Shown: one piece after another, positions 1 to 64,000 of the stretch
How the letters are laid out: the number at the start of each line of letters is the position of its first letter
Position numbering within the stretch: the stretch's first letter is position 1
Assembly: GCF_014127105.1 (NCBI RefSeq)
Contig: NZ_CP059902.1
Span: 1,397,001-1,461,000, forward strand
Reading direction: 5' to 3'
Length of the DNA stretch: 64,000 nt
Source: Devosia sp. MC521
GTDB taxonomy: Bacteria; Pseudomonadota; Alphaproteobacteria; Rhizobiales; Devosiaceae
The notes under the pieces: generated by a model
Told to the model about the DNA's origin: nothing
The model's input: only the letters and a program-made list of their open reading frames with translations
Databases searched by the model: none
Made by a program: the position numbers and the translations under genes

Positions 1-365
1 AGTGCTGAGCCGGTCCCCATCACCACGGCGGCAAAGAACAGCAACCAGAACCCGTTAGCGAGCGCTAGGAACGCCACGCCAGCCGTCACAATCGCCAGCG
101 ATAGCGCCAGCCAATAGGGTTTTGGCTTTAGGTCGCCTGAAAGACCGAACAGCGGCTGGAGAATGCATGCTGTGATTTGCTGACCGAGAGTCAAAAGCCC
201 GATCTGGAAATAGCTTAGACCGTAGTTCTCACGGAACATCGGATAGAGTGCCGGAAGAAGGAATTGCAGCAAGTCATTCAACAAATGCGCGCCACTGACG
301 GCAAGGATGATGGACAAGGCTGTACGCTGCGCATCCGGGGCAGCACGCGAATTATGCTCTGACAT
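1..365 (-). CDS. MFS transporter, Fsr (fosmidomycin resistance)-like, partial
   Basis: The N-terminal 121 residues of an inner-membrane transporter; the gene runs off the left edge. After a short polar N-terminus there is an amphipathic helix with a His-Leu-Leu-Asn-Asp segment, then FQIGLLTL, a Gln-rich turn and LQPLFGLSGD followed by KPKPY, and further hydrophobic helices. This pattern matches the start of Fsr-type major facilitator drug exporters. ATG at 363-365 is the only good start. The substrate cannot be told from sequence. The two tRNA-Asn genes lie upstream on the same strand. Confidence 0.7.
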   Translation of the reverse strand, partial: MSEHNSRAAPDAQRTALSIILAVSGAHLLNDLLQFLLPALYPMFRENYGLSYFQIGLLTLGQQITACILQPLFGLSGDLKPKPYWLALSLAIVTAGVAFLALANGFWLLFFAAVVMGTGSA

Positions 366-462
366 TGAAATTGCTTCGAACGGAGGGAACAAACGTCCTA
401 ACCCGGTCGGGTGCGAAGAGCAACAGAGCAAAAGTAATACTGTTCGGGGGAGGGTAGAAAGA

Positions 463-538
463 TGGCTCCGCGAGCTGGACTCGAACCAGCGACCATTCGA
501 TTAACAGTCGAACGCTCTACCAACTGAGCTATCGCGGA
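463..538 (-). tRNA. tRNA-Asn (GTT), copy 1
   Basis: A complete 76-nt cloverleaf with encoded CCA. The acceptor stem TCCGCGA pairs with TCGCGGA, the D arm carries GCTCAGTTGGTAGAGC, the anticodon loop CTGTTAA gives GTT (Asn), and the T arm contains GGTTCGAGTCC. It is identical over its full length to the second copy at 590-665. Confidence 0.97.
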
Positions 539-556
539 ACACTTATCTTTCGGCTG

Positions 557-574
557 CTTACAGCAAGCTGTAAG
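557..574. other. Perfect hairpin between the two tRNA-Asn genes
   Basis: CTTACAGC-AA-GCTGTAAG, an 8-bp perfect stem with a 2-nt centre, lies in the 51-bp spacer between the tRNA genes. There is no T-run on the minus strand, so a processing or spacer hairpin of a tandem tRNA precursor is more likely than a terminator. On the plus strand a short T-run follows. Confidence 0.5.
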
Positions 575-589
575 ACTTTTAAAGAGAGA

Positions 590-665
590 TGGCTCCGCGA
601 GCTGGACTCGAACCAGCGACCATTCGATTAACAGTCGAACGCTCTACCAACTGAGCTATCGCGGA
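590..665 (-). tRNA. tRNA-Asn (GTT), copy 2
   Basis: The upstream copy of the tandem pair: 76 nt with CCA and anticodon GTT, base-for-base identical to 463-538. The spacing and common strand suggest co-transcription as one precursor. The identity suggests a recent duplication or gene conversion. Confidence 0.97.
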
Positions 666-770
666 ACATTTTCTTCTCTTTCGTTCTCAGCGATTGGTGT
701 CGCCGGGAACGAGGTGGGGTGTACCCAAACTGATCTGGTTTGCCAAGACCCTAATCGCAAAGGCTGTGAA

Positions 771-1358
771 TTACTTGTCTTTTCCCCAGCCCAAGGATCG
801 CCGTTGCGCAGCCAAAAGATCCGAGAAATCGTTGATATTAGCGAATGGGTTAGCCTTTTCGGCCGACCAATCGAGCTCTGACGCGTTGAGGCTCTCCAAA
901 GCGCGCTTCGGCGAACTCTGGCCTGCCACCTGCTTGAGCGCCGACACGCGCCATGCCGCATGTGTGGGATAGCGCTGCCCTTGCCACACGCTAACGACGG
1001 CGAGGCCTTGGGCGGCGAGGGGGGCACGCATAGCGTCGACATAGTGTGCGGGCAGAAAAGGCGAATCTACCGATGTCGTCACCACAATCGAGTCTTCGCT
1101 AGGTTCAATATGGTGCAGGAAAGCCCTTAGGCCGCCCATTGGCCCTTCATTCGGCCCGAGGTCCGGCACGCTCGCGGCAAGTCTAAGGTGGGGCTGTTCA
1201 GCAATACCTGTCGCGACATAGAGGGCGTCAGTTGACGCTGCCATCACGCCGCTAATGCGGTCTACGAGGCGCTCTCCGCCAATCCTTAGCTCGGCCTTGC
1301 GCACATGTCCCAAGCGGCTCCCCGTGCCCCCGGCGAGGATGAGGCCATAGACTGTCAT
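771..1358 (-). CDS. MobA-like NTP transferase (molybdenum cofactor guanylyltransferase family)
   Basis: A 195-residue cytoplasmic nucleotidyltransferase, the usual MobA length. MobA transfers GMP from GTP to molybdopterin-Mo. The nucleotide-binding loop LAGGTGSRLG is at residues 8-17, GPMGGL follows near residue 72, and TSVDSPFLP carries the expected metal-binding Asp. The usual GGDK after the loop is replaced by GHVRK, so the catalytic Lys is probably kept but the Asp is missing; guanylyl specificity is therefore uncertain. It overlaps the benE stop by 4 bp (ATGA) and is probably translationally coupled to it. Confidence 0.7.
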   Translation of the reverse strand: MTVYGLILAGGTGSRLGHVRKAELRIGGERLVDRISGVMAASTDALYVATGIAEQPHLRLAASVPDLGPNEGPMGGLRAFLHHIEPSEDSIVVTTSVDSPFLPAHYVDAMRAPLAAQGLAVVSVWQGQRYPTHAAWRVSALKQVAGQSSPKRALESLNASELDWSAEKANPFANINDFSDLLAAQRRSLGWGKDK

Positions 1359-2539
1359 GCCGACGGACGCGAACGCAGCAGCACAAGCAGCACTATGCCG
1401 CCAACCAGGCCCCAGAACGGAGCGCCAACGCCGATAATTGTGATTCCAGAAGCGGTTGTGACAAAAGTCAGGACTGCGGGCAGGCGCGTGTCCTCACTGT
1501 TGAGCGCTGCAGATAAGGAAGATGCAAGGCTTGCAAAGAGCGCCAGCCCGGCCACGGCCTGAATGAGAATGGGTGGAGACGCTGCGATGAATGCGGCGGC
1601 CACAGAGGCGATAAGTCCCAAAAGAATATAGGTACCGCCGGCGGCGATGGGGGCCGGCCAGCGCTTGCCCGGATCAGGATGCGCTTCTGGACCTGCGCAG
1701 ATGGCGGCTGTGATCGCTGCCAGATTCGACGTGATCCCCCCAAAAACGGCCGTAAGCGCGCTGACCGTTCCTGTCGCCAGAAACATAGTGGCAGGGGATA
1801 CCGCATAGCCATTTGCCCGCATCACAGCGAGGCCGGGCAGGTTCTGCGATGCCATCGTCACGATATAGAGGGGCAGTGCGATACGGATAATCGCATCCAC
1901 GGTAAACACGGGCATGACCGGCATTAGACTGGGCCACGCGCCATCAAACACGCCCGTCGGCAGCTGAGTGGTCGTTGCGAGAATAACTCCTGTCACCACC
2001 ACAGCAATTGGCACGGCATAGCGTCGAGCAAATTTCAGCCCTAACGCCCAAGCGAGAAGAATCGGTAGTGCAAGGAGAGGGAGGTCTCCAACCGCGCGAA
2101 TGGGGGCTAGGCACAGTGTGAGCAGCATCCCCGCTAGCATCGCATTGGCAATTGCCGACGGGATAGACGCCACGAGTCGTCCCAGTGGTTTAATGAAGCC
2201 GGTGAGGATGATCATCCCTGCACAGACGATAAAGGCACCCGTTACAGCAGGATAACCACCGATCGGCTCGCCGACAGTGAGCAGAAACGCGGCCCCTGGC
2301 GTGCTCCAAGCGATGGATATCGGAAGCCGAGAGCGCCAGGCGACAACAATGTTGAGAAGTCCAATGCCGAGACAGACGGCAAATAGGCCAGACCCCGCCT
2401 GCTGTGGCGAGGCGCCAGACGCCGTAAGTGCCGCCAAGAGCAAAGTAAAAGTGCTGGCATAGCCGACTACAGCAGCCAAAACTCCGGCGATAATCGGCTG
2501 GGCAGTGGCGCTGCGCCCCGTCAACACAGTGTCAGGCAT
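1355..2539 (-). CDS. benE: BenE family benzoate/H+ symporter
   Basis: A 394-residue polytopic inner-membrane protein with about 11-12 hydrophobic segments. Family marks are ISIAWSTPGAA near residue 75, VTGAFIVCAG, and SNLAAITAAICAGPEAHPD near residue 270. BenE proteins import benzoate with protons. No benzoate-degrading genes occur in the window, so the real substrate may be another aromatic acid. It is the first gene of a two-gene unit with the mobA-like gene. The start ATG at 2537-2539 faces the divergent gene at 2677. Confidence 0.85.
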   Translation of the reverse strand: MPDTVLTGRSATAQPIIAGVLAAVVGYASTFTLLLAALTASGASPQQAGSGLFAVCLGIGLLNIVVAWRSRLPISIAWSTPGAAFLLTVGEPIGGYPAVTGAFIVCAGMIILTGFIKPLGRLVASIPSAIANAMLAGMLLTLCLAPIRAVGDLPLLALPILLAWALGLKFARRYAVPIAVVVTGVILATTTQLPTGVFDGAWPSLMPVMPVFTVDAIIRIALPLYIVTMASQNLPGLAVMRANGYAVSPATMFLATGTVSALTAVFGGITSNLAAITAAICAGPEAHPDPGKRWPAPIAAGGTYILLGLIASVAAAFIAASPPILIQAVAGLALFASLASSLSAALNSEDTRLPAVLTFVTTASGITIIGVGAPFWGLVGGIVLLVLLRSRPSA

Positions 2540-2676
2540 CGTGATTCTCAGCCATTTGTTGGTAGGACGCTAACTTCCTCCCGCCACGTGGCCAACAGAT
2601 TATTGGTTTAACCGGAGGTTGATTGCAGAAATTGTGATTTTATGACTTAAATAGCCATCTGGGAGGGAGGTCCGCG

Positions 2677-2910
2677 ATGAATTTCAAAGTTGTTGCGGCA
2701 AACTACGACGCAGAGCATCATTTCCTCAGCTACACCGCCACCGGCGCAGTGCAGGGCAATCGGTTCACCGTGTCCTCCAAAGTGCGCTGTTTGAAGGATC
2801 CCCAAACAGCCGAGCGAACTCATATGGTGGTGCTTCTGGCCCTGTCGGAACATTTCAAGCGACCCAATGCTAGTGGCTATCCTTGGTACGGCAAAGCCAG
2901 CCTAAGCTAG
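2677..2910 (+). CDS. Small conserved-type protein of unknown function
   Basis: A 77-residue soluble protein, not recognised. It is preceded by a strong ribosome-binding site (GGGAGGGAGG about 7 nt before the ATG). It has no signal peptide or membrane segment. It contains two cysteine-poor beta-like stretches (VVAANYD, FTVSSKV) and an aromatic C-terminus (YPWYGK). The good ribosome-binding site, codon use like its neighbours and a GC-rich hairpin right after the stop support a real gene. Confidence 0.6.
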   Translation: MNFKVVAANYDAEHHFLSYTATGAVQGNRFTVSSKVRCLKDPQTAERTHMVVLLALSEHFKRPNASGYPWYGKASLS

Positions 2911-2911
2911 C

Positions 2912-2936
2912 CCCCGCTCATAAGGGCTTTGCGGGG
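2912..2936 (+). terminator. Weak intrinsic terminator after the 77-residue protein
   Basis: CCCCGC at 2912-2917 pairs with GCGGGG at 2931-2936 across a 13-nt loop, right after the stop codon at 2908-2910. The following sequence is A/T-rich but lacks a solid T-run, so termination would be partial. Confidence 0.4.
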
Positions 2937-2985
2937 AATAAACGAAGTTTTGCACACGGACCCTCTCTCACTCATGCAAGAGTTC

Positions 2986-3013
2986 TTGACAGTTTAGCCT
3001 AAACCCCTGAAAA
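2986..3013 (+). promoter_or_regulatory. Candidate sigma70-type promoter of tRNA-Cys
   Basis: A perfect -35 hexamer TTGACA (2986-2991) is followed after 16 bp by a weak -10-like TGAAAA (3008-3013), and the tRNA starts at 3024. Alphaproteobacterial tRNA promoters commonly keep a strong -35, which fits. The -10 match is poor. Confidence 0.4.
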
Positions 3014-3023
3014 GGCGCGCAGA

Positions 3024-3097
3024 GGCCGCGTGGCGGAGTGGTTACGCAGCGGATTGCAAATCCGCGTACTCCGGTTCAATTCCGGACGCGGCCTCCA
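3024..3097 (+). tRNA. tRNA-Cys (GCA)
   Basis: A 74-nt tRNA with encoded CCA. GGCCGCG pairs with CGCGGCC, the D arm begins TGGCGGAGTGG, the anticodon loop TTGCAAA gives GCA (Cys), and the T arm contains GGTTCAATTCC. Confidence 0.97.
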
Positions 3098-3296
3098 ACT
3101 TCCCCCATTTATCGTACATCTGACCCAGTGCTGGTGGTTCGCCACTTGATGGTGGTGTTCGGCTGCTCAACGTGCAGTTGCGCGGCCACTCTCGCGCGGT
3201 GCTGGGCGCTTTGCCGCAAATCTGCTGTGATTGCATCGTCCTGGACGACTGCACCCTTGCGTTGAATAGCTTGTGGCGCAGTGTTGGAGGGGCGTT

Positions 3297-3734
3297 ATGC
3301 GTATTATTCTTGCTGTCGGCATCTTGGCGTTGGTAATTGGCGGACAAGCGCGGGGTGAAACTCCGGTTCCTGACGCTGTTTTCGAGCGAAGCGAGCCAGC
3401 GAATGCTGTACTCACCCTCACGCGGAGCGCCAGTGAGTGGCTGGTCTATATCCGTGCAGGCGGTCTTCCCAATGGCGGCGCGACGGCTGCTGATTGTGAG
3501 CTTGGGGCGATGGGGCCGCAGGATGGTGAGGGTGTTATTTCCGCGCGATTGGTCCCGTTTGAGGGCGAACTTGCGAGCATCAATGAGGCCGATTTGGCTG
3601 GCACTGATATTGTGATCGAGATCGCGGTGGGGCCTGAGGGAGCGTTCGTGGTTGATGGCGGTGCCAGCATGCGTTTCTGTGGTATGGGCTCCGATATTGA
3701 CGGCTTCTATGCCCGGAACGAGACGCCAGAGTGA
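3297..3734 (+). CDS. Secreted protein of unknown function
   Basis: A 145-residue protein with a signal peptide: a short positive start, a hydrophobic core (ILAVGILALVIGG), then a likely cut near ARG-ETP around residue 22. The ATG at 3297 is chosen over an earlier in-frame start because TTGGAGGGG lies just upstream and the signal peptide begins there. The mature part is acidic and has two cysteines that could form a disulfide (near residues 67 and 132), consistent with a periplasmic location. No family is recognised. Confidence 0.6.
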   Translation: MRIILAVGILALVIGGQARGETPVPDAVFERSEPANAVLTLTRSASEWLVYIRAGGLPNGGATAADCELGAMGPQDGEGVISARLVPFEGELASINEADLAGTDIVIEIAVGPEGAFVVDGGASMRFCGMGSDIDGFYARNETPE

Positions 3735-3838
3735 GCTGTGTTTAGGGCATCGCTGTTGGCAGATCGTCATACTGCGACTTATGGCTGTGATAATTAGCCG
3801 GTCGAGCGCCGTTCTAAGAAATTGGAGTTTCGAGAGTT

Positions 3839-4489
3839 ATGGCTGATTACTCTGCCGCGCGCCGGGTTATGGTCGAAACGCAAATTCGTCCCGCGGCCGT
3901 GCATGATGAGCGCTTGCTCCAAGCACTAGGACAAGTGCCGCGCGAAGCTTTTGTGCCCGAGGCGCGCCGCGGTCTGGCCTATACCGATGGGCATCAACCT
4001 TTAAATGTGTCGGGCCGCTATTTGGCTGCCCCTGCAGTTTTTGCGCAAATGGTGCAACTGGCGGACTGTCGGCATGAAGATCGCGTCCTTGATGTCGGTT
4101 GTGGCTCCAGCTACTCCGTTGCGATCTTTGCGCATCTAGCGTCAGCTGTCGATGGTGTCGAAACTGATGATCACTTGCGAGGCGACGCTGCCGCGGCGCT
4201 CACCTCCATTGGTGCGGTGGGGTATTCTTTGCTGTCGCAGCTGCCGACGCAAGCTTCCGGCAAGCAATACGAGGTCATCTTCGTCGGCGGTATGCTGGCG
4301 GAGTCGCCGGACGAGCTTTTGCCACTATTGGCAGATGGCGGACGGCTCGTTGTTGTCTTAAAAGATGGTCCAACAGGTGTCGCTTGGGTCTATGAGCGCG
4401 ACGGGGAGCGGGTAACGAAGCGGTCGTATTTCAATGCGATACTGCCCTCGGCTCTTAATAGGCCCGTGCCTACCGATTTTGTGTTCTAA
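3839..4489 (+). CDS. Protein-L-isoaspartate O-methyltransferase family protein
   Basis: A 216-residue SAM-dependent methyltransferase of the PCMT fold. This family methylates isoaspartyl residues in damaged proteins. The N-terminal VETQIRP and PREAFVPE segments are typical of the alphaproteobacterial Pcm homologue encoded beside tolC. The SAM loop VLDVGCGSSYS is at about residues 83-93, with a usual second Gly replaced by Ser. The acidic VDGVETD follows as motif II. The substrate of this tolC-linked paralogue is unproven. Confidence 0.8.
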   Translation: MADYSAARRVMVETQIRPAAVHDERLLQALGQVPREAFVPEARRGLAYTDGHQPLNVSGRYLAAPAVFAQMVQLADCRHEDRVLDVGCGSSYSVAIFAHLASAVDGVETDDHLRGDAAAALTSIGAVGYSLLSQLPTQASGKQYEVIFVGGMLAESPDELLPLLADGGRLVVVLKDGPTGVAWVYERDGERVTKRSYFNAILPSALNRPVPTDFVF

Positions 4490-4614
4490 GTTGTCGAATG
4501 TTGCCAAATGGCGATTGGTCCGGCGTTTGGAATGCGTTAAGTATAGTAAGATTTGCGCATGAACCGGTTATTGCCCCCGGACATGGTGCTCGAGTTTTTG
4601 GGGCAGGAGACGGC

Positions 4615-6009
4615 ATGATGAAGTTCACAGGCTTTCTGAAAGTTAGCGCGCTGGCTTTGGCTGTAGCTGTTTCTTCGGTTGGAACGACGCAGGCTCAATC
4701 TATCGCAGAGGCGCTGGCACGGGCTTATGAACATGCGCCTGAGTTGCAGTCAGCACTTCTGAATGCGCAGTCGCAGGCGGAAAACATCGTGACGGCGAAG
4801 TCTGCTAAGTTGCCAACGATTTCGGGCAGTTTCGGCGCTTCCGAAAGCATTAGTAACGCCACGGGTCAGACTTTGGCGTCAGGGTCTCATCCTGTCATCG
4901 GTAGCCAGTTTAATGCTGGCCTGCGTTACGATCAGACCTTGTTCGATAATTTTAAGTCCGACGCACAGATCGAACAGGCGCGTGCTGGTGCAGAAGCGGC
5001 TGAGTATCAGCTGCGGAACACCGAGCAAAACGTGCTGCTCAACGTCGTTCAGGCTTATATGGACGTGCTACGGTTCCGCGAACTCGTTTCGCTCCGCCAA
5101 GAGAATATAGCTTTCTTCCAGGCGCAGCTACGCTCAGCGCAGGATCGTCTTGAAGTCGGCGAAGGCACGCGTATCGATGTTGCGCAGGCGCAGGCGAGAG
5201 CCGCTCAGGGGCAGGCCGCGTTCCGCGCCGCTCAGGGCTCGCTTGAAACCGCCGAGGCCACGTTCCAGCGTTATGTTGGGGTTCGTCCGCAGGGTCTAAG
5301 CGCTGGCCACAACTTTGCGCGCTTGGTGCCAAACTCTATCGATGGCGCAATTGCTGAAGCTGAAATTGGTCACCCAGCTATTCTCTTGGCGAAGGCCAGC
5401 ATTCGCGCGGCGCAGGCTGGTGCCGATATTGCTGCCGCCTCTGGTGGGCCGACGGCTTCGCTGACCGGTCAGGTTGGTGGCGCGCTCAGCGTTGGTAACC
5501 GCAATAACACCGGCACGGGTACACTGTCGGGTTCCGTTGGTATCAACGTAGCCGTTCCGATTTATTCCGGCGGGCGTATTGGAGCGGCTGTGCGCCAGGC
5601 GAACCTTGGTCAGATCAAGTCGGAAGTCGATGCTATGTCGACCTATGATCAGATCCGTCAGGCTGTTATTTCTGCATGGTCCGGCATTCAGAGTGCTGAC
5701 GCCCAGATTCAGGCCGCTCAGGCTGCTGTGGCTGCGAGCAACACCGTGCTCGAAGGCGTTATTCAGGAGCGCGACCTTGGAACGCGCACCACGCTGGATG
5801 TCCTGAACTCTCAGGCGGATTTGACCAGCGCTCGTGAGAGCCTGATCACCGCGTCGAGCCAGAAAACAATTGCGACGTTCTCGCTGCTTTCCGCGACGGG
5901 TCGTCTGACTGCCGCGAATCTCGGTTTGGGTGTCGCCACCAAGACCGCGGTTCCTTACACGCAGGCGGTCGAGGATGTTTGGCAGGAATTGCGCACGATT
6001 CCTCAATAA
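4615..6009 (+). CDS. tolC: TolC family outer membrane channel protein
   Basis: A 464-residue precursor of the outer-membrane exit duct for type I secretion and RND/MFS efflux. The start is set at the double ATG 4615/4618, preceded by AGGAG (4605-4609); an earlier in-frame ATG at 4498 would put 39 residues before the signal peptide. A signal peptide with a Thr-Gln-Ala-Gln-Ser cut region is followed by IAEALARAYEHAPEL and two long coiled-coil repeats rich in Ala/Gln (roughly residues 60-220 and 260-430), as expected for the alpha-barrel of TolC. A strong terminator follows. Confidence 0.9.
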   Translation: MMKFTGFLKVSALALAVAVSSVGTTQAQSIAEALARAYEHAPELQSALLNAQSQAENIVTAKSAKLPTISGSFGASESISNATGQTLASGSHPVIGSQFNAGLRYDQTLFDNFKSDAQIEQARAGAEAAEYQLRNTEQNVLLNVVQAYMDVLRFRELVSLRQENIAFFQAQLRSAQDRLEVGEGTRIDVAQAQARAAQGQAAFRAAQGSLETAEATFQRYVGVRPQGLSAGHNFARLVPNSIDGAIAEAEIGHPAILLAKASIRAAQAGADIAAASGGPTASLTGQVGGALSVGNRNNTGTGTLSGSVGINVAVPIYSGGRIGAAVRQANLGQIKSEVDAMSTYDQIRQAVISAWSGIQSADAQIQAAQAAVAASNTVLEGVIQERDLGTRTTLDVLNSQADLTSARESLITASSQKTIATFSLLSATGRLTAANLGLGVATKTAVPYTQAVEDVWQELRTIPQ

Positions 6010-6032
6010 ATTCCTAATGAGAGTTTAATCTT

Positions 6033-6065
6033 TTGTGGCCAGGCTCGTCCTGGCCACAAGTTTTA
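6033..6065 (+). terminator. Intrinsic terminator of tolC
   Basis: TTGTGGCCAGG pairs perfectly with CCTGGCCACAA (11-bp stem, loop CTCGT), followed by GTTTT. It separates tolC from popZ. Confidence 0.9.
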
Positions 6066-6185
6066 GTGGATGACGCTTTCTCGCTGACATTCAAAGATTC
6101 TCTTCGAGTGTCTTTGGCGCTAATCTCTTGTTTACGAATCATGGTGGTGGACCGCTGTGATCGGGCGCACGAGTAAGAGGCACAG

Positions 6186-6932
6186 ATGAACAAGCCGGCT
6201 ACGAAAGAACCGTCCATGGATGAAATCCTGTCGTCCATTCGACAGATCATCGCCGACGATGACGCAGCGAGCGTTCCGCGCCGGCCATCCATTTTGTCTG
6301 CGCCCCCACCGATGCAAGCAACGCCTGTTCACGCCCTCGGCGCTGGCTCCGATCGTGATTTGAGCGATATGCTCGAAGACGTCGAGCCACTCGCATTGGA
6401 TGCGTCGCAAATCGTTGAACAGGGTCAAGTCGAGGCGTTTAGCTTTGAGTCGATCCTTGCAGATACTGAAGCGTCGACTGACGTGGCCGCTGCAGCCCTC
6501 ACTGAACCCGAAGATGTCACTTTCGATTTAGATACCGATTTGCCCAGTTTTGAACCTGCTCCAGCCCGTCCCGCAATCGTGCACGACGAGCCTGTATTCG
6601 CCCCGTTCTCTCAGCCAAAGCTTACTGCTGTAGACGAGTTTTTCGTTCCTGAAGCGCCGAAAGAAGCAGTAGCGGACACATCGCCGCTGCCTGATCCGGA
6701 GCTGTCGGCCGAAATCGCTCGTGAACTGCTTGAACCTGCAACCCGCGCCGCAGTGCGTGGTTCCATCGGCAAGCTCAACGCTCTTGGTATTGGCAACCCA
6801 ACCATCACCATTGAGCAGATGACCCGCGAATTGCTTCGCCCAATGCTGAAAGACTGGCTCGACGAGCACCTTCCAGCTGTTGTCGAGCGCATGGTCGAGC
6901 GCGAAATTTCCAAGATATCACGCGGAGAGTGA
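6186..6932 (+). CDS. popZ: PopZ-like polar organizing protein (DUF2497)
   Basis: A 248-residue protein that in relatives forms a polar matrix anchoring ParB-parS and client proteins. The N-terminal helix EPSMDEILSSIRQII (about residues 9-23) is the client-binding helix. An acidic, proline-rich disordered linker follows to about residue 170. The C-terminal helices (LNALGI, ELLRPMLKDWLDEHLP, VERMVEREI) are the oligomerisation module. The position directly before valS is conserved in Hyphomicrobiales. Two GANTC sites lie upstream (6096, 6136). Confidence 0.88.
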   Translation: MNKPATKEPSMDEILSSIRQIIADDDAASVPRRPSILSAPPPMQATPVHALGAGSDRDLSDMLEDVEPLALDASQIVEQGQVEAFSFESILADTEASTDVAAAALTEPEDVTFDLDTDLPSFEPAPARPAIVHDEPVFAPFSQPKLTAVDEFFVPEAPKEAVADTSPLPDPELSAEIARELLEPATRAAVRGSIGKLNALGIGNPTITIEQMTRELLRPMLKDWLDEHLPAVVERMVEREISKISRGE

Positions 6933-7059
6933 TCGGATTGGGAGATGCTGATTAAACATCGGCTGTTGACCCCGAACCCGGCATTTGCTTGAAGTCTGCC
7001 AATCTCTTTCCGACCCGCCATGGTCACCCTGGCGGGTCGATGCTGTTGCGAGTGACGTT

Positions 7060-9810
7060 ATGCTTGAAAAGACCTACGAACCCGCCGCCGTTGAAAGCCG
7101 CATCTATTCTGAGTGGATCGAGGCAAAGGCTTTCGAGGCTGGTGCGGGCGCAAAACCCGGCGCGGAAACATTTACCATTGTCATTCCGCCGCCAAACGTC
7201 ACGGGTTCGCTGCACGTTGGTCACGCGCTGAACAACACCATTCAGGACATTCTGGTTCGCTTCAACCGTATGTTGAAGAAGGATGTTCTCTGGCAGCCCG
7301 GTACCGACCACGCAGGTATCGCAACGCAGATGATCGTAGAGCGCCAATTGGCTGCTCAGCAGGTTAGCCGCCGCGATCTCGGCCGCGAAAAATTTATCGA
7401 ACGCGTCTGGGAATGGAAGGCCGAAAGCGGCGGTACCATTATGAACCAGCTCAAGCGCCTTGGCGCCTCTGCTGACTTCAGCCGTGAGCGCTTTACCATG
7501 GGTGAAGCAGGGCAGTCCGACGATCAGATGGTTCGCGCCGTCATCAAGGTCTTCGTAGAGCTGCACAAGCGCGGCCTGATCTATCGCGCCAAGCGTTTGG
7601 TGAACTGGCATCCGGGCCTCGAAACGGCGATCTCGGACCTTGAAGTGGAAAACATCGAGGTGAAGGGCCACATGTGGCACCTGCGCTATCCGCTTGCGGA
7701 TGGTGTCACCTATGAGTTTCCGATCAAGGACGAAGAAGGCAACGTCACGGGTACGGAAACTCGCGACTACATCATCGTTGCGACTACTCGTCCGGAAACC
7801 ATGCTCGGCGACGTTGCTGTGGCGGTTCATCCAGAAGACGAGCGCTACCAGCACCTCATCGGCAAGTTCGTTGAACTGCCGCTGGTTGGCCGCCGCATCC
7901 CAGTGGTTGGCGACGAATACGCTGATCCGAGCCTCGGTACCGGCGCAGTGAAGATCACCCCTGCGCACGACTTCAACGACTTTGAAGTAGGTGCCCGCGC
8001 TGGTCTTGAGCCAATCAACGTCTTCACCACCCGTGGGGCGATCATCGACGCGGACTTTATCCCGACCCAATATCGTGGTCTGGACCGTTTTGAAGCGCGC
8101 AAGACAATCGTTGCGGCCATGACCGCGCTCGCCGAGGAAAACCCGATCCGTGGTCTCGATCATATCGAAGACAAGAAGATCATGGTTCCCCATGACGAGA
8201 AGTCAAAGCTCGTTGTTATCGAACCCTTCTTGACCGATCAGTGGTGGGTTAAGGCTGATGTTATGGCGCAACCAGCGCTGGCTTCCGTTCGCGAAGGCCG
8301 CACCAAGTTTGTGCCGCAGCAGTACGAAAACACCTATTTCGCTTGGCTTGAAAACATCAAGCCTTGGTGTATCTCGCGCCAGCTGTGGTGGGGTCATCAG
8401 ATTCCAGCTTGGTATGGCCCCGATGGCGAAGCTTTCGTTGCAGCTGACGTAGCTGAAGCTCAGGCTGCCGCTGATGCCCATTATGGCAAGTCGGTGGAGC
8501 TCGTTCGTGATCCGGACGTGCTCGACACTTGGTTCTCGTCTGCGCTGTGGCCGTTCTCGACCCTTGGCTGGCCCGACAAGACGCCAGAAATGGCGCGTTA
8601 CTATCCAACGCAGGTGCTCGTCACCGGCTTTGACATCATCTTCTTCTGGGTTGCCCGCATGATGATGATGGGTCTGGAATTCCTCGATGAGGAGCCATTC
8701 CACACCGTCTACATGCATGCTCTGGTCCGCGACGAAAAGGGCCAGAAGATGAGCAAGACCAAGGGCAATGTCATTGACCCGCTTAAGCTCGTCGATGAGT
8801 ACGGCGCTGACGCGACCCGCTTTACGCTGGCCGCTATGGCCGCACAGGGTCGTGACCTAAAGCTCTCGATCCAGCGCGTAGAAGGCTACCGCAACTTCGT
8901 CACCAAGCTCTGGAACGCAGCGCGTTTCCTCGAGATGAACGAAGCACGCCGCGTCGCAGGCTTCGACCCGAAGACCAATAAGCTGGCGCTCAACCGCTGG
9001 ATCGTTGGCTCGACCGTTCGCGCGCTTGCTGACGTTCGTAAGGGTATCGAGGACTATCGCTTCAACGAAGCTGCAAACTCCGCTTACGACTTCGTCTGGG
9101 GCACGTTCTGCGATTGGTACGTGGAATTCGCCAAGCCAGTCTTCAGCGGCGAAGACGAAGCGGCAAAGGCTGAAACTCGTGCGACCGCTGCCTGGGCACT
9201 CGATCAGATTCTGATCATGCTCCACCCGATGATGCCATTCGTCACCGAAGAGCTCTGGGCCAAGACCGGCGAATTCGGCGACAAGCGCGAGAGCATGCTT
9301 ATTCTCACCGAATGGCCAGTTCTGTCGGGTCTCGAAGACGCTGAAGCAGATGCTGAGCTGGCTTGGCTGGTCGATGTCATCTCCAACACGCGTTCGGTCC
9401 GCGCCGAAATGAACGTTCCAGCCAGCGCCAAGCTGCAGCTGGTCGTTATCGGCGCCAACGAAACGACGCTGGGCCGCTTGGTGGCGGGCACTTCGCTTAT
9501 CACCCGTCTGGCGCGTCTAGAGCAGATTACCCCAAGCAATATTGTTCCCGGCGAATCCGCACAGTTCGTCGTTGGTGAAGCCACTTTCGCTCTGCCACTC
9601 ACCGGATTCATCGACATTGCTGCTGAAAAGGCGCGCCTGTCGAAGGATATTGGGAAGCTCGAGAAGGAAATCGACGGCATCGAAAAGAAGCTCGGCAATG
9701 AGCAGTTCGTTGCTAAGGCTCCTGCTGAGGTGATCGAAGAGCAGAAGGCCCGCCTCGAAACGGCAGGGGCCTTGCTCAAAAAGATCCGCGAAGCGGTGAG
9801 CCGCCTCTAA
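7060..9810 (+). CDS. valS: Valine--tRNA ligase
   Basis: A 916-residue class I aminoacyl-tRNA synthetase charging tRNA-Val. The HIGH-type motif HVGH is at residues 52-55 after PPPNVTGSL, and the KMSKS motif appears as KMSKT at 563-567. The editing (CP1) domain lies between, with [10 protein letters not shown] and a [14 protein letters not shown] block near its end. A C-terminal coiled coil rich in Lys/Glu (about 840-916) is the tRNA-contacting arm. The ATG at 7060 is preferred to a TTG 75 bp upstream because ValS proteins begin with this LEKTYEP segment. Confidence 0.97.
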
Positions 9811-9822
9811 TCAGATTTTGAA

Positions 9823-9848
9823 GGCCCGGAGCGATCCGGGCCTTTTTT
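9823..9848 (+). terminator. Intrinsic terminator of valS
   Basis: GGCCCGGA-GCGA-TCCGGGCC, an 8-bp GC-rich stem followed directly by six T residues, 12 bp after the valS stop. Confidence 0.95.
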
Positions 9849-9927
9849 GTTACGAGGGGTAGGGGGCGGTCCCATTCGAGCGTCCGGGTGCAGCGTCCGA
9901 CAGCCTAGCGCTGCCACAATTGGCTTG

Positions 9928-10017
9928 GGGGGGCGTGGATTTCGGATTTCTAACCGAGGACAGCGCCTCTAGAGGGAAATCCGGAATCAAATAATCCGCC
10001 ACGGAAATATGCCCCCC
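9928..10017. repeat. Nested multi-arm inverted repeat in a gene-free region
   Basis: Four nested complementary arms are seen. GGGGGGC (9928-9934) pairs with GCCCCCC (10011-10017). GTGG (9935-9938) pairs with CCAC (9999-10002). ATTTCGGATTTC (9939-9950) pairs with GAAATCCGGAAT (9976-9987, one G-T). GAGG (9956-9959) pairs with CCTC (9966-9969) around a 6-nt loop. Bulges lie only on the 3-prime side. The stretch 9849-10562 has no convincing gene, so this may be a structured RNA or a palindromic element. No known RNA family was recognised. Confidence 0.55.
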
Positions 10018-10194
10018 AGATCACTGGTGGCGGTAAGACCCCCGAATTTCTTGACGTTTTTGCATCTCACAACACCACGTAGTTAAAATAGTTTCAATGC
10101 TTGTGACGATTCAGCAACAACGATCTCCAATTCGTTGAGATCCGCGGCGTGACAACAGTTTGGACATGTTTCCCGCCACAATCTGAGTCTAAAA

Positions 10195-10250
10195 ATTTCC
10201 CCATGTGCATGAGCGGACACAGCTCAGCCCAACTAGGGGAAATCCTTTTT
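10195..10250 (+). ncRNA. Candidate structured RNA 3-prime end with T-run
   Basis: ATTTCCCC (10195-10202) pairs with GGGGAAAT (10236-10243). Inside lies a second hairpin, GAGC (10211-10214) with GCTC (10222-10225). CC and five T residues follow (10246-10250). The two-tier stem plus T-run could be the terminator end of a small RNA or an attenuator upstream of the exoR-like gene. No clear promoter was found for it. Confidence 0.35.
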
Positions 10251-10562
10251 GGCGCTAAGCGTTCCGTTCAGCAGAGAAATTATCTACCGGGGGTAGAAGT
10301 GATCGTGGCAAAGCAGAGGCTGGATAGGGTGGCAGAGTGTGGGCGGTTTGGCGTCGCCATATCGCCTTATTTCCGCGCCGGTCGCTCCTGAATGCGGTCA
10401 TAATGCATGTTTACTATTTATTCATACATTGCTTTGCCAGCCCCGGTGAAACCCATTAACTGGCACCCATCAAATTGCGCACTGAGAAGTGACGCTGTGG
10501 AGCTGGTTCACCAGTCGCCGCGCAAAAGTCTGGTCCGTGTTGTCACGGGCAAAAGGAGTAAA

Positions 10563-11372
10563 ATGCGTACCCCTCGGGATAAGTCCCTTCCCATATCAGC
10601 AGGGGGCATGGCTCTGGCTCTGTTGGCCACCATGCCTGCATCGGCACAGACTGCCGCTGATGCTGCGGGCCAGTTCGCGCGTGCTCTCGACGGGGGCGGT
10701 GTGATCGTCTCCGACGATACCTATCTGTCAGCACTCGAAAGCGATGCCGCTGCTGGCCGCCCTTTGGCCATGTGGCAGCTGGGCACTATGTATGAAAATG
10801 GTCAGGGCGTAGACAAAGATCCGGTTAAGGCCTTCGGTTACTACTCCCAGATCGCTATCCAGCACGCGGACACGGCGCCAAAGGGCCTTGAAGCTGACAT
10901 TGTCGCTCGGTCCTTCGTGAAGCTGGGTGATTACTTCCGCGTTGGCGCGCCGGAAGTGGGCATTCATCAGAACCCGAACGAATATCACCGCATGTTGATG
11001 CATGCCGCTACCTATTTCGGTGACGCTGAGGCGCAGTACCGGGTCGGCATTCTTTATCAGGTCGAAGACGGTTTGGGCCTCAGTCCGACCCTGAGCGCTC
11101 GCTGGCTGCAGTATGCCGCGAATAAAGGCCACTGCTTGGCACAGGCGCGCCTTGGCGAGTTGCTTTACAACGGCCTCAATGATTATCCGCCTCGTCCGGC
11201 AGAAGGGCTCATGTGGCTCAATGTGGCGCAGGCGACGTGTATTGGTACACCGGATCAGGCCTCCGCAGACGAACTTTTGGCCAACGCCATGCGCTCGGCT
11301 AGTCCGGATGTTCGCGAAGCCGCCATTACCATGGCAAGCTCTGGTGCCTTCGATACGGCCAGCAAGTTCTAA
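10563..11372 (+). CDS. ExoR-like periplasmic Sel1-repeat protein
   Basis: A 269-residue protein with a signal peptide (hydrophobic ALALLATMP, cut after SAQ near residue 26) and several Sel1-type repeats, e.g. AMWQLGTMYENGQGV, GDAEAQYRVGILY and GHCLAQARLGELLY. Length, export signal and repeat layout resemble ExoR, the periplasmic inhibitor of the ChvG/ExoS sensor kinase that controls exopolysaccharide and motility in rhizobia. The ATG at 10563 has AGGAG 4 nt upstream; an earlier in-frame ATG at 10407 would hide the signal peptide. No ChvG/ChvI genes are in the window, so the regulatory role is inferred. Confidence 0.72.
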   Translation: MRTPRDKSLPISAGGMALALLATMPASAQTAADAAGQFARALDGGGVIVSDDTYLSALESDAAAGRPLAMWQLGTMYENGQGVDKDPVKAFGYYSQIAIQHADTAPKGLEADIVARSFVKLGDYFRVGAPEVGIHQNPNEYHRMLMHAATYFGDAEAQYRVGILYQVEDGLGLSPTLSARWLQYAANKGHCLAQARLGELLYNGLNDYPPRPAEGLMWLNVAQATCIGTPDQASADELLANAMRSASPDVREAAITMASSGAFDTASKF

Positions 11373-11376
11373 TTAG

Positions 11377-11404
11377 AAAAATGGCGCCACCCGGCGCCAT
11401 TTTC
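11377..11404. terminator. Bidirectional intrinsic terminator between exoR-like gene and xth
   Basis: AAAATGGCGCC-ACCC-GGCGCCATTTT, a perfect stem with A-tract and T-tract on either side, between two convergent genes. It can serve both strands. Confidence 0.92.
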
Positions 11405-11414
11405 TTATTCCGGT

Positions 11415-12200
11415 CTAGAAGCTGAACCTTCCTTCAATTGGCACGTGATCGCTCGGTTTTTCCCAGTCGCGCGTATCCTTATGGATATGCACGTCATCCA
11501 AGCGGTCGGCCGCTTGCGGCGAAAGCATCAGATGGTCAATGCGGATACCCGCATTGCGGCGCCAAGCGCCCGCCTGATAGTCCCAGAAGGTGAATTGCTG
11601 TTCGCTGCTGACGGCACGCAGGGCGTCCGTCATGCCCATGTTCTGTAGTTTGCGGAAGCGCTCTAGACTCTCTGGGCGGAAGAGGGCGTCGCCCCACCAT
11701 TTGTCCGGCGCATGGCAGTCAATTGGTTGAGGGATGAGATTGAAGTCCCCCATAAGAATGAACGGTTCTTCGAGCGCTAGCCGCTGCTCGGCGAACACGT
11801 TCAGGCGATCCATCCACTTAAGCTTATAGGGGAATTTTTCCGTGTCGACCGGATTGCCGTTCGGCAAATAGATGTTGCAGACGCGCACTGCGCCGCCTTC
11901 CACAGAGAACACGCCTTCGATCAGACGCGCTTGCTCGTCCGTGTCGTCGCCGGGGAGGCCGCGATGGACTTCATCGAAGGGGAGCTTGGAAAGCAGCGCT
12001 ACGCCGTTCCAACTCTTCTGGCCGTGCGTTTCGACATTGTACCCCAGTGCCTCCATCTCTGCGCGCGGGAAAGATTCGTCGACGGATTTGATCTCTTGAA
12101 GCCCCACGATGTCGGGCTTTTCTTCCTCAAGCCAGCGCACCAGCACTTCAAGGCGGGCCTTGATGCCGGCAATGTTCCAAGTGGCGATGCGCAGGGCCAT
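11415..12200 (-). CDS. xth: Exodeoxyribonuclease III
   Basis: A 261-residue Mg-dependent AP endonuclease and 3-prime exonuclease for base-excision repair. It starts MALRIATWNIAGIKAR, with the metal-binding Glu in VGLQEIKS (about residue 36), the IYLPNG block, GDFNLIPQP carrying catalytic Asp/Asn, and the terminal SDHVP His. Length matches the family. It is convergent with the exoR-like gene and shares the bidirectional terminator. The upstream serine hydrolase ends 10 bp before it on the same strand. Confidence 0.96.
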   Translation of the reverse strand: MALRIATWNIAGIKARLEVLVRWLEEEKPDIVGLQEIKSVDESFPRAEMEALGYNVETHGQKSWNGVALLSKLPFDEVHRGLPGDDTDEQARLIEGVFSVEGGAVRVCNIYLPNGNPVDTEKFPYKLKWMDRLNVFAEQRLALEEPFILMGDFNLIPQPIDCHAPDKWWGDALFRPESLERFRKLQNMGMTDALRAVSSEQQFTFWDYQAGAWRRNAGIRIDHLMLSPQAADRLDDVHIHKDTRDWEKPSDHVPIEGRFSF

Positions 12201-12210
12201 GCGGTTTTCC

Positions 12211-13314
12211 TTAGGTCAGGTCGTCGTAGACGGCGCGAATGAGGTCCTTGGGGTAAACCCCGGTGCACCCCTCGAGAGCCGTATTGGTCATGGACACTAT
12301 CGTAAGCTCCTTTGCGTGGTCCACAAGCCAAGAATGTCCGTATACCCCGCCCCAATTCGCCGCGCCCCGGCCGCCTGGTTGCTCCGTTCTAGAGGTGTCT
12401 TCTATGATGGAGCCGAAGTAACCAAAGCTCCGTCCGGCGTCGGGGCCCAGTAAGCCTCCCGTCTGATTTGTGAAAGCTCTCCTGACCAATGCCTCGCTGA
12501 CGACATCGCCGCCGCCCTTGCGCATGGTCTCAAAGAATGTTGCCATATCAGAGCTAGTGCCAGCCATACCGCCGCCGCCCGATTGGAAGGCCTTCGCTGA
12601 GAATATCCTCTTTGGCGAAAAGACAGTGGTGTTTCCTTCGGCGTTCATTACCGGTTCGGGGTCACGCATTTGGTGTGGTGGAGCGCCATCGGCATAGGGC
12701 TTGGCTAAGCGCGTAAGGTCAGAAACGAAAAAGCCGGTGTCAGCCATTCCCAGCGGGCCGGTGACATAGGTTTTCGCTGTCTCATCGAGAGTCCCACCAT
12801 GAATTTTTGCGAGCACTGCGCCAAGAACGTCAATCGCGACTGAATAGAGCCACGCCGTGCCTGGGGCAAAGTTCAGCGGCAGTTTGGCGACGCGCGTAAA
12901 ATTCTCTTCGAAATTATTGTCAGTTGGCCCAACACCGCCGGAAATGAGCGGATCTGCCGAGTAATCGTACCCCAGACCAGACGTGTGGGTGAGAAGATGG
13001 TGGATCGTGATCACCGCCTCAGAACCATCGGGCAACCGTGGTGTGAAATAGGGCAGGTAGTCGCGAACCGCGTCATCAAGCTTCAGCAGGCCCTTGTCGA
13101 CCATAGCCAAGGCGGTCGCGGCAATGATGGGTTTGGTGACGGAGGCGAGGCGATAGATCGCGTTTTCGATCATCGGCACATTGGCTTCGCGGTCGAAATG
13201 GCCCGCGGTGCGCCGAATGATTTGCTTGCCGTGCTGAAAAACGAGCAGTTCCGCACCGACGATTTTCTGCTGCTCAATTGCGCTGTCCATGACAGCGTTT
13301 ACGCGATGTCCCAT
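12211..13314 (-). CDS. Serine hydrolase, class C beta-lactamase/esterase family
   Basis: A 367-residue hydrolase of the beta-lactamase fold (family of EstB-type esterases and DD-peptidases). The nucleophile motif SVTK (in LASVTKP) lies about 60 residues in. The usual Tyr-x-Asn appears as a Tyr-Ser-Val site in WLYSVAIDVLG, and a C-terminal YGHSWLVD takes the place of the KTG-like region. The ATG at 13312-13314 is chosen because GGGGAGG precedes it by 5 nt. There is no signal peptide, so it is cytoplasmic. The substrate is unknown. Confidence 0.82.
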   Translation of the reverse strand: MGHRVNAVMDSAIEQQKIVGAELLVFQHGKQIIRRTAGHFDREANVPMIENAIYRLASVTKPIIAATALAMVDKGLLKLDDAVRDYLPYFTPRLPDGSEAVITIHHLLTHTSGLGYDYSADPLISGGVGPTDNNFEENFTRVAKLPLNFAPGTAWLYSVAIDVLGAVLAKIHGGTLDETAKTYVTGPLGMADTGFFVSDLTRLAKPYADGAPPHQMRDPEPVMNAEGNTTVFSPKRIFSAKAFQSGGGGMAGTSSDMATFFETMRKGGGDVVSEALVRRAFTNQTGGLLGPDAGRSFGYFGSIIEDTSRTEQPGGRGAANWGGVYGHSWLVDHAKELTIVSMTNTALEGCTGVYPKDLIRAVYDDLT

Positions 13315-13397
13315 TCCTACCTCCCCAAGCAGAACCCCGGAATCGACGATCCCGGGTTGCATAGAAGATAGGGAACTAAAGTAGAACGTAAAGTGTC

Positions 13398-13748
13398 TTA
13401 GACGGCGAAACTTGTGCCGCAGCCGCAGGATGCGACGGCATTCGGATTCTTAATCTGAAAAGCTTGGCCGATCAGATCGTCTACGAAGTCGATTTCCGAG
13501 CCGCCCATAAATTCGAGCGAGAGAGAATCGATCAGAACGGTCGCTTCGCCTTTTTGCAGAACGAGATCGTCGCCGTTCGCCGTTTCCTGAACAAGATTGT
13601 ATTCATATTGAAAGCCGGAACATCCGCCGCCCGCCACAGAAATACGCAGAACAGTCCCCGGCACCTCCTTGGAGAGGATGCGAGCAACGCGCTTTGCGGC
13701 GCGGTCAGAGAGGCTTACTGTCGGTACTACTTGTGCTGCAACGGTCAT
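13398..13748 (-). CDS. erpA: ErpA/IscA-type iron-sulfur cluster carrier
   Basis: A 116-residue HesB-family A-type carrier that delivers Fe-S clusters to apoproteins. The three cluster-binding cysteines are in GGGCSGFQY (about residue 43) and the C-terminal SCGCGTSF. The ATG at 13746-13748 is used; a TTG 12 bp upstream is less likely. It is divergent from dgt, an arrangement common in this order. ErpA versus IscA/SufA cannot be settled without an alignment. Confidence 0.88.
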   Translation of the reverse strand: MTVAAQVVPTVSLSDRAAKRVARILSKEVPGTVLRISVAGGGCSGFQYEYNLVQETANGDDLVLQKGEATVLIDSLSLEFMGGSEIDFVDDLIGQAFQIKNPNAVASCGCGTSFAV

Positions 13749-13834
13749 GGGTTTTCCCAAAGCGATCGTAATGTCATAACGCTTTTCCTAAGATAGGCGC
13801 GTCGCGCCCAATTGCAAAGACCTGGAATTCACAC

Positions 13835-15025
13835 ATGAGCGATACCGCCCCCTATGCCAGCAAGCCTGAAGACACTTTGGGTCGGCTTTATGGTGCAGGG
13901 CCGAGCCCCACGCGCTCCGAATTCCAGCGCGACCGCGACAGAATTATCCACTCAACCGCATTTCGTCGTCTTCAGCACAAGACGCAGGTTTTTCTCGCGC
14001 ATGAGGGGCGGCATTTTCGCAATCGACTGACGCACACCCTTGAAGTTAGTCAGATCGCCCGATCAATCGCTCGTGCATTGCGTTTGAACGAAGATTTGGC
14101 TGAGGCGCTCGCGTTGAGCCATGACCTTGGGCACACGCCGTTCGGACATGCTGGAGAGCGCGCCCTGCATCGGGCAATGGTGGGCTTTGGTGGATTCGAC
14201 CACAATGTGCAGGCACTCCGCGTCGTCACGCAGCTCGAAAATCGCTACGCCGAGCATGATGGCCTGAACCTCACGTGGGAAACGCTCGAAGGCATTCTGA
14301 AGCACAACGGCCCGCTCATTGATGCTTCTGGCGTCCCTGTCGGGCGTTACGCGCATGAAGGCCTGCCAAGCGGGGTGAATGACATTCCCGCCGTGGCCGA
14401 TCTTCGGCTCGACACCTACGCCAGCCTAGAGGCACAAGCGGCGGCGATAGCCGATGATATCGCCTATAATGCGCACGATATTGACGATGCGTTGCGTGCT
14501 GGCGTCCTGAACCTTGAGGACTTTCTCGATGTGCCAATGGCCGGGCCAATCGTACGCGAAGTCCTTGAACGGTATCCGGGTATTCCTGCCAATCGTCAGA
14601 CTCACGAAGTCCAGCGGCGCATGATTACGCGGGCCATCGAAGACGTGATTTCGTTTAGTTCTGCCAATATCGAGCGCATTGCACCGCAGTCGGTCGACGA
14701 TGTTAGATTGGCCGGCACCACAATCATCACTTTTTCCCCAGAGACGGCAATCGCCGAAAAAGGCCTCAAAAACTTCCTTTTGACGCGAGTTTACCGGCAC
14801 AAGTCAGTTATGCAGCCAGTCTTGGAGAGCGAAGCAGTAGTGGAACGCCTTTTTGCACGCTATATGTCGGACGCTGACATGCCCGGCCGCTGGGGTGAGA
14901 AAGCAAAAGCCTGCTCAGGCCCTAATCGTGCCCGAGTTGTAGCTGACTTCATTGCGGGTATGACGGACCCTTATGCATTAGATGAGCACTACCGCTTGTT
15001 TGACGCTCGGCCCGAATTCCGTTAA
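13835..15025 (+). CDS. dgt: Deoxyguanosinetriphosphate triphosphohydrolase-like protein
   Basis: A 396-residue HD-domain phosphohydrolase splitting dNTPs into deoxynucleoside and triphosphate. It shows the family block FRRLQHKTQVF, the first metal His in RLTHTLEV, the His-Asp pair in LSHDLGHTPFGHAGE and a later Asp in DDIAYNAHDIDDA. All HD ligands are present. The argS gene begins 30 bp downstream and is probably co-transcribed. Confidence 0.94.
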   Translation: MSDTAPYASKPEDTLGRLYGAGPSPTRSEFQRDRDRIIHSTAFRRLQHKTQVFLAHEGRHFRNRLTHTLEVSQIARSIARALRLNEDLAEALALSHDLGHTPFGHAGERALHRAMVGFGGFDHNVQALRVVTQLENRYAEHDGLNLTWETLEGILKHNGPLIDASGVPVGRYAHEGLPSGVNDIPAVADLRLDTYASLEAQAAAIADDIAYNAHDIDDALRAGVLNLEDFLDVPMAGPIVREVLERYPGIPANRQTHEVQRRMITRAIEDVISFSSANIERIAPQSVDDVRLAGTTIITFSPETAIAEKGLKNFLLTRVYRHKSVMQPVLESEAVVERLFARYMSDADMPGRWGEKAKACSGPNRARVVADFIAGMTDPYALDEHYRLFDARPEFR

Positions 15026-15055
15026 CCCGGCCCGACCAAATTCCGTAGGTTCGAC

Positions 15056-16801
15056 ATGGATATCTTTGCGCTCTTCACTACCCGGGTCCACGCGGCCCTG
15101 CGTGCCGACTACCCCGATCTCGATGAGGGCCTGCTCGCGCGCGTGGTTGTAGAGCCTCCGCGCGATGCAACCCATGGTGACCTTTCGACCAACGCCGCTA
15201 TGGTGGTTGCGAAGCCTTTGGGTAAGAACCCACGAGAGCTAGCGACCGCTCTTGCGGGCCGCTTCGCCTCTGACGCAGATGTTGCCTCGGTGGAAGTTGC
15301 AGGGCCGGGCTTTATCAATTTCCGTCTCAATAACTCTGTTTGGCACCAGGTCCTGAAGTCTGTTTCAGAGCAGGGTGTCGATTACGGCCGCTCGAACCTT
15401 GGTCAGGGCGAACGCGTCAATGTTGAGTTTGTGTCGGCAAATCCGACCGGCCCAATGCACGTTGGCCATACACGTGGCGCTGTTTTCGGCGACGCATTGG
15501 CCTCGCTGATGCAGTGGACAGGGTATGACGTTACCCGCGAATATTACATCAACGACACTGGTGGCCAGACGATCATTCTGGGCCGTTCGGCCTTGCTCCG
15601 TTACCGCGAAGCATTGGGCGAAACCATTGAAATTCCATCGGGCTTTTATCCTGGCGACTATCTAATCCCAGTCGGACAGCAACTTGCCGCCGAATACGGC
15701 ACCAAGCTTCTTGAAATGGAAGAGCAGGAAGCTGCGCTTATCGCGCGTGAAGTCGCTCTCAAGGGCATGATGGAATTGATCAGGGCAGATCTCGCCAAGC
15801 TCAATATCCATCATGACGTGTTCTTCTCCGAGCGTACGCTGCACGGGGCAGGGGGCGACATTGAGTCGACGCTTGCTTGGCTGCGCGAAGAAGGCATGGT
15901 CTACGAAGGCCGCCTCGAAGCGCCTAAGGGTAAGACCCCAGAAGATTGGGAAGACCGCGAGCAGACACTGTTCCGCGCGACAGATTATGGCGACGATACG
16001 GATCGTGCCCTGATCAAGTCAGACGGTTCCTACACGTATTTCGCCGCTGACATTGCCTATCACCGCAATAAATACCTGCGCGGCTTCAACCACATGATCA
16101 ACGTGCTGGGCGCTGACCACTCCGGTTACGTTAAGCGCCTGCAGGCGGCTGTGAAGGCTGTTTCGAACCAAGAAGCTGATATGGACGTCCGTATCTGCCA
16201 GCTGGTGCGTTTGCTCAAGAACGGTGAGCCGTTCAAGATGTCCAAGCGTTCAGGCGACCTCGTTACCCTTGCTGACGTTGTTGACGAAGTTGGTCCTGAC
16301 GCGACGCGTTTCATGTTGCTCTTCCGTCGCAACGACGCGTCGATGGATTTTGACTTTGCCTTGGTCAAAGAACAGACCCGCGATAACCCGGTGTTCTATG
16401 TTCAGTACGCCCATGCTCGCGCTTGTTCGATTTTCCGCACTGCGCAGCGTGATCTGCCGGATCTCGATATTTCCCCAGCAGCTCTCGCCAAGGCCGAAGT
16501 TGAGCGCCTAGATAGTGCCGCGGATATTGAACTGATCCGACTGCTCGGCGCTTGGCCACGGACGGTGGCAGCAGCAGCTGTTGCCCACGAGCCGCATCGT
16601 ATTGCATTCTACGTGCACGAATTGGCTGGAGCCCTGCATGGGTTCTGGGCTAAAGGTAAGGATGATCCGTCTTTACGTTTCGTTAACCAGTCTGACCCGA
16701 AGTTGAGCTTGGCTCGACTCGCCCTTGTCGATGCCGTTCGCCAGGTTATCCGCAACGGTCTCGGCATGCTTGGTGTGTCAGCCCCCGATGAACTCTCATA
16801 A
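15056..16801 (+). CDS. argS: Arginine--tRNA ligase
   Basis: A 581-residue class I synthetase. The N-terminal Add1 domain (residues 1-90) has the conserved DLSTNAAM start. The HIGH motif is in [15 protein letters not shown] (about 133-147), and a KMSK motif in [10 protein letters not shown] (about 393-402), which many ArgRS lack. The C-terminal DALR anticodon-binding domain carries [11 protein letters not shown]. It follows dgt closely and precedes the SPOR protein. Confidence 0.96.
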
Positions 16802-16898
16802 TTCGGGCGCATTGGTGTGATCAATCGCGGGGCGGTGTCCATTGGGCCCCCCCGCTATCTAGAGGCGCTGTCGGAGTACGTCAGCGAAGCCGCAGCAT

Positions 16899-19226
16899 AT
16901 GGCCGGACAAAGTGATGCCCCGGACGATCTGATCGCCGAATTGGCCCGCCTGATGGCGGGAGAGGCGCGCCCTGAAAACGCTCCGAGTGAGCCGCAGCAA
17001 CCGCGCGTCCGTATTCCCGGCGACGACTCGCCGCAAATGCCGCCGGTTCCGCGGTTTGATTTTACCGCGCAAGCGCCCAGCGAACGCGTTGTTCCCCCAG
17101 TTCCACCGGTCGCGCCGCGTCCTGTTTCTCAGCCGGTAGGCGCTCCACCAGCGTCTCAGTCGCAAGTTCGCGTGCCATCTCTAGCGCCCGTGCCGCCGCA
17201 AACGCCGACACCGAGCCTTGATTTCGCTCTTCGCCCGGGTGTGACCGCCGCACCAACACAGCCGCTCACGCAGCCCCCGCGGCCACCGGTTGAACCCTTT
17301 GCGTTCGACTTTGATCTGCGTTCTGCTCAGCGGCCATCGGCTCCAACCTCGCCTGTGCCATCGGTCCCGCCGGTCGCTTCGCCACAGCCGTCGCTCGATC
17401 AAGGCGTAGCGAGTCGCGAGCAGGGTCCTCAATTCGTTCCCCAACAGCCAGTTGCGCCACAGCGCCCTGTTGAACCAACACCTGTTCGGCGTGAACCCAT
17501 ACAGGCTCAGGTCGTCTCCCCAGCGCCAGTTGTGGTTGAGGAAGAGCCCGAGCCAATCAATCTTGATCAAGATAGCTTGGCCGATCTGATTGCATCTGAA
17601 TTGGCCAAGGATCAGCTGCAGAGCGAAGATAATACGGGTGGCAATTTCGAGTTCGAGGTTGAACCCGATAGTGTCGCATCACAGTCTGACGACTATTTCT
17701 CTCAAGTCGCGACGCACACGCGTGGCGTCGAGCAGCCGTCAGTGTACACCGCAGCTGATTTCTCCGATTCAGTAAGAGCTGCGAGCTCTCAGTTTGACGA
17801 GCCAAGCTTTGGCATTTCTCCCGAACCTGCAGTGGCGACACCGCAGCAGAGACGTCAAGAACCCGGCTTTGGCACTGATCCGCTCGCTGAGATTGAGCGG
17901 CTTGTGGGGCCAGCGGTGCGCATGAGTGTCCAGCAGGACCCAGCGCCTGAACCCATGGAAGTCGTCGAGCCGAAGTCTGCTCCGGCACCCTTACGAAGCC
18001 TGGCAACACCAACTTTACCGCCGGAAACTGAACAGGCTCCACGCGGACCACGCCGCCGCGCGTCGTCAGCGGACACCAGTTCGGTGGACGATGCTATTCT
18101 GGCAGCAGCGGCCGCCTCTGGCGCGCGCGTTGAATGGGTCGATCATACGGCTGGAAGCGATGCCGATGATGGTGGCGATTACAGCGAACCGCGTCGCCGT
18201 CGTTCGTTCGGCGTGAACAAAGCCGTTCTCGGGCCTTTGCTCGCCATTCTCCTCCTCGGTGCAGGTGGCGGTGCGCTTTATTACATGCTCGGATCGGGCG
18301 GCCCATCGGGCCCAGCACCGACGATCGTCGCGGACACAGCTCCGATCAAGGAAGAGCCTGAGCCCAGCACTGAGGCTCCTGCACAGTCGGTCATTTTTAA
18401 CGAAATGGCTGGTGGCAATAATGGCGCGAACGAGCAGATCGTCCCGCGAGATCAGGCTGATCCTGAAACTATATCTGAGGCTACTCAGAACTCCGGTATT
18501 GGCAATGTTATCAATTCGATAGATCAGGGCACGACCAACCCTGATGGCCTCGTAAACCGCCGCGTGCGAACGGTTACGGTGCGTCCGGACGGTACTATCG
18601 TGAGTGGCGATAGCGGTTTGGCTGGTACGTCCATGCTACCCGTCGACCGACCAAACGTCCCGGAACTTCCAGGGAATACCGCGGCTGCGAATACAACTGC
18701 GCCGTCAGAAACAGCTCCAGCTCCAGCGGCTCCGCCAGTTGCTGAAACTCCGGCGGCTCCAGCGGTCCCTCCTGTACAGCCGGGTTCGGTCGTGCCTGTG
18801 GTGAACGCAAGCGGCGCAGCTGTCGCTGGCCGAACAGTCGCGATCCCGTCACAGAAGCCTTCTGACTTCGCGTCAACCGCAGCGGCCGCAATTTCAGCGG
18901 CGGCGGCGGCGCCTGCGTCACAGGATCTCGCGGCACCGGCTGCAGCAGCTCCGGTTGCGGCGGCTCCTGCAGCAGCTCCAGCCTCTGGCGGTGCCTATGT
19001 CCAACTCTCGTCCCAGCGCACAGAAGCGGCTGCCCGTGAGAGTGCACAGGCCATTGCGACCCGGTATGGTGTGTTGTTCGGCGGCGCGAACCTCGAGATT
19101 CAGCAGGTGAACTTGGGCGAACGCGGTATCTACTATCGCGTGCTCGTGCCTGCTGCCTCGCGTGAAGCGGCCGTCAATGTCTGTACAAATGTGCGGGCTG
19201 CGGGCGGCGACTGCTTGCTGCTCTAA
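16899..19226 (+). CDS. SPOR domain-containing cell envelope protein
   Basis: A 775-residue, single-pass inner-membrane protein. Residues 1-440 are Pro/Ala/Gln-rich, low-complexity and cytoplasmic. A membrane segment lies near 443-465 (LLAILLLGAGGGALYYML), followed by a long Ala/Pro periplasmic linker. The last 75 residues form a SPOR domain (AYVQLSSQRTEAAARE ... YYRVLVP ... GGDCLLL) that binds denuded peptidoglycan at division sites. The place after argS and before scpA is conserved. The nagZ gene that often lies between them in relatives is not here. Alanine-rich repeats may be prone to slippage. Confidence 0.88.
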   Translation: MAGQSDAPDDLIAELARLMAGEARPENAPSEPQQPRVRIPGDDSPQMPPVPRFDFTAQAPSERVVPPVPPVAPRPVSQPVGAPPASQSQVRVPSLAPVPPQTPTPSLDFALRPGVTAAPTQPLTQPPRPPVEPFAFDFDLRSAQRPSAPTSPVPSVPPVASPQPSLDQGVASREQGPQFVPQQPVAPQRPVEPTPVRREPIQAQVVSPAPVVVEEEPEPINLDQDSLADLIASELAKDQLQSEDNTGGNFEFEVEPDSVASQSDDYFSQVATHTRGVEQPSVYTAADFSDSVRAASSQFDEPSFGISPEPAVATPQQRRQEPGFGTDPLAEIERLVGPAVRMSVQQDPAPEPMEVVEPKSAPAPLRSLATPTLPPETEQAPRGPRRRASSADTSSVDDAILAAAAASGARVEWVDHTAGSDADDGGDYSEPRRRRSFGVNKAVLGPLLAILLLGAGGGALYYMLGSGGPSGPAPTIVADTAPIKEEPEPSTEAPAQSVIFNEMAGGNNGANEQIVPRDQADPETISEATQNSGIGNVINSIDQGTTNPDGLVNRRVRTVTVRPDGTIVSGDSGLAGTSMLPVDRPNVPELPGNTAAANTTAPSETAPAPAAPPVAETPAAPAVPPVQPGSVVPVVNASGAAVAGRTVAIPSQKPSDFASTAAAAISAAAAAPASQDLAAPAAAAPVAAAPAAAPASGGAYVQLSSQRTEAAARESAQAIATRYGVLFGGANLEIQQVNLGERGIYYRVLVPAASREAAVNVCTNVRAAGGDCLLL

Positions 19227-19249
19227 AAAATATTGCCTGACTTGACGAT

Positions 19250-19292
19250 GGCTGTCATCGGTGTCCAATGTGCGCCGATGACAGCCTTTTTT
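19250..19292 (+). terminator. Strong terminator directly upstream of the scpA start
   Basis: GGCTGTCATCGG (19250-19261) pairs with CCGATGACAGCC (19275-19286), a perfect 12-bp stem with a 13-nt loop, followed by six T residues. The T-run ends only 11 nt before the scpA ATG. Confidence 0.9.
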
Positions 19293-19303
19293 GTTTTTCG
19301 TCC

Positions 19304-20092
19304 ATGAGTATAGCGCAGACGGATTGGATCTCAGCGGCTCCTGACGATGCGGCGGAGCAGGCGCTACGTGTCGACGTAAAGGGCTACGAAGGACCGCTCG
19401 ATCTTCTCCTTGATCTCGCCCGCCGACAAAAAGTGGACCTCTCAGCGATCTCTGTTCTGGCGCTGACCGAGCAATATCTCGCGTTCATCGAAGACCTGCG
19501 CCAGTTACGGATCGAGGTTGCCGCCGACTATTTGGTGATGGCCGCGTGGCTGGCCTATCTCAAAAGCCGCTTGCTGGTGCCCCAAGCGGTCAATGATGAT
19601 GAGCCAAGTGGTGAGATGCTGGCAGCATTGCTGCATTTTCGACTCAAGCGACTAGAAGCAATGCGCAATGTCTCTACGCAGCTCATCAACCGAGCGCGCG
19701 TCGGTGCGAAAGTGTTTGCGCGCGGGGCGCCCGAGCCCATTGAGATCGAACGAAAATCGATTTGGGAAGCGACGCTCTATGATCTTCTCAAAGCCTATTC
19801 CGATCAGCGCGAGCGTACCGCAATCGTCGAGTATTCGCCCTATGTGCGCACTGTCTGGTCGCTTCAGGACGCGCGAGACTTGCTGGAAAAGCTGATTGGG
19901 GAAACGGCGGATTGGTTTTCACTCGACGGGTTTTTGTATGATTATCTGGCCACACCTGAGGAACGGCGAACGGCTCGAGCGTCATCATTTGCTTCTAGCT
20001 TGGAACTGGTTCGACAAGGTGTGATGGAAATCAAACAGCGCGATACCTTTGCTCCAATCATGCTGCGTAAGCGAATGACCTCTCATGATTGA
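19304..20092 (+). CDS. scpA: Segregation and condensation protein A
   Basis: A 262-residue kleisin subunit of the SMC-ScpAB condensin, acting on the nucleoid. It has the family start VDVKGYEGPLDLLLDLARRQKVD, a Leu-rich SMC-binding N-terminal helix pair and a C-terminal winged helix. The ATG at 19304 gives the expected length; the earlier in-frame ATG at 19268 lies in the terminator loop. No ribosome-binding site is visible, because the T-run of the upstream terminator sits directly before the start. The scpB start lies inside its last codons (8-bp overlap). Confidence 0.92.
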   Translation: MSIAQTDWISAAPDDAAEQALRVDVKGYEGPLDLLLDLARRQKVDLSAISVLALTEQYLAFIEDLRQLRIEVAADYLVMAAWLAYLKSRLLVPQAVNDDEPSGEMLAALLHFRLKRLEAMRNVSTQLINRARVGAKVFARGAPEPIEIERKSIWEATLYDLLKAYSDQRERTAIVEYSPYVRTVWSLQDARDLLEKLIGETADWFSLDGFLYDYLATPEERRTARASSFASSLELVRQGVMEIKQRDTFAPIMLRKRMTSHD

Positions 20093-20756
20093 CGGCGAAG
20101 ACAGCGAAATTCGAACCCGGCAACTGCGGATTATTGAGGCGCTTTTGTTTGCCTCCGCAGAGCCGCTCAAACCCCACGAGATGGCGAGCTTTCTGGGGGA
20201 GGGTGTTTCTGTGCTCCCCTTGTTGAAGGCGCTGCAAGCGCAATACGCTCCGCGGGGCGTAAACTTGGTAAGGCGCGGGGACGGGTGGGCATTTCGGACA
20301 GCCGAAGACCTCGGATTTTTGCTGCGCCGTGAGCAACAAGAAACGCGCCCCCTGTCTCGCGCCGCGCTCGAGACCCTATCCATCATCGCTTATCATCAAC
20401 CCGCCACGAGGGCGGAGATAGAAGAAGTGCGCGGCGTTGCGACGGGGAAGGGGACTTTGGATCTGTTGATGGAAGCGGGTTGGATTCGCATGCGCGGCCG
20501 CCGTCGCACACCTGGGCGCCCAGTCACTTACGGAACAACGGATGCATTTTTAGACCATTTTGGTCTTGAGGCGCTTGCCGATTTACCGGGTCTGGATGAA
20601 TTGAAAGGTGCTGGCCTATTGTCGTCTCGTCTGCCGCCTGATTTGCAAATTCCTCTGCCTTTTGATGGAGATGCTTTGCGCGAAGATGAAGATCCGCTGA
20701 GCCCAGATGATCTGGGTGAGGTAGAGACGGAAGATGAGGTTGAAGAGCGTGACTAA
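20085..20756 (+). CDS. scpB: Segregation and condensation protein B
   Basis: A 223-residue dimeric winged-helix partner of ScpA in the SMC complex. It contains RIIEALLFASAEPL and LETLSIIAYHQPATRAEIEEVRGV, which mark the family, and GRPVTYGTT at the end of the second winged helix. The last 25 residues are acidic and probably disordered. It overlaps scpA by 8 bp, indicating translational coupling. Confidence 0.94.
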   Translation: MIDGEDSEIRTRQLRIIEALLFASAEPLKPHEMASFLGEGVSVLPLLKALQAQYAPRGVNLVRRGDGWAFRTAEDLGFLLRREQQETRPLSRAALETLSIIAYHQPATRAEIEEVRGVATGKGTLDLLMEAGWIRMRGRRRTPGRPVTYGTTDAFLDHFGLEALADLPGLDELKGAGLLSSRLPPDLQIPLPFDGDALREDEDPLSPDDLGEVETEDEVEERD

Positions 20757-20869
20757 AACGCTTTCACATGTTGATTTTGAACACATCCTTGTGTTCGGTG
20801 CAGTTTAAACTTATTTCTCGAATTATGTGTCGCGTGTATCGCGTACCGTTAGCCTAAGGGAGACCATCC

Positions 20870-21097
20870 ATGCACGCGCCATCCATCTGGGGCATTCTCG
20901 TCGTCGCCGTTGTCGTTATCCTGCTTTTTGGCCGTGGTAAGATTTCCGGCATGATGGGCGAAGTCGCTCAGGGCATTAAAGCCTTCCAAAAAGGCATGAA
21001 GGACGAAGACAAGCCTGCTGAACGTATCGACACTGCAACTGCTGCAAAGCCGCAGACTGTTGACGCTGCAGAAGTTGATCGGAGCAAGGACGCTTAA
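20870..21097 (+). CDS. tatA: Sec-independent translocase subunit TatA
   Basis: A 75-residue pore-forming subunit of the twin-arginine export system. It has a short N-terminal membrane helix ([13 protein letters not shown], residues 8-20), the hinge FGRGKISG and an amphipathic helix ending in [19 protein letters not shown] precedes the ATG. First gene of tatABC, which exports folded cofactor-containing proteins. Confidence 0.96.
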
Positions 21098-21153
21098 TCA
21101 GCGCCTTCATCTGAATATTCGCGGCGCTTTCGCCGTACTTCGGAGATCGCTTT

Positions 21154-21828
21154 ATGCTCGGTCTAAGCTGGACAGAGATGCTTGTGATCGGCGTGGTTGC
21201 GCTGATCTTTATCGGTCCCAAAGACCTGCCCGTCATGATGGGCAAGGTTGGCAAGATCATTGGCCAAATTCAGCGCATGGGACGTGATTTCCAGCGCGAA
21301 ATCAACAAGACTTCGGGTTTGGATGAGGTGCGGAGCCTCCGCAACTCCATCACGTCGCCATTGAAGCAGACCGCCGAAGAAATCCGGCGCGAGTTCAACA
21401 CGATGTCGGCGGACGGTCCTAAGCCAAGCGGAATAATCAAACCCGCTGATCCGTCCTCAGAAAGTGTCGTCAACGAAATTCGCGAGAAGGCGGGCATGCC
21501 GCCTATTGCGAAATCAAACGACGATCTCGCATCCGAGTATGGCTTCAAGTCGAGCGCTAAGCCTGAGGCTTCATCTGCGCAAAGTGCTGATACCGCCACA
21601 GCGCCCGTAGCACCAAAGGCTGCCGCGCCTGCAGCAGAAAAGCCAACGCCTGTTAAGGCCGCCCGCGCAAGGCCGTCCACGAAGACGGCCGCCGCAATCG
21701 ACACTGCAGAAAAGCCAGTGAAGAAGCCACGCGCCAAGGCCGTTGTGGCCGACGCGGGTGAAAAGGCTCCGGCCAAGCCTCGTGCGCCTCGCAAAAAAGC
21801 CACTAGCACGGGTGAAAAGAGCGAATAA
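21154..21828 (+). CDS. tatB: Sec-independent translocase subunit TatB
   Basis: A 224-residue receptor subunit that binds Tat signal peptides together with TatC. The N-terminal MLGLSWTEMLVIGVVALIFIGPKDLP is a membrane helix with the conserved Glu at residue 8 and the GPKDLP hinge. Amphipathic helices follow to about residue 80. The C-terminal 90 residues are a low-complexity Ala/Lys/Pro tail, longer than in E. coli but common in this order. Its stop and the tatC start share one base (TAATG). Confidence 0.95.
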   Translation: MLGLSWTEMLVIGVVALIFIGPKDLPVMMGKVGKIIGQIQRMGRDFQREINKTSGLDEVRSLRNSITSPLKQTAEEIRREFNTMSADGPKPSGIIKPADPSSESVVNEIREKAGMPPIAKSNDDLASEYGFKSSAKPEASSAQSADTATAPVAPKAAAPAAEKPTPVKAARARPSTKTAAAIDTAEKPVKKPRAKAVVADAGEKAPAKPRAPRKKATSTGEKSE

Positions 21829-22646
21829 TGGCCGATACTCAGGCAAAAATCGAAGATAAGTCGCAAGCTGAGCCGGTTGATGAACTCGCCGGTAGCGAAG
21901 CGCCGCTTTTGGAGCATTTGATCGAACTGCGTAAGCGGTTGATCCACTGCGCGATTGCGATCGTTGTCCTCTTGATTGTCTGCTTCCTCTTTGCAGGGCA
22001 GATTTTCGATATTCTGCTCAACCCATACCGTTCGATTTATCCAAATCCGGGCGATATGGAGTTGATCTATACAGCGCCGCAGGAATTCTTCTTCACCCAG
22101 CTTAATCTGGCATTCTTTGGCTCGATCTTCCTCGGGTTCCCTTATCTGGCAACGCAGATCTACGGCTTTGTCGCGCCCGGGCTGTATAAGCATGAGCGAA
22201 AGGCGCTTGTGCCCTATCTCGTGGCCACGCCGGTCTTCTTTGTGGCCGGGGCGGCAATGGTCTATTTCGTCGTTTTGCCAATGGCATTGGGTTTCTTTGC
22301 AGGAATGCAGACCGACGAGATCAAGCTTCTGGCGAAGGTGTCGGAATACCTCAGTCTCGCCATGACGCTGATTTTGGCATTTGGCATCTGCTTCCAGTTG
22401 CCTGTCGTGCTGACACTGTTGGCGCAGATCGACCTCGTGAGCGTTGATCAGCTCAAGAAGGGCCGTCGCTACGCTATCGTCGGTATTCTGATCGTGGCCG
22501 CGTTCATCACGCCGCCTGATCCGATTTCGCAGATTGGGTTGGCGATACCGATGTATCTCCTTTACGAGCTTTCGATTCTGTCGGTGCGTATGATTGAGCG
22601 CCGACGAAAAGCAGCGCTCGCCGCGCAAGAGAACGAAACAGCCTAG
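21828..22646 (+). CDS. tatC: Sec-independent translocase subunit TatC
   Basis: A 272-residue inner-membrane protein with six transmembrane helices; it recognises the twin-arginine motif. The conserved LLEHLIELRKRL cytoplasmic N-terminus and the first-loop YTAPQEFF with its Glu are both present. The C-terminus ends in a basic RRRKAALAAQ. Last gene of tatABC; a terminator follows. Confidence 0.96.
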   Translation: MADTQAKIEDKSQAEPVDELAGSEAPLLEHLIELRKRLIHCAIAIVVLLIVCFLFAGQIFDILLNPYRSIYPNPGDMELIYTAPQEFFFTQLNLAFFGSIFLGFPYLATQIYGFVAPGLYKHERKALVPYLVATPVFFVAGAAMVYFVVLPMALGFFAGMQTDEIKLLAKVSEYLSLAMTLILAFGICFQLPVVLTLLAQIDLVSVDQLKKGRRYAIVGILIVAAFITPPDPISQIGLAIPMYLLYELSILSVRMIERRRKAALAAQENETA

Positions 22647-22650
22647 TTTC

Positions 22651-22685
22651 AACGCCCCATTCGCAAGATTGGGGCGTTGGTTTTT
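22651..22685 (+). terminator. Intrinsic terminator of tatABC
   Basis: AACGCCCCA (22651-22659) pairs with TGGGGCGTT (22670-22678), then GG and a T-run. It lies five bases after the tatC stop and separates tatC from serS. Confidence 0.9.
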
Positions 22686-22778
22686 GGCTTTTCGAGAATG
22701 CCCACTTGCGGGCTACAGTCTTCAACTTTAGACAAGCCACACACCAATAAAGAGGCGGGCTTTCGCTCGTAACGTACA

Positions 22779-24101
22779 ATGTTCGATATCAAATGGGTCC
22801 GAGACAATCCTGATGCCTTCAACCAGGCCATGGAAAGCCGCGGGTCCTCTCAGCGGGCTGATACCCTGATTGAGATCGACGATCGCCGCCGCGCGATCAT
22901 TGTGCGTCTCAACGAAGCGCAAGAAAAGCGCAACGCGCTGTCCAAGCAGATCGGCCAGGCCAAGGCCCAGAAGGACGAAGCCAAGGCCCAAGAGCTGATG
23001 GCAGAGGTCGCCTCGCTCAAAGAATTCATCCCTTCGGGGGAAGCAGACGAACGCGCCGTCGAGAAAGAACTCCGTGACGCGCTCTCGACCATTCCAAACG
23101 CTCCGCTAGCGGATGTGCCGTTCGGCAAGGATGAGAGTGATAACGTCGAGTACTTTGGCCTCAACGGCAATGCTGAGACAGCTGCCACTGTGCGTCCCGT
23201 AAAGCCTAGCTTTACGTTTGCACCCAAAGAACACTTTGAAATTGGTGTTTCTGAAAAGAACATGGATTTTGAAGTTGCGGCCAAGCTCGCCGGTAGTCGC
23301 TTCGTTGTCCTGAAGGGCCAGATTGCGCGCCTTGAGCGAGCGCTTGGCCAGTTCATGCTTGACCTCCATTCGACCGAACACGGCTATCTCGAAGTGCAGA
23401 CACCTGTCCTCGTTCGCGACGACGCGTTGTTCGGTACAGGACAGCTGCCGAAGTTCGAAGAAGATCTGTTCTTCACCCCGCATGGTGAGAGCCGTCTGGC
23501 GCTCATTCCGACGGCAGAAGTTCCGATGACCAATTTCGTGCGTGAATCTATTCTCGCCGAAGACGAATTACCGATGCGCTTCACGGCGTTGACGCCGTGC
23601 TTCCGTTCCGAAGCCGGTTCGGCAGGGCGCGATACCCGTGGCATGCTGCGTCAGCATCAGTTCAACAAGGTTGAACTGGTCGCGATCACGACCGCGGAAG
23701 AAGCCGAAAACGAACACGAGCGCATGCTCGCGGCCGCTGAAGCTGTTTTGACCAAGCTTGGTCTGCACTATCGCGTCATGAAACTGTGCACCGGCGATAT
23801 GGGCTTTGGTGCGCGTCGCACCTATGACCTTGAAGTCTGGCTTCCCGGTCAGAACACCTACCGCGAAATCTCGTCGGTATCGGTCTGCGGTGATTTTCAG
23901 GCACGCCGTATGGAAGCGCGTTACCGCCCGTCCGGCGAGAAGCAGGCACTGCGTTACGTGCATACGCTCAATGGTTCCGGCACCGCCGTTGGCCGTTGCT
24001 TGATTGCTGTGTTGGAAAACTATCAGCAGGAAGACGGCTCGGTGGTTATCCCTGAAGTGCTGCGTCCCTATATGGGCGGCCTCACCAAAATCGGAGGCTA
24101 A
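22779..24101 (+). CDS. serS: Serine--tRNA ligase
   Basis: A 440-residue class II synthetase. The N-terminal long coiled-coil arm (about residues 30-105) contacts the long variable arm of tRNA-Ser. Class II motif 2 is seen in [20 protein letters not shown] and motif 3 in [16 protein letters not shown]. The ribosome-binding site for surE overlaps its stop (GGAGGCTAA), so the two genes are coupled. Confidence 0.96.
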
Positions 24102-24106
24102 GGCCC

Positions 24107-24871
24107 ATGTCCCTGCGCATCTTGCTCACCAATGATGATGGTATTGATGCGCCGGGTCTTGCCGTACTCGCTGATATTGCACGCTCTATCTCCGATGACG
24201 TTTGGATTGTGGCTCCTGACGGAAATCAATCGGGGGTAGGGCACCGCTTCTCCTTCGGGCGCGAACTCAGCTTTGACCGCAAGGACGACAAAACCTTTGC
24301 TGTGGTGGGTGGCTCACCTGCCGATTGTGTCGTTGCCGCGATGACCCATCTGCTGGGTGACAAGCCGGCTGACCTGGTCTTGTCCGGCGTCAATGCCGGG
24401 CAGAACCTTGGCGATATCGTCAACTGTTCAGGCACGGCCGCTGGCGCCCGTGAAGGCGTTCTGCAAGGCGCTATCGGTATCGCGCTCAGCCAAGCGCTTG
24501 ATTATGAGCTGACGCTGGAGCCAAACTGGGAAAATGCTCGGGCTTTTGGTGTGAGAACCGTTGAAGCCATTCTGCGAAGCCATGCGGGCCATGACGTCTT
24601 TTACAACGTCAATTTCCCATATTGCCCGCCGGAGGCTGTGACTGGGATACGCGCGGCAGCTCAGCAGCGTTTCTCCCGATCGCCAATTCGCTACTATCCC
24701 AGCGACAATGAGGGCAAATTCTTTATGGCGATTCCCTCAACGCCCACTCCACTTGATCCGAAAGCGGACTTTGAGGTGATGCGCCGCCAGAGCGCCATCA
24801 CCGTTACTCCGGTTGCGCTGCAACAAACCCATCAGGATGCTCTAGCGAGCCTTGCCAGCTTGTCACTGTAA
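24107..24871 (+). CDS. surE: 5'-nucleotidase SurE
   Basis: A 254-residue metal-dependent phosphatase acting on nucleoside monophosphates, linked to stationary-phase survival. It starts with ILLTNDDGIDAPG, whose Asp-Asp binds metal; APDGNQSG and the LSGVNAGQNLG segment complete the active site. In many relatives a pcm gene follows surE; here the next gene is the NlpD-like lipoprotein, 169 bp away. Confidence 0.95.
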   Translation: MSLRILLTNDDGIDAPGLAVLADIARSISDDVWIVAPDGNQSGVGHRFSFGRELSFDRKDDKTFAVVGGSPADCVVAAMTHLLGDKPADLVLSGVNAGQNLGDIVNCSGTAAGAREGVLQGAIGIALSQALDYELTLEPNWENARAFGVRTVEAILRSHAGHDVFYNVNFPYCPPEAVTGIRAAAQQRFSRSPIRYYPSDNEGKFFMAIPSTPTPLDPKADFEVMRRQSAITVTPVALQQTHQDALASLASLSL

Positions 24872-25040
24872 GTGTGGCAGGTGGTATTTTAGCACTCGAC
24901 GGCTCGCTCGGTTTTAACCCTAACCAGTGCTGAATCATGTCGATGTGAATTCGCTCAAATCGCATCGGTCTTAAACTCGTCTTTACCTTACCGGCCTAAT
25001 CTCGGGTCTAGTTGTTTAGTATCTGCGTACGAGTAAGCCG

Positions 25041-26270
25041 ATGAGTATTCGCGTTCCCCGGCGGACCCATAAAGTCTCTGTCGCTATGGCTGGGCTTATG
25101 GTTGCAGCAGTCGCATTGTCCGGCTGCTCTAGTCTTGGTAGCCGTACGTTTGGCGACCAGACCGTCACGGGCTCAACAGCCCAACCAGCCCCGTTCTTTG
25201 CAAATCAACCCATGCCGCCGAGCCTCGGTGCAGTTCAGGGTGCGCAGAACACTGCCTTCCTGCCTCCTGCGAATGTAGGTGGTGGTGGCGGCGGGATGCT
25301 GCCCCCTGCGCCAGCGCAGGGCGGTTTCTGGCAAAACAATGCCCCGACATCACCAGTTATGATGGGGGCAACGTCGCCAGTTGTCCAAACTCAAGATTTG
25401 CCTGCACTGAACTCGTCTCCAATGGGAAATTCGCAAGCCATGCTCGCTCAGCAGAATCTTGCCCCAATGCCGGCTGCGCCTGCGGCCGTTGCCATGGGCA
25501 ATCCGAACGCTTCGCTTCCGCTTAACTCAAATGTTCCTGTGCAGGTTTCGCCTGCTGCGAACACGAACGGTTACACGCACACCATCGCAAGCGGTGAATC
25601 GTTGCACACAATTGCACGCCGCTACGATGTCACGACCCAGTCTCTCGTTCATGCCAATGGCATGAGCTCGCCAGACAAGATCATCGTGGGTCAGAAAATT
25701 ATCATTCCTGGCCGTTCGGATCTGAACCCAGCTCCAGGTTCTGAGCAAATCACGAAGGTTGCGACGATTTCCACCGTTCCAACCACTCCGGCTGCTGCGG
25801 CACCACAACCTGTTTTGGCTGCGGCACCTGTTGCTCAAACTGCCCCTGTCGCCGCGCCGATCCAGCAGGCTGCACTGCCACAGGCCGAACCAGTCGCTTC
25901 GGGCAATGACAAGTTCCGTTGGCCGGTGTCTGGTCGGATCATCACCGATTTTGCCGCATCGCGTGGCACAGGTATCAATATCGACGTTCCAGAAGGCTCA
26001 GCCGTTAAGGCTGCCGAGAACGGCACCGTCATTTATGTCGGTTCGGGCGTTGAGGGTTACGGTAATCTGATCCTCGTTCGTCATCCGAACGGCTTCGTTT
26101 CGGCCTACGCCCATCTCAAGGGCATGAATGTCGACAAGGGCGCAACTGTTACCCGTGGTGACACCATCGGCACGGTCGGCTCCACAGGTTCTGTTTCCAA
26201 GCCGCAGCTGCACTTTGAGCTGCGTAAGGGCGCGACGCCGGTTGATCCGGTTCCGCTGCTCGCGAGCTAA
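25041..26270 (+). CDS. nlpD: NlpD-like lipoprotein with LysM and M23 (LytM) domains
   Basis: A 409-residue predicted lipoprotein with lipobox Leu-Ser-Gly-Cys around residue 29. A Pro/Ala/Gln-rich linker precedes a LysM domain (about 177-224, YTHTIASGESLHTIARRY) that binds peptidoglycan. A second low-complexity linker leads to a LytM domain (about 292-405). The LytM metal site is incomplete: the usual His-x3-Asp appears as Gly-Ile-Asn-Ile-Asp, with no His, although YAHL and LHFELR are kept. E. coli NlpD and EnvC are likewise degenerate and act as amidase activators, so an activator role is inferred. A terminator follows. Confidence 0.88.
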   Translation: MSIRVPRRTHKVSVAMAGLMVAAVALSGCSSLGSRTFGDQTVTGSTAQPAPFFANQPMPPSLGAVQGAQNTAFLPPANVGGGGGGMLPPAPAQGGFWQNNAPTSPVMMGATSPVVQTQDLPALNSSPMGNSQAMLAQQNLAPMPAAPAAVAMGNPNASLPLNSNVPVQVSPAANTNGYTHTIASGESLHTIARRYDVTTQSLVHANGMSSPDKIIVGQKIIIPGRSDLNPAPGSEQITKVATISTVPTTPAAAAPQPVLAAAPVAQTAPVAAPIQQAALPQAEPVASGNDKFRWPVSGRIITDFAASRGTGINIDVPEGSAVKAAENGTVIYVGSGVEGYGNLILVRHPNGFVSAYAHLKGMNVDKGATVTRGDTIGTVGSTGSVSKPQLHFELRKGATPVDPVPLLAS

Positions 26271-26294
26271 AGCTCCGCGCCGATTGAATTTCGA

Positions 26295-26327
26295 GGGCCA
26301 CGGCTGTTGCTGTGGCCCTTTTCTTTG
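26295..26327 (+). terminator. Intrinsic terminator of the nlpD-like gene
   Basis: GGGCCAC (26295-26301) pairs with GTGGCCC (26312-26318); TTTTCTTT follows. Confidence 0.88.
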
Positions 26328-26344
26328 GTGAAGCGGGGAGGGGC

Positions 26345-27208
26345 TTAAACTGCCTTGCCTTCTTCACCTGCTAAAGTGCGAACGAGCTGGATCGCCACGC
26401 GGCCCGAGCGAGCGCCACGTGTTGCGGCCCATTCAATGGCGCGTGCACGCAAGGCTTCCGTCCCGATGCTGAGCCCATAGTAGTCGGCATAGCCGGAAAC
26501 CATGGCGAGATAATTGTCCTGGTCAGAATTGTGGAACCCGAGCCACAAACCGAAACGATCCGACAGAGAGACTTTTTCTTCGACTGCTTCGTTTGGATTG
26601 ATCGCGCTCGATCGTTCATTTTCGATCATGTCGCGCGGCATGAGATGGCGTCGATTTGAGGTCGCGTAGAAGAGGACGTTTTCTGGCCGCCCTTCAAGAC
26701 CGCCATCAAGAATGGTCTTGAGCGATTTGTAGCTGGTCTCGCCCTTGTCGAAACTCAGGTCGTCGCAGAAGACGATGAAGCGAGCGGGTTCATTAGCGAT
26801 AAGGCGCATGAGTTGGGGGAGGGTCTCTAGGTCTTCTCGCGCGATCTCGATCAGGATCAATCGATCGAAACCACTCCGAGATTCGATGTCTGCGTGAATC
26901 GACTTCACCAAAGAGCTCTTGCCCATGCCACGCGCGCCCCACAGCAGGGCATTGTTTGCACCGTGTCCACGCGCGAATTGCTCGGTATTGCGCAGCAGAA
27001 TGTCACGGACTGTGTCGATGCCTCGTAGCATCTCGAGGGGCACTCGGCTGACCTTTGGAACAGCGAGTAGAGTGCCTATCTCGCCCTGCCAATGGTAAGC
27101 GTTTTCAGGGCCCAACGCCGGGTTCGGCGTGATGTTGTCGCTATTTGGTAGTTTCTGAGCAATGGCCTCAAGTGCCGCCGCAATTCTGCTCAGATAATCT
27201 TCTGTCAT
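26345..27208 (-). CDS. DUF815 family ATP-binding protein
   Basis: A 287-residue AAA-type P-loop protein of unknown biological role. Walker A is GARGMGKSS, Walker B the hydrophobic strand FIVFCDDLSF, and a sensor-like YATSNRRHL follows. The C-terminal region has the family DRFGLWLGFHN block. The ATG at 27206-27208 is chosen; an ORF extension upstream has no family similarity. It lies opposite to nlpD and yajC, a conserved place in this order, facing the export genes yajC-secDF. Confidence 0.9.
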   Translation of the reverse strand: MTEDYLSRIAAALEAIAQKLPNSDNITPNPALGPENAYHWQGEIGTLLAVPKVSRVPLEMLRGIDTVRDILLRNTEQFARGHGANNALLWGARGMGKSSLVKSIHADIESRSGFDRLILIEIAREDLETLPQLMRLIANEPARFIVFCDDLSFDKGETSYKSLKTILDGGLEGRPENVLFYATSNRRHLMPRDMIENERSSAINPNEAVEEKVSLSDRFGLWLGFHNSDQDNYLAMVSGYADYYGLSIGTEALRARAIEWAATRGARSGRVAIQLVRTLAGEEGKAV

Positions 27209-27409
27209 CACGAGTCCCGTCCTTGTGTCAGCCCCAATGTTGGGAGCCCTTGATTGGGCTTTGCAATCAGCCAACCCCAATTGTATAGTCCGGCCGATTT
27301 TGGCCTGGGCGCAAGTGCGGTTAAGCCCGATAGCGTCCACAGCGCATTCGATCAGCGCATTGCCACCCAATCCTGAGCGTCACAAGAAAAATTAAATGGA
27401 GTTTGCTTG

Positions 27410-27757
27410 ATGTTTGTAACCCCTGCCTTTGCACAGGACGGCGGCGTGGCACCAGGAGGCATGGCTGACATTCTCATCCAGCTTATGCCGATTGCTCTGC
27501 TCGTTGTAATCTTCTGGTTGCTGATCTTCCGTCCGCAGCAGAAGCGCCTGAAGGCACAGCAGGCCATGCTTTCTGCGATCCGTCGTGGCGACACCGTTGT
27601 GACCACTGGTGGTCTGGTCGGTAAGGTTTCCAAGGCTGTCGACGGTGAAGACCTTGAAGTCGAAATCGCGCAGGGCGTGAAGGTCAAGGTTGTTCGTGGC
27701 ATGATCGCAGACGTTCGTTCGAAGTCTGAACCGGTCAACGACAACAAGCCGGCTTAA
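27410..27757 (+). CDS. yajC: Preprotein translocase subunit YajC
   Basis: A 115-residue single-pass inner-membrane protein of the Sec accessory complex. The membrane helix lies near residues 17-35 (LMPIALLVVIFWLLIF), followed directly by RPQQKRLK and the beta-rich GDTVVTTGGLVGKV domain. ATG 27410 has GGAG 8 nt upstream; a TTG at 27407 is the alternative. It precedes secDF by 59 bp, and both probably form an operon. Confidence 0.95.
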   Translation: MFVTPAFAQDGGVAPGGMADILIQLMPIALLVVIFWLLIFRPQQKRLKAQQAMLSAIRRGDTVVTTGGLVGKVSKAVDGEDLEVEIAQGVKVKVVRGMIADVRSKSEPVNDNKPA

Positions 27758-27816
27758 TCTAGCCGTATCAGCCGGGGCCATCAGGCTCCGGCTTTATCCT
27801 TCTCAGGACGTTATTT

Positions 27817-30378
27817 ATGAATCACTCGCCGTTCCGCGTATTCATTATCCTGTTCGTGGCAATCGCTGGCATTCTCATGGCAGCTCCAAACTTCTTGCCC
27901 AAGAATGTGCAGGATGCTTTGCCCGACTGGCTCCCAAAACCCGGTCTTGTCCTTGGTTTGGACTTGCAAGGTGGTTCGCACCTTCTGCTTGAGGTCGACC
28001 GAAAAGGGATCGTGGATCAGCGCTTGAGTGATGTTCGCCGCGATGCGCGTAACGTCCTCGCGAACCAGAATGGTATCGGCAACCTCATCACAACGGATGC
28101 TGATCGCAATGCGATCTTCATCGAATTGACCGATCCGACCCAGAAGGCGCAGGCCGAAACCGCAATTCGCGGGCTTCAGAATACGCTAAGCAACGCTCTC
28201 ATTGGTGGTGTTGGTGTTGATGAAATGGCCTTTGGCGAAACGCCAGACGGTCGCTTGTCGATTACTCTGACCCCAGATGGCATCACCCAGCGCATGAGCT
28301 CGCTGGTTGCTCAGTCCATGGAAGTTATCCGCAGCCGTATCGACGAAATCGGTACCACGGAACCCACCATTCAGCGCCAGGGTGATACCCGCGTTATGGT
28401 GCAGGTGCCTGGCTTCGGCGACTCGACCCGCCTCAAGAACCTCATTTCACAAACCGCGCGCTTGACCTTCCACATGGTCTATCCGGGCCTGTCTGCCGAT
28501 CAGGCCGAAGTGCAGGGCTTGCCTGCTGGCACCATGATCCTGCCAAGCCAGGACGGTGGTCGTGAGCTGCTTTATGAAGACGTCGCTCTGGGCGGTGAAT
28601 CGCTCGTTGATGCGCAGCCGTCTTATGACCAGCAGCGCGGCATTCCTGTTGTTTCGTTCAAGTTCGACACCCGCGGCGCGATTTCGTTCGGCGAAATCAC
28701 CAGCAAGGCAGTCGGTCAGCGCTTCGCTATTGTTCTCGACAATCAGGTCATCACGGCTCCGGTTATCCAGCAGCCGATCACCGGTGGTCAGGGCCAGATC
28801 TCGGGCACCTTCACCACTGCAACTGCTAACGATCTCGCAGTTCTGCTGCGCGCGGGCGCTTTGCCTGCAAGCTTGAACGTCATCGAAGAACGTACTGTTG
28901 ACGCGAGCCTTGGTGCTGACTCAATTCAGGCTGGCTTCACCGCTGGTTTGGTCGCGGCAGTGCTTGTTCTCGCCTTTATGGTCATCGCCTACGGCATCTG
29001 GGGCGTGTTTGCGAACGTCTCCCTGATCCTCAACATCATTCTGATCTTTGCCGCGCTCTCGACCCTCGGCGCTACGCTGACGCTGCCCGGTATTGCCGGT
29101 ATCGTCCTGACCATCGGCATGGCCGTCGACGCGAACGTTCTGATCTATGAACGCATGCGTGAAGAACAGCGTGCCGGTAAGACACCAATTCAGGCGATCA
29201 ACGCGGGTTTCTCGCGCGCTTGGGGTACGATTATCGACTCGCACCTGACCCAGCTCGTTGCGGCTGTGGTGCTTTACTTCATGGGTTCCGGTCCGATCCA
29301 AGGCTTTGCGGTCACGCTTGGTCTCGGCATTATTACTTCGCTCTTCACCTCCTACACCGTGACCTCCTATCAGGTTGGTCTGTGGTTCAAGCTGCGTCGC
29401 CCTAAGACGCTCAAGATCCAGCACTTCCGCTTCATTCCGGACGGCACGACCATTCCGTTCATGAAGATATCGAAGTATGTGATTGCCTTCTCGATCATCA
29501 TGACCGGTGTTTCCATCGGCTCGGCTGTGTTCAAGGGCTTCAACCTCGGCATCGACTTTGTTGGTGGTACTGCGATTGAAATCCAGCACGTCGGAGGCCC
29601 AGCAGACGTGGGTCGCGTGCGTGAGTTGACCAGTGACTTGGGACTTGGCGAAATCCAGGTTCAGGGCTTTGGTACGCCGCAGGACGTTCTCGTTCGTGTG
29701 CAGGCGCAAGAAGGCGGCCAGTCCGCTGACCAGATCGCTGTTGCCAAGGTCACCGAAGTTCTGGCTGCTGAGAACTATGAGGTACGACGTACTGAGGCAG
29801 TGAGTGGTACGGTTTCAGGCGAATTGGCTTGGACCGGAACTATCGCGGTCATCATCGCGCTCGCCTGTATCTTGATCTACATCTGGTTCCGCTTCGAATG
29901 GCAATTCGCTATGGCGGCGGTGACCACCACCAGCCACGACTTGATCATGACGATCGGGCTCTTCTCGCTGACCGGATTGGAGTTCAATTTGAGCTCTATC
30001 GCGGCGGTGCTGACGCTAGTCGGTCTGTCGCTGAACGAAACTGTGGTGGTCTCGGATCGTATTCGTGAAAACCTCACGAAATACCGCAAGATGCCTCTGC
30101 CAGAGCTGATCGACCTGTCGATCAACCAGACCATCGTGCGTACCTCGCTCACCCAGTTCACACTTCTGCTGGCGCTGATTCCGCTGGTTCTCTTTGGCGG
30201 TGAATCGCTCCGCAGCTTTGTTATCGCGATGACATTCGGCTCTATCGTCGGCATGTACTCGTCGGTCATCGTTAACGGTCCAATTCTCATCAACTTCGGC
30301 TTGAAGCAGAAAACTGATGAGCAGCTGGCCGCAGAAGACGCTGAGAAGAAGCGCAATGCTGATGGTGCTGCCGTTTAA
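27817..30378 (+). CDS. secDF: Fused protein translocase SecDF
   Basis: An 853-residue fusion of SecD and SecF, the proton-driven Sec accessory factor that pulls preproteins into the periplasm. The SecD half (1-520) has LDLQGGSHLLLEV, the large periplasmic P1 domain and the IVLTIGMAVDANVLIYERMREE membrane motif. The SecF half (540-853) has GIDFVGGTAIEI and a LSLNETVVVSDRIREN motif. About 12 membrane segments in all. Fusion is seen in several alphaproteobacteria. A strong terminator follows. Confidence 0.96.
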   Translation: MNHSPFRVFIILFVAIAGILMAAPNFLPKNVQDALPDWLPKPGLVLGLDLQGGSHLLLEVDRKGIVDQRLSDVRRDARNVLANQNGIGNLITTDADRNAIFIELTDPTQKAQAETAIRGLQNTLSNALIGGVGVDEMAFGETPDGRLSITLTPDGITQRMSSLVAQSMEVIRSRIDEIGTTEPTIQRQGDTRVMVQVPGFGDSTRLKNLISQTARLTFHMVYPGLSADQAEVQGLPAGTMILPSQDGGRELLYEDVALGGESLVDAQPSYDQQRGIPVVSFKFDTRGAISFGEITSKAVGQRFAIVLDNQVITAPVIQQPITGGQGQISGTFTTATANDLAVLLRAGALPASLNVIEERTVDASLGADSIQAGFTAGLVAAVLVLAFMVIAYGIWGVFANVSLILNIILIFAALSTLGATLTLPGIAGIVLTIGMAVDANVLIYERMREEQRAGKTPIQAINAGFSRAWGTIIDSHLTQLVAAVVLYFMGSGPIQGFAVTLGLGIITSLFTSYTVTSYQVGLWFKLRRPKTLKIQHFRFIPDGTTIPFMKISKYVIAFSIIMTGVSIGSAVFKGFNLGIDFVGGTAIEIQHVGGPADVGRVRELTSDLGLGEIQVQGFGTPQDVLVRVQAQEGGQSADQIAVAKVTEVLAAENYEVRRTEAVSGTVSGELAWTGTIAVIIALACILIYIWFRFEWQFAMAAVTTTSHDLIMTIGLFSLTGLEFNLSSIAAVLTLVGLSLNETVVVSDRIRENLTKYRKMPLPELIDLSINQTIVRTSLTQFTLLLALIPLVLFGGESLRSFVIAMTFGSIVGMYSSVIVNGPILINFGLKQKTDEQLAAEDAEKKRNADGAAV

Positions 30379-30412
30379 TCGGTGCACTGCTTTAAACATC
30401 TGAAAAGCTGTG

Positions 30413-30445
30413 ATAGCCCCGACCTATTGGCCGGGGCTATTTTTT
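30413..30445 (+). terminator. Intrinsic terminator of yajC-secDF
   Basis: ATAGCCCCG (30413-30421) pairs with CGGGGCTAT (30432-30440), followed by a run of T residues. Confidence 0.93.
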
Positions 30446-30478
30446 GCTCCATTTGGATCGGCGAACTGAAAGCACTCT

Positions 30479-30871
30479 ATGACCAGCTCATCGCCCACAG
30501 GTTTCTATCCCCAACGCGTTGGCATTGATGCCTATGGCAATGGTGGATTTCGCTTTGCCGATATGTCCCACAAAGGCTCGCTGCTGTGTTTGCCCAGTGG
30601 CATGTACGCATGGGAGATCGCTGAGGCGCAGGAGTTGACGTTAGAGTCTTTGCAGCCGGTCCTTGACCACGCCGACGAGATTGAGGTTCTTCTCATCGGA
30701 CTGGGTGAAAAGGTTGCCGCCATTGACCTTGCCATTCGGACTGCATTACGGGCGCGTGGCATTATCGTAGAAGCGACGCAGACTGGTGGGGCAGTGCGGA
30801 CCTATAATGTGTTGCTCGCCGAAGACCGTCAGGTTGCAGGCGCTTTCATTGCTGTCGAGAACGCCCGATGA
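30479..30871 (+). CDS. Mth938/NDUFAF3-like domain protein
   Basis: A 130-residue soluble protein of the Mth938/DUF498 family, which includes the human complex I assembly factor NDUFAF3. Seen: GIDAYGNGGFRF at the N-terminus, the central VLLIGLGEK with its following helix, and VEATQTGGAVRTYNVLLAEDR. The molecular function is not known. It overlaps the next gene by 4 bp (ATGA), and follows secDF, a neighbourhood known from other alphaproteobacteria. Confidence 0.85.
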   Translation: MTSSSPTGFYPQRVGIDAYGNGGFRFADMSHKGSLLCLPSGMYAWEIAEAQELTLESLQPVLDHADEIEVLLIGLGEKVAAIDLAIRTALRARGIIVEATQTGGAVRTYNVLLAEDRQVAGAFIAVENAR

Positions 30872-31713
30872 CTGCCACGTCCTTCGATCACGCGGCAGAC
30901 CTGCTCCGCACAGCCGACCCCGATCGCTACCTCTCCACACTCGTCCTGCCCGCAAAGGCTCGTCCCTATATCGCTGCGCTTTATGCGTTCAATGCCGATG
31001 TCGCGGGCATACGGGATCGCGTCTCTGGCCCGGCGCCGGGCGAAGTGCGGCTCCAATGGTGGAGCGACGCTCTCGCGGGCGAAGGGCATGGTGAAGTTCG
31101 GCAAAATCCCGTCGCCGATGCGCTTCTGCAGACAATTGAAAAGTTCAACCTTCCAACGGGCACCTTCCTCCGTCTGATTGGCGCGCGTCGGTTCGATCTT
31201 TACGACGATCCTATGCCGGATGTCAGGACTTTTGAGGGCTATGCCGGGGAGACCGCATCAACGCTGCTCCAGCTCTCGGCAATGGTGCTCAATGAGGGCA
31301 ACTCGGTCGAGACAGGGGACGCAGCTGGGCATTTGGGCGTCGCACAAGCTCTGATCGGTCACATGAGGGCTCTCGGATACGTTTCCGCACAAGGCCGGAT
31401 CATGCTGCCTTGGAGCCTTTTGCAGGCCAATGGCGTACAAGAGACTGAGCTCTTCCGTGGGCAAAACTCTGAAGGCCTCCACGCTGCGCTCAGCCAGCTT
31501 GGCGAGATCGCGTCAGAACATTTGGTCAAGGCACGAGACGCTATTGCGCTTCTGCCCGCGTCGCTTCGCCCTGCGTTCGCAATCGTGACTCTCCTCGAGA
31601 AGCAATTGGCGCAAGTGATTGAAAATACAAATGCCTTTGCAGTGGCCAGTGATAGCGCAGCGTGGCAGAAGATCGCCAAACTGACCTATTGGTCGTTGCG
31701 CAACCGCTCGTAA
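30868..31713 (+). CDS. Squalene/phytoene synthase family protein, NDUFAF6-like
   Basis: A 281-residue all-helical protein of the squalene/phytoene synthase fold. True synthases carry two Asp-rich motifs that bind prenyl diphosphate. Here the first is reduced to Asp-Val-Ala-Gly-Ile-Arg-Asp and the second region reads GHLGVAQALIGHMRAL without DxxxD. The protein therefore resembles the NDUFAF6 branch, a complex I assembly factor, more than a carotenoid enzyme, and no carotenoid genes are near. Its last 28 bp overlap the convergent thioesterase gene. Confidence 0.8.
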   Translation: MTATSFDHAADLLRTADPDRYLSTLVLPAKARPYIAALYAFNADVAGIRDRVSGPAPGEVRLQWWSDALAGEGHGEVRQNPVADALLQTIEKFNLPTGTFLRLIGARRFDLYDDPMPDVRTFEGYAGETASTLLQLSAMVLNEGNSVETGDAAGHLGVAQALIGHMRALGYVSAQGRIMLPWSLLQANGVQETELFRGQNSEGLHAALSQLGEIASEHLVKARDAIALLPASLRPAFAIVTLLEKQLAQVIENTNAFAVASDSAAWQKIAKLTYWSLRNRS

Positions 31714-32147
31714 GTCGTCGCGACGAATTCTCCAACAAAGCGGGCCGCGAGCGCGTCACCGCTGAACAGCTGCGCACTGACTGTTATCCGGCCGCGGCCA
31801 CGCTTGGAGAGCATCGTAGCGGTGCGCACCCACGGGCCATCGTCGATGGCGCTATGCGCCGATATGGCTTCACGCGCAGGCGCGATGTACTCCATTTGCG
31901 ATGTATGGATGACGAGCTCTGCCTCAAACTGATAGCGCTCTAAGCGCAAATGCACAGCGCTCCATGCGGCGAGGAGACAGAGGGTCGATCCGCTGCCGCC
32001 AAACAATGTGCCATGCATATTGATATTGGGCAGCAGCGGGGCCTTTAAAACGAGATTTGAAGCGCTGGCACGCACTGCACTCACCTCCATGGCCCGCGAC
32101 AGCGGGATCGTGGTGTGCAGATATTGCGTCAGCGCCTCGGGCGTCAT
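31686..32147 (-). CDS. YiiD C-terminal-type thioesterase domain protein
   Basis: A 153-residue single hot-dog-fold protein. The long helix region [23 protein letters not shown] matches the YiiD_C/PaaI-like thioesterase motif; the final strands ([12 protein letters not shown] ... FVGEFVAT) fit the fold. A CoA-linked substrate is likely but unknown. It overlaps the upstream trmFO stop by 4 bp and the convergent phytoene-synthase-like gene by 28 bp. Confidence 0.78.
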
Positions 32148-33526
32148 GCCCAGGACTTGAGGTCTTCAAGCGCGCGGCTGGTGATCGCGCGACGCTTGGC
32201 GATGGTTTTGTCTGGACCGCGCCAGCGGGTCACGCCCTCTGGCTTGGTGATGGTGACTTCAGGAAACAGACCAAAATTGACGTTCATCGGCTGGAAGCTC
32301 CGAGCGCCTGAATAGCTTTCTGCTTCAAGGTGGCCCCCGGTGATGTGGCCAATAAGAGCGCCGAGAGCTGTCGTGGCTGGCGGTAGGCCCATCGTGCCAC
32401 CAAGAGCTTCGGCAGCGGTGAGACGTCCAGTGATCAGGCCGCAAGCGGCGCTTTCCACATAACCTTCAACGCCGGTGACCTGACCAGCGAAACGAATGCG
32501 CGGATCGTTCTTGAGCTTGAGATCGCCTTGCAGAACCTTCGGGGAGTTGATGAAGGTGTTGCGGTGCAGACCGCCCAGGCGTGCGAACTGTGCGTTCTCG
32601 AGGCCTGGGATCATGCGGAAGATTTCCGCCTGAATGCCATAACGCATCTTGGTCTGGAAGCCGACCATGTTCCACAGCGAGCCCAGCGCATTGTCCTGAC
32701 GCAACTGGACGATGGCATATGGCTTAACGGTTGGGTTGCGCGGGTTGGTCAGGCCAACAGGCTTCATTGGACCATGGCGCAGGGTTTCAACGCCACGTTC
32801 TGCCATCACTTCAATCGGCAGGCAGCCGTCGAAATAGGGGACCTTTTCCCAATCCTTGAATTCGTGCAGCGGCGCTGTCTTCAGCGCTTCCACGAAGGCA
32901 AAATACTGATCCTTATCCATCGGCAGGTTCAGGTAATCAGCACCAGTTCCGCCTGGGCCGGCCTTGTCGTAACGCGACTGCTTCCACGCGATGTCGTGAT
33001 TGATGCTGTCGTAGTGCACGATCGGGGCGATCGCGTCAAAAAACGCGAGGGCGTCTTCGCCCGTCTTCTCGAGGATGGCTTCTGCCATCGCGGGCGAGGT
33101 GAGGGGCCCCGTCGCAATAATGACGTGCTCCCAGCTCGGGTCCGGCCAGCCGGCGACTTCTTCGCGCGCGATGGTGATGTTCGGATGGTTTTCGATCGCC
33201 CGGGTGACTTCCGCGGAGAAGGCGTGGCGGTCAACGGCGAGAGCGCCGCCTGCCGGGAGCTTGTGCAGGTCCGCAGCGCGCATGATCAGCGAGTTGCAGC
33301 GGCGCATCTCTTCATGCAGCAGGCCAACAGCGTTCTGCTCATGATCGTCCGAGCGGAAGCTGTTCGAGCACACGAGCTCGGCGAAGCTATCTGTGCTGTG
33401 AGCGTCGGTTTCTTTGACGCCACGCATTTCGTGGAGAATGACGGTTACGCCAGCTTCAGCTGCCTGCCAGGCAGCTTCAGAACCAGCAAGGCCCCCGCCG
33501 ATGATGTGGATGGTTTTGTTTGACAT
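32144..33526 (-). CDS. trmFO: Methylenetetrahydrofolate--tRNA-(uracil-5-)-methyltransferase TrmFO
   Basis: A 460-residue FAD- and folate-dependent enzyme that makes ribothymidine-54 in tRNA. The FAD loop [15 protein letters not shown] is at residues 5-19. Family blocks [15 protein letters not shown] and a C-terminal [11 protein letters not shown] are clear, as is [10 protein letters not shown] near 370. ATG 33524-33526 is used; a longer in-frame start adds 12 unrelated residues. Its stop overlaps the thioesterase start. Confidence 0.95.
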
Positions 33527-33706
33527 GATGAGCCAAATACCAAGCCCGTCATGCCGCTGCAACTCGCCTTATAGCGAGCGCCCCTCATGAGGGCCTTCTT
33601 TGCGTTCTTCGATGATCTTTTGCGAGAAGACTTGGAGGTCATCGCGGGGCGGACGGGCGTTTGCGTCCTAACCGGAGACCGCGGACGCGGATAGAAAATA
33701 AGATCC

Positions 33707-33745
33707 AAATAGAAAACGCCCGCATCTCAGAGAGAGGCGGGCGTT
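33707..33745 (-). terminator. Intrinsic terminator of the DUF1127 gene
   Basis: On the minus strand AACGCCCGC pairs with GCGGGCGTT (9-bp stem, 33737-33745 and 33715-33723), followed by TTTTCTATTT. It lies 28 bp after the DUF1127 stop. Confidence 0.85.
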
Positions 33746-33772
33746 CGGTTTGGGTCTACGTATGCTGCAGGC

Positions 33773-33922
33773 TTAGAGCGTGTTTGCATGATCGCGAGCT
33801 ACGCGAGTGATATCGGTACGCGAAATGCCAAGGTCGTTGAGCTGACGGTTGTCGAGCGAAGCGAGTTCACGAACGGTCTGCTGATAAGCGGCCCACTTCT
33901 TAAAGGTCTTACGGATGTCCAT
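33773..33922 (-). CDS. DUF1127 domain-containing small protein
   Basis: A 49-residue protein starting MDIRKTFKKWAAYQQTVREL and then reading LASLDNRQLNDLGISRTDI, the arginine-rich DUF1127 signature. AGGAGA lies 7 nt before the ATG and an intrinsic terminator follows, so it forms its own transcription unit. DUF1127 mini-proteins in Agrobacterium and Rhodobacter affect RNA and phosphate or sRNA metabolism; the role here is open. Confidence 0.9.
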   Translation of the reverse strand: MDIRKTFKKWAAYQQTVRELASLDNRQLNDLGISRTDITRVARDHANTL

Positions 33923-34476
33923 CGGATGTCTCCTGTTGTTTACGTGATCATATTTAGTGCGTGGCGTAAAAATGAGCAGTCTGGATTTACTCAGATTAGC
34001 TATGCACTTTTTGCAAGGCGGCGCGTGACGGAGGCGAGGCTCAAAATCCAGAATGACTGTGCGGCCGCAGCTTTAGCGATCGAACAGCGATTTCGTCATT
34101 TGCATGAAGTCGGGTGGGCAAATGCCGATTATGCCAGGTTCGCGACTGATGCGAACAATGCTAGGAAGTTGACTAGGCTTAGGTTCTAGTGCGCGAACCG
34201 AGCGCCAGATTGTGCGGACGAACATGGGGGTACTCCCAAGGTTTCGTGAACTCGTCGTTCCAATACATAAGCGATCCTGTGAACCTTGCTCAGGGGCGTG
34301 TGGTCAGATGACGCATGCGCTGCATGCATGGCATTTTCATCATCTTGTCACGAACACAAAATCCTCTCCGGAAATCTCCCTGTTGCGATGTAAAACCTTT
34401 TTATTAACCATAATTCCGCTTGCCCCTAGGGAGGCGAACACAGACACTCCGGCCGAGTTCAGCGAGGTGATATCCA
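33923..34476. other. Intergenic region between DUF1127 and mipZ
   Basis: About 550 bp. It holds the DUF1127 promoter region, one possible 50-residue minus-strand gene (34073-34225), and the leader of mipZ with TTAACCAT at 34404-34411, a match to the CtrA half-site. GCATGC-rich sequence lies near 34313-34330. Nothing else with coding or RNA-gene support was seen. Confidence 0.5.
34073..34225 (-). CDS. Possible 50-residue basic small protein
   Basis: ATG at 34223-34225 with GGGAG 7 nt upstream, ending in TAA at 34073-34075. It begins MFVRTIWRSVRALEPKP and is basic with an Ile/Pro-rich middle. It is similar in size to the nearby DUF1127 protein but lacks its signature. No family recognised; it may be a chance reading frame. 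Confidence 0.3.
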   Translation of the reverse strand: MFVRTIWRSVRALEPKPSQLPSIVRISREPGIIGICPPDFMQMTKSLFDR

Positions 34477-35373
34477 GTGCGGCAAGGCGCCCATGTCATT
34501 GTTGTCGGTAATGAGAAGGGTGGTTCGGGCAAGTCGACCACAGCTTTTCATATCGCCATACTGCTTCTGCATCAGGGATTTAAGGTTGCGACGCTCGACG
34601 TCGACAGCCGACAGCAGACCTTTACGCACTATGTCCGTAACCGCCGTGAAGGGGCGCGCTTGAACGAGCAAGTCATTCCGCACCCCACTCACTATCACCT
34701 GCCTTTGTCCCGGGGCGATTCTCTGCGTGAAAATCATCGGATCGAATTCGATCTCTTCACTCAGGCGATTGGTGAGGTCGAAGACACGGCAGATTTCATT
34801 ATTATTGATACGCCAGGCTTCGACACCAACCTGACGCGGCTCGCCCATTCATTGGCCGACACTTTGGTGTCTCCGGTCAATGATAGCCTTATCGACCTGG
34901 CTGTTATGGCACAGGTTGACCCTGTGACTGGGGAACCGCGTGAGCTCAGCCACTATGCAAGATTGGTTCAGCGCGCGCGCTCTGAACGTCTGGCGATTGA
35001 CGGGCGCAACATTGATTGGGTGCTCGTTCGAAATCGCATCTCGATGCTCTCCTCGCGCAATATGCGTCAGGTGCAGACAATGCTGGACCGCATTGCCGAG
35101 CGTCTGGGCTGCCGCGTTGCCGATGGCATTGCCGAGCGTGTGATCTTCCGCTCGCTCTTTGCCAGAGGCATGACAGTTTTTGATCCGCTGAGCGAAGAGT
35201 TGTTGGGCGGCATGCCATCTGCTTCACATACGAGTGCTCGGCAGGAATACCGAACGCTCGTCAATGCTTTGAACCTGCCGCTGTCACAGCGCGCGGTACA
35301 ACGGATGGAATTGTTGGCAGCCGAGGCTCCAGAGACGATCCGATTTGAAGAAACCGTGCGAGACGACGCTTAG
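34477..35373 (+). CDS. mipZ: MipZ-type ParA family division-plane ATPase
   Basis: A 298-residue P-loop ATPase. In Caulobacter MipZ forms a polar gradient with ParB and inhibits FtsZ. The deviant Walker A GNEKGGSGKSTT is at residues 11-22, FIIIDTPGFDTNLTR is the Walker B/switch region, and MAQVDPVTGEPRELSHYA a MipZ-type insert. The GTG start at 34477 has GAGGTGA 6 nt upstream. It is not next to parB, so it is not a plasmid ParA. It shares its stop region (TTAG) with the convergent hxlR gene. Confidence 0.9.
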   Translation: MRQGAHVIVVGNEKGGSGKSTTAFHIAILLLHQGFKVATLDVDSRQQTFTHYVRNRREGARLNEQVIPHPTHYHLPLSRGDSLRENHRIEFDLFTQAIGEVEDTADFIIIDTPGFDTNLTRLAHSLADTLVSPVNDSLIDLAVMAQVDPVTGEPRELSHYARLVQRARSERLAIDGRNIDWVLVRNRISMLSSRNMRQVQTMLDRIAERLGCRVADGIAERVIFRSLFARGMTVFDPLSEELLGGMPSASHTSARQEYRTLVNALNLPLSQRAVQRMELLAAEAPETIRFEETVRDDA

Positions 35374-35786
35374 CCTTGTGCGTAAGCGGCCTTGCGCGGT
35401 TCCTGAGTGGCGACCACGTTCTCGCGCGCGTCATAGGCGGCGCGGGCGTCAATAATGGCCTCATGGTTTTCAGCGGACCAATCCCATAGCGCGCTGATAG
35501 GGCCCTGTAATGTCTTGCCCAATTGCGTGAGGCTATATTCCACCCGTGGGGGGACTTCAGGATAGATAGTGCGTGTCACCAGCCCGTCGCGCTCCAGATT
35601 GCGCAGGGTCAGCGTCAACATGCGCTGCGATACGCCGTTGATCATGCGCTTGAGTTCGTTGAACCGCAGAGTGCCATTACGCCCCAGCATGCCGACGACC
35701 ATGACGCTCCATTTGTCGCCGATGCGATTGAGCACGTCCGACATGGCAGAGCAATTTGAGTGCAGCGATGTGTCTGTGAGCGACAT
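35370..35786 (-). CDS. HxlR family winged-helix transcriptional regulator
   Basis: A 138-residue MarR-like regulator. The N-terminal Cys (HSNCSAM, residue 12) occupies the place used as a redox or electrophile switch in HypR/QorR-type HxlR proteins. IGDKWSVMVVGMLGRNGTLRFNEL and GVSQRMLTLTLRNLERDGLV are the typical winged helix. The target is unknown; the divergent carboxypeptidase gene at 35920 is a candidate. Ends in a 4-bp overlap with mipZ. Confidence 0.9.
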   Translation of the reverse strand: MSLTDTSLHSNCSAMSDVLNRIGDKWSVMVVGMLGRNGTLRFNELKRMINGVSQRMLTLTLRNLERDGLVTRTIYPEVPPRVEYSLTQLGKTLQGPISALWDWSAENHEAIIDARAAYDARENVVATQEPRKAAYAQG

Positions 35787-35919
35787 GGGACACCTATATA
35801 AGAACTAAGGCACAGAATATATGCGAGGTTACTACTTGTGACTAGCCCCCGTCGCAGATGCGCGCGGTTGGTCAAACTCTCGCCGTTTCCTTGAGATTGC
35901 TGCTCCTGCCTGATAGTAG

Positions 35920-37089
35920 GTGTGCTTCCTAATATCGTGCCGTCGGAGTGTTCCTGACTTGTCTTTCGCTCAGCGCATAGCTTTGATCTTTTTCATGATT
36001 GCAGCCAGTATCTTGCCTGTTCAGGCAACACCGCTGTTGGTTGTCGATCGATCCAATTTGTCAGTGCTGTATGCGCAAGATGCCGGTCAGCCTTGGCATC
36101 CGGCTTCGCTCACCAAACTCATGACGGCCTACGTGGTTTTCGAAGAGCTGGCGCTTGGAACAATTACTCTTGATACCCCTGTCCGGATATCAAAAGGGGC
36201 GGTTGCGCTCGCGCCGAGCAAGTCAGGCCTGGCTGTCGATAGTTCAGTGACGATGCGAGACGCGCTCTACCTGCTGATCGTCCGCTCTGCCAATGACGTT
36301 GCCTATTCCATCGCGGAAACAATTGCGGGCACAGAAGCCAATTTCGCGGTCAAAATGAATGACGTTGCACGTCGCATGGGGATGACGGGGACCAATTTCA
36401 TCAATTCCCACGGTCTGCATGTTGTCGGCCAGGTTTCCACGGCGCGCGACCTAGCAATTCTTTCACTTTACATCGAGCAAGCCTATCCCCAGTACATGCC
36501 CATATTCCAGACTGGCACTGTGCGATTGAACAAGGCAGTGTATGAGGCCAACAACGCGCTTCTGAAGGGGTTTTCCGGCACCAACGGCATGAAGACAGGG
36601 TACACCTGTGCTGCGGGACTGAACGTCGTTGCGACGGTCGATCGTAATGGTCGCCGCCTCTTAGCTGTTGTTCTCGGTGGTTCTTCAGCACGCGAACGCA
36701 ATGAGCGGGCAGCCGAGCTCTTCACCAATGCCCTGTCGGGTCGTTATCAAGGGAGTGGCCAGTCGCTGCTCAGCCTCGTAAACTCTGGTGGAGCAGCCCA
36801 AGACATGCGGCCATTGGTGTGCGGCGCTGGGGCGCCAGAGTATATCAAGGCGCGCGAAGCTGAGTTCCCTATGGGCCTTAAAGGCCAGCCAAGCTATCTC
36901 AACGATGAGATTCCATTGCGCGAATATACGGTTGTGGATTTGGGCCGCACACGGGCCGTCGCGTTTCCGCGTCCACGCCCGGCGCATGTTTCTCGGTTCG
37001 CGGCGCCAGCAGTTGCCGCAACCTCTACGGCTCCGATTGTAGCGGAACGAGCAGTATCCCTGCCAATACCGCGTCCCGCGGACCTCTAG
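35920..37089 (+). CDS. D-alanyl-D-alanine carboxypeptidase (PBP5/S11 family)
   Basis: A 389-residue periplasmic low-molecular-weight penicillin-binding protein trimming stem-peptide D-Ala. The signal peptide ends near PVQA-TP. Catalytic motifs: Ser-Leu-Thr-Lys (SxxK, about 63), Ser-Ala-Asn (SxN, about 126) and Lys-Thr-Gly in GMKTGYTC (about 227). The C-terminal 70 residues are Ala/Pro-rich with no clear membrane anchor. The GTG start at 35920 lacks a good ribosome-binding site; TTG 35959, 10 nt after GGAG, would begin at the signal peptide and may be right. It overlaps tusA tail to tail by 4 bp (CTAG). Confidence 0.9.
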   Translation: MCFLISCRRSVPDLSFAQRIALIFFMIAASILPVQATPLLVVDRSNLSVLYAQDAGQPWHPASLTKLMTAYVVFEELALGTITLDTPVRISKGAVALAPSKSGLAVDSSVTMRDALYLLIVRSANDVAYSIAETIAGTEANFAVKMNDVARRMGMTGTNFINSHGLHVVGQVSTARDLAILSLYIEQAYPQYMPIFQTGTVRLNKAVYEANNALLKGFSGTNGMKTGYTCAAGLNVVATVDRNGRRLLAVVLGGSSARERNERAAELFTNALSGRYQGSGQSLLSLVNSGGAAQDMRPLVCGAGAPEYIKAREAEFPMGLKGQPSYLNDEIPLREYTVVDLGRTRAVAFPRPRPAHVSRFAAPAVAATSTAPIVAERAVSLPIPRPADL

Positions 37090-37322
37090 CCCGCCGAGCC
37101 AATCCGGACGGTGAGAGAGATAACCTCTCCGTTCGTTTGCACGTCGCAATGATGTCCATTCTGACGGCAGAACAGCGGGATATCGATTTTCGCCATCGCG
37201 TCTGTCGTGAGGATGAGGAGCTGATCGCCCGCATTCGCAGTGGCAGCGGCCTTTTCCAGTTTCAAGACGGGAAGGGGGCATTTCAGCCCCCTTGCATCAA
37301 TGGTCAGGACGTTAGTTTCCAA
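37086..37322 (-). CDS. TusA family sulfurtransferase
   Basis: A 78-residue sulfur-carrier protein. DARGLKCPLP contains the Cys-Pro-x-Pro sulfur-binding motif (Cys15), with a typical LTTDAMAKIDIPLFC following. TTG at 37320-37322 gives the usual length; an ATG at 37346 adds eight residues. The start lies inside the end of the CAP lipoprotein gene (11-bp overlap), implying coupled translation. It may serve tRNA thiolation or molybdenum enzymes; unproven. Confidence 0.88.
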   Translation of the reverse strand: METNVLTIDARGLKCPLPVLKLEKAAATANAGDQLLILTTDAMAKIDIPLFCRQNGHHCDVQTNGEVISLTVRIGSAG

Positions 37323-37797
37323 GAACAAGCACCCAGTGAATGCCATAGGCGGAGTTCGGGTTGAACGCGACGCCGATACCAGCCTTTGAGGCGTTTGCGG
37401 CGAGGGCGACGGCATCCGCAGGGTTGTTGCGCCAGCCTGAGAAGGTCTCAGCGAATGTCGCATAGCCTGCGCTCAGCTTCATTTGGACAAGTCCGCCCGG
37501 CATGCTCGGCGCGACGCCGGTCTGAGCGTACTGATTGGCAAGCGCCTGTGCGGAGCCATTGAGGCCAGCATCAGCGACCAGTGGAGGCATGTTTTGGTTG
37601 GCGCGATAGGCGTTTACCAGCGCAATGGCCTGCTGTGAGTCGAGGCGTGCATTGGGCACGTCCATCCGTGCGGTCAGAGCAGGTTGGAGGCCTGCGGGAG
37701 AAGATCCGCCGCCGCCGCCAAATGAAACGCACCCGGCTACGAGCAACGTCATCGACCCCATGAGTGCAAAGCGGGCCAAACTTCTGTTATTCGACAT
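37312..37797 (-). CDS. CAP-domain lipoprotein
   Basis: A 161-residue predicted outer-envelope lipoprotein. The lipobox Leu-Val-Ala-Gly-Cys puts the lipidated Cys at 23, followed by a Gly-rich linker. The CAP (SCP-like) fold is indicated by ALVNAYRANQNMPPL, LNGSAQALANQYA, ATFAETFSGW and the C-terminal IHWVLVLGN. Catalysis has not been established for most bacterial CAP proteins. First gene before tusA. Confidence 0.85.
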   Translation of the reverse strand: MSNNRSLARFALMGSMTLLVAGCVSFGGGGGSSPAGLQPALTARMDVPNARLDSQQAIALVNAYRANQNMPPLVADAGLNGSAQALANQYAQTGVAPSMPGGLVQMKLSAGYATFAETFSGWRNNPADAVALAANASKAGIGVAFNPNSAYGIHWVLVLGN

Positions 37798-37987
37798 ATC
37801 TTTCCTTCTGGCGCGCCGCGGTCCATAAGAGGAGCGAGACTTCGTCCATATATCTATATTAGCTCAGTTGGTTGGCCGTTAAAAACCGGCACTATGACGA
37901 TTTTCATTAGATATTGGCCACCTTGGTGTTCCTTGTGCACTGAGAGCTGGCAAACAAGGCAGCATTGTGGGGGAGGTTGCACTGACT

Positions 37988-39544
37988 GTGAGTCTGTCTA
38001 AATCCGTACAAGAAGTGCGTGCCACGTCAGTGTCCGTGATTTTCCTCGTGTTGTGCCTCGCCGCTTTCGTTGGGGTCTTCACCTATTTTCTCGCAAATGT
38101 CGCTGCGCAAACCAAAATTCAGCTCGAAGATGACGCTGCTTCTACAACGCAAGTGGTCGCGACCAATGGGCTTTGGATGAACCAGCTGGCAATTCAAACT
38201 TTGCGCCGGATGGATTCACTCATCGAGGATAGTCCTCTGTCTGTAGATGCCGAGGCATTTGGTAAGATTATGGAGGACCGTCCGCCGGAACTCATCGTTA
38301 GCCTTATCGATGCCGATGCCAACCTCTTGTTCAGTAGCGCGCGATTTATGCCCGGCGTAAATCTGCGTGAGCGTGACTATTTTCAGTCGATACGCAGCGG
38401 AGCAGCGTTTGCGACTTCAGCCAAGGTCGTGACGCAACCTAGGGGGCGCGAAGGCTTTGTATTTGCTAAGAGATTAACGCGCAACAATGTCTTTGTTGGT
38501 GCGGTTGCAGTCGCTTACCCGAACAGTGTGCTTGAATCTTTCGTGCGCGACGTTGAGCTGGAGGCTGGGGCGTCCATCAGCCTCTTTCGGCGCGACGGGC
38601 GGCTTATGGCGCGCTATCCACACACCAATGTGCCCGATCTCGTGGGCGACGTTCTGTTCACCGAACACCTTGAACGAGGTGACAGCGGGACATTTTTTGC
38701 CGATCGCTCACCCTCGGACGGCCAGCCAAAGATTCTCGGTTATCGCGCGATACAGGGAACCGACATGGTCGCCGTGGTCGCAATACCGACGGAAGGCGCG
38801 TGGGGACGATACCGGGCGGAATTAATGTCCATCTTGGTCATCGTAGCCCCCATCTGCGTTGCGCTGATCATAGTCGGTCTGTGGATATGGCGGCTATTGA
38901 GACGTGACGCTGCCCATGCTGAAGAGCTCGAGACGGCGAATGAAACCAACATGATGTTGTTTCGCGAAATCCATCACCGCGTGAAAAATAACCTCCAGTC
39001 TGTTCAGTCCCTTATCCGGCTTCAGGATATCCCTGAAGCGGCCAAGCTCGATTTGCAAAGTCGCTTGGGCGCGATGGCGGCCATGCATGAACATATCTAC
39101 CGCCGTGATGAATATGAGGACATTGACGCTCACGACATTGTCCCGGTGGTCATCAATGAAGTGGTTCGCGCCTACGGCAAGCCGGTGGAAATCATCTACG
39201 AACTGGATCGGTGTTATGTCGATCGCGACCACATCACGCCCCTGTCACTACTGCTCAGTGAAGTTGTGACCAATGCTCTGAAATACGCTTTCCCTGATGG
39301 GCGGGAAGGGCGTATCCGCATCATTATGAACGACTTCTACAATGGGCGATGCCAGCTCATCGTCGCCGATAATGGGGTCGGCATGCCGAAAAATGGCGTG
39401 CCCAGCACCAGCATGGGGCTCCGCCTCATTCGCGGCGTGGTGGCGCAGATGGGCGGCACTTATGAGTATTTGCCCAGTGCCGGTACGCGATTTGAAGCGA
39501 ATATCGCCCTGAGCGCAGTCGGCCACCACGCAGAGCATCGTTAA
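37988..39544 (+). CDS. HisKA_2-type membrane sensor histidine kinase
   Basis: A 518-residue sensor kinase: membrane helix near residues 14-36, a periplasmic dCache-like domain (about 40-270) with LRERDYFQSIRSG, a second helix near 280-303, then REIHHRVKNNLQSVQSL with the phospho-accepting His and an HATPase domain (VVTNALKYAFPDG, VADNGVGMP, GLRLI). The His box belongs to the HisKA_2 class found in general-stress and light/chemical sensors. GTG 37988 follows GGGGGAGG by 11 nt; GTG 37967 is the alternative. No response regulator is adjacent. Confidence 0.88.
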   Translation: MSLSKSVQEVRATSVSVIFLVLCLAAFVGVFTYFLANVAAQTKIQLEDDAASTTQVVATNGLWMNQLAIQTLRRMDSLIEDSPLSVDAEAFGKIMEDRPPELIVSLIDADANLLFSSARFMPGVNLRERDYFQSIRSGAAFATSAKVVTQPRGREGFVFAKRLTRNNVFVGAVAVAYPNSVLESFVRDVELEAGASISLFRRDGRLMARYPHTNVPDLVGDVLFTEHLERGDSGTFFADRSPSDGQPKILGYRAIQGTDMVAVVAIPTEGAWGRYRAELMSILVIVAPICVALIIVGLWIWRLLRRDAAHAEELETANETNMMLFREIHHRVKNNLQSVQSLIRLQDIPEAAKLDLQSRLGAMAAMHEHIYRRDEYEDIDAHDIVPVVINEVVRAYGKPVEIIYELDRCYVDRDHITPLSLLLSEVVTNALKYAFPDGREGRIRIIMNDFYNGRCQLIVADNGVGMPKNGVPSTSMGLRLIRGVVAQMGGTYEYLPSAGTRFEANIALSAVGHHAEHR

Positions 39545-39614
39545 ACTGGCAAATTCGCACTTGCGCCACCGGCCGAGGTCCGGCAAAGCGTAAGTGGAAT
39601 AGATTGGTCAGGTT

Positions 39615-41336
39615 ATGCTGAAGCGCTTCTTTGCTTACTACGCTCCCTATAAGGGATTGTTTATATTAGACTTTGGATGCGCCGTGCTCGCTGGATTGCT
39701 TGAGCTGGCTTTCCCTGTCGCTGTCTCCAAATTTGTCGACGAGTTATTGCCGCAGGGAGATTACAACCTCATCCTCCTTGCGGGGATAACTTTGCTCGTC
39801 ATCTACTGCTTTGGCGCTGTTCTTAAAGCCGTCGTGAACTATTTTGGTCACGTGCTGGGTGTCTCTATCGAGACCGATATGCGCAGGCAGGTGTTCGATC
39901 ATTTGCAGAAGTTGAGCTTCCGCTTCTTCGATAATCATAAGACCGGCCATCTAATTACGCACGTTACCAAGGACTTGGAAGACGTGGGTGAGGTTGCGCA
40001 CCACGGCCCCGAAGATGTGTTCATCGCCATCATGACCTTCATTGGCGCGTTCATTTTGATGTTCCTGACCAATTGGAAATTGGCAGTGATCACCGTGGTG
40101 CTCGTGCCGGTGCTGAGCTGGTTGGTCGCGACCCAAGGCAAGAAAATGACCCGCAACTGGCGTGAGCTGTTCCGCCAAGTGGGGGACTTCAATACCCGTG
40201 TCGAAGACGCCATTGGCGGCGTTCGAGTGGTCAAGGCCTTCGCCAATGAGGAGCACGAGGCAAAGCTCTTCGCCGGCAACAATCAGGCCTATAGGTCTAC
40301 CAAACTGCGCGCCTATGCGATTATGACCACCAGTCAGGTCGTAACCTATCTCTCGACCCGAGTGGTCCAGCTGATGGTCATGTTGGTGGGTGCTTGGCTC
40401 GTTACGCTGGGTGAGTTGAGCTATGGCGGCTTTGTTAGCTTCTTGCTTTTGGTAACGGTCTTTATGCGCCCAATCGACCAGATCGCAGGCGTTTTGGAGA
40501 GCTATCCCAAAGGCATAGCGGGCTTCACGCGATTTACCAAGCTGATCGATACAGCACCAGATATTGCCGATAAGCCCGATGCCGTAACCGTATCGCATCT
40601 GCGTGGCGACATTCGTTTTAACGATGTGAGCTTTGCGTATGAAAGCGGCCGAACGATTTTGGCCAATATCAATCTTGACATCAAAGCGGGCGAAACGCTC
40701 GCTATTGTTGGACCGTCGGGCGCTGGGAAAACAACTCTTTGCGCGCTCTTGCCGCGCTTCTACGAGATCAATTCGGGTTCAATCTCCGTGGATGGGATCG
40801 ATATTCGCGATATGACGCAAACCAGTCTGCGCGAGCAAATCGGCATCGTGCAGCAGGACGTCTTCCTCTTCGGTGGCACCTTGCGCGATAATATCGCTTA
40901 TGGCCGCCTCGGCGCGACGGATGAGGAGATCATGGAAGCGGCGCGCCGGGCGCGGCTTGAAGCAGTGATCGCCCGTATGCCCAATGGGCTCGATACCATG
41001 GTTGGCGAACGCGGCGTAAAACTCTCCGGGGGCCAAAAGCAACGTGTAGCTATTGCTCGTATCTTCTTGAAAAACCCACCGATTTTGGTTCTCGATGAGG
41101 CGACGTCGGCACTCGATACGGCTACCGAATTGGCGATCCAACGCTCGCTGGCGGAGCTCGCAGTTGGCCGCACTTCACTGATCATCGCGCATCGCCTTGC
41201 CACTATTCAGCACGCGGACCGGATTGTCGTCGTCGACGAAACCGGCATTGTGGAGCAGGGGCCGCACGCAGAACTCTTGAACTTGGGTGGGGCCTATGCG
41301 CGGTTGCACCGGGCCCAGTTTGGCGAGTTGAATTAG
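39615..41336 (+). CDS. ABC transporter, exporter-type half transporter (permease plus ATPase)
   Basis: A 573-residue protein with six membrane segments in the first 300 residues and an ATPase domain after 335. Walker A is GPSGAGKTT, signature LSGGQKQR, Walker B ILVLDEATSALD and the switch His in IAHRLAT. It probably works as a homodimer. It begins a four-gene operon with FecCD permeases and a FepC-type ATPase (24-bp gap), so a role in siderophore or heme traffic is possible. The direction of transport cannot be told from sequence. Confidence 0.9.
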   Translation: MLKRFFAYYAPYKGLFILDFGCAVLAGLLELAFPVAVSKFVDELLPQGDYNLILLAGITLLVIYCFGAVLKAVVNYFGHVLGVSIETDMRRQVFDHLQKLSFRFFDNHKTGHLITHVTKDLEDVGEVAHHGPEDVFIAIMTFIGAFILMFLTNWKLAVITVVLVPVLSWLVATQGKKMTRNWRELFRQVGDFNTRVEDAIGGVRVVKAFANEEHEAKLFAGNNQAYRSTKLRAYAIMTTSQVVTYLSTRVVQLMVMLVGAWLVTLGELSYGGFVSFLLLVTVFMRPIDQIAGVLESYPKGIAGFTRFTKLIDTAPDIADKPDAVTVSHLRGDIRFNDVSFAYESGRTILANINLDIKAGETLAIVGPSGAGKTTLCALLPRFYEINSGSISVDGIDIRDMTQTSLREQIGIVQQDVFLFGGTLRDNIAYGRLGATDEEIMEAARRARLEAVIARMPNGLDTMVGERGVKLSGGQKQRVAIARIFLKNPPILVLDEATSALDTATELAIQRSLAELAVGRTSLIIAHRLATIQHADRIVVVDETGIVEQGPHAELLNLGGAYARLHRAQFGELN

Positions 41337-41360
41337 CATGCTTGGAACAAAGGGCTTCTA

Positions 41361-42425
41361 ATGGCGTCGCTATCGATGACAAGCCAAAAATTGGCGCAAG
41401 GGGAAGCGAAACGCCCCGGTGTTGTCGATAGCAATCGCTCGCGTTTTTTGGGGTTAATTGTCTGTTTCTGCGTGCTTATTTTCGCGGTGACACTCAGTCT
41501 TGGTATTGGCGCGCGCTATATCCCTGTTGCCACTGTTGTAGATGCCCTCTTCGCCTACAACGATAGCGACGATCACGCCATTATCGCCGGGCTGCGCGCA
41601 CCGAAGACAATTATGGGCGTGCTGGTGGGGACAGCGCTTGGCCTGTCTGGTGCATTGATCCAAGCGTTGACGCGTAACCCACTGGCCGATCCTGGTATTT
41701 TGGGCATCAACGCAGGAGCGGCATTCTTCGTCGTTATCGGCATCGGCTTCTTCGGGGTCAGCGGCATTGGCGGCTATGTCTGGTTCGCACTGGCAGGGGC
41801 CATTAGCGCGACAGTGATCGTTTATGTCATCGGCTCGGCTGGTCGGGGCGGGGCAACGCCCTTGCGATTGACCTTATCAGGCGTGGCCTTGGGCGCCGTG
41901 CTGGGGGGCGTCACGTCGGGGATATCGCTGCTCGATCCAAGCACCTTTGACCGCATGCGCCAGTGGAGCGCGGGCTCCCTCGTGACGACGGGTTACGAAG
42001 CATTATCAACAGTTTGGCCGTTCTTTCTGGTGGGCTTTGGGCTTGCGCTGTTTGTGGCGCGCCCGCTCAATGCTGTGGCATTGGGCAATGATTTGGCGGC
42101 CGCTTTAGGCGCGAATTTGTGGCGCACGAGAACCTTGGTGGTTATCGCAACGACGCTTCTTGCCGGCGCTTCAACGGCCGCGGTTGGACCCATCGGCTTT
42201 GTGGGATTGATGGTTCCGCATGTGGCACGCTGGTACGTAGGTCCTGACCAGCGTTGGATTTTTTCGTACACGGCGGTATTGGCGCCGATCCTGCTTTTGG
42301 TATCCGATATTGTCGGGCGCGTGGTGTTGGCGCCGGGTGAGCTCCAAGTTGGCATAGTGCTGGCATTTATGGGCGCCCCAGTGGTCATTTTCTTGGCCCG
42401 AAGGGGCAAGGTGAGCGGATTATGA
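41361..42425 (+). CDS. FecCD family iron-chelate ABC permease 1
   Basis: A 354-residue inner-membrane permease with about nine to ten helices. The family motif RAPKTIMGVLVGTALGLSGAL is near residue 75, followed by TRNPLADPGILGINAGAA. PIGFVGLMVPHVAR near 270 matches the BtuC/FecCD ATPase-coupling region. ATGA overlap with the second permease. Confidence 0.93.
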   Translation: MASLSMTSQKLAQGEAKRPGVVDSNRSRFLGLIVCFCVLIFAVTLSLGIGARYIPVATVVDALFAYNDSDDHAIIAGLRAPKTIMGVLVGTALGLSGALIQALTRNPLADPGILGINAGAAFFVVIGIGFFGVSGIGGYVWFALAGAISATVIVYVIGSAGRGGATPLRLTLSGVALGAVLGGVTSGISLLDPSTFDRMRQWSAGSLVTTGYEALSTVWPFFLVGFGLALFVARPLNAVALGNDLAAALGANLWRTRTLVVIATTLLAGASTAAVGPIGFVGLMVPHVARWYVGPDQRWIFSYTAVLAPILLLVSDIVGRVVLAPGELQVGIVLAFMGAPVVIFLARRGKVSGL

Positions 42426-43471
42426 AAACGCTCGCGAGTGGTCGGCGGACTGTGGTTTTGCGATCGCGGCGCTGGCCGTTCTCTCAGCGCATAGATGTGC
42501 AGTCGTGGCTGGTCATTGGCGGGCTTTTCGCCGTTGCTGGGTTCCTCACAATCGTCTCGCTGGCTTCCGGCGATTTTGCGGTGAGCTTTCCCGATGTGAT
42601 TGGCGCACTCCTCGGTCAGGCAGACGGTCGGACCCATATGGTTGTGGTCGAATGGCGTCTGCCGAGGGTCCTGCTGGCGCTGATCCTCGGCGCGGCATTG
42701 GGCATGGCGGGAGCCATCTTTCAGTCGCTGACGCGAAACCCGCTCGGCAGTCCAGACATCATTGGGTTTGACGCGGGAAGCTATACGGGCGCGCTTATCG
42801 TCATCACGCTGCTTGGCGGGGGCTATATGGCGGTCGCCGGTGGAGCGCTCGTTGGAGGGCTCGTGACGGCGCTGCTGGTTTATCTCCTCGCGTATCGTCG
42901 CGGCGTGCAGGGGTTTAGACTGATCATCGTCGGTATCGGCGTTTCGGCCATGCTGAACTCGCTCAACACCTGGATGCTACTGCGGGCTAAGGTTGAAGTG
43001 GCAATGATGGCGTCGGTGTGGGGGGCAGGGAGCCTCAATGGCATGACGCTCGAGCGTCTGAGCTATGCTGGCGTGATCCTGCTTGTTCTCATTCCGGCTG
43101 CACTGCTGCTCAGTCGCCCTTTGGCGCAGCTGGAGTTGGGCGATGATGCGGCGCGCGGTCTCGGTGTCAATGCCGAGAAAAGCAGGGTTCTCTTATTGGT
43201 GGTGGGCGTTGGCCTTACGGCTGTGGTCACAGCGACGGCTGGGCCGATTGGGTTTGTGGCTCTGGTCGCGCCGCAATTGGCGCGGCGGCTGACGGGAGAC
43301 GCTGGCGTTGCCTTGCTGCCGGCGGCGGCAATGGGTGGGGTATTGCTATTGGCAGCGGATTTCATCGCCCAACGCGCCTTTGCGCCGACGCAACTGCCTG
43401 TGGGCATAGTTACAGTGAGCTTGGGCGGCATCTATTTCGCCTGGCTCCTTATTCGTGAGGCGCGGCGCTGA
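42422..43471 (+). CDS. FecCD family iron-chelate ABC permease 2
   Basis: A 349-residue paralogue of the preceding permease. RLPRVLLALILGAALGMAGAI, then TRNPLGSPDIIGFDAGSYTG and PIGFVALVAPQLARRL are the conserved blocks. The two subunits are expected to form a FepD/FepG-like heterodimer. It overlaps the upstream gene by 4 bp and the downstream ATPase by 1 bp. Confidence 0.93.
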   Translation: MKTLASGRRTVVLRSRRWPFSQRIDVQSWLVIGGLFAVAGFLTIVSLASGDFAVSFPDVIGALLGQADGRTHMVVVEWRLPRVLLALILGAALGMAGAIFQSLTRNPLGSPDIIGFDAGSYTGALIVITLLGGGYMAVAGGALVGGLVTALLVYLLAYRRGVQGFRLIIVGIGVSAMLNSLNTWMLLRAKVEVAMMASVWGAGSLNGMTLERLSYAGVILLVLIPAALLLSRPLAQLELGDDAARGLGVNAEKSRVLLLVVGVGLTAVVTATAGPIGFVALVAPQLARRLTGDAGVALLPAAAMGGVLLLAADFIAQRAFAPTQLPVGIVTVSLGGIYFAWLLIREARR

Positions 43472-44289
43472 TGACGGACGAGAAAAGCTACCCGGTGCGG
43501 CTCGCCGCTAAGAGCGCCACTTTTGGCTATGAGCAGCGGATCATCTCGCGCGAGTTGTCCGTCGCAATTCCGGACAAGTCTTTTACGGTGATTGTCGGAG
43601 CGAATGCGTGCGGGAAATCGACCCTCTTGCGGGCGCTTTCGAGATTGATCAAGCCTAGGGAAGGGCAGGTGATCCTCGATGGTCAGTCGATCCACTCTCT
43701 GCCCGCCAAGGAAGTGGCACGGCGCTTGGGCCTTCTGCCGCAAAGCTCGATTGCACCCGATGGCATTCGGGCGGCCGATCTGATCGCGCGGGGACGATAC
43801 CCGCATCAAAAGCTGTTCCAGCAATGGTCAGAGGCTGATGAGGCGGCCGTATTGGAGGCCATGGACGCGACCAAGGTGACCGAGCTTTCCGATCGCCTGG
43901 TGGACGAGCTGTCCGGTGGTCAGCGCCAACGCGTGTGGGTGGCCATGGTTCTAGCTCAACAGACGCCAATTCTGTTGCTTGATGAGCCGACCACTTTCCT
44001 CGATATCACGCATCAGATCGAGCTGATGGAGCTGATGAGTGACCTCAATTCAAAGAATGGTCAGACCGTGGTCGCGGTCTTGCACGACCTCAATCATGCC
44101 TGCCGCTATGCCAGCCACATCATTGCGATGCGAGACGGGCAAGTGGTGGCCGAAGGCAGGCCATCTGACATCATCACGGCGGAATTGGTTGAGGCCGTGT
44201 TCGGCCTGCCGTGCCTGATTATAGACGATCCGGTGTCCCACACGCCGCTGGTTATTCCTAAAGGCTTTTCAGGGCGCTACGCTGAATAA
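43471..44289 (+). CDS. FepC-type iron-chelate ABC transporter ATPase
   Basis: A 272-residue ATPase that energises the two FecCD permeases. Walker A GANACGKSTLL (near residue 35), signature LSGGQRQRVW and Walker B LLLDEPTTFLDI are intact. A TGATG junction ties it to the second permease. No periplasmic binding protein gene is found in the operon or elsewhere in the window. Confidence 0.93.
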   Translation: MTDEKSYPVRLAAKSATFGYEQRIISRELSVAIPDKSFTVIVGANACGKSTLLRALSRLIKPREGQVILDGQSIHSLPAKEVARRLGLLPQSSIAPDGIRAADLIARGRYPHQKLFQQWSEADEAAVLEAMDATKVTELSDRLVDELSGGQRQRVWVAMVLAQQTPILLLDEPTTFLDITHQIELMELMSDLNSKNGQTVVAVLHDLNHACRYASHIIAMRDGQVVAEGRPSDIITAELVEAVFGLPCLIIDDPVSHTPLVIPKGFSGRYAE

Positions 44290-44290
44290 C

Positions 44291-44316
44291 GAAAAAGCCG
44301 CCAGAGGATTCTGGCG
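44291..44316 (-). terminator. Terminator between the iron-chelate and sugar operons
   Basis: CGCCAGA pairs with TCTGGCG (44299-44305 and 44310-44316, loop of 4). On the minus strand the stem is followed by GC and five T residues, so it mainly ends the minus-strand sugar operon; the plus side has only a weak T-rich tail. Confidence 0.8.
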
Positions 44317-44344
44317 ACTTCTTGATTCAAAACTTTAATTGCGA

Positions 44345-46351
44345 TCAGCCCTGTTCAAGCCACTTCACCTGTTCTGGCGAAAGCTTGATGTCAAAGGCTT
44401 GCAGGCTATCGTCGAGTTCGAGCACGCGACGTGGTCCGATGAGCGGTATGCTCGGGAACTCTTGGGTGAGCACATAGGCGAGTGCAACGTGGATCGGGGA
44501 CTTTCCGAGTTCCTTTGCCAGTTGCAGGGCGCGGTCACGGCGACCAAAATTCTGGTCATTGTACCAAACGCGGACCAGCTCCTCGTTGTCGGTCTTGTCG
44601 CGACCTGCGAGGTCGGTAAAGAAGCCGCGCGCTTGGCTTGACCATGAGAAGTTGGCGACCTGACGGTCAGTCAACCACTGCTTATAAGCGGGTGTCGACG
44701 AGGTGACGCAACCGTCCCAGATCGGATCGAGCATTTCTGCAAGGGCAAAATTGTTCGACAGCGCCTGTGGCTTGGTCTTGCCGGTGCGTTCGGCATAAGC
44801 AATCGCTTCGTCCATACGCTCCTTGGTCCAGTTTGAGCCGCCGAACGGACCACGAATGCGACCGGCCTTCACCTCAGCGTCCATAGCGTCGACGAATTCG
44901 CCCACTGGGACATCGAGATTGTCGCGGTGCATGAAGTAGATATCGACATAGTCGGTCTGGAGGCGATCCAGCGACTGGGTCAGCTGCTTGCCGATCACGT
45001 CCGGATAGCAGAGCGGGGAGTGCGCACCCTTGCCGATGAGCACAGCCTGTTCGCGGGTGCCGCGGCTGGGGTGCCATTCGCCAAAGAGCTTTTCGGTGTA
45101 GCCGCCGCCGTAGACGAAGGCGGTGTCAAAGAGATTGCCGCCACGCTCCCAAAACGCATCAAGCAGAATGGCGCCAGATGCGAAGGTTTTAAAATCTTCA
45201 AAGCCGAGCGCAACCGCGGAAGCCTGCTTGGAGAGACCCGGAATGGAGCGCTTGGGAATGATGCCGGTGTTGGCACCAAGTTTGCGGTTGTCGAGTGTGG
45301 TGAGGCGCGTTTTGGATTTTTCAATCGAGAACTCAATGCCCGCGTCTGCACGCCACTTATCGAGAACGCGCAGATTGCCCAAGGTGTCGTTCCAGCTCAT
45401 GCCGGGTTCGGTAAATTCCTGACGACCTTCGAGGATCGCCTTGGAGGCAGCGTCAGCTTCAAAGGAATAGACGTGCCGGGTTTCATTGACCGAAACGCTC
45501 TCGGTCTTGCCGCCCTTCACGATCTCGATCTTGCCAAGGCCCTGGTCGCGATTGCCGCCAGCGAACCAGAAGTCTGGCACGTCGATGCGGCCTTGCGAGC
45601 CGTGGATATGCAGGACGTTGTCGAGATTGGCCATAACGGCGCAAGAAACCTGCGCGACGATGCCATTGCCGAAGGTGAGGATTGCTGCGGCGGTATCGTC
45701 GGTGCCTTCAGCGTTGAGCGCAGCCGTGCCAGCGACCTTTACCGGATCGGCGAACGGCTTGCCGTCCACTGCGCCAGCGAGCAAGCGGGCCATGGAAATG
45801 GGATAGCAGCCCACGTCCATAATGCCGCCACCGGCCAGCTTGGACGCAAACAGGCGGTGTTCGGGCTGGAAGGAACCCATGTTGAAGCCGAAGCTCGACT
45901 GGATCATGCGGACTTCGCCGATGGTGCCGGACTTCACCAGTTCAATGATTTTCGCTGTCTGTGGATGCAGGCGATACATGAACGCTTCGCCAGCAAAAGT
46001 GCCAGCCTTGCGGTGAGCGTGGAAGACCGCATCGGCCTCATGCGCGCTCAGCGCAAATGGCTTTTCGACCAGCACATGCTTGCCCGCCTTGGCAGCCTTG
46101 ATGGCCCATTCGGCGTGGCCGGTGTGCGGCACGGCGATATAGACCGCGTCAATATCCGCATCAGCCAGCAGAGCGTCGTAGCCATGCACAACGCGGATGC
46201 CGGGGAAGTCGGTGGCGAGGGAGGCGCGGCTTGGATCGCGGGTTGCGATAGCCGCGAGTTCTCCATGCTCGCTATCGAGCAGGCCGCCGCGGAAGGCCTT
46301 GGCAATGCTGCCTGGCCCGATGATACCCCAGCGGATTTTCGTCTTCGTCAT
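44345..46351 (-). CDS. Gfo/Idh/MocA oxidoreductase fused to an aldo/keto reductase
   Basis: A 668-residue two-domain oxidoreductase. Residues 1-340: a Rossmann loop GIIGPGSIAKAF (9-20), the EKP motif at 96-98 (VLVEKP) and MDVGCYPI (178-185), where Tyr stands for the usual His, as in dihydrodiol-dehydrogenase-like members. Residues 350-668: a TIM-barrel aldo/keto reductase with the catalytic set Asp409, Tyr414, Lys441 and His475. Both active sites look intact. It lies 64 bp downstream of the sugar ABC ATPase as the last gene of that operon, suggesting catabolism of the imported sugar or sugar alcohol. Confidence 0.9.
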   Translation of the reverse strand: MTKTKIRWGIIGPGSIAKAFRGGLLDSEHGELAAIATRDPSRASLATDFPGIRVVHGYDALLADADIDAVYIAVPHTGHAEWAIKAAKAGKHVLVEKPFALSAHEADAVFHAHRKAGTFAGEAFMYRLHPQTAKIIELVKSGTIGEVRMIQSSFGFNMGSFQPEHRLFASKLAGGGIMDVGCYPISMARLLAGAVDGKPFADPVKVAGTAALNAEGTDDTAAAILTFGNGIVAQVSCAVMANLDNVLHIHGSQGRIDVPDFWFAGGNRDQGLGKIEIVKGGKTESVSVNETRHVYSFEADAASKAILEGRQEFTEPGMSWNDTLGNLRVLDKWRADAGIEFSIEKSKTRLTTLDNRKLGANTGIIPKRSIPGLSKQASAVALGFEDFKTFASGAILLDAFWERGGNLFDTAFVYGGGYTEKLFGEWHPSRGTREQAVLIGKGAHSPLCYPDVIGKQLTQSLDRLQTDYVDIYFMHRDNLDVPVGEFVDAMDAEVKAGRIRGPFGGSNWTKERMDEAIAYAERTGKTKPQALSNNFALAEMLDPIWDGCVTSSTPAYKQWLTDRQVANFSWSSQARGFFTDLAGRDKTDNEELVRVWYNDQNFGRRDRALQLAKELGKSPIHVALAYVLTQEFPSIPLIGPRRVLELDDSLQAFDIKLSPEQVKWLEQG

Positions 46352-46371
46352 AGTCTAAGGTCCTTGGTATG

Positions 46372-46394
46372 GGACGACACAGCACCGGTCGTCC
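46372..46394. other. Intergenic hairpin between ATPase and fusion oxidoreductase
   Basis: GGACGAC pairs with GTCGTCC with a 9-nt loop and no T-run. It could modulate mRNA stability between the two genes; a chance hairpin is not excluded. Confidence 0.35.
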
Positions 46395-46415
46395 AAATTT
46401 ATGTGGCGACTTGGG

Positions 46416-47495
<1,080 letters not shown>

Positions 47496-47505
47496 TTGAT
47501 GTTCC

Positions 47506-48318
47506 TCACTTTACGGCGCCGAGCATGCCCTGAACGAACTGGCGTTGCAGGACAAAGAAGATGACGAGGGTTGGCAGCGTGGCCAAAACGGTTGTCAGGA
47601 GGATCACCCCATAGTCGGGCGTGTACGCTGCGGTGAGCGTCGACAGGACGAGGGTGATGGTTTTGTTCTCATTGGTCTGCAGCACGATCAGCGGCCACAG
47701 ATAGTTGTTCCAAGCGCCCATGAAGACGATGATGGTGGCTGCCGCATAGGTGGAGCGCATGGTCGGCAAGTAGACGAAAAGGAAGATTTGCCATTCCTTG
47801 AGGCCGTCCACCCGGGCCGCATCACGCAACTCGCTGGGGAACGCCTTCGTCGCCTGACGGAAGTAGAAGATGATGAAAATCGAAGCGATGCTGGGCAGGA
47901 TCACAGCGGTAAAGCTGTTGCTCAGCTGCGCCCGCGAGATCATCACGAACAGCGGAACCATCAACGCCGCAAAGGGGATCGACAGAAACAGCAGGAGCAG
48001 CTGGAAAATGCGCTCGCGAACACGGGAGCGGAAGATCTCAAAGCCGTAACCCGCCATGGACGAAACGGCTAAGGTCAGAACGGTGGAGACTATGGCAATG
48101 TAGAAGGAATTGCCAAAGACCCGCACGAGATCGACCTGAGCCATCAGATTGGCGAAGTTCTCGAACAGGCTGGTGCCAACGCTGAGCCTACCGGTGACGA
48201 TATCGCTCGACTTGTTGGTGGCACCTACCACCATCCAGAAGAAGGGGAAGACCGATAGGAAGGCGGCAAAGGCAAGCAGAGCATAGGTCGCCGTGCGCTT
48301 GATCAGATAGCTGCTCAT
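47506..48318 (-). CDS. Carbohydrate ABC permease, MalG type
   Basis: A 270-residue inner-membrane permease with about six helices. The EAA-like loop appears as ELRDAARVDGLKEWQIFLFVYLP. ATG 48316-48318 has GGAGG 6 nt upstream and overlaps the stop of the MalF-type gene by 4 bp (ATGA). Confidence 0.93.
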   Translation of the reverse strand: MSSYLIKRTATYALLAFAAFLSVFPFFWMVVGATNKSSDIVTGRLSVGTSLFENFANLMAQVDLVRVFGNSFYIAIVSTVLTLAVSSMAGYGFEIFRSRVRERIFQLLLLFLSIPFAALMVPLFVMISRAQLSNSFTAVILPSIASIFIIFYFRQATKAFPSELRDAARVDGLKEWQIFLFVYLPTMRSTYAAATIIVFMGAWNNYLWPLIVLQTNENKTITLVLSTLTAAYTPDYGVILLTTVLATLPTLVIFFVLQRQFVQGMLGAVK

Positions 48319-49205
48319 GATGCCCTCCGGCGATCGCGTGCAATGAAGAACTGCATGATGCTGAGAACTGCCACAATCAGAACGATCACCCACGAAACCA
48401 AGGCCGAATAGCCAAAGCTTGGCATCATGCGGAAGGTGAGGTTGTAGATGTAGAGTGAGAGGGTCATCGTGCCATTGCCCGGGCCGCCCTGGGTAATGTT
48501 GTTGACCTCGTCAAACAGCTGCAGCGTGCCGATGGTGGACAGAATGGTGGTGAACAGGATCACCGGCTTGAGCATCGGAACAGTGATCCTCCAGAAGCGC
48601 GCCCACGCGGGCACGCCATCAATGCGCGCAGCTTCATAAATCGACTTGTCGATGTTCTGGAGCGCAGCGAGATAGAAGATCATGTTGTAGCCGGTCCACC
48701 GCCAGGTGATGGCGGAGATGATGACGATCTTGGCCCAGAATGGGTCGGTCAGCCACGGGATTGGCGCGCCGATAATATGCAAGCCCATGAGCGCCTGATT
48801 GATGACGCCATCAGTCGAGAACATCGATTTGAAAAGGCTCGAATAGGCGATCAGCGAGGTGACGCAAGGCAGGAACAGAAGAGTTCTGAAGAGCCCGCGG
48901 AAGCGCAGCGATGGATCGTTCAGCGCCACTGCAGACAGCAGGGCCAAAACGATCATGATCGGCACTTGGATGATGAAGAAGATGATGGTGTTGGTCAGCG
49001 CCTGAACGAGCAGGGCGTCATTGGCCAAACGCTGGATATTGGCGAAGCCGCCAAATGAGAAGCTGTTGCCACGCCCCACCTGAAAGCTCATCCAGAGCGA
49101 CCAGATGATGGGGTAGATCATAAACAGGCCAAGCAGGACCATTGCGGGCATGATGAATGCCCAGCCATTGAACTGCTCATTACGGTCCAAACGCGCTTGC
49201 GCCAT
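48315..49205 (-). CDS. Carbohydrate ABC permease, MalF type
   Basis: A 296-residue inner-membrane permease with about six helices. The EAA loop is IYEAARIDGVPAWARFWRITVP. ATG 49203-49205 is preceded by GGAG at 6 nt; longer in-frame starts read through non-conserved sequence. It is separated from the binding-protein gene by 71 bp containing a GC-rich hairpin. Confidence 0.93.
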   Translation of the reverse strand: MAQARLDRNEQFNGWAFIMPAMVLLGLFMIYPIIWSLWMSFQVGRGNSFSFGGFANIQRLANDALLVQALTNTIIFFIIQVPIMIVLALLSAVALNDPSLRFRGLFRTLLFLPCVTSLIAYSSLFKSMFSTDGVINQALMGLHIIGAPIPWLTDPFWAKIVIISAITWRWTGYNMIFYLAALQNIDKSIYEAARIDGVPAWARFWRITVPMLKPVILFTTILSTIGTLQLFDEVNNITQGGPGNGTMTLSLYIYNLTFRMMPSFGYSALVSWVIVLIVAVLSIMQFFIARDRRRAS

Positions 49206-49239
49206 GTCCGCTCCAATCAAATGCTGGAATTTCTCGGAA

Positions 49240-49263
49240 GGGGGCAGGCCGGAACCCGCCCCC
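49240..49263 (-). other. GC-rich hairpin after the binding-protein gene
   Basis: GGGGGC pairs with GCCCCC around a 12-nt loop in the 71-bp gap between the solute-binding-protein and permease genes. Such hairpins often stabilise the binding-protein mRNA or partly stop transcription, giving more binding protein than permease. Here that role is inferred. Confidence 0.55.
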
Positions 49264-49276
49264 CGTCGGGGAGGAA

Positions 49277-50551
49277 TTATTGCATCTGCTGGCGCAGCTG
49301 AGCGTCCATAGCCTTCAGCGCTTCGTCGATATTGCCACCGTTCGCGATGTTCGGGAGCTGGGCACGAACAGCGAGGCGAGCTTCTGGCGTGAAGGTGCCG
49401 TAGTCGACCGATGGAACCTGAGCGAGCCAATCGGAGAAGTTCTGCCAAACGGGTTCGCCGCTGAAGAATTCGTCGCTGGCCTTGTAGGCATCGCCTTCAC
49501 GCGCCGCGAGGAGGGAGCCAACAGCGCCCTGATTGATCAGAATGCCCTGGTAGAAGTCGACGTCTTCAGCCCAGATGGTCTTGAGGAAGTCGATGGCTTC
49601 TTCCTGGTTCTGCGAGGAGGACAGGACGTACCAGCTCGAGCCACCATTGTTGGAATAGTTGGTTGCGCCTGCAACGTCATTGAGCTTTGGCATTGGAGCT
49701 ACGCGCCACTTGCCAGCCTGATCTGCTGCCGACTTAACGGTACCGGTGATCCAAACACCCTGCGGAACCATGGCGATTTCGCCCGAGGTGAACGCGCCGG
49801 TGTAGCCGGTCCAATCCGACACTGGCTTGATCAGTCCGGCCTGAGCCATTTCCTGGAAGACTTCCAGGGATTCCTTGAGCGCAGGGTTGTCGAGAATGTT
49901 CGGCTCGTTCCCTTCCTTGAGGTACCACTGACCAGCGGACAGCATCATCATGATGATCTGACCATCATCATTATAGTCCATGTCGATCAGCTGCTTGCCG
50001 GTCTTGGCGAGAATATCCTTGCCGATCTCGACCAGGCGATCCCAGGTGATGTCCTGAACGTCTTCAGGCTTGTAGCCAGCTTCTTCAAGGTAGTCGGCGC
50101 GGTAGAAGAGGCCAGTCACGCCGGAGTCAAACGGCAGGGAGTAGGACTTGCCTTCATATGTAGCCGCCGCGACCTTGTAGTCCGCGAACTTGCTCATATC
50201 GATATGGTCCGACAGCGGCACGAACGCGCCAGGGAAGGACTGCAGGAAGCGCTGAATATTGTCGTCCTGAATCAAGACGATGTCAGGCAGGCCATCAGAA
50301 ACGCCAGCGAGCAGCTGGGTCTGTAGCTTCTGGTTGATTTCGTCTTGGGTGACATTGGTCACAACGAATGTGGTGTCGGCATTATTGGCTTGGTAGCGCG
50401 CGGTGGCGTCGGCCATGGCGGCGATGTTGAAGTTCGGGTCCCAGGCCCAAACATTCACTTCGCCTGCGGTGGCTGCCGCAAAACCGAGCATGCTCACGCC
50501 AGCCATAGCGGTGGCGAGAGTACGTGCAAAACGCGTGCTCACTTTAGTCAT
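49277..50551 (-). CDS. Extracellular sugar-binding protein of ABC transporter
   Basis: A 424-residue family 1 solute-binding protein. The signal peptide (MLGFAAATAGEV, cut near residue 29) is followed by VNVWAWDPNFN. The two-lobe fold is supported by LPDIVLIQDDN, YSLPFDSGVTGLFYRADYL and MVPQGVWITGTV. GGGAGG precedes the ATG. It is the first gene of a five-gene operon; the ligand could be a mono- or disaccharide. It is divergent from an AraC-type regulator. Confidence 0.93.
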   Translation of the reverse strand: MTKVSTRFARTLATAMAGVSMLGFAAATAGEVNVWAWDPNFNIAAMADATARYQANNADTTFVVTNVTQDEINQKLQTQLLAGVSDGLPDIVLIQDDNIQRFLQSFPGAFVPLSDHIDMSKFADYKVAAATYEGKSYSLPFDSGVTGLFYRADYLEEAGYKPEDVQDITWDRLVEIGKDILAKTGKQLIDMDYNDDGQIIMMMLSAGQWYLKEGNEPNILDNPALKESLEVFQEMAQAGLIKPVSDWTGYTGAFTSGEIAMVPQGVWITGTVKSAADQAGKWRVAPMPKLNDVAGATNYSNNGGSSWYVLSSSQNQEEAIDFLKTIWAEDVDFYQGILINQGAVGSLLAAREGDAYKASDEFFSGEPVWQNFSDWLAQVPSVDYGTFTPEARLAVRAQLPNIANGGNIDEALKAMDAQLRQQMQ

Positions 50552-50624
50552 AACTATCCTCCCGTTTTCAGTTGCTCTTCCTCTGAGCGGTTCTTAAGCT
50601 AGTTGAAGGGAGGAATTGGTCGCT

Positions 50625-51563
50625 TTGAAACGGTATCCAAAGTTGGCGGATAGTAAGATTGCTCACCAAGCATTCTATGTCGCCTTGCCTAATGGTGTTG
50701 AGCGTACGCCAACATCGCTGCATACTTTCCACGCACACCCCTTGATTATGACCTCTGCGCACTGGCATGCGCAGGTTGAAATCAATTATATTGTAAGAGG
50801 TTGGGCCCACTACAAAATGGCGGGCCATGAAGTAACATTCGCGGCGGGCGATCTTGCGATGTTCTGGGGCGGGCAGCCACACTGGATGTCGGCCGGTTCA
50901 GACGATCTTGTTTATGCTGGCGCTCATCTTCCGCTGGTGCACTTTTTCAGGCTACGCCTGTCCTCCGAGCTGCAATCGCGCCTGATGCAGGGCAATATCC
51001 TCATCACCCAAGATACCGATGAGTCAGACCCCATCAATTTTGCGCGCTGGGACGCCTATGCGCGCTCGGGCGATCCGATGAAGGCGAGCATCGCCGTTGA
51101 CGAACTGCTGCTGCGCATCGAACGCGTCCGCTTCTCGCCGTTCCGAATGTTACCGGATGATAAGCCCATTGGCACATTAGCCAATGATCAGCACACCTCG
51201 CCTCTCGTGGTGCGCATTTGTGAGTTCATCTCGCAGAACTTCCGTGAGGAAATTGATTCTGTAGACATAGCTGTAGCGGCAGATGTTCATCCAAAATATG
51301 CGATGACGGTGTTCAAAAAATCGACCGGCATGACGCTGAATGACTACACCAATCTGATGCGGCTCTCTTATGCGCAGGCGCTGTTGATGCGTGACGAGGA
51401 GAGCGTTCTCACCATTGCGATGGACAGCGGCTTCGGCTCGCTCAGCGCCTTCAATAAGTCATTCCGCAAAGTTGCAGGCATGTCGCCGAGCGACTTCCGC
51501 CGCGAAGTGCGAACACGCCCACCGGTGACACCGGCAGGCGTTGATCATGTTGTCTATGCCTAG
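50625..51563 (+). CDS. AraC family regulator (MelR-like)
   Basis: A 312-residue regulator: an N-terminal cupin sensor (HWHAQVEINYIVRG, FAAGDLAMFWGGQPH; about 45-90) and a C-terminal pair of helix-turn-helix motifs (about 205-300; SVLTIAMDSGFGSLSAFNKSFRK). TTG 50625 is set because GGGAGGA lies 10 nt upstream. A TTG at 50616 is too close to that site. It most likely controls the divergent sugar operon through the 73-bp intergenic region. Confidence 0.9.
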   Translation: MKRYPKLADSKIAHQAFYVALPNGVERTPTSLHTFHAHPLIMTSAHWHAQVEINYIVRGWAHYKMAGHEVTFAAGDLAMFWGGQPHWMSAGSDDLVYAGAHLPLVHFFRLRLSSELQSRLMQGNILITQDTDESDPINFARWDAYARSGDPMKASIAVDELLLRIERVRFSPFRMLPDDKPIGTLANDQHTSPLVVRICEFISQNFREEIDSVDIAVAADVHPKYAMTVFKKSTGMTLNDYTNLMRLSYAQALLMRDEESVLTIAMDSGFGSLSAFNKSFRKVAGMSPSDFRREVRTRPPVTPAGVDHVVYA

Positions 51564-51582
51564 CGAAAAATTCGGCTAGCGC

Positions 51583-51882
51583 TCAGCGCTGGTCGATAAG
51601 CTTTTTGAAAAGCGATTTCTTTTTGATGCCGTCGGTCGAATGACCTTTGGTCTTGCTCAGATTGATGACCACGACCACATCGCCATCCTGCATATTGGCG
51701 CCGGCCATAATGTCTTCTTTCAGGCCAAGCGAATTGCGGGTTGAAGGCACGAGGAAAAAGCTCGAGGTTTCGCCCCAGATGTCACCATCGGCATTGGTCT
51801 CGATGGATTTGATCAGCGCATTATAGCGTTCCTGATAATCGCCACCGTCTTCAAGCTTAAAACTGACCGCAAACAACGCCAC
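51583..51882 (-). CDS. SinR family protein with Cas2-like fold
   Basis: A 99-residue protein recognised by its resemblance to the SinR/Cas2-type ferredoxin fold: FAVSFKLEDGGDYQERYNAL, a central WGETSSFFLVPSTRNS and a final strand DGDVVVVINL. A catalytic Asp like that of Cas2 is not evident in the first strand. No cas genes or CRISPR array are in the window, and no toxin-antitoxin partner is adjacent. The biological role is unknown. Confidence 0.65.
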   Translation of the reverse strand: MALFAVSFKLEDGGDYQERYNALIKSIETNADGDIWGETSSFFLVPSTRNSLGLKEDIMAGANMQDGDVVVVINLSKTKGHSTDGIKKKSLFKKLIDQR

Positions 51883-51995
51883 TGGGAATACTCCTAAATC
51901 CTGACCCTCAGCTTAGCGGAGATGGGCGAGGGGGGATAGGGTAGGGTGTGCCCAACTGATGGAAGGCGCCCATCGTAGGGGCTCTCCAATGAAGT

Positions 51996-52022
51996 AGGGC
52001 CGAAGCTTGGTGCTCCGGCCCT
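51996..52022. terminator. Possible terminator of the chemoreceptor gene
   Basis: AGGGCCG (51996-52002) pairs with CGGCCCT (52016-52022), 46 bp after the chemoreceptor stop. There is no T-run on the minus strand, so it is only a candidate. Confidence 0.4.
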
Positions 52023-52068
52023 TGAACGCTATCGTCGTTGCAGGGTTAGCCCCTTGCTGGTTCCAACC

Positions 52069-54483
52069 TCAAAACTCGTCCCAATCCGAGTTTACAGCGG
52101 TATTGCCGCGACTGAGATAGGTTTGAGCGGCAGATGGCTGATTGCGGCGCTGGGGGCGGGCAGCAGGCGCTGCAGGAGCCGCCGGAGCGGCTGCGGAGGT
52201 GCGAGCACGGGCGTCGGTACGGAAAACCGCGACAACGCGATCCAGCTCATTCGCCTGCGCTTCGGTCTGTTCGATCGCAGCATTGGTTTCTTCAACAAGC
52301 GCCGCATTGTGCTGGGTCATCTCATCCATCTGGCGGACGGCGATGGTCACCTCTTCAATGGCCGAGGCCTGTTCGCGGCTGTCGCGCGCAATGCTGTCCA
52401 TGAGGCGCGAGTTGGACTTGGCGGCTTCAACCATAGAGGCAAGCTTGCCAGCGGCTTCATCGACAAGGCGCGTGCCCACGGTGACTTCATTGGCCGACGC
52501 TTCGATCAGGGCCTTGACGTCGGAAGACGCCTGGGCAGCAGACTGAGCCAAACGGCGGACTTCGACAGCCACGACAGCAAAGCCCTTGCCCGCATCGCCA
52601 GCACGTGCCGCTTCAACCGAAGCGTTCAGCGCCAGCAGATTGGTCTGGAAGGCGATATCGTCGATGAGCCCGATGATGTTGGAAATCTTGGCCGAAGAGG
52701 TCGAGATCTGGGTCATGGCCAAGGTTGCCTTGGTCATCACTTCACCGCCTTCTTCGGCAGTGCGTGTGACCAGCTGCGCGTCTTGGTTGGCATCGCGGGC
52801 GCGATCAGCACTCTGAACGACCGTATGCGCGAGCTGTTCCATCGCCGCAGAGGTTTGCTCAATGGTTGCAGCCTGCTTGGTGGTCCGTTCGGAGAGATCG
52901 TTTGCGCCAGAGAGAAGCTCGCCAGTCGCCGTCTTGATCGACTGCGAGGTGTGCTTGAGCTGGCTAACAACGTCGCTCAGTGTTTCGGCGACGGCGTTCG
53001 CGTCTTCTTTGAGCTTGGCGAAGGCACCGCGGTAGTCGCCCGACATGCGAACTGTCAGATCGGTACGGGCCAGAGCGCCGAGCACGACACCGGTTTCGCC
53101 AATGCCACGATCCACGGTTTCGACCAGCGAATTGATGCTGCCTGCCAGGCCGTTCAATTCAGGATCTGGGAACTGGGAATGAACGCGCTTGGAGAAGTCG
53201 CCGGCGATAGCGGCATCCACCACTTCGCCGAAGGCCGCCTGCAGATCGGTCATCATATCGCGACGGCTCTGCTCGTCGGCAATGATGCGCGCGGCTTCTG
53301 CTTCGGTCATCTGGCTAATTTTGAGGCCGTTTTCGCGGAAGACTTCTACCGCACGCGCCATGCCGCCAATTTCGTCCCCACCGTCGCGATAGGGAACTTC
53401 GATGTCATACTTGCCTTCGGTGAGCTCACGCATAACCCCAGTCATGCGGACAATCGGCTTGGCAATCATACCGGCACCCAGGCGCACGAGTGCCAAGGTT
53501 ATGATCAGCAGGACGACCGATGCGATCAGCGCCAGATTACGCGTTTCGTTGATCGAGGCGTAAATAGTTTCCGTCGGGATCTCCATGATTAGCGTCCACT
53601 CTTCGGACACTCCCGGAAACTTGACGCGGCTCGCAATGGCAAAGAGCTCGGTGCCGGTCGGGTCGATATAGCTTTGGCCAGTGGTGACCATGGCTTCGCC
53701 CAACATGCCGGCAGCAAATGCCGGCGGCATCATCTGGCCGACTTGCGCGGGGTCCCAGTGGGCCACCCACTGCGTGTCATGGCTGACCAGCATAATGCGG
53801 CCGGTGCCGAAAGGCTTCATATCGCCGATCAGGTGACCAATCGTATCGAGCGATAGATCCGCCGTGAGAATACCGATTGGTTTCTCGTTCTTCCGAATGA
53901 TTTCAGTGAAGGTGCTGAGCAGAATGGACTGCCCATTGACTGGATAGGCGTAGGGTGGGGTCACCAGATCGCGGTTTTCCCGCAGTGGCATATCATACCA
54001 GCTCTCCGTGCCGTTCTCCGGCGACATGTCGAGCAGTTCGGTCTGCAAGCCGTTTTCGCTGTTCGTGAAATACGGAACGAAACGGCCGGTCGCATCAGAA
54101 TAGGGATGGCCGATATGCTGGGCGTCATTGCCGTCGAGCGCATTGGGCTCGAAGGCGAGCGTCATGCCGGTGAGGGCAGGGTTCGACGAGACAACGGATT
54201 TGACCATTTCTCCGAGCTGGTCGCGGCTAAACTGAGCGTGCTCAATCGTTCCTTCAACTGCAGCGCTCAACCCGCGGGCTGTGCCGATGAGCGAGCTGAA
54301 CTCGCCTTCGACCATCTCTGTATACGAGCTCATGAGGGCGCGTGCCTGCGCCTCTGCTTCGCTCCGTGCGGCGTTGGACATCAGGGAAGTGCCCCCGATC
54401 ACGATAACTGCCAAACTGGAAGCGATGATAACACCTGCACCTGCCATCAGCTTGGTGCGTATAGTTAAATTGGAGAACTTCAT
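52069..54483 (-). CDS. Methyl-accepting chemotaxis protein with dCache sensor
   Basis: An 804-residue membrane chemoreceptor. First helix near residues 12-34; a periplasmic dCache domain to about 310 ([17 protein letters not shown] is a ligand-pocket region); a second helix; then HAMP domains (a second one appears near 440-490) and the signalling hairpin [18 protein letters not shown]. The C-terminus ends in Asp-Trp-Asp-Glu-Phe, a CheR-docking pentapeptide of the xWxxF type. No other chemotaxis genes are near. The ligand is unknown. Confidence 0.95.
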
Positions 54484-54953
54484 CTCTCATGCATGCCCTG
54501 ACGTCTCGTTCAAAGACTGAACTTGACGGGCCCTATTGGCCGTTCTTGACCCGATTACGGCCCAAGGTCTTCAGGGGTTAGTCTTTTAGGCTAGTGATGC
54601 CGCCTGAAGCACTTGCGTGCTCTGATCTGTCAACTTGCTTCCATGAATCGCGTTAATAGGTGGTAAATTACTGTGGCTCGTCATCTTCTTTGGATGTGAT
54701 TTTTGTTTTCCGTCTACTTGCGACGAACTGTGTGGCTCAGCCCCGCATAGGCGGCACTGAACGCAGCGCGGTCGGCGAGGCCTCGGTATGTTTTCAATCG
54801 AACACGACGCCCACGAGAAACGCCAGGTGGGCTGGAATTCCGGGGGCTACCCAGGCCTCAGTGTTGATTGTGCCAACTGCACCTTACAAGGGGAGAGGAG
54901 CGGGGAAGCGCATGTGCCAGCGATGGGCCGGTTCGTGCGTTTCCGAGCTCATT
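54484..54953. other. Gene-poor region upstream of the chemoreceptor
   Basis: About 470 bp without a supported gene. The left end holds the chemoreceptor promoter region on the minus strand. Open frames of 80-100 codons on the plus strand (54660-54968 and 54788-55036) have no ribosome-binding site or recognisable family. A GAGG-rich purine stretch lies near 54890-54905. No RNA gene recognised. Confidence 0.5.
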
Positions 54954-55235
54954 TTACTTGGTGGTTGATTTCGCGGCCTCGTCGGCACGCTCCCCTGGTT
55001 CAGTCGGCTCAGCTGGTGGCGCGGCAATGGTACTGACAAACTTGGCGCAGCCACGGGCGGCTTGGACATGGGTGATCGGCGTCGTTCCGCCATTCATCGA
55101 CCAATTCTGGCCGTTGTCGCAGGTCACCCAGTTTTTGCCGTTGACGCTGTGGATGACATAGGCTTGGGCGGCGGTTACGGGAATGATCAGTAAAGTGGAA
55201 ACAAGAGCGATTTTGGCGATAAAGGTCTTCGTCAC
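54954..55235 (-). CDS. Small secreted protein of unknown function
   Basis: A 93-residue protein with a signal peptide (hydrophobic ALVSTLLIIPVTA, cut after AQA). The mature part is about 68 residues with two cysteines (VTCDNGQNW and ARGCAKF) that could form one disulfide, then an acidic disordered tail. GTG at 55233-55235 is preceded by AGGAGG at about 9 nt; an earlier in-frame start lacks these marks. Family not recognised. Confidence 0.7.
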   Translation of the reverse strand: MTKTFIAKIALVSTLLIIPVTAAQAYVIHSVNGKNWVTCDNGQNWSMNGGTTPITHVQAARGCAKFVSTIAAPPAEPTEPGERADEAAKSTTK

Positions 55236-55538
55236 TTGAGGTCTCCTCCTCGTTGTCTGGAGGCAATGTGAGCCCAAGCTTATGAACGGAAGCTGAAGGG
55301 GCAGTTCAGTTGTGATCGACCAAACTCTCCCTCAATGCCTCGCGTTGTATTGAAAGGAGGAGCCCAATTCTTACCTGCGGCGCAACTGTGGGCACATCTT
55401 TTCACGCGCAACAGTTGACTAGGACACTGAAATCACAGCGCTTCCTGAGACGTAGACCGAACACAACTTTGGAGATACGGCGCAGGGTCACTCAAACCTG
55501 AACTGGCTGAAATGCTAACCTACATGTCATTGAAGCTT
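55236..55538. other. Intergenic region before tRNA-Arg
   Basis: About 300 bp. It contains the promoter region of the 93-residue secreted protein; the 3-prime trailer of tRNA-Arg adjoins its right end. No coding frame or RNA gene with support was seen. Confidence 0.45.
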
Positions 55539-55615
55539 TGGTGATCCCGGCGGGATTCGAACCCACGACCCCAGGATTAGGAATCCTGTGCTCTATCCTG
55601 CTGAGCTACGGGACC
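55539..55615 (-). tRNA. tRNA-Arg (CCT)
   Basis: A 77-nt tRNA with encoded CCA. GGTCCCG pairs with CGGGATC (one G-T), the anticodon loop TTCCTAA gives CCT (Arg), and the T arm contains GGGTTCGAATCCC. It reads the AGG codon. Confidence 0.96.
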
Positions 55616-55692
55616 AGCCATATGTCGACCTAGCAGCGTCGGAAACAAGTTTCAAGCTATGCGGTCGAGACGGTTTCGATTAGCAGAGATTT

Positions 55693-56193
55693 ATGACCAA
55701 ACCTGCGCAAATTCTATTTTATCCAGACCCTCGTTTCGCACAACGCGCGGCGCCGCGCCCTGTCGACACCGCGTTGATCGCGATCGGCGAAACGTTGAAG
55801 GCCACAGCTGCCGAGCATCGGGCCTATGGATTGGCCGCCGTGCATATTGGCGATGTGGCTCCGGTGGTTGTGGTGAGCTTTGGCTCGGTTGAGGGCAGGG
55901 ACTATCGGCTTCTCTACAATCCGGAGGTGCTGAGCGCTTCTGATGAGGCGGAGCTCGGTACCGAGGGTTCGGTGTCGCTGCCGGGTATTGAGGTGGAGGT
56001 GGTGCGCCCCATCTCATGCGTCATTGGCTATGACAATGCGGCCGGTGTGCGCCACGAAACGGCGCTCTCAGGCTTTGAAGCCCGCGTTGCCATGCATGAG
56101 ATTGATCAAATGAACGGCATTTTCTTCCTCGATAAGGTCTCGCGGCTCAAGCGGGATGCGGCTTTGCGGCGATTTAAGAAGCTGCAACGCTGA
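55693..56193 (+). CDS. Peptide deformylase homologue with altered active site
   Basis: A 166-residue protein with the peptide deformylase fold and length. Deformylases remove the N-terminal formyl group using a metal held by one Cys and two His. Here motif 1 is GLAAVHI (His51 for the usual Gln), motif 2 is EGSVS (Ser93 for the Cys ligand) and motif 3 is HEIDQ (Gln139 for the second His ligand); His135 and catalytic Glu136 remain. With two of three metal ligands changed it is unlikely to act as a normal deformylase. The reading frame is intact. It lies upstream of prfB. Confidence 0.85.
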   Translation: MTKPAQILFYPDPRFAQRAAPRPVDTALIAIGETLKATAAEHRAYGLAAVHIGDVAPVVVVSFGSVEGRDYRLLYNPEVLSASDEAELGTEGSVSLPGIEVEVVRPISCVIGYDNAAGVRHETALSGFEARVAMHEIDQMNGIFFLDKVSRLKRDAALRRFKKLQR

Positions 56194-56266
56194 GGGAAAC
56201 ACCCTCACAAGGTTGATCGATTGGTGCGTGTCCGCTAAACGGAGCGCACGTAATAAAGGAATATCC

Positions 56267-57389
56267 ATGCGCGCGGAAATCGAAAAGACCGTCGCCGAAA
56301 TCAAGCAGGTCCTAAGCCTGCTGAGGAGGCATCTTTGACTGGGATACAGCAGAACTCCGTCTCGATGCGCTAACAGCGCAAACTGAATCACCAGATTTTT
56401 GGAACGACCCCGCCAAGGCGCGCGTCACCATGCGCGAGCGCGATGAGCTCGATGTCGCGGTGAAGGGTGTCAAGGAACTCGAAGCCGGCATTCGCGACAA
56501 TGTCGAGCTGATCGAAATGGGCGAAATGGAAGGCGATGCGGATATTATCCGTGACGCTGAAAACGCCCTGCTCGAGCTTAAGGTTTCTGCTCGCCGGACG
56601 CAGATTGAAACCCTGCTGTCAGGCGAAGTCGACGCCAACGATTGCTATGTGGAAATCCACTCCGGCGCTGGCGGCACTGAAAGCCAGGACTGGGCGAACA
56701 TCCTGTTGCGCATGTACACGCGCTGGGCTGAACGTCGTAAGTTCAAGGTTGAAGTCATCGAAATGCACGATGGCGAAGAAGCTGGGATCAAATCGGCAAC
56801 GATTATGATCAAGGGCCACAACGCCTATGGGTGGATGAAGACGGAGTCTGGCGTTCATCGTCTGGTCCGCATCAGCCCTTATGACTCCGCTGCGCGTCGC
56901 CATACGAGCTTTTCGAGCTGCTGGGTTTACCCAGTGGTCGACGACAATATCGATATTGAAATTCGTGAAAGCGACCTCAAGGTCGATACCTATCGTGCAT
57001 CGGGCGCCGGCGGTCAGCACGTTAACACCACGGACTCGGCAATCCGTATTACCCACGTGCCATCCGGCATCATTGTGGCGTGTCAGCAAGAACGGAGCCA
57101 GCACAAGAACCGTGCGACGGCGATGAACATGCTCAAGGCGCGTCTTTATGAGCAGGAATTGCAGAAGCGCGAAGAAGCGGCGAACGCTCAGGCGGCCAGC
57201 AAGACCGATATCGGTTGGGGGCACCAGATCCGCTCTTACGTCATGCAGCCCTATCAGATGGTCAAGGATCTGCGCACCGGCGTCGAAAGCGGCCAGCCGG
57301 ATGTGGTTCTGGACGGCGACGTTGACAAGTTCATGGAAGCCGCCTTGGCGCAGCGCGTTGGCGTTGCGACTGACGTGACCGCTGACTAA
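56267..57389 (+). CDS. prfB: Peptide chain release factor 2 (programmed +1 frameshift)
   Basis: RF2 ends translation at UGA and UAA. Codons 1-23 are read from 56267 to 56335, the in-frame TGA at 56336-56338 is bypassed by a +1 shift, and reading resumes at 56337 to 57389, giving 373 residues. GGQ, which triggers peptide release, is at about 248-250 (GAGGQHVNT). The stop-codon tripeptide is SPY at about 203-205 rather than SPF. The frameshift lets low RF2 levels raise its own synthesis. A strong terminator follows. Confidence 0.96.
56324..56339 (+). promoter_or_regulatory. prfB programmed frameshift site
   Basis: AGGAGG (56324-56329), CAT, then CTT TGA C. An internal Shine-Dalgarno sequence 3 nt before the slippery CTT, followed by the TGA stop, is the classical RF2 autoregulation signal. 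Slippage of the CTT tRNA by one base restores the main frame. Confidence 0.97.
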
Positions 57390-57403
57390 ACAAGATGATG
57401 AGA

Positions 57404-57429
57404 AAGGCCCGGGAGACCGGGCCTTTTTT
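57404..57429 (+). terminator. Intrinsic terminator of prfB
   Basis: AAGGCCCGG-GAGA-CCGGGCCTT followed by further T residues. It abuts the stop of the convergent M23 gene. Confidence 0.95.
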
Positions 57430-58542
57430 CTATCCTAATTGTGCGCGTAGCCGGTTGCCGACGTCTAAAAAGCGTTTCGGATTTAAGGCTTGGTCGCCTT
57501 TCCTCACCTCAAAATGCAAGTGCGGACCAGTGGAGCGACCGGTAGAGCCAACTTTGGCAATAGGGAGCCCTGTGCTGACATCCTGGCCGATTTCGACCAG
57601 ATAGGCCGAGAGGTGGGAATAGCGGCTCAATAGGCCCGAGGGATGTTCTATCTCCACCGTTTTGCCATAGCCGGACTTGCTGCCGACAAAAATCACGCGA
57701 CCCTCTCCCGCAGCGAGCACGGTGGTGCCGGTTGGCGCTGCAAAGTCCAACCCCGAATGGAAGGCCGGTGCGCGCGTAAACGGATCGGAGCGATTGCCGA
57801 AGCCCGAACTCTGTCGATAGGAATTTTCGGCGAGAGGCAGGTGAACCGGGGCCTGTTCGAGGCTGGTGCGCGCCGTGTTGTAGCGCAGCAATGCCGACAT
57901 CACATGATTGGCCGTAATCAACATATCGCGGGATTCAGGCCCTGAAGCCGCCGGAAGGAGCGGTCCGCCAATCGAGAGATCTGAGGAGAGTTGGCCGGGA
58001 TAAATACCCAATGAATTCAACTCACTCGCGATGGTCTCTGTCCTGCTACTGGCGGTGTCGGCGATTGAGGTCATCACCGCGTCGGTTTCCGTGAGCATGA
58101 GATTGAGCGCGTCGGTGGTGGCGAGCAGATCTGTGGGATCGCCAAGCGTTGGCAGGCTTGGCACCGGCAGCGAGGCAATGCCCATCTGCCCGGCCTTATC
58201 GACGAGTGCTCGCACCAATTGCTGCTGTTCCAGCAGCACATCTTGCTGCTGCACGACTTCCTGCAATTGCATGTTGATGTCGCCCGCCTGGGCGTAGACG
58301 CGAGAGTGCAGGCGGTCGATTTCGACCCGCATCTGGCTCAGTCGGTCCTCGTAAGCAGAGATGACGCTGGTGTTTTGCTCGCCCAAGATGCGGGTGAGAT
58401 CGCCCGACATGTAGAAGGCAAGGCCAGTTGCGGCATTGGTCGCAAAGAGCACGGCAAACATGCCGTAGAACAGTTTTGACGACACGCCCGCTCGGGGGGT
58501 GGGTCGTGCGCGCAACTCTCGGTGCTTTCCTGCCGTGCTCAC
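57430..58542 (-). CDS. M23 family peptidoglycan endopeptidase with coiled coil
   Basis: A 370-residue protein: a single membrane helix (KLFYGMFAVLFATNAATGLAF, about 23-43), a coiled coil (about 60-115) rich in Gln and Leu, and a C-terminal LytM domain (about 260-365). The zinc site is complete: HSGLD (His-x3-Asp) and HLHFEVR, with a YSHLS in between. It is therefore probably an active endopeptidase anchored in the inner membrane, unlike the NlpD-like protein in this window. GTG start at 58540-58542. Convergent with prfB. Confidence 0.9.
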   Translation of the reverse strand: MSTAGKHRELRARPTPRAGVSSKLFYGMFAVLFATNAATGLAFYMSGDLTRILGEQNTSVISAYEDRLSQMRVEIDRLHSRVYAQAGDINMQLQEVVQQQDVLLEQQQLVRALVDKAGQMGIASLPVPSLPTLGDPTDLLATTDALNLMLTETDAVMTSIADTASSRTETIASELNSLGIYPGQLSSDLSIGGPLLPAASGPESRDMLITANHVMSALLRYNTARTSLEQAPVHLPLAENSYRQSSGFGNRSDPFTRAPAFHSGLDFAAPTGTTVLAAGEGRVIFVGSKSGYGKTVEIEHPSGLLSRYSHLSAYLVEIGQDVSTGLPIAKVGSTGRSTGPHLHFEVRKGDQALNPKRFLDVGNRLRAQLG

Positions 58543-58592
58543 GCAAATGCCTCAAGTAAAACGGGTTTTACTCAAGATGAACGATTGTCGTT

Positions 58593-58615
58593 AAAAAATA
58601 CTAACCTATGTTAGT
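58593..58615 (-). terminator. Terminator of the bcp-type peroxiredoxin gene
   Basis: On the minus strand ACTAAC pairs with GTTAGT around a 4-nt loop, then A and six T residues. The stem is short (6 bp) but the T-run is good. Confidence 0.7.
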
Positions 58616-58621
58616 GGGGCT

Positions 58622-59098
58622 TTATTGGGCCAGTACGGCGTCGAGTTCGGCAAGAACCTTTTCGGCGTGGCCCGCGACTTTTGTGGCGCGAATGATGCGT
58701 GCAATTTTTCCATTGCCATCAATAATAAAACTCGTTCTGACGAGCCCCATAAACTCTTTGCCATAGAGTTTTTTGAGCTGCCACACGCCAAATGCCTCGA
58801 TCATCTTGCGTTCGGGATCAGCCCCTAAAGGCAGAGCGAGTTCGTGCTTGGCGCGAAACTTTTGGTGGGTCGCGACGGTGTCTGGCGAAACGCCGAGCAG
58901 CACCGCGCCGCGCTGGGCAAACGCATCGGCCATGACGCAGAAGTCTTTGTTCTCGGTGGTGCAGCCGGGGGTGTTGTCCTTTGGGTAGAAGTAGACCACC
59001 ACTAGCTGCCCTTTGAAATCGGCGAGGGAGACGGTGGTGCCGTCATCGCGCTCCACGGCAAAATCTGGTGCCGCGTCTCCGATTTTCAATTCAGTCAT
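58622..59098 (-). CDS. bcp: Thioredoxin-dependent thiol peroxidase (Bcp/PrxQ)
   Basis: A 158-residue peroxiredoxin reducing hydrogen peroxide and organic peroxides. FYPKDNTPGCTTE contains the peroxidatic Cys (residue 46), and a second Cys five residues later (NKDFC) matches the atypical 2-Cys PrxQ pattern. AGGAGT precedes the ATG. It is a separate unit, divergent from the AsmA-like gene. Confidence 0.95.
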   Translation of the reverse strand: MTELKIGDAAPDFAVERDDGTTVSLADFKGQLVVVYFYPKDNTPGCTTENKDFCVMADAFAQRGAVLLGVSPDTVATHQKFRAKHELALPLGADPERKMIEAFGVWQLKKLYGKEFMGLVRTSFIIDGNGKIARIIRATKVAGHAEKVLAELDAVLAQ

Positions 59099-59222
59099 AA
59101 GGCACTCCTAAGATGTAGCGATTGAGAGGGTGTCGAGGCCACATTGCAGCCGGTATCATCTCCCAATGAAACGCCTTTAGGGCATTGATTCTCCGGGCAC
59201 GCCAAGGCTGTTCGGGACAATA

Positions 59223-62200
59223 GTGAGTGACGCGATCATTTCTGCAGAAGCGCCGAAACCATCGCCATCCTCGCCGCCACGAGCCTGGGCTCGACAGGCG
59301 ACCAAGAGTCTCGTCTGGCTTCTGGGTATTCCCTGCGCGCTATCCCTGATCCTTTATCTGGTGCTGTTGGCGACGCCGATCAGCCTGCCATTATCCGGAC
59401 CCGCCGTGCGCTTGTTTGTGCAGAACGCCATGGGCCCCGATACCGATATCGAAATCGGCGACATGGCACTGGGGTTGGAGAACGGAGTTTGGCCCGTCAT
59501 TCGGTTCGCGCCGGTCCGGCTGACAGACAGGAAATCGGGCACCCATATCGCCGTTGATGCTATTGAAGTGGGGTTCTCACCCGCCCGAGCGCTGTTTGGG
59601 CAGCCCGGCGCGTCCATTGGCATCGTCGGGCCAGATATCGAGATGGTGCAGGACCTGCACGGGCCGCGTCTGGTGGAACTCGAATTTCACGGCCTTTCAG
59701 AAGACAGCCTGCCGACCATCAGCGTGATGGAGGGCGCCGACCGGTTTCCGGCCATCGAGATCGATGCTGAGGGCGTGCAGACCGAGAAAAGCTCTGCCCC
59801 GCCCATGCGTTCGGACAATGATTGGCTGATTTACAATCTGGAAGCGGCGGAAGCCGCGATTTCAGACCTTGTCGAGCAGACGGCGCAAGGCCGCTTTTCG
59901 CGTCTCTATATTCGGGGTGGCGAGGTCGCGATGTTGGACCCCGTCAACGGCCTATTCCGCAGATTAGAAAATGTTGAAGTCGATATCGCGCCGGTCCCTG
60001 GCAATGCACAGCGCACTGAGGGCAAGATTTCCGCGACCATCGCCGGACGGAAGGTGCATGTGGCGCTGACAAGGATGTTGGCAGAAGACGGCACCAGGCA
60101 TTTGCAGGCCGATGTGACCAACATCGACTACGCCAATATCCTACCTGTCCTTGACGGACAGGACGCTCTGGTGGCCTTGCGGGGAACTGGGGCGCTGTCG
60201 CTCGATGTGACCTTCACGCCCGATGTTGGGGAGCTAATCGGGGGCGAATTCAAGCTCGACCTCACCGGCTTGGACCTCAAGATCGGCACTGACAGCTATC
60301 CGATCGTCAGTTCGATTTTCGATGTGGTTTGGAAACCTAGCGAAGGGCGCTTTGTGCTGCAGGAAGGCACAATTCAGGTCGGGGACACCACGGCCAGTGT
60401 TTATGGCGTTATCGCGCTGGGGCTCGATAAGCAGTTCGGTTCGACCACGGGGATCGCGCTTTCAGCGCGCAATGTGTTCATCAACCCCAGTGATCTGCCC
60501 AAAATGGAGCAGCCGTTTGATCGCATCGATTTCTACGGCTGGTCCGCGGGGCTCTATGGCGCTGTTGGTATCGATCAACTGACGGTGTCCAAGGGCGACG
60601 GGCAACTCTCCCTCTCGGGTCGCGCTGACATGCTGCAGAGCGGCACGGGCATTGATCTGTCGCTGACTGGGCACGATTTCAGTGTTGAGGACATGACGCG
60701 GCTGTGGCCCTACATCACGGCCCCTGAGGCGAGGGATTGGGTTTTGCAGAACGTGTCGGCGGGTCAGGTTCTCGACACGCAGATGCGCTTCAACTTCCCC
60801 GTCGGCACGATTGGCGCGCCGGGCGGCAATGCACCACTGCCTGAGGACAGCATTTCGGTCATGCTCAGCGGCACCGGCATGGTCGCCCGACCGCTGCCGA
60901 GCATGGAGCCGATCCACATATCTGGCACGTCTCGCATCTCTATTGATGATGCTGTGGTGTCCTATTCGGGGGGCCTCGTCAGCGTCGCCACTGATGTGGG
61001 CAGCATCGAAGTAATCAACCCCGGCTTTGTGCTCGATAACTCGTCGCCCGACCAGACGGTGATGGAACTTTCCGGCGACGTGCTCGGCGCTATTCCCTCC
61101 GTTGTGGCTTTTGCCAAGGCGCATCGACCCCAGATTTTGGAGCAGCTGCAACTGCCGCTCGACATTGAAACCCTGTCTGGTGAAGTTGATGTCAACGTAG
61201 TGACGACGTTGATCACGGCGCCAGATAAGCCCGAACAGGTCGACTACGTAATCAATGGCGGGTTGAGCCGCTTTGGCAGCAGCCGTCCCGTCGAAGGGCG
61301 CGTCATTCGGGATGCCGAACTCCAGATCGCGGCGACCCAACACGCCTATCGGTTTAACGGCTCCGCCAATATCGATGGCATGCCGGCCGATATTCTGGTC
61401 GAAGGCACGCCCACCTCAGAGCCCACGCTGCAAGTGGCCTCGACGGTCTCGATAGACGACATTGGCAAGCTGGGCATTGATCTATCAGCCTTCTTGGAAG
61501 GGACAGTGCGGTTCATCGCCAGCCCACTCTCGGATGGCGCGATTGACCTCACGGTCGATCTTGAAGGGGCGGGGGTGAATGTCCGCGATCTGGGGATTTA
61601 TAAGTCCATCGGTCGCGCGGGCACGTTGAGCGCCATTGTTCGGCTGGGCTCGCAAGGCACAAGGCTCGAAAACATCGTGCTGGCCTTTGACGATGTGCGG
61701 CTCGCCGGGACGCTGGAGCTTGACGCACAACAAGCGCTCAAATCGGCCGAGTTCGGCACCTTCCAGCTCAGCAAGGGCGATAGCGCCAGTGTCCGTCTGA
61801 CGCCGCTTGAGGATGGGTTTGCCGTCCGCGTACGCGGTGAACAGCTTGATCTGAAACCTGTTCTTGGACGGTTCTTCAGCCTTGAACAGGGCTCGGGCGG
61901 CGTGGAAGCGACACAGGTGAGCGCGCCCATTTCGATGGATATCGAGCTCGATCGCGCCATTGGCTATTATGCCGTGACGGCGTTCAATCTCGATGTGGAC
62001 ATGCTCTTGCGTGGTTCCGATCTGCGCGGGGCAACGCTGGCAGCGCAGTTCTCTGAAGGCAATGCCATTTCCATCACGACCAATCCCGCTCCGAACGGGC
62101 GCACGTTGACAGTGGCCTTCAACGACGCCGGGACGATATTGCGATTGCTCGGCATCTACTCCCAGCTCGCCGGGGGCTCGGGTAGCTTGGTGATGACCAC

Positions 62201-62699
62201 TGATCGGCAGCTTGATCAAGAAGTCGGGCAGCTGATCATGCGCAATTTCGCCATCGTCGATGAAGACAAGGTTGTGCAGGTGCTGGGCAATCACTCAGAC
62301 TCGCGCAGTGCTATTGCCACGCAGAACCGTCTCGACTTTACCGCATCGCAGGTCGACTTCGTTCGTAAGCGCGACCGTGTCGAAGTGGGCAATGCGGTCC
62401 TGGCGGGCGCGACTGTCGGCGGCACTATGCGGGGCTTTATCTACACCGACCGCCGCCAGTGGGATCTCACAGGCACTTACGTCCCGCTCTTTGGCCTAAA
62501 CAACGTATTCCAGCAGTTGCCGATCATCGGCGAGTTCCTCGGTGGCCGCGAAGGCGAAGGGCTCGTGGGCGTCACTTTTGCGGTCAATGGCGCGCTCGAT
62601 AGCCCGAACTTTGTTATCAACCCGCTGAGCGTTCTGGCACCGGGGTTCTTGCGCGAGTTCTTCGAGTTCCGCTCACGCGAACTGCCACCAGCAAACTGA
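59223..62699 (+). CDS. Large AsmA-like/YhdP-type envelope protein (DUF3971)
   Basis: A 1158-residue protein: cytoplasmic N-terminus, one membrane helix (about 29-51) and a long periplasmic beta-rich body. Repeated short beta modules (for instance GGEFKLDLTGLDLKIG, LSLSGRADMLQSGTG) and a C-terminal GLVGVTFAVNGALDSPNFVINPLSVLAPGFLREFFEF match the AsmA-like/YhdP group, proposed to bridge the envelope for phospholipid transfer. GTG start at 59223. Neighbours tyrS and bcp flank it in other relatives too. Function inferred from family only. Confidence 0.85.
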   Translation: MSDAIISAEAPKPSPSSPPRAWARQATKSLVWLLGIPCALSLILYLVLLATPISLPLSGPAVRLFVQNAMGPDTDIEIGDMALGLENGVWPVIRFAPVRLTDRKSGTHIAVDAIEVGFSPARALFGQPGASIGIVGPDIEMVQDLHGPRLVELEFHGLSEDSLPTISVMEGADRFPAIEIDAEGVQTEKSSAPPMRSDNDWLIYNLEAAEAAISDLVEQTAQGRFSRLYIRGGEVAMLDPVNGLFRRLENVEVDIAPVPGNAQRTEGKISATIAGRKVHVALTRMLAEDGTRHLQADVTNIDYANILPVLDGQDALVALRGTGALSLDVTFTPDVGELIGGEFKLDLTGLDLKIGTDSYPIVSSIFDVVWKPSEGRFVLQEGTIQVGDTTASVYGVIALGLDKQFGSTTGIALSARNVFINPSDLPKMEQPFDRIDFYGWSAGLYGAVGIDQLTVSKGDGQLSLSGRADMLQSGTGIDLSLTGHDFSVEDMTRLWPYITAPEARDWVLQNVSAGQVLDTQMRFNFPVGTIGAPGGNAPLPEDSISVMLSGTGMVARPLPSMEPIHISGTSRISIDDAVVSYSGGLVSVATDVGSIEVINPGFVLDNSSPDQTVMELSGDVLGAIPSVVAFAKAHRPQILEQLQLPLDIETLSGEVDVNVVTTLITAPDKPEQVDYVINGGLSRFGSSRPVEGRVIRDAELQIAATQHAYRFNGSANIDGMPADILVEGTPTSEPTLQVASTVSIDDIGKLGIDLSAFLEGTVRFIASPLSDGAIDLTVDLEGAGVNVRDLGIYKSIGRAGTLSAIVRLGSQGTRLENIVLAFDDVRLAGTLELDAQQALKSAEFGTFQLSKGDSASVRLTPLEDGFAVRVRGEQLDLKPVLGRFFSLEQGSGGVEATQVSAPISMDIELDRAIGYYAVTAFNLDVDMLLRGSDLRGATLAAQFSEGNAISITTNPAPNGRTLTVAFNDAGTILRLLGIYSQLAGGSGSLVMTTDRQLDQEVGQLIMRNFAIVDEDKVVQVLGNHSDSRSAIATQNRLDFTASQVDFVRKRDRVEVGNAVLAGATVGGTMRGFIYTDRRQWDLTGTYVPLFGLNNVFQQLPIIGEFLGGREGEGLVGVTFAVNGALDSPNFVINPLSVLAPGFLREFFEFRSRELPPAN

Positions 62700-62702
62700 G
62701 CC

Positions 62703-62734
62703 CAAAAAGAAAGGGCGTCCCGAGAGACGCCCTT
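62703..62734 (-). terminator. Intrinsic terminator of tyrS
   Basis: AAGGGCGTC pairs with GACGCCCTT (9-bp stem, 6-nt loop). On the minus strand TCTTTTT follows, so it ends tyrS; on the plus strand the T-run is missing. Confidence 0.88.
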
Positions 62735-62757
62735 CAAACTCGTTGTAAAAGACCGAC

Positions 62758-63993
62758 TTAAACCGGCTTGATCAGTGCGTGCTTTTTCTTGCCGACGGAA
62801 AGCTTGATCACGCCTTCTTCAAGCAGGGCATCGTCACCCAGCATCAGCTTTTCGTCGCTGATAACGGCATCGTTGACGCGCACTGCACCAGAGGTGATGT
62901 GACGGCGGGCTTCGCCATTGGACGCTGCGAGGCCAGCTTTAACCAGTGCGTTGAGCACGCCGATACCCGCAGCCAATTCAGCCGCTGCCACTTCAGCAGT
63001 CGGCAGCGAGAGGTCGAGCTTACCGGTTTCAAATGTCGCGCGAGCGGTTTCGGCAGCTTCGTCAGCCGCAGCCTTGCCGCGCAGCATGGCGGTGACTTCG
63101 GAAGCAAGACGCTTCTTGGCTTCGTTGATGTCGCCAGCAACAATGCCTGCAATCTCGTCGAGCGGCAGGGTGGTGTAGAGCTTGAGGAAGCGTTCTACGT
63201 CAGCGTCCTCAGTGTTGCGCCAGTACTGCCAGAAATCATAGGCCGAGAGCATGTCTGGGTTGAGCCAGATCGCGCCATTCATCGACTTGCCCATCTTCTG
63301 ACCCGAAGAGGTCGTCAGCAGAGGCGAGGTCAGCGCGTAAAGCTGTGGCGTACCCATACGGTGACCGAGGTCGATCCCGTTGATGATGTTGCCCCACTGA
63401 TCCGAACCGCCCATCTGCAGGCGAACGTTGTAGCGCTGGTTGAGCTCCACAAAGTCATAGGCCTGCAGGATCATGTAGTTGAATTCTAGAAACGAAAGCG
63501 ACTGCTCGCGATCCAAACGCTGCTTGACCGAGTCAAAACTGAGCATGCGATTGACCGAGAAATGCTGGCCAACGTCGCGCAGGAATTCGAGGTAGTTGAG
63601 CGGTAAGAGCCATTCGCCGTTGTTCACCATCAGCGACTTTTCAGAGAAGTCGAGATAGTTGGAGAACACCTGCTTGATCCCGTCGATGTTCGACTGGATC
63701 ATATCCGTGCCCATCAGCTTGCGCGCTTCGTCCTTGAACGATGGGTCGCCGACCATGCCGGTGCCGCCGCCCATCAGGGCAACAGCGCGGTGACCGGTCT
63801 TTTCCAGCCAGTGCAGCATCATGATCTGGATCAGGCTGCCGACGTGCAGCGACGACGCGGTTGGGTCAAAGCCGATGTAGGCGGTGACCTGTTCGGTGGC
63901 GAAGAGCTTATCAAGGCCCTCAGCGTCGGAAATCTGGTGGATGAAGCCGCGCTCATCAAGGGTGCGCAGGAAATCGGAAGTGTACTTGCTCAT
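62758..63993 (-). CDS. tyrS: Tyrosine--tRNA ligase
   Basis: A 411-residue class I synthetase. The HIGH motif appears as LHVGS (near residue 49), KMSKS as KMGKS, and [11 protein letters not shown] lies in the active site. A C-terminal S4 RNA-binding domain (from about 345) includes [16 protein letters not shown]. The gene is complete, with its ATG 7 bp from the window edge. Confidence 0.97.
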
Positions 63994-64000
63994 TTTGCGA

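Follow-up and report, generated by a model that had tools for sequence, protein, structure and literature searches.

A conserved family of peptide deformylase paralogues with jointly replaced active-site residues in Devosia and other bacteria

Accessory peptide deformylases (PDFs) with altered motifs are already known, and the consulted parts of two papers describe them under the name of type 3 PDFs (PMC12690207, PMC5591237). These proteins, which comprise PDFs of archaea and trypanosomatids and the accessory PDFs of S. aureus and S. pneumoniae, are reported there to be weak, inactive or conditionally active. They are set apart, by description, by changes in motifs I and II, and a coordinated set of Gln-to-His, Cys-to-Ser and His-to-Gln exchanges goes unmentioned for them in those parts of PMC12690207 and PMC5591237. 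The canonical type 1 enzyme, represented by E. coli Def, carries a Gln in motif I, a Cys in motif II and an HExxH sequence in motif III, and its C-terminal helix is described as the element that docks E. coli PDF on the ribosome (PMC12690207, in the part consulted). A third group is gathered by the NCBI model NF009484 (PRK12846.1-5), with hits here in Rhizobium, Mycoplana, Methylobacterium, Acetobacter and Camelimonas. This equivalog model names its proteins 'peptide deformylase' though they lack two ligands, the Cys and one His, that all sequences read as canonical possess. No account of their coordinated signature was found in the open-licence papers that make up the literature searched.

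Here we describe a gene of Devosia sp. MC521 that lies in a window of 64,000 nucleotides (the whole stretch of DNA that was analysed). It encodes a PDF paralogue from a conserved family that has exchanged Gln51, Cys93 and His139 together for His, Ser and Gln (H-S-Q), has kept His135 and Glu136, and is maintained beside a normal def. In this family Met35, Leu94 and Leu144 have mostly become Leu, Val and Phe. The coordinates are collected in Table 1.

The three motifs of the window protein read GLAAVHIG, EGSVS and HEIDQ. The canonical def, which the sequence-only reading of this DNA had proposed to look for elsewhere, is located at C1:347804-348262 of the same single-contig 3.78-Mb genome; its product reads GLAAPQIG, EGCLS and QHELDH and is 27% identical to the window protein. 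Ser93 in EGSVS, Gln139 in HEIDQ, His51, the kept Glu136 and the intact frame, all noticed in that earlier reading, were confirmed when the codons were read, and the same residues occur in all 64 Devosia-type loci picked by similarity alone. Its account of lost ligands is correct in that two metal ligands are replaced and incomplete in that three motif residues changed in concert: His51 had been noticed, but its joint switch with Ser93 and Gln139 had been missed. Compared with a catalytic PDF such as E. coli Def, the window protein has the PF01327 sequence, the PDF fold, the motif spacing, the catalytic Glu136, the first His of motif III and the C-terminal basic helix; unlike it, the paralogue lacks the motif I Gln, the motif II ligand Cys and the second His of motif III, which have become His, Ser and Gln. 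As an accessory PDF substituted in motifs I and II, it also fits the description of type 3. Chance or sequencing error is ruled out as the source of the altered residues, since these are common to the orthologues.

Table 1. Features of the deformylase-like gene and its neighbours (window positions)
Feature	Position	Strand	Evidence or remark
PDF-like paralogue, H-S-Q type, 166 aa	55693..56193	+	intact frame of 166 codons, ATG at 55693 and stop TGA at 56191-56193 (sequence reading); PF01327 107.8 bits, cut-off 22.8 (profile search)
Leu35 (canonical Met), co-switched position	55795..55797	+	group comparison
His51, CAT, in place of motif I Gln	55843-55845	+	codon read and comparison with canonical
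Ser93, TCG, in place of motif II metal ligand Cys	55969-55971	+	codon read and comparison
Val94 (canonical Leu), co-switched position	55972..55974	+	group comparison
His135-Glu136, kept first His of HExxH and catalytic Glu	56095..56100	+	His135 CAT 56095-56097; Glu136 GAG 56098-56100
Gln139, CAA, in place of last His of HExxH	56107-56109	+	codon read and comparison
Phe144 (canonical Leu), co-switched position	56122..56124	+	group comparison
C-terminal basic helix, residues 151-165	56143..56187	+	helix in structure model; charge as in canonical PDFs
tRNA-Arg(CCT), divergent neighbour	55539-55615	-	tRNA call
prfB (release factor 2)	56267..57389	+	start read by eye; 73 bases past paralogue stop

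An AlphaFold2 model of the window protein (61 rows, pLDDT 96.6) has the complete PDF fold. The 50 matches that Foldseek listed are all PDFs, with E. coli PDF 4az4 at TM 0.90 among them. A profile search of the PDB gave 42 distinct sequences at E up to 1e-25, the best at 165.6 bits, and all are named deformylase except 3uwa; no solved structure of a close H-S-Q relative is evident among these 42, for the best of which the motifs were read. The charge of the C-terminal tail has a median of +6 in the Devosia type, the alphaproteobacterial H-S-Q proteins and the alphaproteobacterial canonical PDFs alike. The tails of clostridial H-S-Q proteins are short.

To what extent are the replaced residues fixed? 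Two sets of loci were picked without regard to motifs, by similarity or by model score, and positions 51, 93, 135, 136 and 139 read H-S-H-E-Q in 64 of 64 Devosia-type loci (similarity above 100 bits) and in 60 of 60 loci chosen by NF009484 score. Among 122 full-length distinct sequences obtained in this motif-blind manner, only 12 of the 166 columns are invariant, namely G46, H51, P77, E91, G92, S93, R105, H135, E136, Q139, G142 and R154. Positions 35, 94 and 144 also set both H-S-Q groups apart from canonical PDFs with little overlap, a comparison that is circular at 51, 93, 135, 136 and 139, where rows were picked by motif, and not at these three positions. Position 98 differs from the alphaproteobacterial canonical PDFs and not from the clostridial ones. 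In the group comparison, as in those of charge and identity, the canonical sequences do not include L065, L066 and L068. A wider collection of 274 distinct PDF frames comprises 153 H-S-H-E-Q, 112 Q-C-H-E-H, two Q-S-H-Q-H, one M-S-H-E-Y, one H-S-H-E-H, one frame without residue 51 and four fragments or frames overlapping them; these come from 328 loci, many fetched for being H-S-Q, and are not population frequencies. The H-S-H-E-H protein, L143, is the sole intact intermediate among the 274. In a sample drawn by PF01327 only, from 12 multi-PDF genomes (36 matches, 30 loci fetched), which illustrates other accessory copies, none of the 32 distinct rows is H-S-Q: 28 are Q-C-H-E-H, two Q-S-H-Q-H and one M-S-H-E-Y, and one is without residue 51.

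Orthologues with a match above 100 bits are present in 67 of the 121 genomes of the family, and all other matches listed score 84.1 bits or less. A second PDF match accompanies the orthologue in 66 of the 67, and the 20 of these that were fetched are all canonical. The one genome without it, G047, is a draft of 94% completeness, and there the PF01327 search found the paralogue only. One of the 54 genomes without a match above 100 bits, G094, has fragments of the gene; elsewhere, roughly 40 residues are missing from the start of L127, and the frame of L129 is broken. Frameshifts or relaxed selection in relatives had been named by the sequence-only reading as observations that would speak against a retained function, and three relatives are indeed broken or truncated, but the 64 Devosia-type loci keep the full set of residues. 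Conserved segments of the Devosia alignment, used as queries against species genomes, led to 75 loci, with Pseudochrobactrum, Camelimonas, Rhizobium, Mycoplana, Methylobacterium and Acetobacter among the genera, plus three Bacillota. Because the search patterns spanned residues 89-98 and 135-144, a match at Ser93 or Gln139 was preselected; His51 lies outside the patterns and is found in all 75 rows with that position, the window protein being one of the 75. All eight non-Devosia genomes tested have a canonical PDF.

NF009484 shares with the Devosia type the H/S/HE..Q signature and a common clade. However, the window protein reaches only 122 bits against a cut-off of 190, and five alphaproteobacterial relatives score 230.5-259.2. 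The Devosia type is a divergent branch, with 30-40% identity to the NF009484 type, Pro57, Arg131 and often a prfB neighbour. NF006670 (PRK09218) was rejected as the model of the H-S-Q family: none of 398 genomes of the phylum exceeds its cut-off, the window protein and its relatives lie far below it, and NF009484 fits. Beyond the Devosia family the trait is a minority one, with NF009484 over its cut-off in 51 of 297 genomes of the order, in 11 of 289 of the class and in no control genome (14 in each search). Every one of the 51 order hits was read and is H-S-Q; the class hits over the cut-off number 12, of which 11 are H-S-Q and one is canonical. NF009484 thus mixes two active-site types and is not fully specific. 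The protein at G148:C1:2383110-2383607 (L265), the second hit of G148, is a canonical deformylase with EGCLS and HEIDH that scores 197.5 bits on this model. In a clostridial-class sample of 196 genomes, 30 matches were read and consist of the query genome's own H-S-Q protein and 29 canonical PDFs. A plasmid collection holds relatives in 14 records at E up to 1e-30; seven are annotated, all as peptide deformylase, S. meliloti pSymB among them. One H-S-Q protein, L266 (genome G749), has an in-frame EAGDA tandem-repeat insertion before motif II.

The region downstream of the paralogue contains prfB, whose +1 frameshift site CTTTGAC (56333-56339) follows an AGGAGG (whole signal 56324-56339), and the two genes are presumably co-transcribed. 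Both prfB and tRNA-Arg adjoin the window gene, as the earlier reading had stressed in placing it within translation genes, but the prfB context is a feature of the Devosia type. Of the 74 loci tested, 46 of 58 of the Devosia type carry a same-strand prfB downstream (33 directly, 13 at 0.6 to 4.6 kb, measured to RF2 codon 90), as against none of 16 others. Seven Devosia-type loci are without prfB although more than 4.9 kb of flank is available, and in another five the flanks are shorter. Of 40 Devosia-type loci scanned, 15 have the tRNA-Arg immediately upstream. Neighbouring genes vary between the lineages that carry an H-S-Q paralogue. Searching the loci with an mgtE query placed that gene beside the H-S-Q gene in six of them (L134, L138, L181, L186, L191 and L199), all from Rhizobium, Mycoplana or genomes of one family code, and the H-S-Q relative on S. 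meliloti pSymB likewise adjoins mgtE. In the six loci and in L338, this magnesium transporter gene is transcribed away from the adjoining H-S-Q gene. The gene order in clostridial L147 (1952-7044) is priA, def, H-S-Q, fmt, and fmt is downstream of the H-S-Q gene in both L146 and L147. Peptide deformylase COG0242 also appears in a table of nodule-colonisation associations, in which the gene is not specified (PMC8407117, in the part consulted).

The proposed comparison of dN/dS among relatives was carried out by the Nei-Gojobori method, the early run without fragments, canonical rows and L018. For omega, only the nine most closely related of 210 genome pairs were used, which are not independent of each other; it is 0.08-0.21 for the paralogue and 0.02-0.10 for def, that is, 1.4 to 7.5 times higher for the paralogue. 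Over the 210 pairs the median dN of the paralogue is 2.5-fold that of def, so the paralogue evolves faster. Distant pairs give an apparent omega of up to 0.7 for the paralogue and 0.4 for def (in the pairs listed), which we attribute to saturation of this simple estimate. Selection on the paralogue is purifying and weaker than on def. Intact frames, low omega, fixed residues and the same set of replacements on separate branches give good support to the earlier proposal that a non-canonical function is retained.

As to the nature of this function, we lean, tentatively, towards a rebuilt active site free of cysteine that probably still removes a small acyl group, formyl or another, from the N-terminus. 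The replacement is coordinated, the catalytic Glu is untouched and the set is fixed in proteins with as little as 30% identity to the window protein, and for these reasons a rebuilt catalytic site is favoured over simple loss. Loss of two of the three known metal ligands normally abolishes PDF activity, which counts against a rebuilt site. Further points against it are the 54 family genomes without a match above 100 bits, the minority status of the trait elsewhere, the faster evolution than that of def, the varying neighbours and the small clostridial sample of three loci. In the favoured reading, His51 may serve as a new ligand or in proton transfer, His135 together with Gln139 and/or Ser93 would complete the cysteine-free site, and Glu136 would still activate water. 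The paralogue could dock at the ribosome exit by its basic helix and might remove formyl or acyl groups from a subset of chains, or do so when oxidation or a lack of metal impairs the canonical Fe2+/Cys site. The loss of an oxidisable Cys agrees with the oxidative-stress idea but is no proof of it; for type 3 PDFs, the authors of PMC12690207 suggest, in the part consulted, that other cofactors may be used under oxidative stress.

The main rival is a catalytically dead pseudo-deformylase, close to the ribosome or nascent-chain binding proposed in the earlier reading: by its retained fold and basic helix it would attach to the ribosome exit or to nascent chains with formyl-Met, and regulate or protect chains without hydrolysis. 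Two replaced metal ligands, a C-terminal charge equal to the canonical one, the prfB neighbourhood of many Devosia-type loci and the place between def and fmt in L147 speak for it; the short tails of the clostridial proteins speak against it. Moreover, a dead binder should have no need for a fixed Glu136, His135 and specifically His51, which are constant across all 122 full-length motif-blind members, and we regard this explanation as unlikely, if still a serious one. Were the site dead, these proteins would constitute a pseudo-deformylase family under selection in many Alphaproteobacteria. Were it rebuilt, they would represent a natural experiment, perhaps a repeated one, on the change of a ligand set in a metallohydrolase, and an accessory PDF expected to differ from the antibiotic target in its use of metal and its response to inhibitors.

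In a tree of 62 sampled proteins without columns 51, 93 and 139, the alphaproteobacterial and Devosia H-S-Q proteins form one clade (SH-aLRT 100), and NF009484-type and Devosia-type proteins share one clade with SH-aLRT values of 99 and 100. L146 and L147 group with the tandem def of L147 (SH-aLRT 92) among clostridial def proteins, and L143 is placed elsewhere among these. L146 and L147 have all six replacements; L143 has four, with His139 kept. On trees without the trait columns the H/S state requires three changes. A single clade of all H/S rows is rejected at p-AU 0.0005, at 5e-6 with all motif blocks removed and at 0.0007 in an earlier 72-row set (81 rows minus nine long or odd ones), values that come from quick tree searches on 135-174 columns with three clostridial H/S rows only. 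The simplest reading of these trees is that the H/S state would have been gained separately.

Alternatively, there could be one ancient H-S-Q family, the clostridial branch being a tree artefact, a product of gene conversion involving the tandem def, or the trace of an early gain with reversals. The clostridial H/S genes are few (three loci, two of them beside def), the alignments short, the branches long and the trees quick. The group submitted to the AU test was defined by the trait, but was tested after the first tree had been seen, and rejection of one clade leaves room for one gain with reversals. However, the test rejects one clade in three runs, motif-block removal included, and L146 and L147 cluster with clostridial def outside the trait columns, so that we consider a single ancient family distinctly unlikely. 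The fuller proposal, that a six-residue change centred on His51, Ser93 and Gln139 took place at least twice independently and created a cysteine-free hydrolase for N-terminal formyl or acyl groups, with a relocated metal or a Ser-His-Glu site, now databased as an ordinary deformylase, seems to us quite possible, though less likely than not.

A metal-free hydrolase, in which Ser93 would act as the nucleophile with His51 (or His135) and Glu136, would amount to a metallo-to-serine conversion in the PDF fold. Every member read combines Ser93, His51 and Glu136, on the separate branches too, but Ser for Cys is also the mildest change by which a ligand can be lost, and the fixation of Gln139 is left unexplained; we find this improbable. 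Slow decay of an accessory PDF under relaxed constraint, like the weak or inactive type 3 PDFs, might account for the family genomes without a match, for the damage in G094, L127 and L129 and for an omega above that of def, but is very improbable given that omega in the closest pairs is still low, that the altered residues are fixed and that the same substitutions appear on another branch.

Other accessory PDFs depart from the canonical motifs in different ways. L276 and L273 (genomes G187 and G219) are tandem clusters of three PDFs in which one copy has EASPN or EGSPN and HQIDH. Like the H-S-Q paralogue these extra copies are accessory and without the motif II Cys; unlike it, they keep Gln51 and both His of motif III and lose the catalytic Glu (Q-S-H-Q-H), which is a different degeneration. 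At 1480-1992 of L293 (genome G553) there is an accessory PDF with Met51, Ser93 and HEMDY. L065, L066 and L068 (G115, G089 and G015) represent another type of Devosia PDF, which has the canonical ligands with GLAAVQIG and HEIDHTNG and is 35-39% identical to the window protein.
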